From: Camillea tinctor
Taxonomy: Eukaryota; Ascomycota; Sordariomycetes; Xylariales; Xylariaceae
Assembly: GCA_022578605.1 (NCBI GenBank)
Contig: MU394127.1
Coordinates: forward strand, 124,001 to 188,000
Direction of reading: 5' to 3'
Length of the DNA stretch: 64,000 nucleotides
Below, in pieces: positions 1 to 64,000 of this stretch; positions within the stretch are counted from its first letter, which is position 1; each line of letters starts with the position of its first letter. The translations under genes were made by a program, and so were the position numbers. The notes under the pieces are model-generated. The model made no database searches and was not told where the DNA came from. It saw nothing but the letters and a program-made list of their open reading frames with translations.

Positions 1-282
1 CCTGTGTTGCATGCAACAGCCTCGTAAATGGATCGAGGCCTTGGTTCGACAGGGTCGTGTCTTGCCGAGAAGTGAGGCTGTCTGGCCCCTAGGGAGTCCT
101 TCGCTAACAATATTGTATGGGGTTGTGAAATGATGGTGTAGGGAACGGCCGGTCCTGTTGGCCAATAGGCAAACCAAGGCCGTCTGCAGTCACACACACT
201 GCGTTATAGCCGTTGTATTGATGGACGGCCCTGAGATTAGCTCGTTTATATCAATAGATAATGTAATCCCTTCGGCGTAAGT

Positions 283-313
283 CACAGTGACAGTGACAGT
301 AACAGTAACGGTA
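283..313. repeat. Short 6-bp tandem repeat (CAGTGA/CAGTAA)
   Basis: Five imperfect tandem copies of a hexamer (cagtga, then cagtaa variants) are visible directly. It lies in the gene-poor left end and no coding context is apparent. Confidence 0.7.
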
Positions 314-3300
314 GATAGTTGTCCCTGTAGCTAGACTAGACTGTAGCTACATACCTACACTAGAAATGTGTGAGTGGGTGAGATGGTCTCACTGCTACAT
401 AACGATATCTTAATATCTACTTTCTGTACCAAGGCATAATATGATCAGAAAACTCATCTTTTTGATGAGACCAGCTAAGGATATTAGGTACGTGAGTTTC
501 AAAATCGATCAGGTTTCGTGGAACAACCATGATCGGAATATTCCTGGACTCCTTTGATCACTTTTACTCACCTTAGTTAGATTGCCTAGAAAATCTGCAT
601 AGACCCCCATCAGACAACCCCAGACTGACAAGAAACAGCCCCATTCCCCGGCTTCTTCACTACATATCATGGACCAAGCAAAGACCACAACGAGCACGGA
701 AAAAAAATGAAAACAGTTCCTCGTGCGGGATCAATACCTGTCGATGAGCTCCTACTTCCCAAGTAATATGGAGGTTAAGTTCTCCAGACTACAGCTATGA
801 TAATATGAAAACACATGAACGATTTCAAAGTTCATGCCTCCATACAAGGGAGATAAACTGTCCAGTGAGAAACTCACCGCCATATCTAAGCCGCCACAGT
901 TGGATTCATGGCCGATCTACTTCAAAACAACCAATGCGAACGGCGCCTTGAGTCGCTAGCCGTCAGTTGCATCCCCATGGAGCCGACGAACAACATATGT
1001 GACTTTCCTAGTTTAGCCTATTCACATTCACACCGCAACAAGTGTAGAAATAAGGACACACCTCAAATCACAGAGGTGCGCATTAACGTGGCATGCCTAG
1101 AAAGGCAGATTTTATTGCCGATGACCTGTGGAAGGTCTGTCGCATCGCAAAGCCTAGTAAACAATATTATGCGTTGTTGCGGTGAAACTTCTTCCAGCAG
1201 CAAAGACGTCTCTGCCGGTTGCGCGTATGCGTATAGGCAGAGACGGACAGCCAAGCACGCTCGACAAACGCCCGAGACATGAAGAGCTTGACTACCTAGA
1301 AGAACCACGCTTTGGTAGACTTGACGTTGGCAGCAACCCGAAACACCGAGTTACATAGGGATTGAAGACTAGCACCATAGCATGAGTATGGAATACGGGC
1401 TACATGCCTTACCTATTGCATTCCCAGACGCACCTCAAACCGCATAGTAGTCTGGTTTGACATGTGTGTAGTTCATCTCTAGTAGGGGCACAATATATGT
1501 ACATATCCATTTATCTCTCCCTTGCCTCTGATTCTTCAGCCTCAACCTAGGTGCGGGTGTCCCGTTAATCCCCCCAAGCGATGAAGCCATGCCAGGTACC
1601 TACCTAGGTAGTCCATCGGCCTACATACATATAAGCTAAAGCTCGGTTCGTCAATCGGGACCTGCTCTCCGGCAAAATGTCCGCGTTAGAAGCCCTAAAT
1701 TTCAGATAGATGATGTGAGATTCAATTACAACGTCGCTGCGGAAGGGAGGGGAGGGAAAGGGAAGGGAAAGAAAGGGTGTCAGCGGCGTTCTACACTAAG
1801 GTTTCGGATCACGAGAAGTCGTCTTGTTGGATTATAGTGTATGTATGTGCCACTACTACTGGCGTTACTATTAATGCTACTACAACAATTGCTACTTCTC
1901 TCATATGACGAAACGACGAGAACCCTGAACCTCACATCGTTGTAAAATGGGGCCGAGAAAAGAACGGCCGTGGAAGAAGTTCGACCTTCCTTTCTATTGT
2001 GCCATGTTGCCTTCTGGCTTGGAACTCGGGCAGATCTCTCCTGAGCGATCACCAATGGACCTTGTCAGCCTAAGGAAGATCCCAATCTATAATCAATCCG
2101 ATACAACACGTTGAATGGCTATTGCCCTTACGCTCGGCCGAGACCCCTCAATCCAGTAGTCAGTTCCCGGGAGCCCTGAGACGCTGAAGCCTTTCCACGG
2201 TGACTTACCGGTGCAGTGGCAGGCAACTTGACATGAACGCAATGGCTATATTTCGCCTTTACCCCTTGTTCTGCGCCCAGCGCCGTTGGGACAGACCCTC
2301 TAGTGTGCCATATGACATACATTAATGCTAGACGAGATGCGGTCTAGTTTGAGGGCAATCTTGGGATCCTAGTATGAACCAGTCTGTCGGAGATGGTCCG
2401 TCAGGAAGCTCAGGACAAGTGCCCCTCATGTTTCTAAAGCTACGATCATCCCGAAGTTCTGGATAGGTTCTTGTTGTTTTATCTCTTCTCTCAGTCCTAT
2501 GACCGCATCGTGATTCATGATTGGCAGGATCGCCAACATCTAGAGCTTGTTCAACTTCCTCTTATGGTAGAGTATTTGAATCTATTCCCGGAATCCACGG
2601 TTCTTGGTTATGAAGAAAATGTAAATGCAATGTGCCGCCAATGTGCAAAATACAATATCACTCATTAGCAATCTCCATCGCCAGGATCACCCATGCGGAT
2701 ATTGAGCTAAGTCCCATCTCACTCAATTGAATAAAACATCACGGCCGGGCGTCAGCTTCACGGCAGGGACGGAAGGATGATGTCAATTGGGGTATGGCAT
2801 GTAAATATTAGGTAGCCCATGTACAATAGATGGGGCTGGGCAGCGAGGTCATAGCGATCCCTCAGCCAGGCTAGTTGAGGCAGGTAGACAGACTACCGAA
2901 AAAATGATAATCAACGATCCCATCGTGGGAACCTAACATTACAGGCTATGGAAGGACATGTACCACCACTCGGCAGCTGTCCTTCTCTAGTGGTTATGCC
3001 ATCGGCTCTCCTGGACGTCAATATTGAACCCCGTAATCAATATGAATTCCTATCCCACGAGATCTACACGCGCGAAAAAAGGGCTGTGGCCGCCCAATGT
3101 CGTAATGCAGGGTCCTACACATATCGCGGGGGCCAATTACAGGCTCTTCCCACTAAGGTGAACGACATCATAGAACGTCAAGGTAGATGAGATGAGCGCT
3201 GATGTGAGAAGTTACTGATGAACCTCGACAATTGCCCAATCCACTTCCACCCTACCGCGAAGAAGGCTCCCTCTCTCTCCCTCTCCCTTTTGACCTGCAG

Positions 3301-6300
3301 GTCGGATGAAAAATACAATAATACTTTAAAAAAACAGGAACGTTTTCAAGGACTTTCTGAGCAATCAGGCAATCAGAACATCATACTCTCCAGGAGTGAT
3401 CGGCTATTGCTCACCCAATAGCTCTCTAGAACCAACGACGATCTGATGGCAGAGCAGCCTGACTGCGTAATTTGTCAGTTTCTGTGAACGGTGACTTGGA
3501 TGATCCCTTCCCCTCCCCCCGTCGCTGTCCTGTGTGTCATCGAGAGGGTAGCATCGACTACTCGGGTTATTCATTACATACGCACCAATCACTCACTTTG
3601 CTATTCCATGGTCCCGCAGCTGCTGTAAGTATCAAGTCAGATAAAAACTACCTTACCTACCACCTACGTACATATGTTGTATGTATGGCACGCATGTACC
3701 TCTGCGTGGGTGTGTTTATGTATGCTCTTTGCAGTTGGGAACTCCGGTCCAAGCAGCGCAATGTGGCAGAAAACTGCATCATTCAGCATAGCATCACGGT
3801 GATCTTCTGTTTAGCCATGTGCTGCGTCACTGCGTGTAATCAAAACATCAACCATATGCATGCGGAGTGTCGATATCATCCCCATGCAGCTACAGAGACG
3901 CCTAGACAAGCCCTCCCCCTACTTTCCCTCTGTCTCCCTTCCTTCCCCTTGATTGATCACCCCCTAGCCATGCGAAACTTACTGTAGCGCGCGCGCAGCC
4001 CTCCAGCCTGTCGGCACAAGATCTGACATGTCCCTTCCGTCGGCTACCCGCATGGGCCACCGGGGTTTGTTCTCGATTCAGAGGGCGTCTCTATGTAGGG
4101 GCGGAGGAGACAGGAGGTTGGCACGGCTAGCCGCCGGCCGTGTCCCGGCCCATGTCTCCACATAAGACCTTTAGCCAACGACATCCCTCGACAATCTAAG
4201 GGGAGGGAGGCGACATTCAGCTTAAGCCTCGTTGCCTTAGCGGTTTCCGAATTCCCCCATAATTGCTTTTGATACTTTGCTTTTTGTGTCCTTTCATTTT
4301 TGTTTTTTTTATTTTATTTTCACTCTCGGATCGAACCAAAAAGAGAAACCCGGCCATGACTATGTACATGGCAGGGATGAAGGGGGTGGAAGCGCGATCA
4401 ACCTATCAACCTTTACCCGCCTGTATACATATAAACAAAAAGGAGTGGATGTGCGTGCCTACGGGCGGATGACGAAGCTAATTACAAGTATTTTGGCCGC
4501 TGTATGTGAATAGACAAACAAAGCCCCTAAACAAGCGAACGTGATGGCTACTTTCGCTCCAGGACGGTGCCACACGTATGACATCTAGCATTCCCGTACG
4601 TGCCACCAGGAAACGTGGGACGGGACAGGACAGGTAGAATCTGGCATGCGTTGAACCTGATCCGGCGTCCAACAGATTAACTCGACGTAATTCCGGTTGT
4701 GTAAACTTTGCGCATCCTATACGTAAGGGCGCAGATGCCCACACGTAGACGATCTCCTAGACGGCTTTTCAAACTTCATACCTGCCCCGTGCTTGCTCTA
4801 TTCGTAGCCACCCATTATCGACCAGTGTCGCGTTTGTGATACACACACCCAATCTCGTCCTTGCGTTAGCTGGGTGCACCAGGTGGTGGTACCGGACCCT
4901 TCGTCTGATATGCGAAAGATGAACTGGTCATACGATTCTAGGTTTCCTTACCGCATTCATAACCCTGGGCTTCCTGGTTAAATGACAGGTCATGGTCCCT
5001 ACGATTTGTATAATGTGATCATCTACCTTTTTCTCAAAAATAACTTCAATCGTGATGTGTCTCTGAGCTCGGGAAGAGAGGAGACCGATGGGTGAGATAA
5101 TTACTGCATACTGGAATTCTCATATAGACGGTGGCGTATAAGCCCCCCGGAGACGGCGGCCAGCCGTTGGAGTGCCGCCCTTTCCCGAAGATATCAGCTC
5201 TTTCATGCCCTTCTAGCCCTCTGTCTTGCTCTCGTGCTGCATGATCCCATAAAGGCAAAGGCATGTCTCCGTCTGCAGGGCACCAGGCCGGGTCACGTTG
5301 TTCCAGCCTTCGCCACACTGACTTGCATATGAGCTTTGACGTGTACCCGGTTATAGGTTTTGCAAAGGCGTCGACTAAATTATCCATGTTCGCCTGTCAG
5401 CCTCGTCACTATCCTACGAAGGGCAGCTTGATAGATTCCGTGCGGCATCTTTAGGCGTGAGTATCCGCACTGATACATTAATAAGTCCATCAATCCTATT
5501 CAGTGGATGTGATGTAATTGGTTCCATAAATCAAGGCCCATGTAATCCTATAGACAAGGTGAGACAACAGACCACAAACACGGATGGTAATAGGTAATAT
5601 CTCATTACTATATCTATATATGCATTGCTTCTTATGCAAGGCTGGTCTAGAACACAACCTAAACGCCCCCTTTCCCACAAATCTGTCACTTGAGGGTCAA
5701 CTTTGAGTGTCCGATGACTAACTATCGTACAGAATAGCCCAGAAGTAGATTCCATGCCTCCAATAGTCATTGCTCTTTAAGGAACAGATAATTTCAAAGA
5801 CATCCTATGTCACATGGCGTTGAATTAATTCGAGATGGTCTACTTAATCTATGTCTAGGTGATATATCGACTTTGATATCAGATGTTGTTAGCTCTAGAC
5901 AGGTCCATAATGAATCTAACACGTATCATCTCCTATGCACCGTCATGTAAATAAGCTAGCTCATGAACCTGGCGATCATACTCTTGCAGGTATGCGTAAT
6001 TAATATAGATGGAAATGTGTATGCTGCAGTGTCCCGCCCCCGGATTCTTGAAATGTGGAGCATGAAGATGCGCCGAGGCGGGCTGGAGCTGTGAGGGTCG
6101 TGAGGATTCTCTGAGCTCTGTAGGATGTGATGCTACCGCTGCTCAGCACGAGGCTTTTTGGTGTGACTGTTATAACGTATAGTAACTTGGCTGAAGTTCT
6201 AGATATAAAGCTCCACTCATTGCTTAGCTTGGCCTAGGATTTCGCTATCTGTTCTCTGTAGGATTTAGGTAGATGACAGGGCTATGCCTTGTTTGACGCA

Positions 6301-7529
6301 ACAATATGCATTCTAGATTTTATCCGCCAACCTGCGTAGTTAGGAGCTTGATCCTAGAGATACCGCTACGAAGGGGTTGGGAATATGCATGAAGTGTTTT
6401 TTTGTCTATATTTCATTTAGAACCTAGCGGGACGAGTATGCGTAGTAGGAACGTGCTATGAGCTATCCAAATCGAAGCTTTAGATATACGCATGCATCCT
6501 TGACGAAAGGATCAAAGACTAAGGGTGTGAATATTGGGATTTTTCGTTCGATCAGCTGCCATGGTATAACAAGCATCAATTGATTAAGGAATTTCCCAAT
6601 AGCATGGGAAATGCACGATAAAAAAACTCCAATCCCAACGCACCGGCATAGCCTAGCGAACCGCAACGTTTTTTCTAAGCAAACGCCAGTGACTGGCTGG
6701 CTGAGTCTGGAAAAAAGGAGGCTGAAAGATCACGAACCTAGCCTAGTAAAGCAAATATAAGCGCGCGCGCAGAAAAAAAAAGACATGTTTGCTGGAAAAA
6801 TGAAGAAAGTCTTGATATTGAGGATATTGAGTTTGGAACTAGTCGATACCACAGAGAAAAAATAGTCGATGCGTCTATACACATGGTAAATGATAGTGCA
6901 ATTTGCAAAGAGAAAGCATACGCCAAAGGATGAAAAATAAGACTTAGTGTACATAGTAATATTGACTCACATGAAATAGAACAACTGGATCTATCTATCG
7001 CTCACACGCAAACTCATACCCCCACACCCCCTTTTCTCAATGTGTATATGATATTTATCGGCGATGACACAGCCCTCCAAGCAAACTCTCTCGCTTCTGA
7101 TCGGTCAACGGTAACACAACTGGTAAGTAAGGGATGAACTATTTGTGTGCAATCCTCTCTTTTTTTTTCTCATCGGTCACCTAGGCACGGGGGGGGAGGG
7201 GGCACAAAACAAACGAATCGAGGCTAGTTTCAACATGTAGATAGATATATTGTTCTGCATTTCTGTGTGTGTATATAATCAAACTATCAAAAGTAACACA
7301 AAACCAGATCCACCATGACTTGCAGTAGTTAGCGAACTAGTGTGGGTTCGTGAACGACTCTCTCTCCACATCGGCGATTCAGATCACGACTGCGGATGAT
7401 GTTGCCGTGAAGTTACGCAAATATACACACATATTGTCCTCGGAAGAGGCAGAAGCATGAGAGGGAAGGGGGAATCCCATCGAGCAAATCTGTCGACGAA
7501 AAAGGAAGCAAGCAAAGAAGGAGTGAATG

Positions 7530-7547
7530 CACACACACACACACACA
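7530..7547. repeat. (CA)9 microsatellite
   Basis: Nine uninterrupted CA units are followed by an interrupted CA/TA tail. It lies in non-coding sequence. Confidence 0.9.
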
Positions 7548-8864
7548 TATACACACGCTAAGGATCAATTGCTTATCTTACTTATGCACTCAACAACTTA
7601 CATTATCGGCTCTGTAAGAAAAGCGAGCGAACAAGTCAATATCCAGATCACCAACCTACGCAGCCGTGAACAATCCACCCCTTAGCCCCTTAACCCAGCC
7701 CCTTTTCTTTTCTCCCCTACTCTCCCCCATCTCCTTCCTCGGAACAAGAATAGCACACAGCAGAGCAAAGGGGATATACACATAGACATCAACATATCCA
7801 CCAACAAGCGCCAAACCTCCACCCCGTAACTCTCAGAATCAGCAAAGTCTATAGATTAAGAAAACAGCTCGCTGTTTTGATCATCCCCTTCCCAACCCCC
7901 CTCCATAAGGCGAAAAGAGCAGAAAATGCATAGAAATGAGAATAACCAGCACAACCCCCCCTTTTTTCTCTCCCTATCACTAACGTCCCAGTCCGTGAGC
8001 AAAGCGACAATATGAACCAACCAGTCAAAAAAGGAGTACCTCGCTTGCTGAAGCGGCGCTTGTGAAATCTTCCGGGTTGCGGTGATCCGATCCCATAATG
8101 ACGACGAGGATTACAGAATACAGTAACGAATGAAAAAAAAAGGTATCATCAGTAGGATTCGTTCTTTTTTTTTTTTTTTTTGCCTTGGCAAGGGTTAGGT
8201 TAGTTAAAAGAACCAAAAAATAGCTCCTACCATCGTCTCCCTCTCCCAAGCTAAGATCCCTAACTAGCATGTGGACTCCAGGTACCTACTTCCTCAACTA
8301 TGAGGATTATTTGTGCCTCTCCGAGGATGCTGCCATCTTACTTACACCCTAGCTAATAGAGCTAGCAAGTGCGGCAAAGCTAACTAATACATCCATCCTT
8401 TTACGGAAGAAGCTAGACCGCTGGAACAGCATATCAGAAGGATTGAGCCATCCTATTCTATGACAAACTTTTGAAGCTATCGTGGTGTTCGTGATATTGA
8501 TTATTTTTATTAATCCTTTGATTATGTACTTAGTTCGTGTATCTATGTCTATTAGACCTGTAGAGATTGCGCTATGCATGTGGGCCATGGGCGAAGACCA
8601 ACAACCCGTACAAGACTTGGTTCAAAATTAAAATGCTCCTAATGAGTTTTGGGGAGCTGAACTAGGCTTCTCTGGTTACCAACATCTGGAACCTTAACCT
8701 AAATACTACCAACAACTGGAATAGTATGTAGGATGTGCCAATTCACCTGTGGGAGCAATCCAAGGCCATTCTTGTCCGCTCAGCACTAGGAATGGCGCAG
8801 ACATGTCTTGAGCTGCGCGTTTCGATCTATCATGCTTTTCCGTAACCCTAGATTATTAGAGTTT

Positions 8865-11800
8865 CTATCTCGAAGGTAGAGGGACTCTGGATGAAAAGAA
8901 GGGATGCTTCAGAGCCTCAGCCGGGGTGATTCTCTTGTCAGGGTTCAGCGCCAGACAACGTTCGAGAAGGTCCACAAAGTGGTTCAGATCCCGTGACTCG
9001 GCGTCATTCATCCCTCCTGAAGCGGCCATGAGGCGGGTGCGAAGATCACGGGTCGGTTTAACTATGGCGAGAGTTCGGACTGTGGTCTAAATGGTGTTAG
9101 CTTGACTTCCGGTAACTGTCTCATGCTCAAAAAGAGATGGCCAAGACGATGCAAAAAAAAAAAAAAACTAGATGCTCGGTGGAAGTATCAAAAGGGGCAA
9201 GGGGGGTGTAAAGGAATAGGATGGGGTGTCATGGTTGACGTTGCATTGGGAGCCATCGTGATTAGCACCTAGACAATATCTTTTTTTTCATGGGTATATG
9301 CATGAAAGCGGTACGAATCACTCGAATGATACGGTAGTCTAGAGCTGAATGGTGCTAAATGTAGCGAATCCGTTGGAAAGGAACAGGGTCCTCGATACAC
9401 TTGGTAGCATTGCCAAATGCATCACTTGTGACTGGCAAACCCCACTCTCGGTATATATGCATAAGGCACCTGGCCAAGCGCTTGTAGCTGGCGGTTGGAC
9501 ATCCGGAAGGATTTGGCCAGCTAGCGTATATAAATAGTATCGCAGGGGATACGTTGACCTCCAAAGATCGTGTGGCGTGCTGTCAAGGAAGCAATAGAAG
9601 ATAAACAAAAATAACAACGAATGGCCTACCTTTCCAAGCGCCTTATCCCGCTCGACGCTGATAAAATTGCCCATCTCATCAAAATGCATATGCGACAACT
9701 CGCCACGCTTGTACAGCTTAGCGCTGAACTTGCCTCGGATCTCGATGATTGCTTTGAGCATCTGGTTGTTGCTGTCGCCCGTAAACAAAATCTTGCCTGT
9801 GTAAAGCTCGTACAATGTGCAGCCTATTGACCACATGTCGACAGCATAGTCATATGGCATACCGAGGATGATTTCAGGCGCTCGGTAAAAACGACTGATC
9901 AGGTAAGGAGTGATTTCATTATGTGCCGTCGCGGCGTCTGATCGATCAATGGCAGTACCCAGGTCACAAATCTTGAGGACATTGCGAGTCTCATTAACCT
10001 AGACAGAGAAATAAAATTAGTCACCGGAAGGGCTATTTGTGAGATGAATTATCCACTTACCAAAATATTGTCCGGTTTCAAATCAGCGTGGATGATGCTG
10101 CACTTACGCAGATGTGCCAATGCCACGAATATTTGATGTGCGTAAGCGCGTGTTGCGTTAAGGTTGATACCAATATTATTGCCGAACTTTCTCAATACCT
10201 CTCTCAAGTTGAGACTCAAGTTCTCGAAGGCCAGACAGAGATGGCCTTTGTGTTCGAAGTGACGTTCGAATTTTACAATGTGCTTACGATTCTCAGGGTC
10301 AGCATCGTTTAACTTTTGCAAAATGGCAATTTCAGTAAACCCTCCCTTTCTGAGAGCATCGTTGTTCCGCATCATCTTGATAGCGACCTGTCTCTTGGTG
10401 GTGATGTCGATGGCTCGAGCAACGCCTGAGAACATGCCCTTGCCTAATGTCGACTGGACTTGGTAACGACCATTCATGATCTCGCCGATCCGTATCTTGT
10501 AGTATCCGTCTTTGTCATCGCCCTCCAGAATTCCGCCACCGTCTGGCTGGGCCAAGATAGCAGGAAGCGTGTGGTCATTCGCATCGGCTTCTAGCTGTGT
10601 GGGCTTGGGGGCAGCGAACTTCTCCTCGTCGAATTCTTCGGCGAACATGTCGAAGTCGTCATCCTCATCTGCGCGTGGTTTTTCTGGTTCTGGCGCCTCT
10701 GCTGGGGCAATCTCAGCTTTTTGATTAGGAGGAAGCACTTCTCCATGGGGACCAAGATGCCCATGCCGAAGTTCATCTCTTCGCTCATCCTCCCGCATGT
10801 CAGCGGTCGGATCATAGTCTGCTGCAGAAGGTCCATCCTCATCAGTGTTTCTTAATTCACCATGCTTATTGATGAGGTCCTGATCATTAGAGATGTCAAT
10901 GGCAGCAGGCGACATGCCCTCTTGTAAATGATGGCCGGGGGAGTGCGGTGACGAAGCAACTGCAAATTTTAAATTAGATTTTGCTTTGACTTAGAAGGAA
11001 TAGGGGTATTAACTCACCAGATTTAGGAGTATTTCCTTCAGTCACCATGGGCGTGCTTCCTCGCGTATAGGCAGGGGAGGAGGCATTGGTTCTCTCAGAA
11101 GACTGCAGAGCTTGTACTAACATTGGTGTGGCATTCCGAGATTTTGCTAGAAGCTCTTCACGGCGACGGCGACGGCGTTCAATTTCTGCATCAACGTCCA
11201 CAGGGTGCTCTTCTTCGTAAGTTTTCTCTGGCTCCGAGACGTGTACGGACGCCAAGCCAGGAGTGATGTCGTCAGAATGCCCTTTAGCAAGTTTAGCATC
11301 ATCTCTAGTAGTACCCGTAGTATTAACTGGAACGTCTCGTTTCAAATTCGCCACATGGTCCTGAGAATGTCGTGGACTGCCTTGGGGGCCCGACCTAGTA
11401 CTCTCTACACCATTTCGGTCTATGGTCCTCCGACTTCGGCTATCGTCACGTCTCAAGCGATTGCCCCGATCCCTGCCACCTCGAGGTGGACGGTAGGGAG
11501 AGCGGCTACGTAGTTTCGGACGCTTGTCAGCATAGCGATCTCGGTCACGGTCGCGGTCACGGTCACGTTCTCGGCTTCGATCTCGCGGTCTGTTGCGGCT
11601 GTAACCTCGATCCTTATCATCATACTGTAGGCCTATAGTAGATGCGTGCGAGTGGGGGCGATCTTCGTCGTCATAAGATAGACGGGAGCGTCGATAGCCA
11701 TCGCGAGAGTCCTCGTAATGGACGCGGAACCGTCGGGGGTCAGCATCTCCACGGCCGCCTCGATAAGAGTCATCGCGCGGTCGCTTCTGGCCGCGAGGAG

Positions 11801-11999
11801 AGCGACTTCGGCGGGAAGTGCCAGCGTGATATCTCGAGCCGTTCACATGGTCCGGCGATCTTGATCTTGAATATCTAGCTCGAGTTCTGTCGATACGGTC
11901 AACACCGGGTCCATTAAACTGTGACAGTGAAGTTGCCTTCAAGTCTCCAACACCATTCTCCACAATCTCGCCTTCGTCGGAACTGGTGGGCGTCGCCAT
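8865..11999 (-). CDS. prp4: Serine/threonine kinase Prp4 (spliceosomal)
   Basis: Nuclear kinase of the Prp4/PRPF4B family, which phosphorylates tri-snRNP proteins during spliceosome activation. Four exons close in frame: 11999-11018, 10959-10061, 9998-9630 and 9086-8865, giving 823 aa. Residues 1-330 are rich in Arg-Ser/Arg-Asp dipeptides, as in spliceosomal kinases. An acidic linker follows, then the kinase domain. Visible kinase elements are a Gly loop (GKG near 500), the VAIK lysine (near 522), the family-typical HADLKPDN catalytic loop (Asp near 620) and DLG instead of DFG (639-641). An activation segment with TPYLISRFYRAPEI and a CMGC-type C-lobe end the protein. The last intron (9629-9087, 543 nt) is about ten times longer than usual here, but joining across it restores the expected C-lobe (PTRDLRTRLM). 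The gene is divergent from tma7. Confidence 0.95.
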
Positions 12000-12901
12000 A
12001 TTTTTATTTATTTATTTTTGCTCACTTTATCTTCAGATGGGGACACGAAAGGAACGGTTGCACCTCCGGTCTTCAGGAGAGAAAATGCAGTGTTAGCTAA
12101 GAGGACTTCAACAAATGTAGGCGCAGAAAATTGGGTCGAACCGGGAAGCGTCTTCTCAGCTCTCTATGCTCTGTCGCATCACGAAGCTTTTTTTCGAGTA
12201 GAGAAGTAGGTAGAGTACAAGAAGTATTTTTTTTTCTTCTTCTAGAATGACCGGCTTCAAATTTAAGGAGAATGAAATAAAATATAGAGAAGAGGGAAAG
12301 GGGAGAGGGAAGGGGATGGGAGAGAAGAAATTCAGTAGTGTTAATGAAGATGGTTGTGCTTGGACCGACAGAAGGACTCGTAATGGGCGAAGATGATCAA
12401 ACAACAAAAGATTCATTCGATAGAAGAAGGGAGAGGCTGAGATGACCTGGTCAAGGCTTCGAGTTTAAGGTTAGGTGATTGGAAGGCGAGGAGAGAGCGG
12501 TCCCGGAAGGTTCCATAGGTCAGGTTCCACCAGAAGACCCACTAAAGTATTTAAAGTGCCACTGGACCCATCGGACTTGTAAGTAGGGAAACATAATTAT
12601 CCGAGTACCCAGTAAACATGAATTGATAAGCTTTCAAAACCTGGTTATCTACACTACGCTAATAATTTATAACTTACCTAATACCCAACTAAGTTGCCCC
12701 TCGGTCGGTCGCAAATCGTTTGGACCCTTGACCGACCCGTGCCAGATCAAGTGGTATTGGGAAAGAAAGCCTTTGTAACCTTTCCTCCGAATCTTTTTCT
12801 TCCCTCGCGCTTATCCATCTGCAAACTTTACTTTTCTACCACTTTCCCATACCAGAATCTATTCCCACTCTTTTTTCGGAGAAATTCGATATTTATCAAA
12901 C
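12000..12901. promoter_or_regulatory. Divergent intergenic region between prp4 and tma7
   Basis: About 900 bp separate two divergent start codons, so promoters and 5' UTRs for both genes must lie here. A long purine-rich tract on the + strand (about 12270-12335) reads as a pyrimidine tract upstream of prp4, a common feature near fungal transcription starts. No specific factor site is claimed. Confidence 0.5.
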
Positions 12902-13290
12902 ATGGGAGGCCAAAACAGAGAAGGTAAAATTCACACATCATAACCTTGAACTCTTCTCATGGCTTATTGGGGACTAACAAATTGGACATAGGTGGCAAGG
13001 TGAAGCCTCTGAAGGCAGCCAAGAAGCAACAGAAGGATATGGACGAGGACGACAAGGCATTCCTGGACAAGAAGCGAGCCGGTACGATGGCATCCATCCC
13101 CGTTCATCACGGCTTTCCGTCGATCGGATATGATATACAACATACACCGAGTCAGATACTCACATCTAAGACTGATCGCTAACACGGGGATTTACCTGTA
13201 GATGAGAAAGCTCGTGCTGAGATGGCCAAGAAGGCAGCCGGCAAGGGACCATTGAGCTCGGGCGGTATCAAGAAGAGCGGCAAGAAATAA
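12902..13290 (+). CDS. tma7: Translation machinery-associated protein Tma7
   Basis: Small ribosome-associated protein of the TMA7/CCDC72 family, whose exact molecular role is not known. Three exons (12902-12923, 12992-13081, 13202-13290) give 66 aa, the usual family length. The model is supported by the family N-terminus (GGKVKPLKAAKK), the DMDEDDKAFLDKKRA middle, and the C-terminal GGIKKSGKK tail. The protein is highly basic and Lys-rich. Both introns have GT..AG ends, and the first exon is only 22 nt, so start prediction by open frame alone would miss it. It is transcribed away from prp4. Confidence 0.95.
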
Positions 13291-13983
13291 ACAGAGCGAC
13301 ACGGCACGGACGAGACTACGACGTTCTGGGGGAGAGGGCGCAATAAGGAAATATGCATAGCGCTTTGGGGCACGGTTACGATTTTAACTGTTGCGGGATA
13401 GTTTTACATACTTGGGTTTACTTTCGTCATAGGCAATAAACAACGTTTTACCATGATTACCTAGATACTGATGTTTGTTTTTATTATGCATCTACGTACA
13501 TCACATAACGATTTAAAATATACTGAGCTACTTATCGATAATTTTTTACAGGGTAAAATGTCAGTTGGCAAGCCTTAGTGAACTAACCGTCACCAACCGA
13601 CAGTATTACATCATTAGTGGTTCATAACCTAAAAGTACCCGTTTGCCTGTATCGTCCCTACTGCTACCGTACTGTACCTTGCCTAAGTTTTATGGGTAGG
13701 GCTGTCTAATCCAGCCAATCCGCCCCATCGAAACCAGCTGTTCAGCAGGTTAAGGTACATCCTTATAGGTACCTACACAATACCTACATACCTAATATCC
13801 CAGCAAGCTCATCTTTAGCACATGAGTTCCCAACAAATCTAAGGTTATAAGTCTTGTCATGAGTTAGTTCCATAGCATCGATATAAATACTTCAACTTAC
13901 ACGAAATACTCAAGAAACCAAAAAAGAAAAAAAATAATATCATAAGTGAACACACTCGCATAAGCCATACAAAATAACCCTCC
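13291..13983. other. Intergenic, no gene seen
   Basis: Contains the tma7 3' UTR and the promoter and A-rich leader of the PAQR gene. No coding signal found. Confidence 0.6.
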
Positions 13984-15327
13984 ATGGCCGCCACCACCGC
14001 CGCCGCCGGGGGAGGAAGCCAAGCGCATCTCCGGAAGCGCCATCACCACCACCGCCGCTCCTCTTCCTCCTCCTCCTCCACCACCCTCTCCTCACTCGCC
14101 CACGCCGTCGAGCAGAAAGTAGAATCCGCGCTGCTCCTGCTGTGGGACGAGCTGCCCGCGTGGCGGCGGGACAACAGCTACATCGTGAGCGGGTACCGGC
14201 GCAGCAGCGGGAGCTACCTCGCGTCGCTGCGGTCGCTGTTCTACGCGCACAACGAGAGCGTCAACATCTGGACGCACCTTCTGGGGAGCCTGTTCTTCGG
14301 GGGTCTGGGCGCCTGGTGGCTGGCGCGCGAGTACTGCGAGCTGCTGCCGCGCTACCGCGGCGCCGCGAACCCCGCCGATGTGCTCGTGTTCGCGTGTTTC
14401 TTCGCCGGCGCCGTGGCTTGCCTCGGCCTCAGCGCCGCGTTCCACACCCTCTCTAACCACTCCGAGCCCGTGGCCAAGTGGGGCAATAAGCTCGATTACT
14501 CCGGCATTGTGCTGCTGATCGTGGGGAGCTATGTCCCGGCGCTGTATTATGGCCTGTTTTGCCATCCGCGCCTTATGAGCGTGTACATGTCTGCGGTACG
14601 TTCTGTTCTGACTGTCCCTCCGTCCCCCCCCCTTTCTCCGATAGTAGAGTAGGGGTCTAGATAGATGGAAGGGAACACCCTTCCTCGCTTAAAGAAAAAA
14701 GGGGGGAAGGGGGAAAAATAGAAGAAGATGAAGAGGGAGAAGACTATATCCCAAGCAAACCCCCGTGTTTCCGTGATGCTCTTTATGCTAACTTACCTCC
14801 TTAGATCTTCATCCTAGGCACAGCCTGCGGCATCGTCTCCTGGGTGGAGCAGTTCCGCACCCCGCGCTTCCGCTCTTACCGCACGTCCATATTCGTCGGG
14901 CTGGGCGTCTCGGGCGTCGTCCCCGTATGCCACGGCATCAGCATATACGGGTACCAAGGCCTCGTGGATCGGATGGCCGTCGACTGGGTTCTTCTTCAGG
15001 GGTTCCTCTACATATTTGGTGCCTTCCTCTATGCTGTCAGTATCCCCCCTTTCTCTGTATCTCCTCTTTACCCTATGGACCCCCCCTTTTTCTTCTCTTC
15101 AAAAAAGAAACATAGGGAGACAGCTTGCAGTGTCTAGTTACTGACGATGATTCGTTATGAATACTCAGGTCCGGTGGCCCGAACGGAGCTTTCCGAAGAC
15201 ATTCGATATCTGGGGCAGTTCGCACCAGCTATTCCACGTCCTCATTCTTCTCGCCGCGGCATCACATCTGAATGCCATGATTAAAGCTTTCGATTACCAC
15301 CACAGCATAATGGGTGCGCAATGCTAA
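13984..15327 (+). CDS. PAQR / haemolysin-III family seven-TM receptor (Izh/ADIPOR-like)
   Basis: Integral membrane protein of the progestin-adipoQ receptor family, which in fungi (Izh proteins) is tied to zinc and sterol/lipid homeostasis. Three exons (13984-14595, 14805-15035, 15169-15327) close in frame to 333 aa. A His/Ser-rich N-terminal tail is followed by an ARxDN-like entry segment (WRRDNSYIVSGYR), a SVNIWTHLLG motif and seven hydrophobic segments. Putative metal ligands are visible: His in AAFHTLSNHS, Asp in LDYSGI, and the C-terminal SSHQLFHVLI histidines. The second intron donor is GTCAGT, slightly unusual. Exon 1 is strongly GC-rich compared with flanking DNA. The gene is convergent with the TFIIIC subunit gene. 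The exact paralogue (Izh1/2/3 type) cannot be decided. Confidence 0.92.
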
Positions 15328-15753
15328 TCACCGATGCACTGCTATGTCCATTGAACCTGTCCCTAGCAACTCCAGATGCCATTCTGAGCTTTCTCGCAAA
15401 CATCCCTCCCTACGTTCGTCCATTCAGATGCTTATAAAAGCTAGCATTATAATTATCGATGGCTACCTACCTAATTGGACCGACCTCACTTCTTAACATA
15501 CCTTTAGCATCCATAAACCCCCCTCTTTAAGCCTTGAGGTATAGACGCTCACGCTCGACCCTCACATAGACTAAGACACTTTGTTACATAGATTAGACTC
15601 TAGAAGAGACGTTAAGAACGTACATTGGCTGATTCAAAAAAAATTCATTTTAATCTTTTGCCTGATCCATATACATAGAAATCGGTAGTGATTAAAGCCA
15701 ACCAAAGCGGGCACGATCTGATGTATGATACCTACCTCAACTATGAAGCGCGC
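15328..15753. other. Convergent 3' intergenic region
   Basis: About 425 bp between the ends of two convergent genes. It holds both 3' UTRs and an A-rich tract near 15637. No gene seen. Confidence 0.6.
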
Positions 15754-18198
15754 TTAGTCCATCCACGAAACCATTTCCACCTCACCATCGGTCTCCTCAT
15801 CCTCATCCATATCTTCACCCTCATCTAGATCATACACATCCTCGAACGTGCCATCATCCACATACCCATCGTCGTTATCCGAAGCAAGCGAGTCCGCCAT
15901 GTCATTGTCATCGTCTCCCCTCGCGTTATCAATACCCAGGTCCATGACCCGCACCAGCCCCGAGCCCATGGCCGCCGCCGCCCACCAGCCGAACCTAGCG
16001 TTGGGATTCCACGAGACGTACGTGATGCGGGTCAGGGCTTCATGCAGGGTGATAGGTCCGGCGGCCGACGTGATACCCTCGCCCTCCATCTCCACATCCT
16101 TCGCTTCGTCGGGCGGGGCCTCGCCCTCCTTCTTCGCCTTAGCGGGTCGGCCCTTCGCCTTGCCTTTCTTCTCCTTCGCTTCCAGCCTCCCGCCTTTCTG
16201 CTTCTTCGTCTTGGACTGCGTCTCTGCGCCGCGAGCGGCGACAGGATGGCTGTTGAGCTCGGGCAGGAAGCCGTGCAGGATGCGGCACGCGCCCAGGCCC
16301 TTCTCCTGGGCATTTCCTCCCGGCGGCGCCCGGTACTCGTGCTGGAACAGCCGCATCTTGTAGGTCTTTTTCCGGTGCGTGGAGATCTTGCGCAGCATGT
16401 TGATGACCCACACCGAGCCGTCGGTGGCGCCCACTAGAACGTACGGATGGCATGCCCCGATGGATATGCAAGTCGGTTGGCCCTCGACGGTGCAGAGGTG
16501 GCGGGATAGGGGGAAGACCCGCGCGTGCACGAAGGCGATGTTGGAGTTTCCGGGGAAGGCGGATGGCCATATGGATGCAAACCCACGCAGATGGTCGCTC
16601 CAGGCCAGGAGGTTCGGCTGCAGAGAAACAAGCATGTTCGGATGATACGATACCTCCGCGTTGGGCCGGTTGAGATCTGTTATGGTAAGGAGGCCACCCA
16701 TGGGAATAGTGCTCACGATGAAGGGGTCCGAGGGGTAGCTGGATACAATGTCCATGATGGCACTTGAATGAATTGGATGCCGTTGAAGGAGCCGGTAAGG
16801 TGATATTGACCAAACTGCAACTGAACCGTCCGAAAGGCCCGCCGCAATGCGGTTCATGTTTATCCACGTGAAACATGTGATCTCAAGTGCTTGCTCTTTA
16901 GGTGCCTCGATAGTGAGCATGGGTTCTTGTATTTCCTCTATTGCACCATTTAGTAATTATGTATTTTCATCAATAAAGGGGCATCCCAACCTACCGAAGA
17001 CTTCCCTCTCGTCTTGGGATGAGTCGCGAACCAATATAACCCTGAGTTTTTTGTCACCGCATAGCACAGCTAGCAGACCCTTCTGATTATCTACGGCAAG
17101 TGGCACAGGGCACCATTGCATGCGCATGACCCGTCCCCAGGTAAAACATATCGCGTGTACTAGCTTTGGTGGACGCCTCGCTGGCCGAAGAACACTTCGG
17201 GGACCCTTTTCTATTCCAAATCTCCATATTTGAACTGTGCCTTCCTTCTTCTCCGACTCCTTAGGTGCCTGCTCTAGGTCTCGGTAGAATGCTTGGTCTG
17301 AATAGGGGACTGAGGCTATGGCTAACAGCTGGTCAATCTGACCTCTGGCGGGTGCCCATCCCATAGACATGACGATGCCACCCACGTGGATAACCCAACC
17401 GCCACCTTTAACCTCAACATTCTCAGTGTCTTCGATTGGAATACCTGTATCAGAGAAGCATAGGCTTTGCCCTCGTGACATGCGGTACTCCTTCTGGCTG
17501 GAGACATGGCCCAGTAACACACTCAGTTCATCATCGACATGAGGAAGAAGCCATCGAAACGCCCCGGCTTCGTCGAGCAAGACCGAGGTCTGCTGGCCAG
17601 TGCGCGTCTTCAGGTACCTCTCGTACCATTGACGAAACTTGGTTTCCTGGTCCTCCCAGAAGCCAGTCGGCATCCAGCCATTTTGGGCCCTCGCAAGCTG
17701 ACCTTCCGACTGGAGTCTAGGCGGTACAACTTCGTACTCCCACCAAAGCTTGGTGATGCTGTTGACCACTTTGGCATAATTCCTTCTGTCGCCGAACCAA
17801 AACTTGGTGAGCTCGGCGAATCGTGTCCATCGTTTAACTGGACCGATATACGACCGTGTCCACCGCTGCGAGGGATCTGTGGGGTAGGGCGGCACCTCGC
17901 CCAAGTTCTCCTCTACCGTCGGGGGTGGGCCCTGCTTCCTGGGTCGCTTAGGGCGTCTCTTTTCAGCTGGAGCTGCGTCGAGATCCGAGAAATCCCTGTC
18001 TGGCAGGTTGGCGTCATCATCATTATCGTTATCTCGGGGGTCTATATCGACCTCCTGGACGACAAACTCCTCTTCGGAGGATTCATGGTCAGGCTTCCTC
18101 CGGCGTGCGGCTGATCGATCGTCATCGGAGATTTCGAGGTCAGGGGCAAAATCAGAAGGGCGAAAATGCTTGCCTTGGTTTGATTGGCGCAGCCTCAT
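15754..18198 (-). CDS. tfc6: TFIIIC subunit with WD repeats (Tfc6/Sfc6-like)
   Basis: Probable subunit of the RNA polymerase III factor TFIIIC (B-box-binding module), acting in the nucleus at tRNA genes. Two exons (18198-16995 and 16937-15754) join in frame to 795 aa. The order is an acidic/basic disordered N-terminus (1-110), then the conserved RWTRSYIGPVKRWTRF segment and WD-type blades. Visible blades include GLSDGSVAVWSI, GATDGSVWVINML and MGSGLVRVMDLG. A Lys-rich insertion follows the middle blades, and the C-terminus is very acidic. The layout fits fungal Tfc6 proteins. Another WD40 scaffold is possible, but the N-terminal block argues for TFIIIC. Confidence 0.8.
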
Positions 18199-19973
18199 TT
18201 TGGAAAGGGAAGGGAAGGGAGGCGGAAGGGAGGGGAGGAGGATGGGGAGGTGGTGAGATAGCCGTGGTCATGCGCTTATGCAAGAACACCTAGTACCTGC
18301 TTAGTGGAAGGGGGTTGGGTATACTTGATATGTCAAATGTATGTATAGTATTTACTAGTGAGAGAGACTCTTGGACTGGACCCTCTCTGCCCTCTCTCCC
18401 TACAGCTGCCCTATGAAGTTTTCTAATGCATGTAATGCATATTGCAGGATAGACCTATATGTGACATTTATTCATTCACTGGTATATCATGTAGAACGTA
18501 TTTCGACCAATGGACATGAGATCCTGGTAGGTATTTGTTGTCATCTAGGTATGCAATTCCTTTTTTTCTTCTTAACAGACCTGTCTTGTATATTGTTGTA
18601 GTGTGTTGTATATGGGAAGAGATGTAAGTGATATAAGTTTTAGAGTTTTCTCTTAGTGGCCAGCAGCAGTTGATTAGCGTGTGTTAATGGACGACATGGG
18701 TGGTAACATTCAATAGGTACTTGCCTATGTTTCTTCCTGCGTCATTAAAAAAAATTAATAAAAATTTAACTAGTAGTTAATGGTGGGGTTTGATCCACTT
18801 ACCGAGTCCTACACTAGTACATAGGTACGTACCACTACATATGTACGTAGAATACATACCTTACCTACTTACTTGCCTTATCTGCATCACTACCTTAATG
18901 TTATCCGAGGATCTGGACAAGTGCTAGGTCTAGGATATTATGTAGGTAAGGCCTGTTAAACCTTATGTCAATTGATTTATACATTTGATAGGTTTAAATG
19001 TGGGACTTTGATTACCTGGTAAACATTGATACCAGTCAACAGACATGGATATGTCAACTGCTTACATAGTATTGATACTTCATAAGTGATATAAGACTAT
19101 ACATACCCAACTTCTATCACATCTCAAACTTATTTCAATAATAGACCTGAATTTACAATTCAATAAGAACATCCATATTATTATATCCCTAGTTGGAATT
19201 TTTATAATTACATCTTGAGAAGAAAAGAAGAGAACAAGAAAAAAAGAACTCTTTTTGGCATGTGTTTTTTTAGTATAATTTCATATATGCAGGATCAATC
19301 AGATAGGTCTAGACTACCGGCTAGGTAGAGTACCGTGCGTTAGTTCATGTATTCCTTTATAGACTATGTCAATCCAATTATTACCTTGGTCAGCATTGGT
19401 GTTGTAGATCAAACTACACTACACACTATTGTTTCTCCCCTCCTCTTCTCTCTCTTTTTTTTTGTCTCTCTCTCATTCTCTCACTCTAAGTCTTATTCTT
19501 TCTTAGCTTACAGCTTGCTTACATGTGTATACATACATATACCTACAGTAGTATCTAATATTGAATGTTAATATTATGTATAATAACTTATATCGTATGG
19601 TACTTAAGCGTGATGAAACTAGGTATGTAAGTCTGAAAAGTCCTATGTAAGTCACAAAAAGCCCACGTCCACGCCCAAGCCCAACCCAACCACCCACCCC
19701 TCTCCTAAAGAAGAAAAATTACGGCAATGAATTCCGCTTTTACATCCCTCCGAAACATTCGAAATTTCCTTCTTGTTGTACCTGTCAGCATGCATATGTT
19801 ACATTGCCGCGCGCCACGCCGCGCACCCTCTCAATGTAACATGGGTCTTGGGAAAGGGCAGAAGCTGACCGAACTGCTGCCTCTGCCTTCTCCTCGTCAC
19901 ATTCTCCTACCCCTCCGATGCATGTGACTCTTCGAACTCCAGACCTGCCAACCCTAAAGAGGATTTTCCAGCT
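18199..19973. other. Intergenic, AT-rich, no gene seen
   Basis: AT-rich sequence with many short TACCTA/TAGGTA-type words and homopolymer runs. Open frames are short and low in complexity. It marks the start of the accessory-like stretch. Confidence 0.55.
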
Positions 19974-20928
19974 ATGGAAGAAGCTGCTGCAGCCGGCAAT
20001 CTCGATGCCGTCGAGAAGATCCTGCCGACCATACTGTTGAGCCATGATGAGAAGGTCCCTCTGCATGAGAGAATTGCCCGCGGTGCCAACGCCGTCATCG
20101 ATCGTTCCATACGAGTTGCCGCCGAAAACGGTCGCCTTAACGTCGTTCGCTTTTTCCTTGACCAGGGCGCCGTCGTCGACGATGGGCTCGTTTCCGCCGT
20201 CCTCGCCTCCGGCTCTCCCGAGCTGTGCGAGCTGCTGCACGACCACGGGTGGGATGTGAACCGGAGTTATATCACCTCCTCAGGGGACTGGCACTTCTGG
20301 ACACCTCTACGGTAGGTGACCCGCCCTCTCGGCTGGAAGATCACGGCTTGAAGTGATTTTTTTTTCTTTCTTCATTCCTTCTTCTCCGAACTGACAACAT
20401 GATAGCGCAGCCCTTGGGAGCCCAAGTGTCTGTCGCTGGCTTCTAGAGCACGGCGCGGACCCGAACCTCTCGGAATACGGGTTCACCCCTATTATGGTAG
20501 CCGTCCGGCTGCACTCGCCCGAGGTGGTCCGGCTTCTGATAGAACACGGCGCGGACCCCAGGACGCAGATGTTGATGCACGCCACGGCGAGCGCCTCCAA
20601 CACCGAAATGGCCCAGACGTACCCCAACCGCGGGGACCAGGACAGACTCGAGGTGCTGCGCATCCTGCTCGAGCATGGTGCCGACGTGAACGAGATGGAG
20701 CCGGACCCGAAAAGCCGGCCGCGCGACGACTCGAGACGGAGACGCACGATGGATACTGGCACGCCGCTTCACTATGCGGTGGCGGCTGGGAATGCGATCG
20801 TCGTAAGCTTCTTGCTGGCACACGGAGCGGACCCCAAACTACCCAGCTGGTCTGGTCATACACCGCTCCAGGTGGCCGAAGCCTTGAAAAAGAAATATAT
20901 TGCGGACATTCTCAGACTATGTACTTGA
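19974..20928 (+). CDS. Ankyrin-repeat protein, 286 aa
   Basis: Two exons (19974-20311 and 20406-20928) join in frame; the intron has GTAGGT..GATAG ends. The whole protein is ankyrin repeats. Repeat signatures include [45 protein letters not shown], and the canonical TPLHYAVAAGN followed by LLAHGADP. There is no signal peptide, membrane segment or second domain, so it is probably a soluble protein-binding module of unknown partner. The ATG at 19974 is the first in frame. Codons are GC-rich compared with the AT-rich flanks, which suggests a conserved functional gene. Confidence 0.85.
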
Positions 20929-23750
20929 AGTGGCTATCGTTTTCTATTTAGGTGTTAGCGTGTTGGGTCTCTTTTTTCTTCTTCTCTCTGATAACTACGG
21001 CGGGATATCATTCATGCTTTGTACCAAATGGATCTGATCTTTCAGGATGGCGGGTTGTATGTCGAAGCGACTACCGGTCGCAATCTCTTGTCATCATTTC
21101 CCCCTCTATCTAGGGTAAATCAACTCATGCATAATTGTTCTAACCCTTATCTTTAGTAGTCGGCGCCGTTCAGTGTATTGTGTTAGTTGTCATCACCTTT
21201 CTACTCTGCGAACTCTGCTATTGTCTTCAAGTAAAGAAACTCACTGGGATTAGCTAGTATGGAAAGGGCCCTCTTCTTCAGATAAAGTAAACACTAAATC
21301 TCTGTGGGCAAGTAAATAATTTATCTGACTTTGTACTGCTTGTCCAAATACCCGAGAACGAGCGAATCCGATCAACGTTGTTAGAGATGACAGCAAGATA
21401 TCTTCGACGAACAAGTCTCTTAAGGACATAGCCGCGCGGTTGGCTCCAGCCGGTTTATCATAATACATACTTCAGCTATCACAGTCTCCTGCAAAAAAGC
21501 TATGGGAATTTTCATATGCTTCAATAACACACCGAATGCACTCAGCTCTCCCGCCGGAGTATGCTCTAAAATTCAATTCCTAGATATCGTACATATTTCT
21601 TCAAGTCTAACCGCATCTTTATATATCAATACCTTTAAAGCACGTAGACAGTCGCTCTGACAACCCTAGAGTCAGGTTCTGGGGAGCATTAAGTAATCGT
21701 TACGGATACGAAGCTAGGTATCAAAAAAGATCGCTTGAGATCATTATGAGCATGTATAAGCTAACCAAACACTGTACAAGGGGCGATATATATGATTGGG
21801 TATATGTGATGTTTGACTAGGGCTTGATTTATATTAACTTGGGACACCTGCGCTGCGAACCTGTTCGAGGAGTCTTAAGCAAAAATATGACTACGAAGGT
21901 AATTATCGCGAGCAACTGTAATATGAGAAACCTCTTCCTGTCGACGTACTGCTTGCATCCTTCCTACTAGTTCTCAAAGTTGTTACACGTGTGATCTCAT
22001 CCTCGGATAGCCTTTCGTAATAAGGCGCCATCCCTCATGTGACTTATATCAAGAGGTTATCGTTCCTCTCTACACCGAGTCAGGAAAATATTCTCTTTAT
22101 ACAGGATTCAAGTCGTACCACCCTATGTAAGCATTGGTGGCCCGGTGAAAGAGAATATTCATCAACTGATAACTCAGTGTGTAATGGCTTCTAGTTTCCG
22201 GGTATTGGTGTGGGGGCTGGGGGAACCAGGAACCGTGGCCTAGTGTATATATAAGGCGTCACTTTACGATAGACGGAGTTTTGCTTTTGCTTCTTCAGTA
22301 GTAGGCGGCAATAACGAAGATTAATAAATTTCCTTGCCTTGGCTTCATCTAATTATATGCTCTTCATACACCTAAATAGTATGATGGTTGGGGGTCGTGA
22401 ACTGAAGATAGGTTTCAGTCACTCACACCCTCATACAACGGATGGCAGGGGGTATCCTCCATCCCTAGCATGGTATACATTATGGCTCTCTACGTACTTA
22501 GCTCATGCGTTGCTATGAAGAATACAGAACAACCCATCCTTATTGTAGTATCATGTATGTTTAATAGGGTTAGGCTAGGTATAAGTCACCGTGAATTGCA
22601 GTTTGCTATAAAGTATTTAGTCCGGACATTAATCTAGGATAATATGACAGGTAGCTGGGGATCGGGGCATCAATAGATATGTGAGTAGATCTCAACATGA
22701 ATTCGTAGCACTGGACGAGAACATAAAATTTTGCTTAGGGAACTGGGACTTTTGTTTTGCAACTCGAGCCCTTCACGCCAAACAAATCATATCCCGAGGG
22801 AAGCAGCACCTTGAAGATTAACCTTCAGGTTAGGGGGCCAGAGTCCGAAGGATCAGCAAACGTGAATTTTCTTTTCTCTCTCTTTAACACGTGCTTCGTA
22901 GAGGCATGCTTTGTTTTAGAAGTAAATGTCTATCCTCATGGTGTTGGGCAGCGATCAAATCCCTTAAACAAGGGGAAAGGTTCCCTAACAAAAGCTGCAA
23001 TACGGGGCCAAGTGTAGGAGATATAAACGAAATAGAGGATACTCTGGTGTTATTTTGCCAAGAAATTATTGGTAGCTATTTCTAATAATTGGACCATATG
23101 CACAGTACTATTTTCCCCTTCTGCATTCAGCCATGTGCTTCGGAAATAAAGAACACAGCATGTTGGGACCGACTCATGGACTCACAGTATGTTCATCACT
23201 AGGGAGTTTAAACTTATTGCAGAGTTAAGTATATATATGAGTTAGATATTCTGCTCCTTATTGTTATGAGCCCCTGGTGCCCTCCTGTGTTCACGCAAAA
23301 AGAAAATATATTTAGCTCTGATAATGCAACCGAGGGCGCCACTATATGGGATATGATATTAGCGATCATACCCAAGGTATTGTATACAATATTTGAGTAA
23401 CCTGTGATTTCAGCAAGGTCATGGGATTGGAGTCATTCATACGTATACACGTCGTAATATGAACGTGATGGACGTAGTGATGACGTGAATAGATAATGTA
23501 CCCACTATAGCTGTGATATAAACACAACCAGGTATGCTATACCCTTTGCCCACGCATGTCAGGTGTGTACAGGTGCCTTGAAGCTGATGCAGTTGACTCG
23601 AAGGAATTGTCTATCACTTTAAATACCACCCAAGCCCCCATGACTATCTTGTTGTTCTCTCCGACACACGGCTTCTCTACATACACCCATCGAGCCAGAC
23701 AGAGAGTAGAGAGTTCGCAATTTCAGAATCATTTCAGAATTACGGCTGAC
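20929..23750. other. AT-rich intergenic stretch, no supportable gene
   Basis: Nearly 2.8 kb without a convincing coding region. A 72-codon frame on the minus strand (21250-21468) reads smoothly but matches nothing I know. It could be a fragment of a lost gene. Confidence 0.5.
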
Positions 23751-24977
23751 ATGGAGAGTCTCCCACCAGAGCTAGTACACCCGATCTTGGAGACATGCAT
23801 TATCGACGATGTCTTCAACCTCAGGCTAGTCTCACGCTCGTTCTTGGCCTGGATCGATTACTATCTTTCGACGGTTGCTTACCAAATAGCCCGCAACACA
23901 TTTCCCAAAGCACGTCTTATACTCAGACCTACACACGAAGGCGTCTACGATTTAGCATGGTTGCGCACATTGGTCCCTCGACGCCTAGCCTCGATTGTAT
24001 TAGACAAGGACGCGAGGAGACCGGATGACCCCACCAATACGATGCGATATCGGATCCCGTCCGAAGATGGCTCCGGCGATCTATTACGGAAACGGGTATC
24101 AGGCGCATGGTGCTTGATCAAGCGAATCGGAACAATTTACAAAGACGTATATGCCCTTCCTCTTGACGCAGGTGCTTCCCTGTCGGACAGGGAAGAGATG
24201 GTCTATGAGCGTGTTTTGTTCATGATCAAGAGCCTGGAGCCGCACGAGTGCGAGGCCTTTTTTATCTTGGCGTATGTGCTCCTCTCGGCTTTCCATGATG
24301 AGAACTGCCGTCTGCGACGGTGGCGTTATTATTTGGAAAACTCCCAATACAAAGCCAGCGACGGGTTTTGCTTCTTCGACTGCAGGGCTCGGCATCCGCC
24401 TTCACCGAAGTCCGAACTTGGAGCGGAATCAACAGGCGAGGTTTCTGACCACCCGAGGCATCCAGACCACGGCAACTCTTGGATTTGGTCTTGGATATTT
24501 CGCGAGGGGGCAGATGCTTTCTGGAAACAATGGGGACTAGGCGCGCTGCGGCTCGAGCCCGAGAACTATGTTGCCTTGAAGCTACAGGATGCATGGTCTC
24601 AACGTTCAGAAGCTCAAGTTCATATTGAAAGGGAGACATCAGCTCGAATCTGGTGCGCTCTTATGGAGCGTTCGAAAGCACGCGATCCGCAGTCGTTAAC
24701 TTCCCCGAGCTATAACTCTTTGATGAATCCGAGCAATGATATATTTGTTAATATGCTGAGCTACGTATATTTCAAGCGAGAACAAGGGATCCCCAAGATG
24801 AATACGGATCTTCACGAATGGTATCTCTGGCAAGACGGCAAAATCTCAATTGATGAGACGCTGAGCAATCTTACCTTAACTGAAGGGAGAGGTCGTGAAA
24901 CCCGAAGATATTATAGTAGTCCGGATTCAATACCGGACGTTCCTTACATTGTCTCTTTCAAGACATTTCATACCTAG
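23751..24977 (+). CDS. F-box-like protein, 408 aa
   Basis: The N-terminus (MESLPPELVHPILETC, then FNLRLVSRSF) is a typical F-box, the Skp1-binding module of SCF ubiquitin ligases. The remaining 350 residues are a fungal-type region with no repeat or fold I recognise, presumably the substrate-binding part. The frame is intronless. It is open 65 codons further upstream to 23556, but the F-box normally sits at the very N-terminus, so the ATG at 23751 is preferred. The gene is isolated in AT-rich sequence and lies about 1.3 kb upstream of the motif-bearing patatin gene. Rapidly evolving F-box proteins of this kind are common in fungal accessory regions. Confidence 0.75.
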   Translation: MESLPPELVHPILETCIIDDVFNLRLVSRSFLAWIDYYLSTVAYQIARNTFPKARLILRPTHEGVYDLAWLRTLVPRRLASIVLDKDARRPDDPTNTMRYRIPSEDGSGDLLRKRVSGAWCLIKRIGTIYKDVYALPLDAGASLSDREEMVYERVLFMIKSLEPHECEAFFILAYVLLSAFHDENCRLRRWRYYLENSQYKASDGFCFFDCRARHPPSPKSELGAESTGEVSDHPRHPDHGNSWIWSWIFREGADAFWKQWGLGALRLEPENYVALKLQDAWSQRSEAQVHIERETSARIWCALMERSKARDPQSLTSPSYNSLMNPSNDIFVNMLSYVYFKREQGIPKMNTDLHEWYLWQDGKISIDETLSNLTLTEGRGRETRRYYSSPDSIPDVPYIVSFKTFHT

Positions 24978-26307
24978 CAAATGCTGCTTCGAAGGCATTT
25001 CAACGGCAGTTGATGGAAGTAATTTAGGTATCTTCAAGATATTTCCCTATAGGTATGTGATACAGCATACCTTTGATTGCTTGATCTGACTGACTGTACA
25101 ACTTTTAGCAACGAAGGTTTTGTCTAAGCTAGCTACATAGCTATTTTGATATACATGTTATCTCAAAGTGGAAATAATTTACAGTTAGGTGAATGGGCCT
25201 TGGTTTGAAGTGTTATGTAACTTCGTGGTCGTAAGGGATCAAAGATTAAGACTATGAACCCGCATACAGACAAGGGTCATCTCTTTGAATTATTGTAACA
25301 TCAATATATTTTTCGGTGTGCAGCAAGTATGCCTTAACAGTCCCGTCATATGTAGGCTACCGCTTTAGAGCAGCGCATTGGTTACATTGGATGCCAAAAA
25401 ATCTTGCATAGCACCTATCATCGTAGCAACCCCATTTTGGAAAAAGAAATTGTAACCCTCTACCTCAGTGGCTGCTCCTTGTTGCGATCGCTAAAGCCTA
25501 ACACTGCCTAAATCTCATTTATCTAAACTATTCATATTATTGGTATGTCTCATATGTAGCTATCTCGCTAGAGATTCCCTTAATAATATTGCACTATCGC
25601 GCCTGAGCAATATATTGGTCCCGGGGATGGAATATTGGTCAAGCCATAGGATCATAAGATTAATTAAAGAAATGAGGCTACGAGGCATATTGACAATATA
25701 ATTTATATAGCGAACGATTTATCCTGGTCTAAATATCAAATGGTGTATTATGTTGTGTAGCAACGTGGTTGTTCTAATATTGCTACAATAGTTCAGGTGA
25801 TGTATGTGTGATTGGGTTGCAGTGAGCCACTCGGAACGTATTACATCCATACATTCAGACAGTTTGTGAATGTACAGAGCCGTCTTAGGCTGACTCAGAA
25901 GCCTAGACCTGACAATAGGCTGGTTGCCGTCGTGATCAATGCCAAAACAAAAAGCAAATGGATTCATATGAGAAGCCAAGCAATGCCCAACTGCTCATGA
26001 TTACATATGATTGCAAGATATTCGTCAGTGAAATGGGGCTAGGGGCTTATATATGTTGTGTTGCAGAGGCTTATGGGGCAGTTGCAGGGCTTTTATCCTG
26101 TTATTGGGCTCTATTGTCCCCAGAGAAGCAGGCTCTCATATTGATCGTTGGGCGTCCGTAGCCCTTTGGCAACCATTTCCCTGTAATAGAACTTTCTGGT
26201 AAGATCATAAACTGCACTTATTATCAGCAAATCATGTTTTCACGAACCTTAAAACTTCTATATGTTATCCTCTTAACGGCACTACGTGAAGATATCCCTT
26301 ACAGGAA
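24978..26307. other. AT-rich intergenic, no gene seen
   Basis: AT-rich DNA with only short frames, one pair being antisense mirrors at 25719-26000. It includes the promoter of the patatin-like gene. Confidence 0.55.
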
Positions 26308-27689
26308 ATGGCATCTTCAATAAAAATACTATCACTTGGCAAGTTTTCCTTTGCAGCAATATTGTTTCCTCATACTAACGACATTAGATGGAGGTGGTGT
26401 CCGCGGAATATCAAGTCTCCAAATACTTCAGGATCTTATGGAAAGAATTAAGGTGGCGAAAGGTCTTACCGAAGTACCTCGACCATGTGAAATTTTTGAC
26501 ATTATTGGCGGAACTAGTACTGGGGGGTGAGTCATTTTGACCCTATTTTTACTTACATACGCTAACTTGATACGAAGTATTATGGCAATAATGCTAGGAA
26601 GGTTGGGAATGGCCGTGGATGAATGCATCACAGTATATAGACAAGTGGCTAGAAGAGCCTTTACTCCGAAGATACGATTCCCGTTCCCGTGCTCCCCCGG
26701 AGGAGCTTACTCGGCAAAGGCCCTCGAGATGGCAATAAAAGAGGTGATAAAAGCTCAGTGCAAAGAATCTCCATGCAAAGCCAAGAACGAATGTTCACAT
26801 GAAGATATGCCATTTCGGGACAGTACCTGCGTAAAGACGTGTGTTTGAAAATCCTGATATTTCACGCATCTAATAACTGACACATTATAGCATTGTCCTA
26901 GCAATGACCAAGGAGAATGTCGATGCAATGCCTACACTTTTCAGAACATTCGATAACATGTCAAGGTTTCACGATTGCACGATCTGGGAAGTTGCACGGG
27001 CGACATCGGCTGCTACGACATTCTTTAAGTCTGTTAAATGTGGCCGTGATCGCATCGAATTTGTCGATGCTGCTTTTGGGTTTAATAACCCCTGCGAGGT
27101 GCTCATCAAGGAAGCCAGAAAACAATTTCCCCAGGCATCTATAGAGCAGTTCCGTATCCTTAGCATCGGCACCGGTCTTGGTGAAGTTGTAACCATCCAA
27201 GACACCAGGACTTCCATACTAAGGGCACTTAAGTCCATTGCGACTACCTCAAAGAAGGTAGCAGACAGGCTTGATGAAGAGTATGCGGACACGCACAAGT
27301 ACTACCGCCTCAACGTCGACCGTGGGCTTGAAGATGTTACACTTGCAGACTGGGAGAAATCTAGTAAGATATCAGCACACACATTCAACTACCTCCAAGA
27401 AAAAGAAAGGTATATTGCCGAATGTGTGAAAAATGTCTTTGTTGCCAATGATGAAACGGAGTATGTTCCTGGCGAGGAAACCCGTGTGTCTTCGCCTACG
27501 GCTGGGCGGAAATACGGTAGGGACAACCCGAATCTATTCGAACACCAGCTTCTTATACGCCAAAATATGGCCTCGAAAAATGCTGAACAGCATAATAGCA
27601 TAATATTCCTCGGGCCGTGCAGAACAGCTGGAATACATGACAATTCTTGTTCAGAAGAAGGTAGGCAGTGGAATTCCATAAGCGCCTAA
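26308..27689 (+). CDS. Patatin-like phospholipase with two C-terminal N-x-A-x3-A-x-Q-x-N repeats
   Basis: Probable lipid acyl hydrolase. Four exons (26308-26338, 26388-26526, 26578-26838, 26891-27689) give 409 aa. The first intron appears to use a GC donor (GCAAGT) with branch ACTAAC; only this joining yields the patatin entry motif ILSLDGGGVRG. Catalytic elements are the oxyanion loop DGGGVRG (11-17), nucleophile GTSTG (Ser54) and the dyad Asp in FVDAAFGFNNP (Asp203). The last has D-A-A where D-G-A/G is usual. IVLAMTKENVDAMPTLFRTF matches the family core. After about residue 365 the domain ends and two repeats follow: NMASKNAEQHNSI (369-381) and NSCSEEGRQWNSI (395-407). These resemble the motifs in the two following genes. 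Many fungal homologues continue into NB-ARC/TPR; this one stops, so truncation of a longer gene is possible. Confidence 0.85.
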
Positions 27690-28008
27690 AAGAATCATGT
27701 AAACGAAATAAATTGGTACATAGTGTGGTTACATTTCGCGATTGAGTCGAAGAGGAGAATGTTATACAGGAGGTTTATCATTGCAGCCCTAGTAAAAGAA
27801 GTTGTACATAGGAACTATTGGTTACAATATTTTTTAGAGTTCTAAACGAGGCCATCTATTCGTCCAAAAATATATAATCCATCCTATCCAAATGTTTGAA
27901 CCGGCTCTTGACAGAGTGAATGTATCCCTGGTACTCGTGTGTTCGCAGACAGGTTGGAATCAGAAAAGGGGGGAATGTGGAGCAACATGGTCGTGGTTGT
28001 AATAGTGT
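27690..28008. other. Convergent 3' region
   Basis: 319 bp between the convergent 3' ends of the patatin-like gene and the small CaaX protein gene. Nothing else seen. Confidence 0.6.
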
Positions 28009-28433
28009 TTAGAGAATGATGCATGCTGAATTTCGTTGGGTGGCACCTATGGCTCTGTTGTCTCCAACATGCCCCTGAGCTGTTGCAGTATTATATTGCT
28101 TAGCACCACCCTCAGCAACATTGCGTACAACCCTTGCTGTTGTGCCATGATCACCATCGCTGAAAGGTACTTGAGGCGTTTTGGTATATACAAGTGTCGA
28201 ATCTCTCCGATTAACGTCTGGTGATGAGCTATAAACCACTAGCTGAGAATTGCCAGTAGGTTCCCCAGAAATGTTCGGTAAAAGGTTTTGGTGACCAGGT
28301 CTTGGCTCCAAAATCCCACTCCGCGCTTAGGATGCGTGCCTGTTAGCTAGGACTGATGTCTATATTACACGCATCTAATGGCAGGGGGGAATAACTAAAA
28401 AAAAAAATAGTACTTACTTCTCCTTTGCGACAT
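28009..28433 (-). CDS. Small protein with two amyloid-motif-like repeats and C-terminal CaaX box
   Basis: Two exons (28433-28418 and 28325-28009) join in frame to 110 aa. The intron is 92 nt with GTAAGT donor, GCTAAC branch and TAAG acceptor. The first CAG after the branch is too close to it to be used. No known domain is present. Residues 1-70 are polar and probably disordered. Then come two pseudo-repeats: NVAEGGAKQYN (74-84) and NRAIGATQRN (95-104), 21 residues apart. The protein ends in CIIL, a textbook CaaX prenylation box whose Leu favours geranylgeranylation, so it may be membrane-anchored. It is convergent with the patatin-like gene and divergent from the next gene; both carry the same motif. 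No relative is known to me. The splice model, not the coding of the repeats, is the weaker part. Confidence 0.6.
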
Positions 28434-29775
28434 GATGTATATGGCCAGAATGGGTCTGTGCGATAATTTATAGTCCCTAACGGTTTCAAAGTTGTCTATC
28501 ATAAAACAAAGAGGCAAGGGCAACAAGGTTCAGCATGTCATTATATATATGAGTTAGATTGATAAAAGAGCCTTCATAGATTGGACGAGAAATGAGGCTC
28601 AAAATTACATGACAGTGTTCACATTGTTTTGATAATGGAAGTTAAAAAAAAGATAATTTTGCCAGCAGTTATCTTGCCTGCATCAAGCTCGAGGTAGGCA
28701 ACCGAAAATCCGTCAAGAGGGTATCCTGGGAAGAGCCTATAACCTTCAGGGGACCGCGATCTAAGATCAAGTTTCTCATTCATTTGCACTCAGGTTGGGC
28801 GAGCAAATATGCATCTACTAATTATCAAGGCTATTCTACGATATGAGTTACCCAACAGGAAGGGAAATAATTCGTTGCATAGTACCATGTGTTGGCAGCA
28901 CTAACCATAGTTGGCCATAGAGAGTTAATTAACATTGCTACTTGTCTGTATCCTATCTCGAAGGGGCCTTAAGCCTCAAAAATTTTTTACCCTGCTGACG
29001 ACTCTCGGTGAGAAGAACTGTACATAGGTAGGCAGTAATAGCTAGCCACTCGGCGCTTGATACCCGAATAGACTGTAATTTCCCTTGCAAGATAATAGAC
29101 CTGCAGCCTAGTTGAGGCTCTCATCAAAATTATGTGAGCATACGTACACTACAACATGTAGTGCTGTTACAAACACGTAATGTTAGGTATGAATATAACT
29201 GCACATAAGGTATGTATGCTGATATCTGCAGTCATAGTATGTCCTTGAGTGTTAGTATGCGTATGATCCTACAGAAGCAGGCGGAAACCAAAGCCTTGCG
29301 GTATAAAGCACGGTAGTACTCCCTCTAAAAGTGGCATTGTAGTTGTTAAGGACGTACATCCCGCTATCTCCTAGTACAAAGGAGAGAAAATGTATATGGT
29401 TAATTGTACTTGCTGATCTGCTTACACCACAACCCCTGTCTGTACTCGAGGCTTGTATCTCGATACGACCCTAAGTAGGGCTTGAAGCAGCAGCCCTGAT
29501 CCAGGAGTCAGTCATAACCTTGTACAACTTTAATGCTCAATTTTATTCTTACGATGGGCTTGAAACATATCCAACATATCGGTGTTGGGTACCAATCGGT
29601 ATTGAAAGCAACTTTTATTCACAAGTGCTTTCAAAATTAGAGCATAAAACTTTTTTGTTGAGAATAGTTAAAGTGAGTCACTCATGCCAGGACATCCTTA
29701 TGGATGAAAAGTGCTCGCTCAGGTTTCATGCTATTTAACTGCTATTCAAAAACCAATATTTGACTCCTTAACGAT
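28434..29775. promoter_or_regulatory. Divergent intergenic region between two motif-bearing genes
   Basis: About 1.3 kb between two divergent start codons. It is AT-rich, with no coding region seen. It should hold the promoters of both genes and may allow shared control, but no specific site is recognised. Confidence 0.45.
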
Positions 29776-30733
29776 ATGGCTCATCATAATTACGCCACTG
29801 GGGGCGCCTCCCAAAACAACTTTGGTATTCAGATCAATCGCACAAAACATTATAGTTTTAGTCTTGTATCCATGATTGGGACAGGGGGAAATAACGCTTC
29901 ACACATACGACTCTTCGACTTTGCACTGCAAGGTCCTGCCCAAACTCCTAGGGACGGTCATATCAATCGAAGACGACATAGCTGCAAGGCTACAGATGGG
30001 GAGGTAGCAAAAATGGTTGAAATGATAGAGAGCGGGATTGTAACCAGAGACGTCGAGAGGAACGGCCCATGTACCAATACCCAGAGGGGAACTCCCGGCA
30101 TCCTGGATGGGCAAACAGTGGAAAACATAGATATTGCTAAGAGCTGGGTTGAGAAGTACACTTATGTCATTCATAGTCAATATAGAACACCCAGGCAGCT
30201 AAATGATGCAAAAACCAGAATACAGAAGATGACCAAGAAAGAGTTTCCTTGTTTCGGCAACACACTGTCCATCATGTCTCGGTCATCATATGATGAGGAT
30301 GATCTCGCAAGGTCCATGTCAATTCTCTTGTTCGCTCGAGCTGGCCGAGAAAAACTGTACACCAGATCAACCAAACTTTTATCGCTTGCGCTTCTGCTGT
30401 CTGGTTGGGGGTGGGACATCGACATTTACATTGAAAACGACAATAGAGAGATGGTACACCTCAAAACCGGGACTGGCGCTATACGTGTAATCTACACGTA
30501 TCACCAAGGCCCCTAGCAACAGCTTAGGTCGTCACGAAGCTGTTGTTCAAGAGACTAGGACTACAACTACTTGTGATTCCGTTACTTTTATATCGAACAC
30601 TCTCTTTGTTTTCTCACGAGGTACGCATTACCTTGGACATAGTGATCTAGCAGACCCCCCTGACAATACTACTCGCAGCTATTACGAAGATCGGGATGAG
30701 ATGCAGTGGGGCTTCAAAATAACGAACTATTAA
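29776..30733 (+). CDS. Unknown protein with N-terminal N-x-A-x-G-G-A-x-Q-x-N motif
   Basis: Not recognised as any known family. The N-terminus carries NYATGGASQNN (residues 5-15), matching the C-terminal motif NVAEGGAKQYN of the divergent neighbour at every defined position. An unplaced globular-looking region follows, partly hydrophobic near residues 195-215. The first frame closes at 30516 (246 aa). A short intron, 30485-30527 (43 nt, GTGTAA..TTAG), joins in frame to a further 68-codon segment ending at 30733, giving 304 aa. That segment reads like protein, so I prefer the longer model, but the branch site is weak. A frameshift or a genuine stop at 30516 are the alternatives. A receptor-like role is suggested only by motif position; no NACHT, NB-ARC or repeat domain is visible. 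Confidence 0.5.
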
Positions 30734-32199
30734 GCCACTGGTGCTTGAAGAGGAAGAGAGGGGAAATAATGGTACTTACAGATTTGGGCGCATTTGAGGA
30801 AAAAGTGGGATGGGATGGTTGCAACGACGAGGAGAGATAAAACATGTGATGGAATCAAAAGAAAAACTTAATGAATCTAGATAGATGTACCGACTACGTA
30901 TGTATGGGAAATATGTGAGCATTGCTATTGGATGATTGAACGATGGGATAAGGGCGATATGTAGTCACAAGATAAGATATAATGTATAACCAAGCCTAAT
31001 ATTATAATGAAATGCAAGCCACTTACATGGTATACAAATACATCTTGACAAAAGCCTATAACTAGGTTGGTGTTGTTGCGTATTACTGACAAGGAACAGG
31101 CTTGTGATGTCAAGAAAGAAAGGGATAAAAAACACACCCTAGTCAAATATCCAGGGATTCACCACCTCCTCATTCTGAATTCGGGAACCCGAAAGCCCGT
31201 GAAAAAGAGAAAATGTATCAAAACAACAGAAGCTCACCAGAGAACGTAAAAAATGGCTTCAGCATCTTCTCAAGCATAGGCAATGTTGAAGTGCGGACAA
31301 GCACCGCGGAGCCCCCTCCAAGCGGATCCATTAAATTCTAGGAGGGGTTCTTCGATCAGACTCTGCTGATTTGATTGGTCAGATTTTGCCTCAAATTGCC
31401 TTTTCGGGGATTGCTGTGTGCCCCCATCTTTTGTGGGGTAGATATCCTTATGTAACGATAACTTACCGAACCTAGGATAGCGACAGCCGTTCCGTTCGTC
31501 CTATGTAGTGTAGATGTATGTAGTCCGGCATATTGAAACTCAATATGAGCTGAGGTCTCATTCAAGTCTACCACAACTAGGTAGAACGTAGACTTGCAAC
31601 TTACCACATACCAACTCTCTAAACCAAGCAGCATAATAAATCCCATCAACCCTCCCAACCAAGCTATATTCATATACCTATGTTTAGCTCACCTTATGTC
31701 AGTACCTCCCTGGTACCGCTGCCATCGTTCGATATGACCAGTTTCCGTCAACCTTTTCCCGAATGACTCATAGTTCACACATTTGCAAGATATCTAGTTC
31801 ATCTCGAGAGCCCTCGACATTGAAGGCCATAGTCATTTATATACCAAATATCATAGCATTGATGATAAGGATATCGTCGAAGAGGGAAAAAACGATGGGC
31901 TTTTCTGAAATGGACCAGAGAAATCAAACACTCCTAAGTATATACAAAAAAATTGAATCCAAAAATCGCCGTGAAGCTGCTATCCATTCGCAGAAATTTG
32001 AGCACAGGCAATAAATTACCAAGTTCCGCTGACTTTTGTTGTTTTTTGACCGTCTCCTCATGATCCCCCTTTCCCCCTTGCTTTCAGTGCATGTTCCACA
32101 TGATGAACCCATAATAATGTTTTTATTTTCCATGATGCTAGTTTTTAAGACAACCAGGAAATGCTCAATAATGATGCCATCGGCTCCGGGACGCCCTAA
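30734..32199. other. Intergenic, no gene seen
   Basis: AT-rich with short frames only. The right end contains the 3' UTR of ilv2. Confidence 0.55.
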
Positions 32200-34537
32200 T
32201 TAACTATGCAAGCCGCCTGTTCTCTTGTGCATCAACTCTCTCCGCTTTTTGTCCTTAGCCCCATCCCATACCAAGAATTCGTGCAGAGCCGAACCTGCGG
32301 GCACCATCGGCAGGACAGGTACCTTCTTGTCGGTCATTACCTCAAGAAGAGCTGGTCCATCCGCCTCGATAAGCCACTTCAAGGCATCCACAGTCTCTCC
32401 GGGGTTGATCAACCTCCGGTGCTGCACGCCCATAGCATCTGACAGCTTCATGAAGTCGGGATTCTTCTGATGTGTGTGTGCGTATCGGTCCTCGTAGAAG
32501 AGGTTCTGCCATTGGGTCACCATTCCCTGTTCCTCGTTGTTTAGAACGATCACCTTAACACCAATGTTAAATTGAGCAGCGGTAGACAATTCGGTAAGAG
32601 TCATGTTGAAGGAGGCGTCGCCATCGATATCGATGACAAGAGCATCGGGACGAGCAACCTTCGCACCAATAGCGGCAGGAAGGCCGTAACCCATGGTGCC
32701 GAGTCCACCCGAAGTGACCATCGTACGAGGATGTCGCCATCTGAAATGTTGGGCGGTCCACATTTGGTGCTGACCCACTCCGGTAGCAATAATGGTATCT
32801 TGTTTCCGATCCGCTGTGAGATTGCTGAGCTCCTCAATGAGGGCCTGTGGCTTGATCAATCCCGCCCGCTCGGTACGCTCAAAGTCGCTCATGGGCCACT
32901 TTGCTTTCCACGACCTAATCTTATCGAACCACTCCTTTCGGTCTTCCATAGTCGTAGCTCTTACATGTGGGAGAAGCTGCACTAGGTTCTCCGCCACATC
33001 ACCTTCGACGGCTTCAGTTGCCTGTACAACCTTGTTAATGTTCTTAGGCATGATCTCGAAGTGAACAATTCCTCCACGGCCCTCGAGAGCGGCAGCCTTA
33101 GCTGCCGGGGCAAACTTATTTATGTTGAGAGTAACACGATCATCAAAACGACCACCGAGAGCAATGATTAGATCGGCTTCCTGAATAGCCATATTAGCAA
33201 AAGCGGAGCCGTGCATGCCGAGCATGTATAGAGACTTTTCGTCCAACTCGTCAAAAGCGCCGAGACCATGGAGAGTGGTGGTGACAGGTATGGAGGCTTT
33301 ATCAGCAAGCTCCCTGAGGAGCTGGGATCCACCTTCAGAAGAGATCACACCCTGGCCTGCGTAGATGACGGGCCTTTTAGCTATGTTGATCAAGTCAGCC
33401 ACACGGCCAATTGAAGCTTGAAGCTGCTTCTTTGTAGCCTCCATGGCAGCACGCGACGCTGCACTAGGGAGTCCCGGCAAAGCAGACATGGTGGGGATGG
33501 CTTTTCTCAGGACACCAGCTGTGACATCCTTGGGCAGGTCGACCAAAACAGGACCAGGCCGTCCACTAGTCGCAATTTCGAAGGCTTCGTTGATTCTCCG
33601 GGGAAGTTCGGCAATGTTCTTTACCATGACATTCCACTTAGTGCAAGCCCTCGAGATGCCAATGACGTCGGCCTCCTGGAAGGCATCACTACCAATGGCG
33701 CTGGTAGGGACCTGACCACAGAACACTACCATGGGGGTTCCATCAGAAAGGGCATCCTGCATAGGGGTAATAACGTTGGTGGCACCGGGACCTGATGTGA
33801 CCAGGACAACACCAGGCTTGCCAGAAGCCCTCGCGTATCCTTCAGCCATGTGTCCGGCTCCCTGCTCGTGCTTCGGGAGGATGAATTCGAAGTGCTTCGA
33901 GTTGTAGATGGCATCATAAACAGGTAGAATGGCTCCACCAGGGTACCCAACTGTGAGTCACATTAGATTTCGGGGCTACATTGCAAGGCGAGGCTCTCCG
34001 GCAACGTACAGATATGCTTAACGCCTCTCCTCAGCATCATCTCGTGGAAGATCTCGCCACCAGTCTTGCCAATGAACCTGGACAATCTCAGCGTTAATCA
34101 AGGTGTCCCAGGACGCGCTATAGTGCGGAGTAGCACGTACGATTCGTCCATCTCGGGAGCCCGAGGGCTAACCAATGGTTGTACATGGCTCTGATCTTTG
34201 GTCTCGGTAGTGTTGAAAGCAGGAGCAGGAGTATCTCTGGTTTGACTAGATGTAACAAGAAGGCTTTGTGTTAGTGATTAGGTATACAGGAGGAAGAGGA
34301 AGAGAAAGAGGAAGAGAAAGCGGAAGAGAATGAAGAAGCAGGAACCAGAGCAAGTCAAATGTCAAAGAATCAAACATACGCAGCAGCGGAGGTGGCCTTA
34401 TTCCGCACACCAATTGGGGCCTTCTTGGCTACATTTATAGCAGACTTGGACGGTGATACAATAAATGAGCGTTGCTGTTGTCGTGAAACCTGGGACAAAG
34501 CCCTGAGGGCCTTGCCAGTTGATCTGGTTCGAAGCAT
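32200..34537 (-). CDS. ilv2: Acetolactate synthase, catalytic subunit (mitochondrial)
   Basis: Thiamine-diphosphate enzyme making acetolactate/acetohydroxybutyrate, the first common step of valine, leucine and isoleucine synthesis. Four exons (34537-34380, 34245-34141, 34077-34010, 33950-32200) close to 693 aa. The Arg/Ser/Lys-rich N-terminus of about 55 residues is a mitochondrial presequence. The catalytic core begins FIGKTGGEIFHEMM, then FGYPGGAILPVYDAIY and KHEQGAGHMAEGYARASG with the catalytic Glu near 139. The ThDP/Mg motif is seen as DIDGDASFNMTLTEL, followed by NNEEQGMVTQWQ. The C-terminus (EVMTDKKVPVLPMVPAG) is typical. Intron 1 contains a long GA-rich tract on the + strand (34289-34340), pyrimidine-rich in the transcript. 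The regulatory subunit gene is not in the window. Confidence 0.97.
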
Positions 34538-38972
<4,435 letters not shown>

Positions 38973-39082
38973 GTGATTGTTGAACTAACAGTCGGGAATC
39001 GCGGAATGGGTACGAATAGAGTGTGTTCCTAATATGCTTATGCTTGAGTAGAGAGATTTAGATACCTGTCTGTCACTACCTA

Positions 39083-39403
39083 ATCAACATAATCCCCCCA
39101 CCCCCCTATAACACTAACATATCCACAACTAATAATATGTGTTGCCTGTTCCCATCCATCATAAGAGAATCAATTTTCCATAAAGTGTTCCTATTGCCAG
39201 AAAGCCGGCCATGCTAGGAATCTATTCCCCATCTCCTCCTTGTTTTCGTTAATTTATTTATGCTTCTTCTACTATGCTTCCTCAGTCAATGGATGGTTTA
39301 CATGTTGTTATACACAGGAGACCTTACTGGACAAGTGTCACACGTGCAGTTCTTACCGCAGTGTCACGGTCGTCGATCGTGGCCATATATGCCACGCCAC
39401 CAT
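39083..39403. repeat. Direct repeat copy A (degenerate metallothionein locus)
   Basis: Starts with tcaacataat and resembles 44683-44990 in the same orientation. Shared landmarks in order are the acactaacat block, tgtgttgc.tgttc, cataagaga, aaag.gttcctattgc, aaagccgg.catgct, and ttaatttattt.tgcttct. The metallothionein exon end cttac.ggacaag.gtcacacgtgcag follows. The spacing is conserved with small indels. The two copies bracket the 1460-aa ankyrin gene. Confidence 0.8.
39254..39403 (-). pseudogene. Metallothionein pseudogene
   Basis: Broken relative of the intact metallothionein at 44849-44987. The exon-1 end is readable (CGKNCTCDTCP, then GTAAGG donor at 39327), and the exon-2 tail KHK plus stop is at 39254-39265. 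Compared with the intact copy, the start region carries extra bases that shift the frame. Two Cys codons read Tyr (TAT) and His (CAC), and the third Cys codon reads TGA. It cannot encode a working 7-Cys metallothionein. The preserved exon-2 end helps confirm the small second exon of the intact gene. Confidence 0.75.
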
Positions 39404-40076
39404 AGGTTTCATAGCTGTCGGCTACGAGATTCTGATATCCTTTTGCAGGGTAGCCATTACGCTCCGTTGGTCTAGTGGGTTGGTGGTCGCTACCCCCACC
39501 GTCACAATGTTCATGATACTACTCTATACTGCCACTACTTTTGCATTAAAAATATAAAATAACCGCTATTGCCAGAATATCAAGACTTTTAATGGGGCAA
39601 CGTTTTTTAGTAGGGACATCCGTAGCAGGTTATACTTCGTACGAGAACACTGAACCAATTAATCTGATCCACATCATCTTTAGATCAAGCTAGGTAGCTG
39701 AAGAGAGCCAATATTTTTTCACGCCAGCCTGCCGCCCTCATCTGCACATCCATAAAGCTTTCAGCTCATGTCTGTGCAAACACCATGTGTATTATTGATT
39801 TTTGGGCAACGTACCCACCATTAGTAGAGTGGTGGATACCTCATAGCAAGCCTTGAAGAGCCTTGAGCGACTAATTAGTCTACTTTGTAGAATTCATTTA
39901 AAGATCTTTCTAGATATCTAGGTTAGCTCAGGTTATTAGTTCCTCTTGTCATTGATGTCTCTTTAAGAAAAGGCCGTTGTATGTAAACCAACGGCTCCGT
40001 TACCATACTTCCACGTCTATCACTACCCGGCAAACAGGAAACTTATGAATACTTCTTTCGATAGTAGCAAGTGGCT
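39404..40076. other. Intergenic, no gene seen
   Basis: AT-rich. The first ~100 bp retain weak similarity to the upstream side of the intact metallothionein. The rest is presumably the promoter of the large ankyrin gene. Confidence 0.5.
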
Positions 40077-43000
40077 ATGGCTGAAACTTGGTGGGACGAC
40101 TTCTCAAACAATCTTGCCACAGATCTTGCTCCTCTCATTGCTCTATTTGGCGAATCTCCAACCAAACAATATCTCAGCGAATGTTTAACAGTTGAAGATA
40201 TTATTATTTTTGCAGTTGCTCCTCTAGGGGTAATTACGGCTGTGGTATCTGCGATTCGAGTATGTGGAACGCCCTCGCTTAGGGCCTTTGTTGGGAGAGC
40301 CCAAGAAGGCGCGGGTAACGCCGAAGCAGAATTATGTTCATCTACTAGTCGCGACGTTTGTGAGCTTTATAGCAACGGTGGTATTGCTCGCGTTTTTGGT
40401 CGTCCCAAACTACTCGAGATTCTGCACGACCCTTTAGCTCCTTACCAAGAATTCTTTCCAACCAACGGCAGTAAAGCAACAGCTGGAATATACTCATTCC
40501 GAGAGTACATGGAACAAGGAAGGGGGAAACATGAATGGATCCGGGGTCAAGGTTTCTCGAAAGGACAAGAAAAATCTCCAGAGCCGAATGAGCAGGGTGA
40601 TGTGCAGCAAAGTCCAGCACGTTTTGCTCCGAACCCGAACCTGTCTCTTAACATCGGGATCAGACCACATTCTCGCAGCTGGTTTATCGCTGCTGCCACG
40701 TTCGGGTTTATATTGCAGTCATTTGTTCTAGTATGGGCAATACTCACCAGGTACCACTACCAATGGACCAGGAATAGCCGTGAAGGTAAGCAAATAGTTC
40801 ACAATTCTCATTTTAAGAAACTCTGCCTGGGTTTGCATACTCATGACCTAGATGTGGCGACTCAGTATCACGCCAAGGGCGGAATACGGGAGGTTTTGCA
40901 CATTTACACTATTACCATAAAACTAACGGAATATCTCGGTAGATGAATATGCGGTCCCATTAACCGTCATTGGAACAGTCTTGCTATGCCTAGGAATAGC
41001 TCTGTGTGCTCACCTTATCGAGAGTAAAACCAAAGAGCAAGTGTACCAAAGAGCTGGTGGAAAAAATCCTAAAGGCTCATCCGAGGTGTACTGGGTCCAA
41101 CCAGGAAATCAAACCATAGGTGATCAAGTCTTTGACTCCTTTGCGTACTCTGACGTCAAAAATACTCTAAAGAGGTATATCACGTCATGGAAAGATGAAG
41201 ATGGAGAGTCCAATATGGGCCTTATTTGGACTGCCGTCATACTAACTACCGTGGGCTTCATTTCCCAGTTTCTTGGTCTCAGAGCTTGCCATTCTTCTGT
41301 AGCAGTTGTCCAGTTGGGTGTAACGATCCTAATGAGCCTTGTTCGTGCCAGCCTCAGGACCCAACGACTGAAGAAGGAGGACAACTTCATGTGGGTCTCG
41401 CCGGAATTTTTTCAGGGACATGAACTGGACTTCTTAGCACTAAAAATTATGTCCGGCAAAACCAAGATCGCCACCTTAAAGGATACCACCGCCTGGGGGC
41501 GCACCTATCTATTAGAGATCCAGTCACGTTGGGTATGGAAGATATTCAGTGGTCCAAAACAAAATGAAGCCAGTATTGCAGTCAGCTCTTCCGCAAATAC
41601 ATTCTCCAACTCTAACACGGACGAGAGAGACGAACCTAATGTCTTAGAACCACTTCAGACCTCTAATGGTTCACCTCTTCTTTCTGGGTTCCGAGTCAAC
41701 AGTAGGCTTGCTAAGCAGCTGCTTGATCCCTCGGTAGATCTCGTAGACGACGCCGAAAAGGAGCTCCTTCGCTGGATTTCAACAAAGTATTGTGCTGAGA
41801 GCGAAACCGAACATGAATGTGGCGTTGATCACTACCAAAAAGGTCTAAATGCAGCGGTAAAGGCAGTGTTTTATAGAAGTCGCCTTGCTCGCATGACAGG
41901 ATTGGAAGAACCAGAGTCAGAACGCAGTAGTTATTGGGGCGGGAAATTTGTTACCGTACGAAATACTGCTTTGATCCTGGCGCATACTATTGAAGATACT
42001 ATGCAGATTCTTTTTGCTTCGGACTCACGATCACCTATAGTACTGCACAAGTCATGGGAACATGCATTTTGCATATTCTGGACAATTCAATGCTCTTTAC
42101 TTAATCCTCTCACGAAAACACATCAGAAAGATGATATCCATATGTCATTACGGAGAGAAATAGATAGGAACGGTACTCCTCAAGGTCCATGGAAGTCTGA
42201 TAAATCTGAGCTGGAGGCTGTGCTTAGTCTGTGGTTGTGGTCCTTGAAGGAGCCACACAAGAGACATAACGAAAAGGAAACAAACTCTGAGAGGATTAGC
42301 CAGCGCATAAGTCGGATTCTCTTTGCGCACCAAAATCTAGAAGACACGTCCTATGAAACACTAGATTTAGATATTTGGCGGAAAAGAGGGGGCGTCAAGA
42401 TTCATAAACGGCGGCTCAAAGTGCTAGAAAAGTTAGCTGCTGATGCGAATTGTGTGCCTGGAACAGGAGAAGACTGCCAATACAATAATACAGTATCGGG
42501 TTGGGAAAGAACTATCAGCTGCCCACAGGTCCAGAATGCAGTATGGTGGAGGGACGATGAGGAATTTGTCACCAGCCCAGAGGGGCCACCTGACGATTCA
42601 TGCGAACAGAGAAGATTCTTTGGGTGGCATAACGTGCGGGAAAGCTCATCCAGTGATTGTTTCGATATTTTGGAGATCACTTCTGAAAGCTCCCTCCTGC
42701 TAAATTGCGCCCAGGAAATCTATTCTATATTCCTAACAGCGATCTTGCAAGCTGTTAGGAGTATTGGTGGACACACAAACACCGAACGACATGCAGATGG
42801 CTTTACCGTTACCAACAGCAACGTTGACGATATCAGAAGAGCTCTTATTCGGAGAGGCTTGTGTGACGCAGAAGATGCCTTCGCATGTATTATCCCAATT
42901 CTAAAAAACCAGGATAAACTAGATCTCCCTGACACGGTAGTGACTTTAGCTGGTGATTTGGCTAACCACTATAGACAGGAAAGGAAATGGGAAAAAACCA

Positions 43001-44616
43001 GGGAACTTACCGACTGGATGATCGGCCGCTCGTACGCCAGAGTAGACTCAGGACCTGAGCAGCAAGATTCAGCAACAAAGTTGGAAAATACGAATAGCCT
43101 CAGAGTGTCTATCTTAGCCGCCTGTGAGATATATCGCCAAGCACTTCTTCAGGACGATGACGACAAGCTGAGGGTTTTTGGTTGTGAAGGGATTATTGCA
43201 TTGCTTCGATGTTACTCTCAAGACAGAATGATCATGAACATACCAGCCGTGTGGGTGGACTCTGGGACTGTGCCCGATAATTCAGACCTGAGTAATCGGC
43301 CACTTACTCTAGCCGATACAATCCGGTGTTACGGCGAGGCTATTATGAGGTGCATAGACAGCAGATCATCGCCAAACGCCCGAGAACAACAGCTACGGAG
43401 CGAGTTGAAGGAGTACGTTTCCGAGCCGAGGCGAACCCAGAACCTTTTTCAAGCGATCCGTGACTCTGATTTAAGCTCTGCTCTATATCTTCTACAAAGG
43501 CATCATCTCGACGAGCCAGAAAATACCCAGTCGCTTTTCCGTGCCTCCCAGTTAGGCTGGGATATGGTTGTCCAGGCCCTAATAGAACTTGGTGCAGCAA
43601 TAAACCACGAAGATGATCATAAACGAAACGCGCTATCATATGCTTCGGAACTTGGAAACATCAATACGGCAAGGACGCTTCTAAGAAATAAAGCTATTTC
43701 AAAAGATACAGACTCGGGCGAGTGGCGTAAACAGGGAGCACTCCACTACGCAGCGAAACAAGGGCACGCGATAATTATTCAGGATATCTTAGAGGTATCT
43801 AGTTCGGGAGCTGTAGACGATGAGGATCAGGATGGTATAACACCGCTGAGTTGGGCAATCAGATCAGGGAACCCTGACGCCGTTTGGGTCCTCACACGCA
43901 ATGCCCATGGTAATTACCTTAATCATTACCACACCCGTAAGCCAGTACTTCACCTCGCTATTGCGGAAAACCGAGAGGACATGGTGGACGTGTTATTAAA
44001 AGTCGAGAATGTGGATCCGAATTTCAATCACAGCAGATATATCAACTCCCCACCACTCGTATGCGCCGTCAGACTAAAATACGAATCTATATTCGAGAAG
44101 CTTCTGAGTTCGGCACGAATAAATGCAGATTGTGCCGACCAGGAAAACCGAACGGCTCTCTGGTGGGCGGCAGCTCTAGGGCTCGATTCTTACGTCCAGA
44201 AACTCCTTGCCTCTAGAAAGGTGCACAGTCCGGAAAAAAGTGACAAGTACGGCAACACCGCGCTCTCGATGGCAGCAGAGCTGGGTCATATTGGCGCGGT
44301 TCGTCAACTGCTGAGTGTACAACGAGAAGCTACGGTCAGCTTGAAGGTGATCTTCATTGCCGCCATTAACGGCCATGCAGCCGTCGTCGAAGAGCTACTA
44401 CCACGTAAAGTGAAAAATAAACACCACGCAAAGGAACTACTAGAACTTTGTGGCCTAGGAAATGTGTGGCAGAGCATCCAGAACAGTACAGCCTGGGGGG
44501 AGACGAGGGAGGGAGAGCAAACTCATTTGGATTATGCTGCGGAAATTGGGGACCTGTCCGATGGAGTGTTGACGCGAGCTTTCATGATAACGAATGCTCC
44601 ATTTCAAATTTTCTGA
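40077..44616 (+). CDS. Large membrane protein with C-terminal ankyrin repeats, 1460 aa
   Basis: Two exons (40077-40785, 40943-44616; intron with actaac branch) join in frame. It belongs to a fungal family I recognise by its N-terminus (LTVEDIIIFAVAPLGVIT, SSTSRDVCELYSNGGIARVFG). About five hydrophobic segments lie in residues 38-380, with channel-like spacing, and a long polar middle region follows. At about 1070-1400 comes an array of ankyrin repeats (for example RNALSYASELGNINTARTLL and TALSMAAELGHIGAVRQLL). The likely topology is a membrane anchor with a large cytoplasmic ankyrin scaffold. Function is unknown; similar proteins are usually variable and found in accessory or subtelomeric DNA. 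The ATG at 40077 starts at the family N-terminus; an upstream ATG at 40045 is out of frame. The gene lies between two metallothionein copies. Confidence 0.88.
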
Positions 44617-44682
44617 TGCCTCGAGGAGGGGTTTTTGCTTTAGATGAGCTTTTATGTTTTTCTTCTTTAGGTACCTAGGTAG

Positions 44683-44990
44683 TCAACATAATGCCTCCTC
44701 CTCCTCCCTTTTATGACACTAACATCTCCCTAACTAACAATCTGTGTTGCTTGTTCATAAGAGAAATAAGATGTTATAAAGCGTTCCTATTGCGAAAAGC
44801 CGGTCATGCTGAATTTTTATTTCTTGTCCTTTCCGTATTTTCATTAATTTATTTGTGCTTCTTTAATCAGTAAATGGTCGACTTGGTGCCATGTCTATAC
44901 AGAAACCCTTACCGGACAAGAGTCACACGTGCAGCTTCCACCACAGTTACAAGTACCGCTGCTTGCGCATCCACAGTTGCTGCCCATATT
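44683..44990. repeat. Direct repeat copy B (intact metallothionein locus)
   Basis: Counterpart of 39083-39403 in the same orientation; see that entry for shared landmarks. It covers the 3' flank and both exons of the intact metallothionein gene. Confidence 0.8.
44849..44987 (-). CDS. Copper-type metallothionein, 28 aa
   Basis: Tiny cytosolic metal-binding protein. Two exons (44987-44913 and 44860-44849) are joined by a 52-nt intron (GTAAGG donor, TTTACTGAT branch, AAAG acceptor). The product has seven Cys in the order CxC-x5-CxC-x3-CxC-x2-C, the N. crassa copper metallothionein pattern, and ends PKHK. Without splicing the frame would run to a 30-residue product ending PVRVSV. The Lys-ending tail is preferred because the family ends that way and because the pseudogene copy at 39254 preserves the same exon-2 codons. 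Too short for most gene finders. Confidence 0.85.
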
Positions 44991-45390
44991 GCTGGTGTTG
45001 ATTTTGCTGGAAGCTATCAAATGATAATGGCCTAGTGGTGATATTTTGCGGAGTGATGTTTTGTCTTTCTTCGACTTATGATGAAGGATGAGGGAGAAAA
45101 GAGGATGAAATCTGGCCTTCACTGCGATGAGCAGATCCTTAGGTTTTTAAATCATAAGAGAGTCGGCAGAGGTGGCGAGAAGGATGTCATGAGCTACGAG
45201 ATGGTCCACATAAGGGGAACTTTAAAGGAGCCGGATCTGTGAAAAAAAAAAAGGGGGCAGGGGCACATATCAAACTTTGATTATCTCGACGAAACATTGA
45301 AGTAATCCATTAAAACCTACTATGTACGACAAATAGGTTTATTAGAATGTTTCTATCGTAATTACTATATATATACCTTATATAGAGATG

Positions 45391-45457
45391 AGCTAATAGA
45401 AAGATACCAATAGCGCTCATAAGAATCGAACCTATACTTACTATTAAACTTACTAAG
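45391..45457 (-). repeat. tRNA-related repeat, copy 1
   Basis: 67 bp, 60 of 67 identical to 45608-45674 with no gaps. On the minus strand it contains GGTTCGATTC, close to the polymerase III B box. All seven differences from copy 2 are transitions. Possibly a SINE fragment; no full tRNA cloverleaf can be drawn. Confidence 0.65.
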
Positions 45458-45607
45458 TAGTTTATAGCTACAAGTATGCGCCTACGCATCTAAAGTATAA
45501 GAATAGAAAGCTTAAAAAAGAACAGAAAACAATAAACACTTCTGGGACTAAACACTTAACTTTGCGATGAGATAGTAACACTTGTGAACTATAAGCGCTA
45601 CTAAATA

Positions 45608-45674
45608 AGCTAATAAAAAGATATCAATAGCGCTTATAGGAATCGAACCTACACTTACTATTAAACTCACCAAG
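45608..45674 (-). repeat. tRNA-related repeat, copy 2
   Basis: Partner of 45391-45457. On the minus strand it has an exact GGTTCGATTCC B box within a T-arm-like stem (GTAGG/CCTAT), followed by AAGCGCT where an acceptor strand would lie. No matching 5' acceptor strand is found within 100 bp, so it is tRNA-derived rather than a tRNA gene. Confidence 0.65.
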
Positions 45675-46972
45675 TTATAGTAGATAAAGATATTGCTCAG
45701 TTAAACTTTGGTTATACCTATCCACTTCATCTAGAGACTCTTGTAGGTTAGGTTATAGGCTAGGTTAGGATGGCTGCATATAAGCGTACCTATCATCTAA
45801 CCTAACCTAGTTGTACCACACTACCTACTATTAAGTAGGTGCTAATAAGTATAACTGGCCAGCTGGCTGCACGCGGTATCAATGAGTACTGCTGTACTGG
45901 GTAAATTTAGACCGAGGCTTCTTTCCCGGGTTTCAACAGACCGAGATATGGGCTCTTAGGTCAGAGCTAGAGATCGATCAGGTTGTTTTTTTCGCGGGGC
46001 GCGTGACGTTTAACCCCATGTATCCATGTATTCAGATGCAAAATCTTCCCTTTTTTTTTTTTGCTATGCAATGAGTCGTAAACAGTCAGTACATTGAACT
46101 TGATTTGTTGAATTCAAGTGCTTCATATAAAGGAGGTATATAGTCTTACATACATACTTATCTAAGTATGGAATTTATTTTATCTCATCTTATTCATTTA
46201 TTCTCGCTTTTGGTGTCAATATTCATTCTGGCTAATAAACAATTATCTCTACTCCCCAGGAAATACCACCTACTACTTATAGCTAACCTGAGCAACTAAC
46301 AACTGAAATTAGTAACTAGTAGTATGTATGTGCTACCTTGGGTACATACTAGTACTACTACTGCTACTAGTAGTCGCTTAAGTATATTCCACCTGGGGCT
46401 GCACGCACTGGCAGTGGACATGAGACCTAAAACCTAAGTCCATTTCTCCGTCGCAACGGCGAAATGCTCGGCGTAGGAGTTGCTTTTTCCCCATCGCGGG
46501 GTCATTCGTGTAAAGTAAATTCCTCGTACACCAAGGGTGGGCACGTATGACGGCACCTGACAGTGAGGCCATAGTAGCCCGTTTGTCTCGTTCATAAGTA
46601 TTTTTTTTTCAACTTCCTGGTTTGGATTTGTTCAACCAACATAAATGCCATATATTCATTTTAATGACCCCATTGCTCATTGTTGTTACACTCTCATATC
46701 AATATAATTTTATATGTAAAAGCAATACTAAGAGAATACATATAAAAAAAGAAAAGAGATATCTGTATAGAAAATTGTTTACATCAATTGGTCCAACGAA
46801 CAAGAAAGCAAGCTGCTTATATACTACCCTTACCTACTAGGTTAGTAGCTAGGGATTGCGGGGAACTCGAAAAGCTACGAAAGACCGCCGCGGGGCATCA
46901 CCACCTTGAGGATATAACACCGAAGAGAAAGAGAGAATAGAACATCATTGAGAAGAAAAAAAAAAGAAAAAC

Positions 46973-48561
46973 ATGGCTGAATCTGTACCGACAGTCACTG
47001 CGCTGCAGAACATCTACACGCAGCAGGCCCTCGCCGACCAAACTGCGCGATGGAACAACCTCCTCGAAAGATTCCAGACTCTGTACGGCCGACCTGCTCA
47101 GTTCGTGTCGCGATCGCCAGGCCGCGTGAACATTATCGGTGAGCACATTGACTACTCGCTATACTCCTGCTTGCCCATGGGCATGACCCCCGATGTCATC
47201 ATCGCCGTCTCCACCGATCTCGAGCCCTCGCAGGAGGGCACCTACAAGATCAAGATCGCCAACCTCGAGGACCAGCGCTTCCCGAGCCGCGAGTTCGACA
47301 TCCCCTTTGCCGAGGTCGACATCGACGCTACCAAGTCCGAGTGGACCAACTACTTCAAGTCCGGGCTCAGGGGTGCCTTGCAGCTCCTGAGGAAGAAGTT
47401 CGGCGACGACTTCAAGCCCACCAGCATGCAGGTGCTGATGCACGGAACTGTCCCCGCTGGCGGAGGTCTCAGTTCGAGTGCCGCTTTTGTGACCGCCAGC
47501 GCCCTGGCGGTCATGATCGCTAACGGCGTGAAGGATGTGGACAAGAAGGACCTGACCGAAGTCGCCATCGTCAGTGAACGGGCGGTTGGTGTCAATTCTG
47601 GAGGGTGAGTCAATTTCTTCCAGCAGTTTGTACAAATCAGGCGCTTACACATGTTACCTATAGCCTGGACCAATCCGCGTCGGTATTCTCCAAAATGGGC
47701 TCAGCACTGCTCGTCTCCTTCGTGCCGTCGCTCTCCTGCCGGCCAGTCTTCTTCCCGAAAACCGACCCCGAGCTGTGCTTCATGGTCGCGCAATCGTACG
47801 TCACCTCGAACAAGCAAGAGACCGGGCCGGTGCGCTACAACCTCCGCGTGGTCGAGTGCAGCATGGCGGCCGCCTACCTCAACGCTAAGCTGTGCCCCGG
47901 CACGGAGCTGCCCAAGGACGCCGGGCCCCTGGGGGTCTCCATCCGCGGGTTCCACGAGAACTACTTCCGGGGCACCTCGAAGCCGATGTCCGCGCAGCTG
48001 GCGGAGCTCATCACGCTCACGCAGCAGACGCTCACGCAGGAGCAGGGGTACACCGTTTCCGAGATCGCGGCGGGGATGGGGGTCAGCGCGGCGGACGTGC
48101 AAGCGCGGTTCCTGTCGAGCTTCCCCGTGCGCGGCGAGCACTTCAAGCTGCGCCAGCGGGCGCTGCACGTGTTCACCGAGGCGCTGCGCGTGCTGCAGTT
48201 CCTGTCGCTGCTCGAGGACGCCACGCCCGGCGCCGACTACAACGCCCGCCTCGGCGCGCTCATGAACCAGACCCAGGACTCGTGCCGTGACCTCTACGAG
48301 TGCAGCTGCCCCGAGCTCGACGAGCTGTGCGCCATCGCCCGCGAGGCCGGCAGCTACGGCAGCCGCCTCACCGGCGCCGGGTGGGGCGGCTGCAGCGTGC
48401 ACCTTGTGCCTGCGGACAAGGTCGATCAGATCCGTGGCGCGCTGGTGGATAGGTATTATGCGAAGCGCGGGATCGAGGAGAAGGACCTCGAGACGGCGAT
48501 TGTGGTGAGTAGGCCGATGAATGGGAGCGCGGTGTTTAGGCTGGAGGGCGGGAAGATCTGA
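46973..48561 (+). CDS. gal1: Galactokinase
   Basis: GHMP-family kinase converting galactose plus ATP to galactose-1-phosphate, the entry step of the Leloir pathway; cytosolic. Two exons (46973-47604, 47664-48561; 59-nt intron) join in frame to 509 aa. The galactokinase signature GRVNIIGEHIDY is at about 50-61. The GHMP phosphate loop PAGGGLSSSAAF is at about 161-172. The catalytic Asp lies in GGLDQSASVF (about 213), spanning the splice junction. The C-terminal SRLTGAGWGGCSVHLV motif is present. Length matches fungal Gal1 and exon 2 is strongly GC-rich. No other galactose genes are adjacent, so there is no local cluster. Confidence 0.96.
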
Positions 48562-49302
48562 GGAATAAACAAATATATATATATATAAAAAGGAAGTTTG
48601 GCGTGGAGGGAGAGGTTTTGTAAGAATAGAAGTTAGGTGAAATATAGACAGATTATTTTTTTGAATCAAGAACTGCATGGAGCTCTGATTAGACCCCTGA
48701 ACTGAGAACATTGGATGTATAGATTTGAAGATTGGAAATTCCGGCTTACATCGGAATACAGATAACTCACAGCCATTTTGGCTACCAACGATGTCGCATG
48801 TACAGCAGTAGAGGTTTCGGGGTATTATTCACGTTTTTATGCATCTACGCTCTTGATGGAGTATAATCTCATATAATTATATATCAAGAGAAACAAGTAA
48901 TATAATAATATCATTCATTTATTCAGGCAACCTCATTATCATATCCTGGCCAAATCTTCTTCTTAATACCATACACACGAACAGTGGCTAATAAACAAGA
49001 AAAGAATAAAAGAGAAAACCCTTATTATGTCCAACCAATAGATCGATACAACGCCGATGCCTTTCTTCTCATGCGTTCCAGCGCTTGGGTTTGCATGGGG
49101 CGTGCAAATAAAAAAAAATATTATCATCCCATCACTCCGACTCCGTTTTCTATCTCCCTGGTTTTTTTTCCCCGTCTTATATATTACACTTGTAATTAAA
49201 GCTAAGCTGTATATAAAGCTCTTCTCACCCGTCTTGCGGGGAGGAGAGCTATGGTATTTTCGCAAAACTCCCCTGGCTGGGGGTGTTGCATTGCTACCAC
49301 GA
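48562..49302. other. Convergent 3' intergenic region
   Basis: AT-rich, with a short TA repeat near 48574-48587. It holds the 3' UTRs of galactokinase and of the secreted protein on the other strand. No gene seen. Confidence 0.55.
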
Positions 49303-49932
49303 CTACCGGTAGGTTGCCGGATGGGCCGAAGTCTCGTTCCATGCGGGATAGCTCGTGTGCCAGAACCCGTCGTCGTAGCTGGAGGCGGAGCTGGCTGGAG
49401 GCGCTGGGGTGGTTGCGATAGCGATAATGCTGGAAAAGCTCGAGATTTCCGTCGCGTAGGGGAGTGTCGTGTTCGCAGCCGTGGTTGATGAGGGGCGGGG
49501 GCTCGACGGATACGGTGCTGAGATCGTGGTCGGGAACGCGGATGTGGATTTGGACGTGGAGGTAGCACCGTCGTCTTCTATCACGGTGGTGGTGACGACC
49601 GTTGTGGTGGGCTCCGCATCGATGACCGAGACGGTGGTGGAAACCGTCTGCGTCGCGGGCTTTTCCGTGACGACCACGGTGCTGGTGATGGGTGGTGAAG
49701 TCTCGACCACCGTCTGCGTTTGCGTGATCGGGGTCTGGGTTGCAGTCACCGTCTTGACGGTGGTTTGAGTCGGATTCTCGCCTCCGTCGATGGGCACGAC
49801 CGAGTATGGGACTGAGGCGCGAGCATGTTGAACATGGTCTTGCACTATGGGGTTTCTATCCCACGAAAAGAACGGCAATGCAGTGGAAGGGCTGCAGAGG
49901 GAAAAGAGAGCAAGTGAAAGATTGATGCGCAT
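49303..49932 (-). CDS. Secreted Thr/Ser-rich protein, 209 aa
   Basis: Begins with a clear signal peptide (MRINLSLALFSLCSPSTALP). The rest is low in complexity: residues 55-130 are Thr/Val-rich with TQT, TVV and TTT runs, and 130-180 are Ser/Thr/Pro-rich. This is the composition of heavily O-mannosylated wall or secreted proteins. Two N-glycosylation sequons (NTTL, NETS) are visible. There is no convincing GPI tail: the C-terminus (AWNETSAHPATYR) is not hydrophobic. It is intronless. No domain or specific role is recognised. A 3' exon supplying an anchor cannot be excluded. Confidence 0.65.
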   Translation of the reverse strand: MRINLSLALFSLCSPSTALPFFSWDRNPIVQDHVQHARASVPYSVVPIDGGENPTQTTVKTVTATQTPITQTQTVVETSPPITSTVVVTEKPATQTVSTTVSVIDAEPTTTVVTTTVIEDDGATSTSKSTSAFPTTISAPYPSSPRPSSTTAANTTLPYATEISSFSSIIAIATTPAPPASSASSYDDGFWHTSYPAWNETSAHPATYR

Positions 49933-50717
49933 CTTGACTAAGCTTCAAGAAGTCTGTCTGACGTCTGACTGCCTTACTTGACTAGTTAGCAGGTAGCTGG
50001 CTTCACTAGGGAATTCGAACCTAGCAGCTCTAAGGAAAAGGTAACGATCTACAGGACAGAGAGGAATGAGGAGGAGAGAGAAAGAGTGGACCGGACTTGG
50101 GCACACCCATGTTTATATTGTAGTATGCAGGACTATGTAAAGTTGGCGATATTCAGAAGGTTGGGATTTTAACTTTGCATGTGATATATGTGATATATGC
50201 GGCTTGGTTGAGAGGGTTTGAGAAGACAAACTGGGGAGGTTGGTGATGTAACTTAAAACCTCAACCTAGATAAGTTATGTACCCTGTTATGTAGCAGCTG
50301 TAAGTAGGGTAGTACCCGGTATATTTCCAAGGTTTCTTAGTGGTGCTGAGCCCTGATTGGCTGCACTTACACCAGCCTCCCCCAATATATACCCTTTTAG
50401 GTAAAGGGACAGTGCCCATATATTGGTACCTGCATCGTAAACTTCCACTAAATCCCATGTATTGACTTTATTTGGAAAAACTTTGGTGATGCTTCCATGT
50501 TATCAAAGTCTTCAACCCACGCAAATTCACTCTTGAAACTTTCCTACTGTCGCAGCATGACAACCCCCACCCACAGCATGGATAAGGTAGTAGTAGGTGG
50601 ATAAGCTATTTTTGAATGGTAATCTGAATGTCCATGTTGGGAGGATGGGAATGGATGTGATAGGATCACCTTACATAGAGGTCACATCTTATACCATTTT
50701 AAACTTCATCCGACATC
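49933..50717. other. Intergenic, no gene seen
   Basis: Promoter side of the secreted protein and then AT-rich sequence up to the AAA remnant. Confidence 0.5.
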
Positions 50718-52125
50718 TCACCTCGCATGTTCCAAGTAATCTGCCGCCTGCTTTCGCACTCCCAAAACAATCTCAAGATGCTTCATTTGAAGCTTTTCTC
50801 CTTCACTGTTAGCTAACATAGGAGCTGTCTTCATCGTGTTCTTGATTTGACGACCGTTCAGCTTTTCTTGACTAAGCTTGTCTAAATCATCATCGGAGAG
50901 CTCATGGGCCCTGCCAACTGATATGTTGGCAAAATTGAGCCCAAGTTTGGCGTTGTGCAGCCTGGTCGAATTCGTCGTAAGGGAGGATGAGGTCGATTCT
51001 GGACTCAAACGCCGGATCAATCGTCGACGCTCGGTTTGTCGTCAGGAACAGAATCCCTTTGTAGTATTCAAGCAGGCGGAGGAATACTGAAAGAATGAGT
51101 AAGGCTCAACCTAGCATGTCCTGGCGTGAAGTATCCCCACGTTCCTGAAACGATTTCATTGCGTTGTAGGCTATCCGTCTTGCGTGCTTCGAGGAAGACA
51201 TCAGCCTCGTCGATGAGCATGACGGCCTTCCAATGCGCACATATTTCCAGTGCCTTTTTCAGGGATTTCTCCACGCTACTTGCATCGGTGCCCAGATCAC
51301 CGCTACTGAGGGTATATAAAGGCGTTCTTGTATGCTCCGCCACTGTATCTTTCGTCAGCACTTTCCCCTTTATCGTGACATGACTCCTATAAATTACCTG
51401 ACTCCGCCGTTAAGGTTTTTCCTACGCCCGGAGGTCCGCATAGGAGGATTATGAAGCTCTTTCCTATAATATAGTTAGGAGCGAGGATATAAAGGGATTC
51501 ATCAGTTTGGATTTTGCGGAACTACATTTCCCGGTAACGAAGTCATTGAACTCGGTAGTTTCAATTTGCTTCTGCTTCGTGAAGGCCAAGAGTAATCGCT
51601 ATCGATCTTCCTGTATGGGGAGGTGACTAAACGCCTCATTGTTCCATGTAATGCCTTCTAGAAAATCGATCTGTATATCGTCTTGGAATGATCAGTAATT
51701 ATTCATGGGAAAACTAGTGTATACTTACGCCAATTTTTTCTCCTGCACGTCGAATCCTTTCATCGTAGGTACGCAGAGGAAGCATTCATCATTAGTGAGC
51801 GTCCTAAGTTCTTCATTGACTAATGAATTGCCATCCAGTCGTTCATACTTAGAAATACTATCCTCTATAAATTTATGATATACGCAATTGTCAATAATGA
51901 CTCTCTGTAGTACCGACGTTGTTAGTCGGTATATAGCAAAGGTAAGCAGATGTTAGAGCAATGATTTCTTACTTGGGTCACATTGATATCCATTCTAGCT
52001 AGGAAATGATACCCTCTTAAGTTACCAAATTTGCGACCCCTTTGGACTAATATGTCTTTGAGGTTGGTGGGGTTGGGCTCGTAAGAAAGCGGATGAAGTT
52101 CAATATCGACCACCTTCTCGAATAA
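50718..52125 (-). pseudogene. AAA+ ATPase (DUF7025 type) pseudogene, 5' truncated
   Basis: Recognisable pieces lie in order on the minus strand. They are a mid-DUF7025 segment (ELHPLSYEPNPTNLKDIL), a linker with CFLCVPTMKGFDV, Walker A GPPGVGKT, AEHTRTPLYTLSSGDLG, Walker B VMLIDEADVFLEAR, ILFLTTNRASTIDPAFESR, and a C-terminal LNGRQIKN block. Damage: the protein's N-terminal part is missing. A TAG at 51599-51601 interrupts EDR-RLLLAF (consistent with CAG to TAG). The donor after NEIVS reads GAACGT instead of GT. A frameshift lies near 50930-50980, just before the LSDDDLDKLSQ segment. Several other splice sites (for example after TAES) are intact, so decay is fairly recent. Confidence 0.8.
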
Positions 52126-52379
52126 GATTTTTTATTTCCCGCAAAGGGTACATGGGATTGGCACCTCTTGGAGCTGATGTTGGTGATTATCTATGCATTC
52201 TTGCCGGTGGTAAAATTCCTTTTGTTGTTCGAGCTACCCACAAGGACAATAGTCAAGCTCCCTCGCCCTTCACGTGTCGTCTGCTAGAAGATTCGTATAC
52301 TCATGGGCTTATGGATAGTGAAGCGATGCAGTTAGTAGATAGTGGCGAATTAAAAGTGCAACACCTTGAGCTGGTTTAG
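52119..52379 (+). pseudogene. C-terminal fragment of a HET-domain protein
   Basis: Reads RFFISRKGYMGLAPLGADVGDY, then LCILAGGKIPFVVR and SYTHGLMDSEAM, and ends HLELV at a stop. This matches the conserved C-terminal tail of fungal heterokaryon-incompatibility (HET) proteins (GYxGLGP..GD.VCVL.GG..PFVLR..Y.HGIMDGEA). The HET domain itself is absent upstream, where the AAA remnant begins on the opposite strand. The two remnants overlap by a few bases at 52119-52125, probably marking a rearrangement breakpoint. Confidence 0.8.
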
Positions 52380-53976
52380 TTAAGTTACTCGCCAACCTAC
52401 TACATCAATGTTTGTTAGTCACCTTTTTAATTTATGAAACATTCAAGCACCTGTGACGAAGAAAAAGAAAGCACGTGTAACGGCGTCGTCTATTAAGTAA
52501 ATAGTGTAAATGGTTACTCAAACAGTCATGAAGAAACTCCTAGGTAGAGTGCAAAGCGGGCTTACGTACGGCTATATTGAATCTAGAGCTCTTGGGCTGC
52601 AACCACAGACATGTATAATTGATACTAGCCTTATCTCGTCGTTTGTCAGATTGACGATAATCAAAAAGGTTCGTTTTTATAAACAAATTATCATATCAAT
52701 TAGGTATAACTTAAACTAGGTTGCGAGGTATGTTTCGTTTGTAACTTTTCAAGAAATGCCTAAACTAAACAGTGCAGTGGTATTTACCTCTTGACTTAAG
52801 ATGATCTCTTATACATATTTCTAAACACAATAACCTCCCTCGTTTTACTCGTACCTTTCCGTTTAAACTAAGGGCTGCAAGGGCATATGCAAAACAAGAA
52901 CATTTCCGTGGCTGTGTTGAGTCTTAAGTTTGCCTTAGATACTACTACCTAGGCAACTTAGATTGCTCATTTTCTTGATCTCATCACTTATTTTAAGTTG
53001 TATATGCCTTACTTAGCTTGGCGCTTGGGAAGATGATCGATAGGTACGTTTAATTGATGGGTTTGGCGGGTTGGTGTGGCTGAAGAGTCCGCGTCATGCA
53101 GCTAACCTAGGTAGCTTTGCCGCAGCCCAAGCGGCTGTGATGATTAGCAGCGTCCCGGTTGGATACATCTATTACTGGGCAGAACACATTACCAAGACAC
53201 ACAGTTTACACGGACAACGCGGAAAGTTAAAAGGTGAATCACCTGCCTATAGCGGGGTAATAATACCTGTGCCACCACTTTGAACACCATCAATACCTAC
53301 CTAGGTACATATATAGTTAATATTTAGTATAACCTACACCGATGTTGTCTCATCGAAATCATATGTGTTGTCATTTCCTTGACACGGATAAAATCTATAT
53401 CTAGACTGAGGTACGGAGATTTATAAGTGCAACTTTAATAATAAATTATGTAGATAATGATGAAGTAACGAGGTAACCTAGAACAGCAGCCACCTAGGTG
53501 TAGGTATAAGTTTAAGGTATGTAGTGCAAGGTAACATAACTAAAGTACATACATAGGTAAGGTTGGTAGGTGCACTAAGGGGGCTGTGATAGTGGCTAAT
53601 TCATAAGCGGCTGATGATTTGTGGACCGGTCCTTACCTAGATAGAACATGACGCAAGAATTCCTTCTTCCAGGCTGCTAGATTACCTACAGACCGTACAC
53701 AGCGTGAATTAGAGGGGGTTTAAAAGAACAAGATCAGCTTACTCTCACCTACGAAGTATAAACTTAATTCTCCCTTAACTCTCTCTCTCCCCCCTCCCTA
53801 CCTACGACTCTTCGTCTACAAAAACCTACGATACCACTCGAACAGACCGCTATAATATATTGCTCCGGATTATACCCCCCAGGTTAAACAACGAGTAAAG
53901 AAATCCAACCGAAACAAAATTAAATAAATTAAATAATACATAAATTCACTACAAATTGAAAAGTCGATCTCGTCAG
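52380..53976. other. AT-rich intergenic stretch, no gene seen
   Basis: AT-rich, with only short frames (one of 70 codons at 53071-53283 matches nothing). It includes one TACCTAGGTA palindrome and the annexin promoter with a CT-rich tract (about 53768-53806). Confidence 0.5.
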
Positions 53977-55345
53977 ATGTACTCGTCCTACGGTCAACAG
54001 TATCCTCCTCAAGGCCAATACCCACCTCCTCAAGGCCACTATCCTCCCTCTCAAGCCGGCTATCCTCCACCCCAGAACAGCCCGTATCCTCCCTCAGCAG
54101 GCCAATATCCGCCTCCTCACGGAAGCCCATACCCTCCCCAAGGTGCTCAATACCACCCGCCCCAGGGTAACTATCCTCCGCAACAGCCATACGGAGCGCC
54201 ACCGCCAAATCAGGGTTATGGAGCACCTCCAAGACCTCCTTCAGGATACGGCGCACCACCGCCTCCCCAACAATATGGCGCTCCTCAATTTGGCGGAGGT
54301 CCTCCCACCCTGCCTACTCTAGGGTATGGCCCGCCGCAAATGATTCAATGGGATGCCAACCCAGACGCGCAAGCGCTCCGAAGTGCTATGAAGGGGTTCG
54401 GCACGGACGAGAAAGCATTGATTCGCGTTCTGGCCAACAAGGACCCACTACAGATCGAGGCGATAAAGGGCGCCTATTTCCGAAATTTCAGTCGCACACT
54501 CGAGAAGGATATCGCCTCGGAGACCAGAGGATGGTTCGAAACAGGGCTACTTGCAATTGTCAGGGGCCCATTGCTTCACGATGTCTACCTTCTGCACTCG
54601 GCGATGGATGGCCCGGGGACGAAAGAGAAGGTCCTCAACGATGTCTTGCTATCGCGCAGCAACGCCGATCTCAGGGCTATCAAGCACATGTACCACCAAT
54701 CCTTCGGACGCTCGTTAGATAGCGACGTGAAAGGTGATCTGAGCATGAAGACCGAGAGACATTTCTTGATTGTTCTCGGTGCCAACCGTGCGGAGGACAG
54801 CGCGCCTGTGATTCCCCAGGCTATAGATCAAGACGTGATGGAGCTGTATCGCGCGACGGAGGGCAAGATTGGTACGGACGAGATGATGGTATGCTCGATC
54901 CTATCTACACGGAATGATAACCAGATCCGTGCCATCGCTCTCGCCTACGAGCAGAAGTTCCGAAGAAGACTAGAAGACGTGATCAGAAAAGTAAGCTTCC
55001 TTCTCCCACCTTTTTATTTCGTTAATTGTCAATTTCACCGTACTAACTTTCACACAGGAATTCAGCGGTCACATGGAGGAGGCTCTGCTATATCAACTTC
55101 GAAATGCGGTTGACAAGTATATGCACGCTGCCGCCCTTTTGGAAGACGCGATGGCTGGTCTCGGCACCAAGGACCACCTTCTCGTGGCAAGAGTAGTGCG
55201 CTATCACTGGGATGCACACACCTTGGCGAACGTGAAAGGCGCATATAAGCAGCGTTACCGGAAGAGTCTTGCTCATCGCATCAAGGGCGAGACCAGTGGT
55301 GACTACGGCAGGCTCATGCTTGCTTGTGTTGGCGAGCCTATATAA
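53977..55345 (+). CDS. Annexin with Pro/Gln/Tyr-rich N-terminal domain
   Basis: Calcium-dependent phospholipid-binding protein. Two exons (53977-54990 and 55058-55345; intron with TACTAAC branch) give 433 aa. Residues 1-120 are tandem YPPPQG/YGAPP-type repeats, as in the long-tailed fungal and human annexin A7/A11 group; such tails are prone to phase separation. Four annexin repeats follow, each opening with a GxGT calcium loop: KGFGTDE, DGPGTKE, GKIGTDE and AGLGTKD. Helix motifs such as LIRVLANKDPLQIEAIKGAY are textbook. All four repeats look intact. Likely role: membrane organisation or repair at the cytosolic face. Confidence 0.95.
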
Positions 55346-56651
55346 AACAACTTAGCCTCGGGGTTAGAAATCGGACTAGGTGACGCAAAGCGGGTGCAAG
55401 GGGGGAAATAGGTACTCGATGTTGACGGCTTTGGGGTCGCGGGCTTTCTCGGGGGGGACGTACTCATTATTTTTGGGGAGTGGGGGGTTTGGTATGACTT
55501 TGGTAATCGCTGCGTTCTGGTTTGGTGTTTTACGATGTTACGACTTTGATGCCCGTGGCCGCCCGCAGCCGGTTTGGCGTTGTACGACAATTGATACCCT
55601 TGATCGGAGATAGAAATGTGTGTTACCTAGGTACTACCCGTTACATGATGAAATCCCGGTTATTTTATTGTGTCACGTTAATTATGTTTATTTTGATAAA
55701 GAAAAAAAAAATCAAAATGAAGAATCCTTTTTTGGTCTCACATTTGGAGCTGTAAAAGTCTAAAAAAGCCTGGGAGTTGGTTTTATTGAAGCTCAAAGCT
55801 TCTCTCTGCTCCATTTAAAGGCGGGGTTGTACGCAGTATGGAGTATGTCAGGTATGAGCATATATGCATATATAGCTGGCAGCTGACAGCAGTCTATACC
55901 CCTGATTCTAACCTACCTAACCTAGTGTACTAGTGGACATGTACATACTATTGGAACCTTAGCGGCAGTTTTCTTCTCCAGCGGGCTGAACCTTAAGATT
56001 AATTCTCCTTTCCCTTTCCTCCTTCATCTTCCTTTCCCTTTTGTTTCACTACACGATCTCTTCTCTTCCCATCCTCATTCAATCGTGCCGTATTGACCTC
56101 TGAATTTTTTGAAATACGAAATTCACTAAGCGTTTGTACTCCCCAACTACCTCTTTTTACGTGAATCTAACATGTGGAATGCTTCTCGTATTTACTTATA
56201 CCTAGGTTGTAGTACTCGAAGTACCTGAATTCAGCAGTGTTTGTATAAAAAGGGTCATTCTAGTCTACAACGATGTACAACTTGGAACCGCTACATTAAA
56301 CAAGGGTCTTTTCTCCACTCTTCAACATTTGAACTTTACTCATCCTCTCCATCCATTCTTCAAAGTAATTGGAGAAACACACTCACCTTGATGGAGTCAA
56401 AATTTTAAGAAGAGAAAAAAAAGAGAGAAAAAAAAGCAAACACAAATTAACTTCATCCTTCATCATCAAGATCTTAACTAATCTTTATATACACAAATCC
56501 ATATATATATATAAATAATCATGTTCTCCCTATATTTCTTTCCATTTCTTTCTTGCTGTTAATCATCAAAAACCTCCATCCATCCATCTTTTTAACATTG
56601 CTAGGGATGCAACTCATCCAAGTCCTAATCTGAATCCCCTCTCTGCCCACC
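55346..56651. other. Intergenic, no gene seen
   Basis: Annexin 3' UTR, one TACCTAGGTA palindrome (55624-55633), and a long pyrimidine-rich and A-rich leader for the ABC transporter gene. Confidence 0.55.
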
Positions 56652-59600
56652 ATGGCTTTGGATATTGTATTATCGAGCGCTGTTGCACAAGCAGCTCTAT
56701 CTGGAGCTTGTCTATTGACATTCCTTGCACGTCTTGTATTTCCTAGAGGACCACAATGGGTTCGCCCTTTCGCTAAGGAAGCTGACTGGAATCGCCGCCG
56801 CAACCCCAGGCGGTGGACCTTCTGGACTTTCATATTACTGGCCTTGTCCTTCATTGGACTCATTTTGGCCACTCTCGTCGCCGTATCTCCCTCACCTAGC
56901 ATACTCAAGGTCCTGGAGTCGATGCTATGGGGCGTTGCTCTGTTCATCGCGGTCGTAGACCTCCCCAAGAAGACCCCTAAGACCCTTCTGGTCCTCTTCA
57001 TCACCGCATTCATGTGTGGCTCGGCAACACTCATTGCTACTTTCAACGGAACTGGCCACATCCATATACTACGCATTGCCGTAATATGTATTGCTTTCGC
57101 TGGCATATTCGTCATCCTCTCGATGCCCATGCGGGACCCAGACCTCGACACATTGGGCATAGGTAGCTCTGAAACACACCCAAGTTCCCATCTTCGAAGC
57201 CCCGAGGACAATCTCAGCCTGTGGCAGTTCATGACCGTATCCTGGATGGTGCCTCTGATATCTCGGGGCTATAGCAATCAGCTCAACGACGAAGACGTAT
57301 GGCTACTTCCATACGAATTTCAGCACGGTCGCTTGCACGCCTTATTTCGAGACCTCCAAGGGTCTATCATCAAGCGGCTTGTGCTCGCAAATGGACTGGA
57401 CTTAATCATTATCACCGTATTGGGTGTTTTAGACGCGTTGGCCAACCTATCAGCCCCGGTGCTTCTCCAACGTCTGTTAAAATCCATCCAAGACGGTCTC
57501 GACAACAAGCGTGAATCCCTGCTATACGCTGTGTTGATATTGGCAGTCCGCCTGATCGCGTGCCAAGCTGGTGTCTTCTCGCTGTGGTTCAGCCGACGAG
57601 CGTATGAAAGATCGCGTGGAGAGATGCTCACCACCATATACGCGAAGACATTGACACGAAAGTCATTCGGCCTACAGGCCGAGGAAAACGCTAAAATCGA
57701 AGATGAAGACGATACTGTAGTAAATGACGAGACACCACTTCTAGAGGGCATACCATCACTGGACAAACCTAAGGGTGGGCGCTTGGCTCGTCTTCTTGTG
57801 TTCCTGAAGCTACGGAAACCCCACGTACCGAAAAAGACCAAGAGCAAATCGGAGCAACCAGCAACCATGGGCAAGATCCTGAACCTCATGAGGAACGATG
57901 TCTATGAGGTTGCACAACGCTTCTGGGACTTTCCGGTTTTTGTTACCACCCCACTGAAGCTTGTTCTTTCTCTTGTTCTCGTTTGGGAGTTTTTAGGATG
58001 GCCATGTCTCTTGGGTGTGGCTTGGGTAGCAGCTATTCAACTACTCAACGCTATATGCGTGCGTGCCCTGCTGGAGAACGAGAAGCTTCGCCGTGTCGCC
58101 ACCGACGTCCGACTTCAGGTTACGTCTCAGTTCGTGGAAGCTATCAGACCCCTCCGGTGGTATGACTGGCAGTCCAAATGGCTCGGCAATATAATGGACG
58201 CTCGAGCAAAGGAGCTACACCTGAGGATAGTCACTGGATTATGGTCTGTCGCGATCGCTGCTACCAACTTAGCCGCGGGTGCGCTCTTCCCGGTATTCAG
58301 CTTCTTCGCATACACCTACCTTGCAGGCAGAACTCTTTCGATAGACGTGGCGTTCCCTGCTCTGTCGCTTCTCATGATGTTAGAAACAAGTCTGAAGGAA
58401 TTGCCTTCCTTGATCACGGTCCTTCTTAACGCTTCTGTTGCCATCGGACGTCTTGAAGCATTCATGGCTGAGCCAGATAAAGAAGAGGGCGCCTACCATG
58501 ACACAACCTCTCATATCGAGTTCCAAGATGCATCATTGGCGTGGACCACTAACAGGAAACTCGTCCTGGAGGATCTTAACTTACGATTCGACACCGGCCT
58601 TACTGTTGTCTGCGGTAAAGTTGGCGCAGGCAAGACTGCCTTGTTACAGGCCATCCTAGGCGAGCTCGACAAAGTGAAGGGCGGTTGTGTGCTTCCTAAT
58701 GATATGGTAGGGTACTGTGCCCAGTCGCCTTGGCTCCAGAACATGAGCATTCGAGATAACATCCTATTCAATTTTCCATTTGACCCAACAAGATACAAGA
58801 GGGTATTGGATGCTTGTGCACTCACGCTGGATCTTGCCAGTTTCGCACACGGTGACCTCTCCAACATTGGGGAGAATGGTATTGGCCTCTCGGGAGGCCA
58901 GAAAGCTCGAGTAGCTTTGGCGAGGGCTGTGTATAGTGAATCCCGCGTTCTCTTGCTAGACGATCCACTAGCCGCGCTTGACCACAACACGGCGGAGTCC
59001 ATTGTCCGCAAGTTGTTCCGCGGCCCTCTAGTTGAGGGCCGCACGGTGGTGCTTGTCACCCATCGAGTTGACTTATGCACACATATTGCTGACCAAGTGA
59101 TCGAGATCGCTGACGGGAAGGCCCGTGTTCTGGCTTCTGATGAGATTGCTCAAGAGATCGACATCCTAGCCCGGGAACGGGAGCAAATCCATGCTCACGA
59201 AGAGGAGTCCCACATTGCTACCGATGAACAGACTGGCTTGGCTGTACCAGATAAATTTGTCACGGACGAGCACCGAGCAACAGGAGGTGTCGTAGCCAGA
59301 ATCTACTGGACCTATATCAAGGCTGGTAAGCTGTCCTGGTGGGCCGTCGTCATTGGCCTTTTCTCAGCCTTCCGGTTCTTGCGTGTCTTGAACTCCTGGT
59401 TCTTGAAGGCATGGGGAGAGGCCTACAATGACATTGAGGTCCAAGTCTTTGTCGAATCATCGCCTAATAGTACGAGCGATGGGATGTTCAATTGGCTTCC
59501 CAACCCCGAGGATGACGTGAAGCCCTGGCTCATTTGGTATGCCGTTTTGGGTATCTTAATGACAATTTCCTACACCCTCACCCAGTGTGGCTTGCTCCTC

Positions 59601-61004
59601 ATCCTGTACACGGCTACAAAAAACCTATTCGTCAGGGTGCTCCAGCGTGTAAGTAACGCTACCTTCCGTTTCTACGACACTACACCCATCGGGCGCTTGA
59701 TGAACCGCCTCACGTCCGACATAGGTATGCTAGATGGCGGTATCATTCAGCCGCTCCAGGAGGTAGCCTTCTGGGGCCTTACCTGGGGCGCCAGTATGAT
59801 TGTTATTGCCATGACCACACCCGCCTTCTTCATAGTCGCCCTGGTTATGACTGCATGGTTTGTTTGGATATTCTTCCGCTTTCTACCGACGTCCCAGAGC
59901 CTCCGAAGGCTAGAGATGGCGTCTCTGAGCCCATTGATGTCGAACTTTGGCATTCTCCTTGACGGCTTGGCGACCATCCGTGCCTTCAAGGCACAGCCGC
60001 ATTTCCAGAACCGCAATATTACCGTCACAGATGCATTCCAGAAGATGGACCACTTTTACTGGAGCCTCCAGGCATGGCTTATGTATCGGTTCGACGCATT
60101 ATCAGCGTTTTCGACGTTTGCTCTCACGGCATTGGCTCTTTATCAAGATCTGTCCCCCGGTCTGACAGCCTTCGTTCTCACTACTGCGGCTCAATTCGTC
60201 GGTGCTACGCATTCCCTGTGTAAGGCATATGGTCAGCTTCAGATGGACTTCGTTTCAGTAGAGAGGGTAGTGGAACTTCTTGATCTTGAGGAAGAGCCCA
60301 GCGGGGACCTTGAACCCCCGCCATCTTGGCCTTCTTGTAGTGATGATATCACATTCGATTCGGTGACGCTCAAGTACGCGCCACACCTCGACCCATCCCT
60401 CTTAGATGTCTCCTTCACCATTCCAGGTGGCGCTACATGTGCGGTGTTAGGCCGCACGGGATCGGGCAAATCGACCCTTGCTCTTGCCCTTCTCGCCACG
60501 ATGCACCCAGAGAAGGGGAAGATCTGTGTCGGCAGCTTAGACATTTCCAAAGTGAACGTACATACCTGGAGACAACGTATCAGCTTTGTGGCGCAAGATC
60601 CCGTGCTCTTCCCCGGAACACTGCGTGACAACCTGGACCCGCTGCAGCAACACACCGACCAGGAGTGCTGCGTCGTACTACATCGGATTCTGGGGCCCAA
60701 TTGGTCCCTCACTTCTATGGTCGACTCGGGGGGAAAAAACCTAAGTCAGGGTCAACGTCAGCTTGTGGGCATCGGCCGTGCCGTACTGAGACGGAGTCCG
60801 GTCATCATCCTCGACGAGGCTACGGCGTCGATCGATAAGGAGACGGCGATGGCGATCCAGGACGTGCTGCGGGACGATTTATGGGAGAGTACCGTGATTA
60901 CTATTGCCCATCGGCTCGAGGCGGTTAGGGATGCTGATTTCTTTATCCGTCTGGATTCTGGGCGTGTTGTTGAGGCGGGGCCTGCTTCGAGGGCGGAGGA
61001 ATAG
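56652..61004 (+). CDS. ABCC-type (MRP-like) ABC transporter, 1450 aa
   Basis: Full-length ATP-driven exporter or vacuolar conjugate transporter, intronless. The order is N-terminal hydrophobic TMD0 (about 1-160), linker, TMD1 (about 245-600), NBD1 (about 625-830), TMD2 (about 885-1190) and NBD2 (about 1225-1445). NBD1 has Walker A GKVGAGKTAL, signature LSGGQKARVALARA and Walker B VLLLDDPLAALD. Its second acidic residue is Asp instead of catalytic Glu, the degenerate site typical of ABCC. NBD2 has GRTGSGKSTL, LSQGQRQLVGIGRA and VIILDEATASID with Glu, then IAHRLEAV. An acidic insertion and charged linker lie in TMD1 near 350-410. The substrate is not predictable; fungal relatives move glutathione conjugates, bile-acid-like compounds or drugs. 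Confidence 0.95.
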   Translation: MALDIVLSSAVAQAALSGACLLTFLARLVFPRGPQWVRPFAKEADWNRRRNPRRWTFWTFILLALSFIGLILATLVAVSPSPSILKVLESMLWGVALFIAVVDLPKKTPKTLLVLFITAFMCGSATLIATFNGTGHIHILRIAVICIAFAGIFVILSMPMRDPDLDTLGIGSSETHPSSHLRSPEDNLSLWQFMTVSWMVPLISRGYSNQLNDEDVWLLPYEFQHGRLHALFRDLQGSIIKRLVLANGLDLIIITVLGVLDALANLSAPVLLQRLLKSIQDGLDNKRESLLYAVLILAVRLIACQAGVFSLWFSRRAYERSRGEMLTTIYAKTLTRKSFGLQAEENAKIEDEDDTVVNDETPLLEGIPSLDKPKGGRLARLLVFLKLRKPHVPKKTKSKSEQPATMGKILNLMRNDVYEVAQRFWDFPVFVTTPLKLVLSLVLVWEFLGWPCLLGVAWVAAIQLLNAICVRALLENEKLRRVATDVRLQVTSQFVEAIRPLRWYDWQSKWLGNIMDARAKELHLRIVTGLWSVAIAATNLAAGALFPVFSFFAYTYLAGRTLSIDVAFPALSLLMMLETSLKELPSLITVLLNASVAIGRLEAFMAEPDKEEGAYHDTTSHIEFQDASLAWTTNRKLVLEDLNLRFDTGLTVVCGKVGAGKTALLQAILGELDKVKGGCVLPNDMVGYCAQSPWLQNMSIRDNILFNFPFDPTRYKRVLDACALTLDLASFAHGDLSNIGENGIGLSGGQKARVALARAVYSESRVLLLDDPLAALDHNTAESIVRKLFRGPLVEGRTVVLVTHRVDLCTHIADQVIEIADGKARVLASDEIAQEIDILAREREQIHAHEEESHIATDEQTGLAVPDKFVTDEHRATGGVVARIYWTYIKAGKLSWWAVVIGLFSAFRFLRVLNSWFLKAWGEAYNDIEVQVFVESSPNSTSDGMFNWLPNPEDDVKPWLIWYAVLGILMTISYTLTQCGLLLILYTATKNLFVRVLQRVSNATFRFYDTTPIGRLMNRLTSDIGMLDGGIIQPLQEVAFWGLTWGASMIVIAMTTPAFFIVALVMTAWFVWIFFRFLPTSQSLRRLEMASLSPLMSNFGILLDGLATIRAFKAQPHFQNRNITVTDAFQKMDHFYWSLQAWLMYRFDALSAFSTFALTALALYQDLSPGLTAFVLTTAAQFVGATHSLCKAYGQLQMDFVSVERVVELLDLEEEPSGDLEPPPSWPSCSDDITFDSVTLKYAPHLDPSLLDVSFTIPGGATCAVLGRTGSGKSTLALALLATMHPEKGKICVGSLDISKVNVHTWRQRISFVAQDPVLFPGTLRDNLDPLQQHTDQECCVVLHRILGPNWSLTSMVDSGGKNLSQGQRQLVGIGRAVLRRSPVIILDEATASIDKETAMAIQDVLRDDLWESTVITIAHRLEAVRDADFFIRLDSGRVVEAGPASRAEE

Positions 61005-61676
61005 CATGGAGTTTTGATTTCATTATTATTATTATTTTCTTTCTTTCCTTTTTCGGATTTTACGATGATAAATGGCATTTGGCGATACCATGTTCTTGAA
61101 GAATGAGAAACAAAAGGAATTTTCATGCTAATAAATACCAACCGGGTCATGATGATGATAAGCGTTAGCGGTATAGAAACAAAATAGCCAGGGGGGAATA
61201 TCATGAGGGCGGAACTGCATTGGTGGAGGGGGGCTATTTCTTTATATTTTCGTTACCTATACGTAGAGCTTGGATATTAAGAATACAAAATACATAATAC
61301 CCTTCTGTATATCAGTATACCTGCCCCTGTACCTAAGTATATTCGTGCTATGCTACCGGGGAGATTACGCTTTACCCAATCATCACCCCCTAAATCAACC
61401 GATTTCGGATGAAAGAGGTGCTAGCATCAACGTTATATTTACGGCGTTTCTTTCTTTCTCGTTTCTCTCACTCCCTACTTCTCACTTCCCTCCCTCCCAA
61501 ACCTGTAACCTTTTGTCCAGACTTGGATAGAGGAAACCTTACCACAACTTCCCCTTCTATATCATACTTGGGAATTCTTTCATGTGACCGAATCCTAGGT
61601 ATTGATGCTACACCCACTACTTCCAAAACTCTCTCTCCCCTAGGTCTATGAGTCGCGCACATTTGCAACAGTCACG
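61005..61676. other. Intergenic, no gene seen
   Basis: 3' UTR of the transporter gene followed by AT-rich and CT-rich sequence upstream of the next gene. Confidence 0.55.
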
Positions 61677-62420
61677 ATGTCTCAACCTGTTAGGATCCGC
61701 CCTTACGAGGCACCAGAAGCCAATGAAATCCAGGGCATTTACATCTTTCATGCGATTCTGAACATGACTCTTCCTGGATACTCCGTATCTATCGATGACG
61801 CAGAAGACGAAGAAAAGGTCGCCAATGCTGCTCTCCGAGCCCTCGATACCGCCGTCCGCACATTCCGCCAGACAGCAGATCAATTTTTCCCACAGCCAAA
61901 CCAAGGACAAGCACAAGACAGTCAACGATTCACGGAAGATGAGCAATACAACATGATCCTGGCCACCCGCAACATCCAAGGCACCCCAACCCCCGTGCTC
62001 ACGGAGAAAGGCATGTGCATCTACGCCTGGTGCCGCGAGCTTCTCATTAATCACTGCCTCATCCGCCGCGTCGTGCCCGGCCTGTACCACGACCACCTGT
62101 GCTCGCTAACCGGCACCGCGCTCGCATCGCACGTAGACTTCGTCGCCTCGCGCGGCGCCGCAGCGACGCGGCGCGACCGCCTCTCGTCGGCGAAGCGGCA
62201 GGCGCAGCGCGCGCTGGAGGTGTTCTGGGGGGACCGCCGGAGCGACTTCCAGCTGGACGTGCGGCCGCGGCACCCCATCCTCTTCGGGCAGTTCCCCGAC
62301 TCGGCGTGCGTGCCCAACGGCACGGAGCGCCTGGGCTGGGACGACGCGCTGGACGCGAAGATCGCGCGCTTCGCGCAGAGCATGGGCGCCGATGCGCGCC
62401 GCGTCAGGGACCTGTTCTAG
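61677..62420 (+). CDS. Unknown protein, 247 aa, with in-frame TAG and open 39-codon extension
   Basis: No family recognised. The protein begins MSQPVRIRPYEAPEANEIQG. It has a predicted helical middle with Cys/Trp residues (MCIYAWCRELLINHCLIRR) and a basic stretch near 165-185. The frame closes at TAG (62418-62420) after RRVRDLF. In the same frame, 39 further codons (62421-62537) keep the strong GC-rich third-position bias. They read like protein (ADVDLPEEYDGYGLDAPEVL) before the next TAG at 62538-62540. A CAG-to-TAG change would explain this, as would readthrough. The 5' part is AT-richer than the 3' half. Confidence 0.6.
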   Translation: MSQPVRIRPYEAPEANEIQGIYIFHAILNMTLPGYSVSIDDAEDEEKVANAALRALDTAVRTFRQTADQFFPQPNQGQAQDSQRFTEDEQYNMILATRNIQGTPTPVLTEKGMCIYAWCRELLINHCLIRRVVPGLYHDHLCSLTGTALASHVDFVASRGAAATRRDRLSSAKRQAQRALEVFWGDRRSDFQLDVRPRHPILFGQFPDSACVPNGTERLGWDDALDAKIARFAQSMGADARRVRDLF

Positions 62421-62540
62421 GCGGATGTGGACCTGCCGGAGGAGTACGATGGCTACGGCCTGGACGCGCCCGAGGTGCTGGCCGATTGGGAGGTGCATTG
62501 GCGTGCGTGGAGCGAGCATCGCTCTTGGATGTGGGAGTAG

Positions 62541-64000
62541 GTTGCTCTAGGGGGACTGGCACCGCCTGCTGGTATCACGACTACCTACCAACTCTACCTC
62601 GGGATTGAAGATTGGAGACTACGAGGGCGTTGATGAGGGGATTTTAGGGGGGGATCATTGGGTGCTGTGCTTTGGCTTGGATGGTATAACAGGTTGGATG
62701 GAAATACCCATCGGATACTTCTGGAACTCTCTACAGCTCTCTAATTGTTAGGACTAGAGTACAAGGAATCAACTGGCACCCCATCATACTACTGCAAGCT
62801 GGCGTTATTCTAGTTCCCTCAGTGTTTGTAATTCCCTATCACCACTATAAATACAGATGCCTTATGCTAAGATAAATACCTATAGTCAGGTAGTTCTAAT
62901 GACTGGCTTATTCTAAAAAAGGGGGTATTCACATTCACATCCACCAAAAATGTACCGGAAATAACACAGCAGGTGCAATACGCAGGAAATCAATTCACCA
63001 ACTGCAGCAACTATAACTCCCATATGGGGGGATGAAATAAGAAAAATACCTAGGTACAGAACGGAGAGAGAAGCGACGAAAATAAACCCCCCTTTCCCTC
63101 AATCAGGGAGTTGTAGTCTAGTTTGCCAGCTGCCCCGGCCCCGCCCGGACCCCCGCGCACCGTCCAAACAAACGTCCTCCGCCCCGGCACCCGCCCCGCT
63201 CCGCAGCAACCGGACTACATGCCGGTCCGGCAATCAACCACGTACCCCCGGTTGCAGCAACTACATCCGGTGGCAGGGGGTGCAAACACCAGAGGAGGGA
63301 TTTGCTGATGCGCATTTCCTTCGACGGCTCTTGCCTGTTGGTCTGGTTGGTGTACATAGGTACCTTAGTACGTAGGTACTTCTTCACATGGACAAAACGC
63401 AGCATAGGACTGCGCAGCACGGCACGATGACGAACGCTTGCACCCGCCTGGTTTGGATTGGTTTTGTTGACTGTGGGGATGTATTTGTACTTTGTATGTG
63501 GTGTATTATTTTCACGGGGAGGTACGTGGTCTTTGTTGTGGTGATACTTTGTGACTTCACTTCAGCCTGCCAGCCAGCCAGCTAGACACGTGAAATCGCA
63601 GGGCATTCCCCATGGAAGCTTGTTAAGCTGGATGGGTGGTGATGGATCATCTGGTGTGTACATAACAGTATACTATGAAATGGATTATGTGGTAACTGAG
63701 TTACATCACCCCTATCCCCCTTTCAGGTTGTGATTATGAGATGTAGGTGTTTAATATATGTCATCTAATTTCTTCCCCCCCTTGGTGAATCTTTGAAGAT
63801 ATATAACTTGAGAGGTTCTTGATTTGACCCTATTCATCTACATGTAAATCGTGTCTCATTATACCTTCGGTATGATATGGAAATCAGATATTAGAGAATA
63901 CAGATAGTTATTAGATGTAGAATGGATATATTTACTATTACGTAGAGAAAATCCATCAAATATACAATGAGCATATGACATTCCTGAATAATAGCATTAA
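62541..64000. other. Right-end intergenic stretch, no gene seen
   Basis: Non-coding or unrecognised. It has one TACCTAGGTA palindrome (63047-63056) and a GC-rich Pro-codon patch at 63120-63220 that matches no protein I know. The last ~250 bp are AT-rich. Confidence 0.5.

Follow-up and report, generated by a model that had tools for sequence, protein, structure and literature searches.

Known fungal signalling amyloids

In the HET-S system, a motif of about 21 residues is present as two C-terminal pseudo-repeats in HET-S and as an N-terminal copy in the receptor NWD2 (PMC4518210). A single N-terminal copy in the receptor is also given for the known systems in the available part of PMC12881547. 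The sigma motif consists of two submotifs (GxGxQFN and GGTQN) that are repeated three times, as described in the accessible text of PMC3321046. With regard to patatins, the patatin of PLP-1 has been reported as required for cell death (PMC10197012, available in part), and the accessible sections of a 2017 review state that patatin associations in two-gene form had not been found at that date (PMC5485727). A 2021 commentary raises, in its available part, the question whether fungi and bacteria use signalling amyloids in NLR-independent pathways (PMC7889193).

Here we analysed a stretch of 64,000 nucleotides from Camillea tinctor, hereafter the window, in which three adjacent genes share a short tag. 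In this wood-inhabiting fungus the tag is also present in two other gene clusters, next to likely cell-killing proteins; this suggests a new version of prion-like fungal death signalling, possibly set off by something other than the usual receptor type. The arrangement is like that of HET-S and NWD2, where one N-terminal receptor copy corresponds to paired C-terminal copies in a HeLo-type effector (PMC4518210). It also resembles the sigma loci (sesA, sesB and het-eN), which in the accessible text of PMC3321046 form a three-gene cluster with a NACHT-type partner and SesA-type and lipase effectors, the motif being N-terminal in one protein and C-terminal in the others and having a Q/N/G core. 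Unlike those loci, the system described here has a patatin where they have the alpha/beta hydrolase SesB, it includes a CaaX partner, and its receptor-like family lacks an NTPase signature; its motif units are single, begin with an added N-x-A and stand 21-29 residues apart. The PP motif (PNT1, HELLP and SBP) and RHIM are similar in being short and Q-centred, and the PP system also combines one receptor with two effectors, a lipase included (PMC5485727, accessible sections). PUASM and GDQN likewise join an NLR N-terminus to an effector C-terminus, and GDQN pairs with SesA (PMC9815663, PMC12261475). Patatin-NLR proteins of the PLP-1 type share the patatin effector domain, but the gene A product described below is free-standing and carries C-terminal motif copies.

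Organization of the gene cluster

The cluster occupies positions 26308-30516 of the window in the order gene A (+), gene B (-), gene C (+), with the following features.

26308..27689, plus strand: gene A, patatin-like protein of 409 aa (splice model, Patatin match)
26308-26338, 26388-26526, 26578-26838 and 26891-27689, plus strand: exons of gene A (splice model)
27564..27596, plus strand: motif copy 1 of A, NMASKNAEQHN (sequence, matrix)
27642..27674, plus strand: motif copy 2 of A, NSCSEEGRQWN (sequence, relaxed pattern)
28009..28433, minus strand: gene B, predicted small protein with CIIL end; the last exon ends at 28009
28433, minus strand: candidate start 1 of B, ATG, with an intron from 28417 to about 28239 (our reading)
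28783, minus strand: candidate start 2 of B, ATG, plus further exons (alternative)
28090..28122, minus strand: motif copy 1 of B, NVAEGGAKQYN (sequence, matrix)
28030..28059, minus strand: motif copy 2 of B, NRAIGATQRN, one residue shorter (sequence, relaxed pattern)
28012..28023, minus strand: C-terminal CIIL of B, then stop, CaaX-like (sequence)
29776..30516, plus strand: gene C, 246 aa, truncated relative of the C family (homology, stop codon)
29788..29820, plus strand: N-terminal motif copy of C, NYATGGASQNN (sequence, matrix)

An earlier note on this DNA had reported five motif copies in the three genes, and each was found at its position when the sequence was re-read. The gene list of that note was correct for the motif positions and omitted that B lies on the minus strand.

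A Pfam search detected the Patatin domain of gene A with an E value of 5.4e-18, and the patatin hallmarks are all present, namely DGGGxRG, the GxSxG nucleophile (Ser54 within GTSTG) and the catalytic Asp (Asp203). The product, which matches CapV and patatin-17, is predicted from this domain to have lipase activity. In the splice model intron 1 is GC-AG, and both motif copies, spaced by 26 residues, lie together with part of the patatin domain inside one open exon of 270 aa.

The open frame of gene B has no Met, so a spliced upstream exon is needed and the 5' end is uncertain. Its two motif copies are spaced by 21 residues. The CaaX box that had been assigned to one partner was recovered as the CIIL-stop tail of B, and from this CaaX-like end B would be prenylated. 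The term CaaX is absent from the reviews that were text-searched for it.

Gene C and its family

The motif of C begins at residue 5 after the ATG at 29776. Members of the C family, which was found in Xylariales, Fusarium and Clonostachys, are mostly 722-793 aa long; an intact paralogue of 758 aa is encoded at a second locus of the same genome (C1), and the comparison of C with this C1 protein gave 33%. Its named members come from Xylariaceae sp. FL0662B, Rostrohypoxylon terebratum, Daldinia decipiens, D. loculata, Hypoxylon rubiginosum, Hypoxylon sp. FL1284, Fusarium oxysporum, Clonostachys rosea and C. byssicola. Gene C covers about residues 1-276 of the family. Its homology ends at about 30498-30513, next to the stop codon at 30514-30516, and an extension to 30733, as formerly proposed, was rejected because the frame 30491-30733 is matched by 0/17 family members. 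The truncation of gene C relative to its family had been overlooked. The motif is placed non-randomly, as had been expected, near the N-terminus in 12 of 17 C-family proteins, and it is absent from the other five.

The proposal that the third protein lacks NLR features agrees with our searches, in which none of the 17 members had a Pfam match at E ≤ 0.01 and Walker A was not found in the family; on these grounds the possibility that C is a degraded NLR was rejected. As the family has no NTPase signature, signalling may be triggered by a protein other than an NLR. The AlphaFold model of the C1 protein had a mean pLDDT of 62, and its motif end (residues 1-88) stayed below 50 with no confident structure, which a poor model could explain. 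A Foldseek search with this model returned 0 PDB matches at E ≤ 0.001, a result that gives no evidence for a new fold because the model is so poor.

Since the C of the window is truncated, it may be the longer paralogue at C1 to which A and B respond; alternatively, the locus may be in decay. A reading of the window cluster as a degenerating copy of the C1 module, now without role, would fit the truncation and divergence of C and the uncertain 5' end of B; we regard it as somewhat unlikely, given that the patatin domain and catalytic residues of A are intact, that five motif copies are kept in open frames and that 246 codons of C are open.

Recurrence at two further loci of the genome

Locus C1 repeats the order and orientation of the window trio, with the 758-aa C, a second CaaX protein (B') that has its two motif copies at a spacing of 21 residues, and, where the window has the patatin, an MLKL_N-like protein (E1). 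The MLKL_N match of E1 reached 25.4 bits against a cut-off of 27, and E1 was the sole match, below cut-off, in a genome search with PF22215; its motif alone is not significant, since 674/5000 shuffles reach its score. A third locus (C89), picked up through a paralogue of E1 independently of the motif, encodes a SesA-like protein (E89) with two C-terminal copies, whose SesA match was 17.4 bits against a cut-off of 26.3 and whose homology match contains 2 stop codons ahead of the open frame. About 5 kb from E89, a NACHT-like gene carries one N-terminal motif copy; its NACHT-type domain scored 22.9 bits by itself and 24.9 bits when joined, the cut-off being 24.8. The P-loop of this receptor-like gene is degenerate, and the gene lacks repeats. 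Among the candidate cell-death domains, the Patatin match is clear, with MLKL_N and SesA below their cut-offs, and each of the three loci is flawed in some part.

Recurrence of the motif, which the earlier note had named as a check, was observed at two more loci, beside MLKL_N-like and SesA-like proteins and, at C89, a NACHT-like gene. Altogether, a single N-terminal copy is found in each of the three receptor-like proteins and a C-terminal pair in each of the five partners, the paired copies being 21-29 residues apart over the loci. This is the layout of fungal amyloid signalosomes, and the earlier claim of one N-terminal receptor copy with paired C-terminal effector copies can be upheld for the window, C1 and C89.

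When the genome was searched with the N-terminal 31 residues of the C1 protein, with the C-terminal 40 of B and with B' in full length, each query recovered only itself. As none detected the copies in the others, these searches lack sensitivity, and the count of three loci is a minimum. A genome search with the C89 receptor-like exon also gave only the self-match. No homologue of B' was found at E ≤ 1 among 32 candidates, and a PDB profile search with two effectors yielded one weak match, dynein (E 0.033).

Statistical support for the motif

The consensus of the tag is N-x-A-x-x-G-A-x-Q-x-N. In order to score it, a matrix was built from 11 C-family N-termini (homologues of the intact C1 paralogue), with the window sequences excluded. 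Among 114,485 six-frame positions (108 kb), B copy 1, C, B' copy 1 and A copy 1 took ranks 2-5, rank 1 being the profile's own source. In a scan over 145 kb, restricted to the C-terminal 60 residues of 218 closed ORFs that reach 100 aa, the best four tails were those of B, B', A and E89; column-permuted matrices filled all of the first four ranks with module genes in 0/200 cases and three of them 5 times. A relaxed pattern, fitted post hoc, gave 14 matches in 276,238 six-frame residues, 13 of which are known copies, and all five tails that it matches carry exactly two copies.

Motif sharing exceeds chance. The motif is short, and A alone is modest (shuffling its own tail gave an equal or better score in 7/5000 cases), as a chance likeness of N-rich ends would have it. 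Such a resemblance is nearly excluded by the ranking of the independent matrix, which no permuted matrix equalled, and by the recurrence at loci located by homology.

Comparison with published consensuses

The published consensuses were compared with 24 sequences. Neither sigma A nor sigma B was found (each 0/24), and the same count of 0/24 was obtained for PP and RHIM (GLQLxG core), PUASM (FxGxGxQxxGxGxF), GDQN (NxxxGxQYxxxGxGDQN) and HRAM, the last in our own rendering of the paper's text (hydrophobic 5, 8, 10, 16 and 18; G19). An identity with HRAM, PP, PUASM or GDQN was rejected on these counts. A genome search with PF11558 was empty, and its control was equally silent. A loose sigma-like core, G[GA]xQ[NYF], was present in 11/24, for example GATQN beside GGTQNINT of sigma B. 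The motif is thus outside every published consensus tried, with a core that resembles sigma; the novelty claimed earlier stands on the first point and had missed the second. The motif might be identical to one left without assignment in a 2022 survey, such as NLR34, the openly licensed PMC literature having been compared through its running text.

The loose core, together with the SesA-like E89, whose domain was first linked with sigma, is what would be expected of a diverged sigma family member with one unit per copy, the C family then being an odd partner in a known system. We consider this unlikely, as the sigma consensuses are missing, the single, spaced units differ from three repeats of two submotifs, and a PF17106 genome search found nothing at E ≤ 10, with a weak control.

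Proposed function

Judged by the shared motif, the copy layout, the repeated gene order, the patatin domain and the lack of an NTPase signature in the C family, all of which can be read from the sequences, the window trio is probably a relative of fungal amyloid signalosomes. In such a complex, a receptor-like protein would display a single N-terminal copy of the short N/Q/G-rich motif. Triggering would cluster the receptor, the N-terminal copies would fold into a template, and the partners would add their C-terminal pairs to it by stacking. The membrane-attacking partner would be the patatin lipase in the window, the MLKL_N-like protein at C1 and the SesA-like protein at C89, and the small CaaX protein of two loci would hold the assembly at the membrane, the outcome being regulated cell death. 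Homotypic binding, amyloid fold, signalling direction and cell death are what we infer.

All support for an amyloid fold is sequence-based, and the motif could be a real shared interaction motif of a non-amyloid kind, used for a common binding partner or another pairing. This is distinctly unlikely, considering that position, copy number and effector types agree with amyloid signalosomes; the low pLDDT of residues 1-88 of the C1 protein points the same way, though a poor model gives likewise.

Within the amyloid signalosome reading, a more specific version, which we hold tentatively, is that a non-NLR, domainless family of ~750 aa may provide the N-terminal template, with a prenylated adaptor and exchangeable killers. 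The two-repeat adaptor would anchor at the membrane, and the killers would be a patatin at one locus and an MLKL_N-like protein at the other. As the motif is common to the C family and to the NACHT-like protein of locus C89, the pathways could cross-talk. The cluster supplies concrete sequences for the question of NLR-independent amyloid signalling and for that of a free patatin effector. These are a motif of 11 residues, the receptor-like C family, which shows no NTPase signature, a free-standing patatin that bears the motif twice and, in the CaaX protein, a possible membrane-anchored adaptor. The two nearest paralogues of A adjoin NPHP3_N (NACHT-type) domains, followed in one of them by ankyrin repeats.

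Motif copies in the window genes

An earlier note had reported five copies of a short motif in three adjacent genes, and all five (pattern N-x-A-x-x-G-A-x-Q-x-N) were present in the window's patatin-like gene (A), small CaaX gene (B) and truncated receptor-like gene (C). The partners carry two C-terminal copies each and C carries a single N-terminal copy.

Motif-carrying genes of the window and the CaaX gene of the second locus
26308-27689, + strand: A, patatin-like, carries motif copies
last exon within 28326-28009, minus strand: B, carries motif copies and ends in CIIL
29776-30516, + strand: C, carries a motif copy
1343-1786 of L011 (stretch on contig C1), + strand: B', with a proposed 45-bp intron

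The product of A is identified as a patatin by Pfam (E 5.4e-18) and has Ser54, within GTSTG, and Asp203; among its relatives of known structure (9 distinct sequences, E ≤ 0.01) are CapV phospholipases and patatin-17. Both A copies lie in the tail past the patatin domain, in an exon that also encodes part of this domain, so they are independent of any splice guess. The copies of B were located within a single 105-aa open frame which contains no Met and therefore requires an upstream exon; candidate models start at ATG 28783 or, in a shorter reading, at ATG 28433. A GC-AG splice pair is found at the first intron of A (26339-26387), and a GC donor (28677) is likewise required by the longer B model. 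An F-box gene lies upstream of A (23517-24977, + strand; 21.3 bits vs. a cut-off of 20.5), and the next gene past C is a long open frame (33957-32200, minus strand) that, judged by eye, presumably resembles acetolactate synthase.

Two further loci carry the motif

A genome search revealed a single paralogue of C, on contig C1 (37% over 125 residues, E 2.6e-18), a 758-aa open frame with the N-terminus MAYNNTAKSGATQYN that is 100% identical to Camillea tinctor F4810DRAFT_643865. Divergent from it, at a distance of 1.27 kb, lies B', which ends in NVSLSGAYQANTAVGPMKVAR-NWAHGKGTAQHN-TSWCVIL and has, like B, two copies spaced 21 residues and a CaaX box; no clear homology between B and B' was found by alignment beyond this tail. 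The open frame E1 (252 aa), convergent with B', carries two copies spaced 29 residues and shows an MLKL_N similarity that is under the cut-off (E 1.1e-5, 25.4 bits vs. 27). The C1 layout (effector > < CaaX, C >) reproduces that of the window in both order and orientation. About 6 kb past E1, an ORF (L022:1043-1651) has Enterotoxin_a and Scabin-like Pfam matches of the ADP-ribosyltransferase type.

E1 had one other match in the genome, on contig C89 (41%, with 2 stops within the matched stretch). There, E89 is a 249-aa open frame with a SesA match under the cut-off (E 0.0051) and the C-terminal copies NKIFGSAHQLN and NQATGMARQQN, spaced 29 residues. A NACHT-like gene with the N-terminus MPLEIQGGYEISGNCASGQASQNNF is located about 5 kb from E89, with a DUF7025-AAA ATPase gene (L020:2503-4451) between the two. 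A proposed splice joins this start to an NPHP3_N (NACHT-type) domain, which scored 22.9 bits for the exon alone and 24.9 for the proposed joined protein (cut-off 24.8). The protein has a degenerate P-loop, a stop after about 319 aa and no repeats, and may represent a short or decayed NLR; even so, it links the motif with receptors of the classical kind.

The receptor-like family

The family of C comprises 17 proteins homologous to the C1 paralogue (itself included), 15 of them 722-793 aa long and the remaining two 605 and 621 aa; the sources of 10 are Camillea, other Xylariales, Fusarium oxysporum and two Clonostachys. The motif was found near the N-terminus in 12 (11 exact, and P0016 in a longer form) and was not found in P0010 and P0012-P0015. 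These five start with another short stretch (QLSVGSGVG-like or KLSIGFGVG-like), which may be another exchangeable N-terminal signal. None of the 17 gave a Pfam match at E ≤ 0.01, and no Walker A was found in the family. The AlphaFold model of the C1 paralogue had a mean pLDDT of 62 (below 50 for residues 1-88), and Foldseek with this low-confidence model returned 0 PDB matches at E ≤ 0.001. The window's C aligns to family residues 1 to about 276-291 only, and no significant match to the remaining part was found within the window.

Chance controls

A scoring matrix was built from the motifs of 11 of the 17 family proteins, excluding the five motif-less members and P0016, and it included no window sequence. 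Among 114,485 positions in six frames, drawn from the window and from L010-L014 (stretches of other loci; 108 kb in all), the top five were, in order, the C1 paralogue, copy 1 of B, C, copy 1 of B' and copy 1 of A. When L019-L022 were added (149,517 positions, 145 kb), ranks 2-7 went to B, C, the NACHT-like gene of C89, B', A and E89. When the C-terminal 60 residues of 218 closed ORFs (minimum length 100 aa) were scored, B led with 26.6, ahead of B' at 15.3, A at 13.1 and E89 at 12.4; the next tail scored 5.5, and E1 came eighth with 4.8. Column-permuted matrices placed four module genes on top in 0 of 200 cases and three in 5 of 200.

Shuffles of each protein's own composition reached the observed score, per 5000, in 0 (B), 5 (B'), 7 (A), 28 (E89) and 674 (E1) cases. 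The motif score of E1 is thus weak by itself, and the case for E1 rests on its being homologous to E89 (37% across the alignment), with N, Q and N in register at both copies. A relaxed pattern, fitted post hoc, gave 14 matches in 276,238 residues, 13 of them inside module genes, and matched 5 of the 218 tails, each exactly twice. The matrix, tail and pattern controls covered 145 kb of the 44.7-Mb genome (154 contigs), in which the window occupies positions 124001-188000 of contig C77.

Relation to known motifs and proposed mechanism

Comparison with consensuses published as readable text gave no match among 24 sequences for HRAM (consensus in our own rendering), PP, PUASM or GDQN. Because 11 of the 24 fit G[GA]xQ[NYF], a loosely defined core of sigma type, the leading alternative is a distant relationship to sigma, although the sigma A and sigma B consensuses each fit 0 of 24. 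Searches of the genome gave no match to PF17106 (sigma; weak control) or PF11558 (HET-s; silent control). No description of the motif or gene combination was found in the portions of openly licensed PMC text searched, and we rate both as a variant, apparently not previously described, of a known type.

Every step past the sequence pattern of this variant we infer by analogy. As in the HET-S/NWD2, PP and sigma systems, receptor clustering would gather the N-terminal copies, which would fold and then serve as a template for the partners' paired C-terminal copies. Prenylated B would anchor the growing assembly at the membrane, where a lipase or pore-former would act. A non-NLR trigger, if true, would be the newest element of the system.

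Patatin paralogues

According to a 2017 paper, the split, two-gene form of patatin associations was unreported as of that year (PMC5485727). A 2022 survey included patatin among its effector queries, and the word occurs twice in its text, never alongside a motif (PMC9815663). The large exon of A has its two closest paralogues on contigs C70 (39%) and C3 (37%, with 3 internal stops). Both adjoin NPHP3_N (NACHT-type) domains (L012 and L013 on C70; L014 on C3), followed on C70 by ankyrin repeats, so that they look like candidate all-in-one NLRs. A itself looks like an NLR-type patatin effector domain that was set free and then fitted with motif copies.
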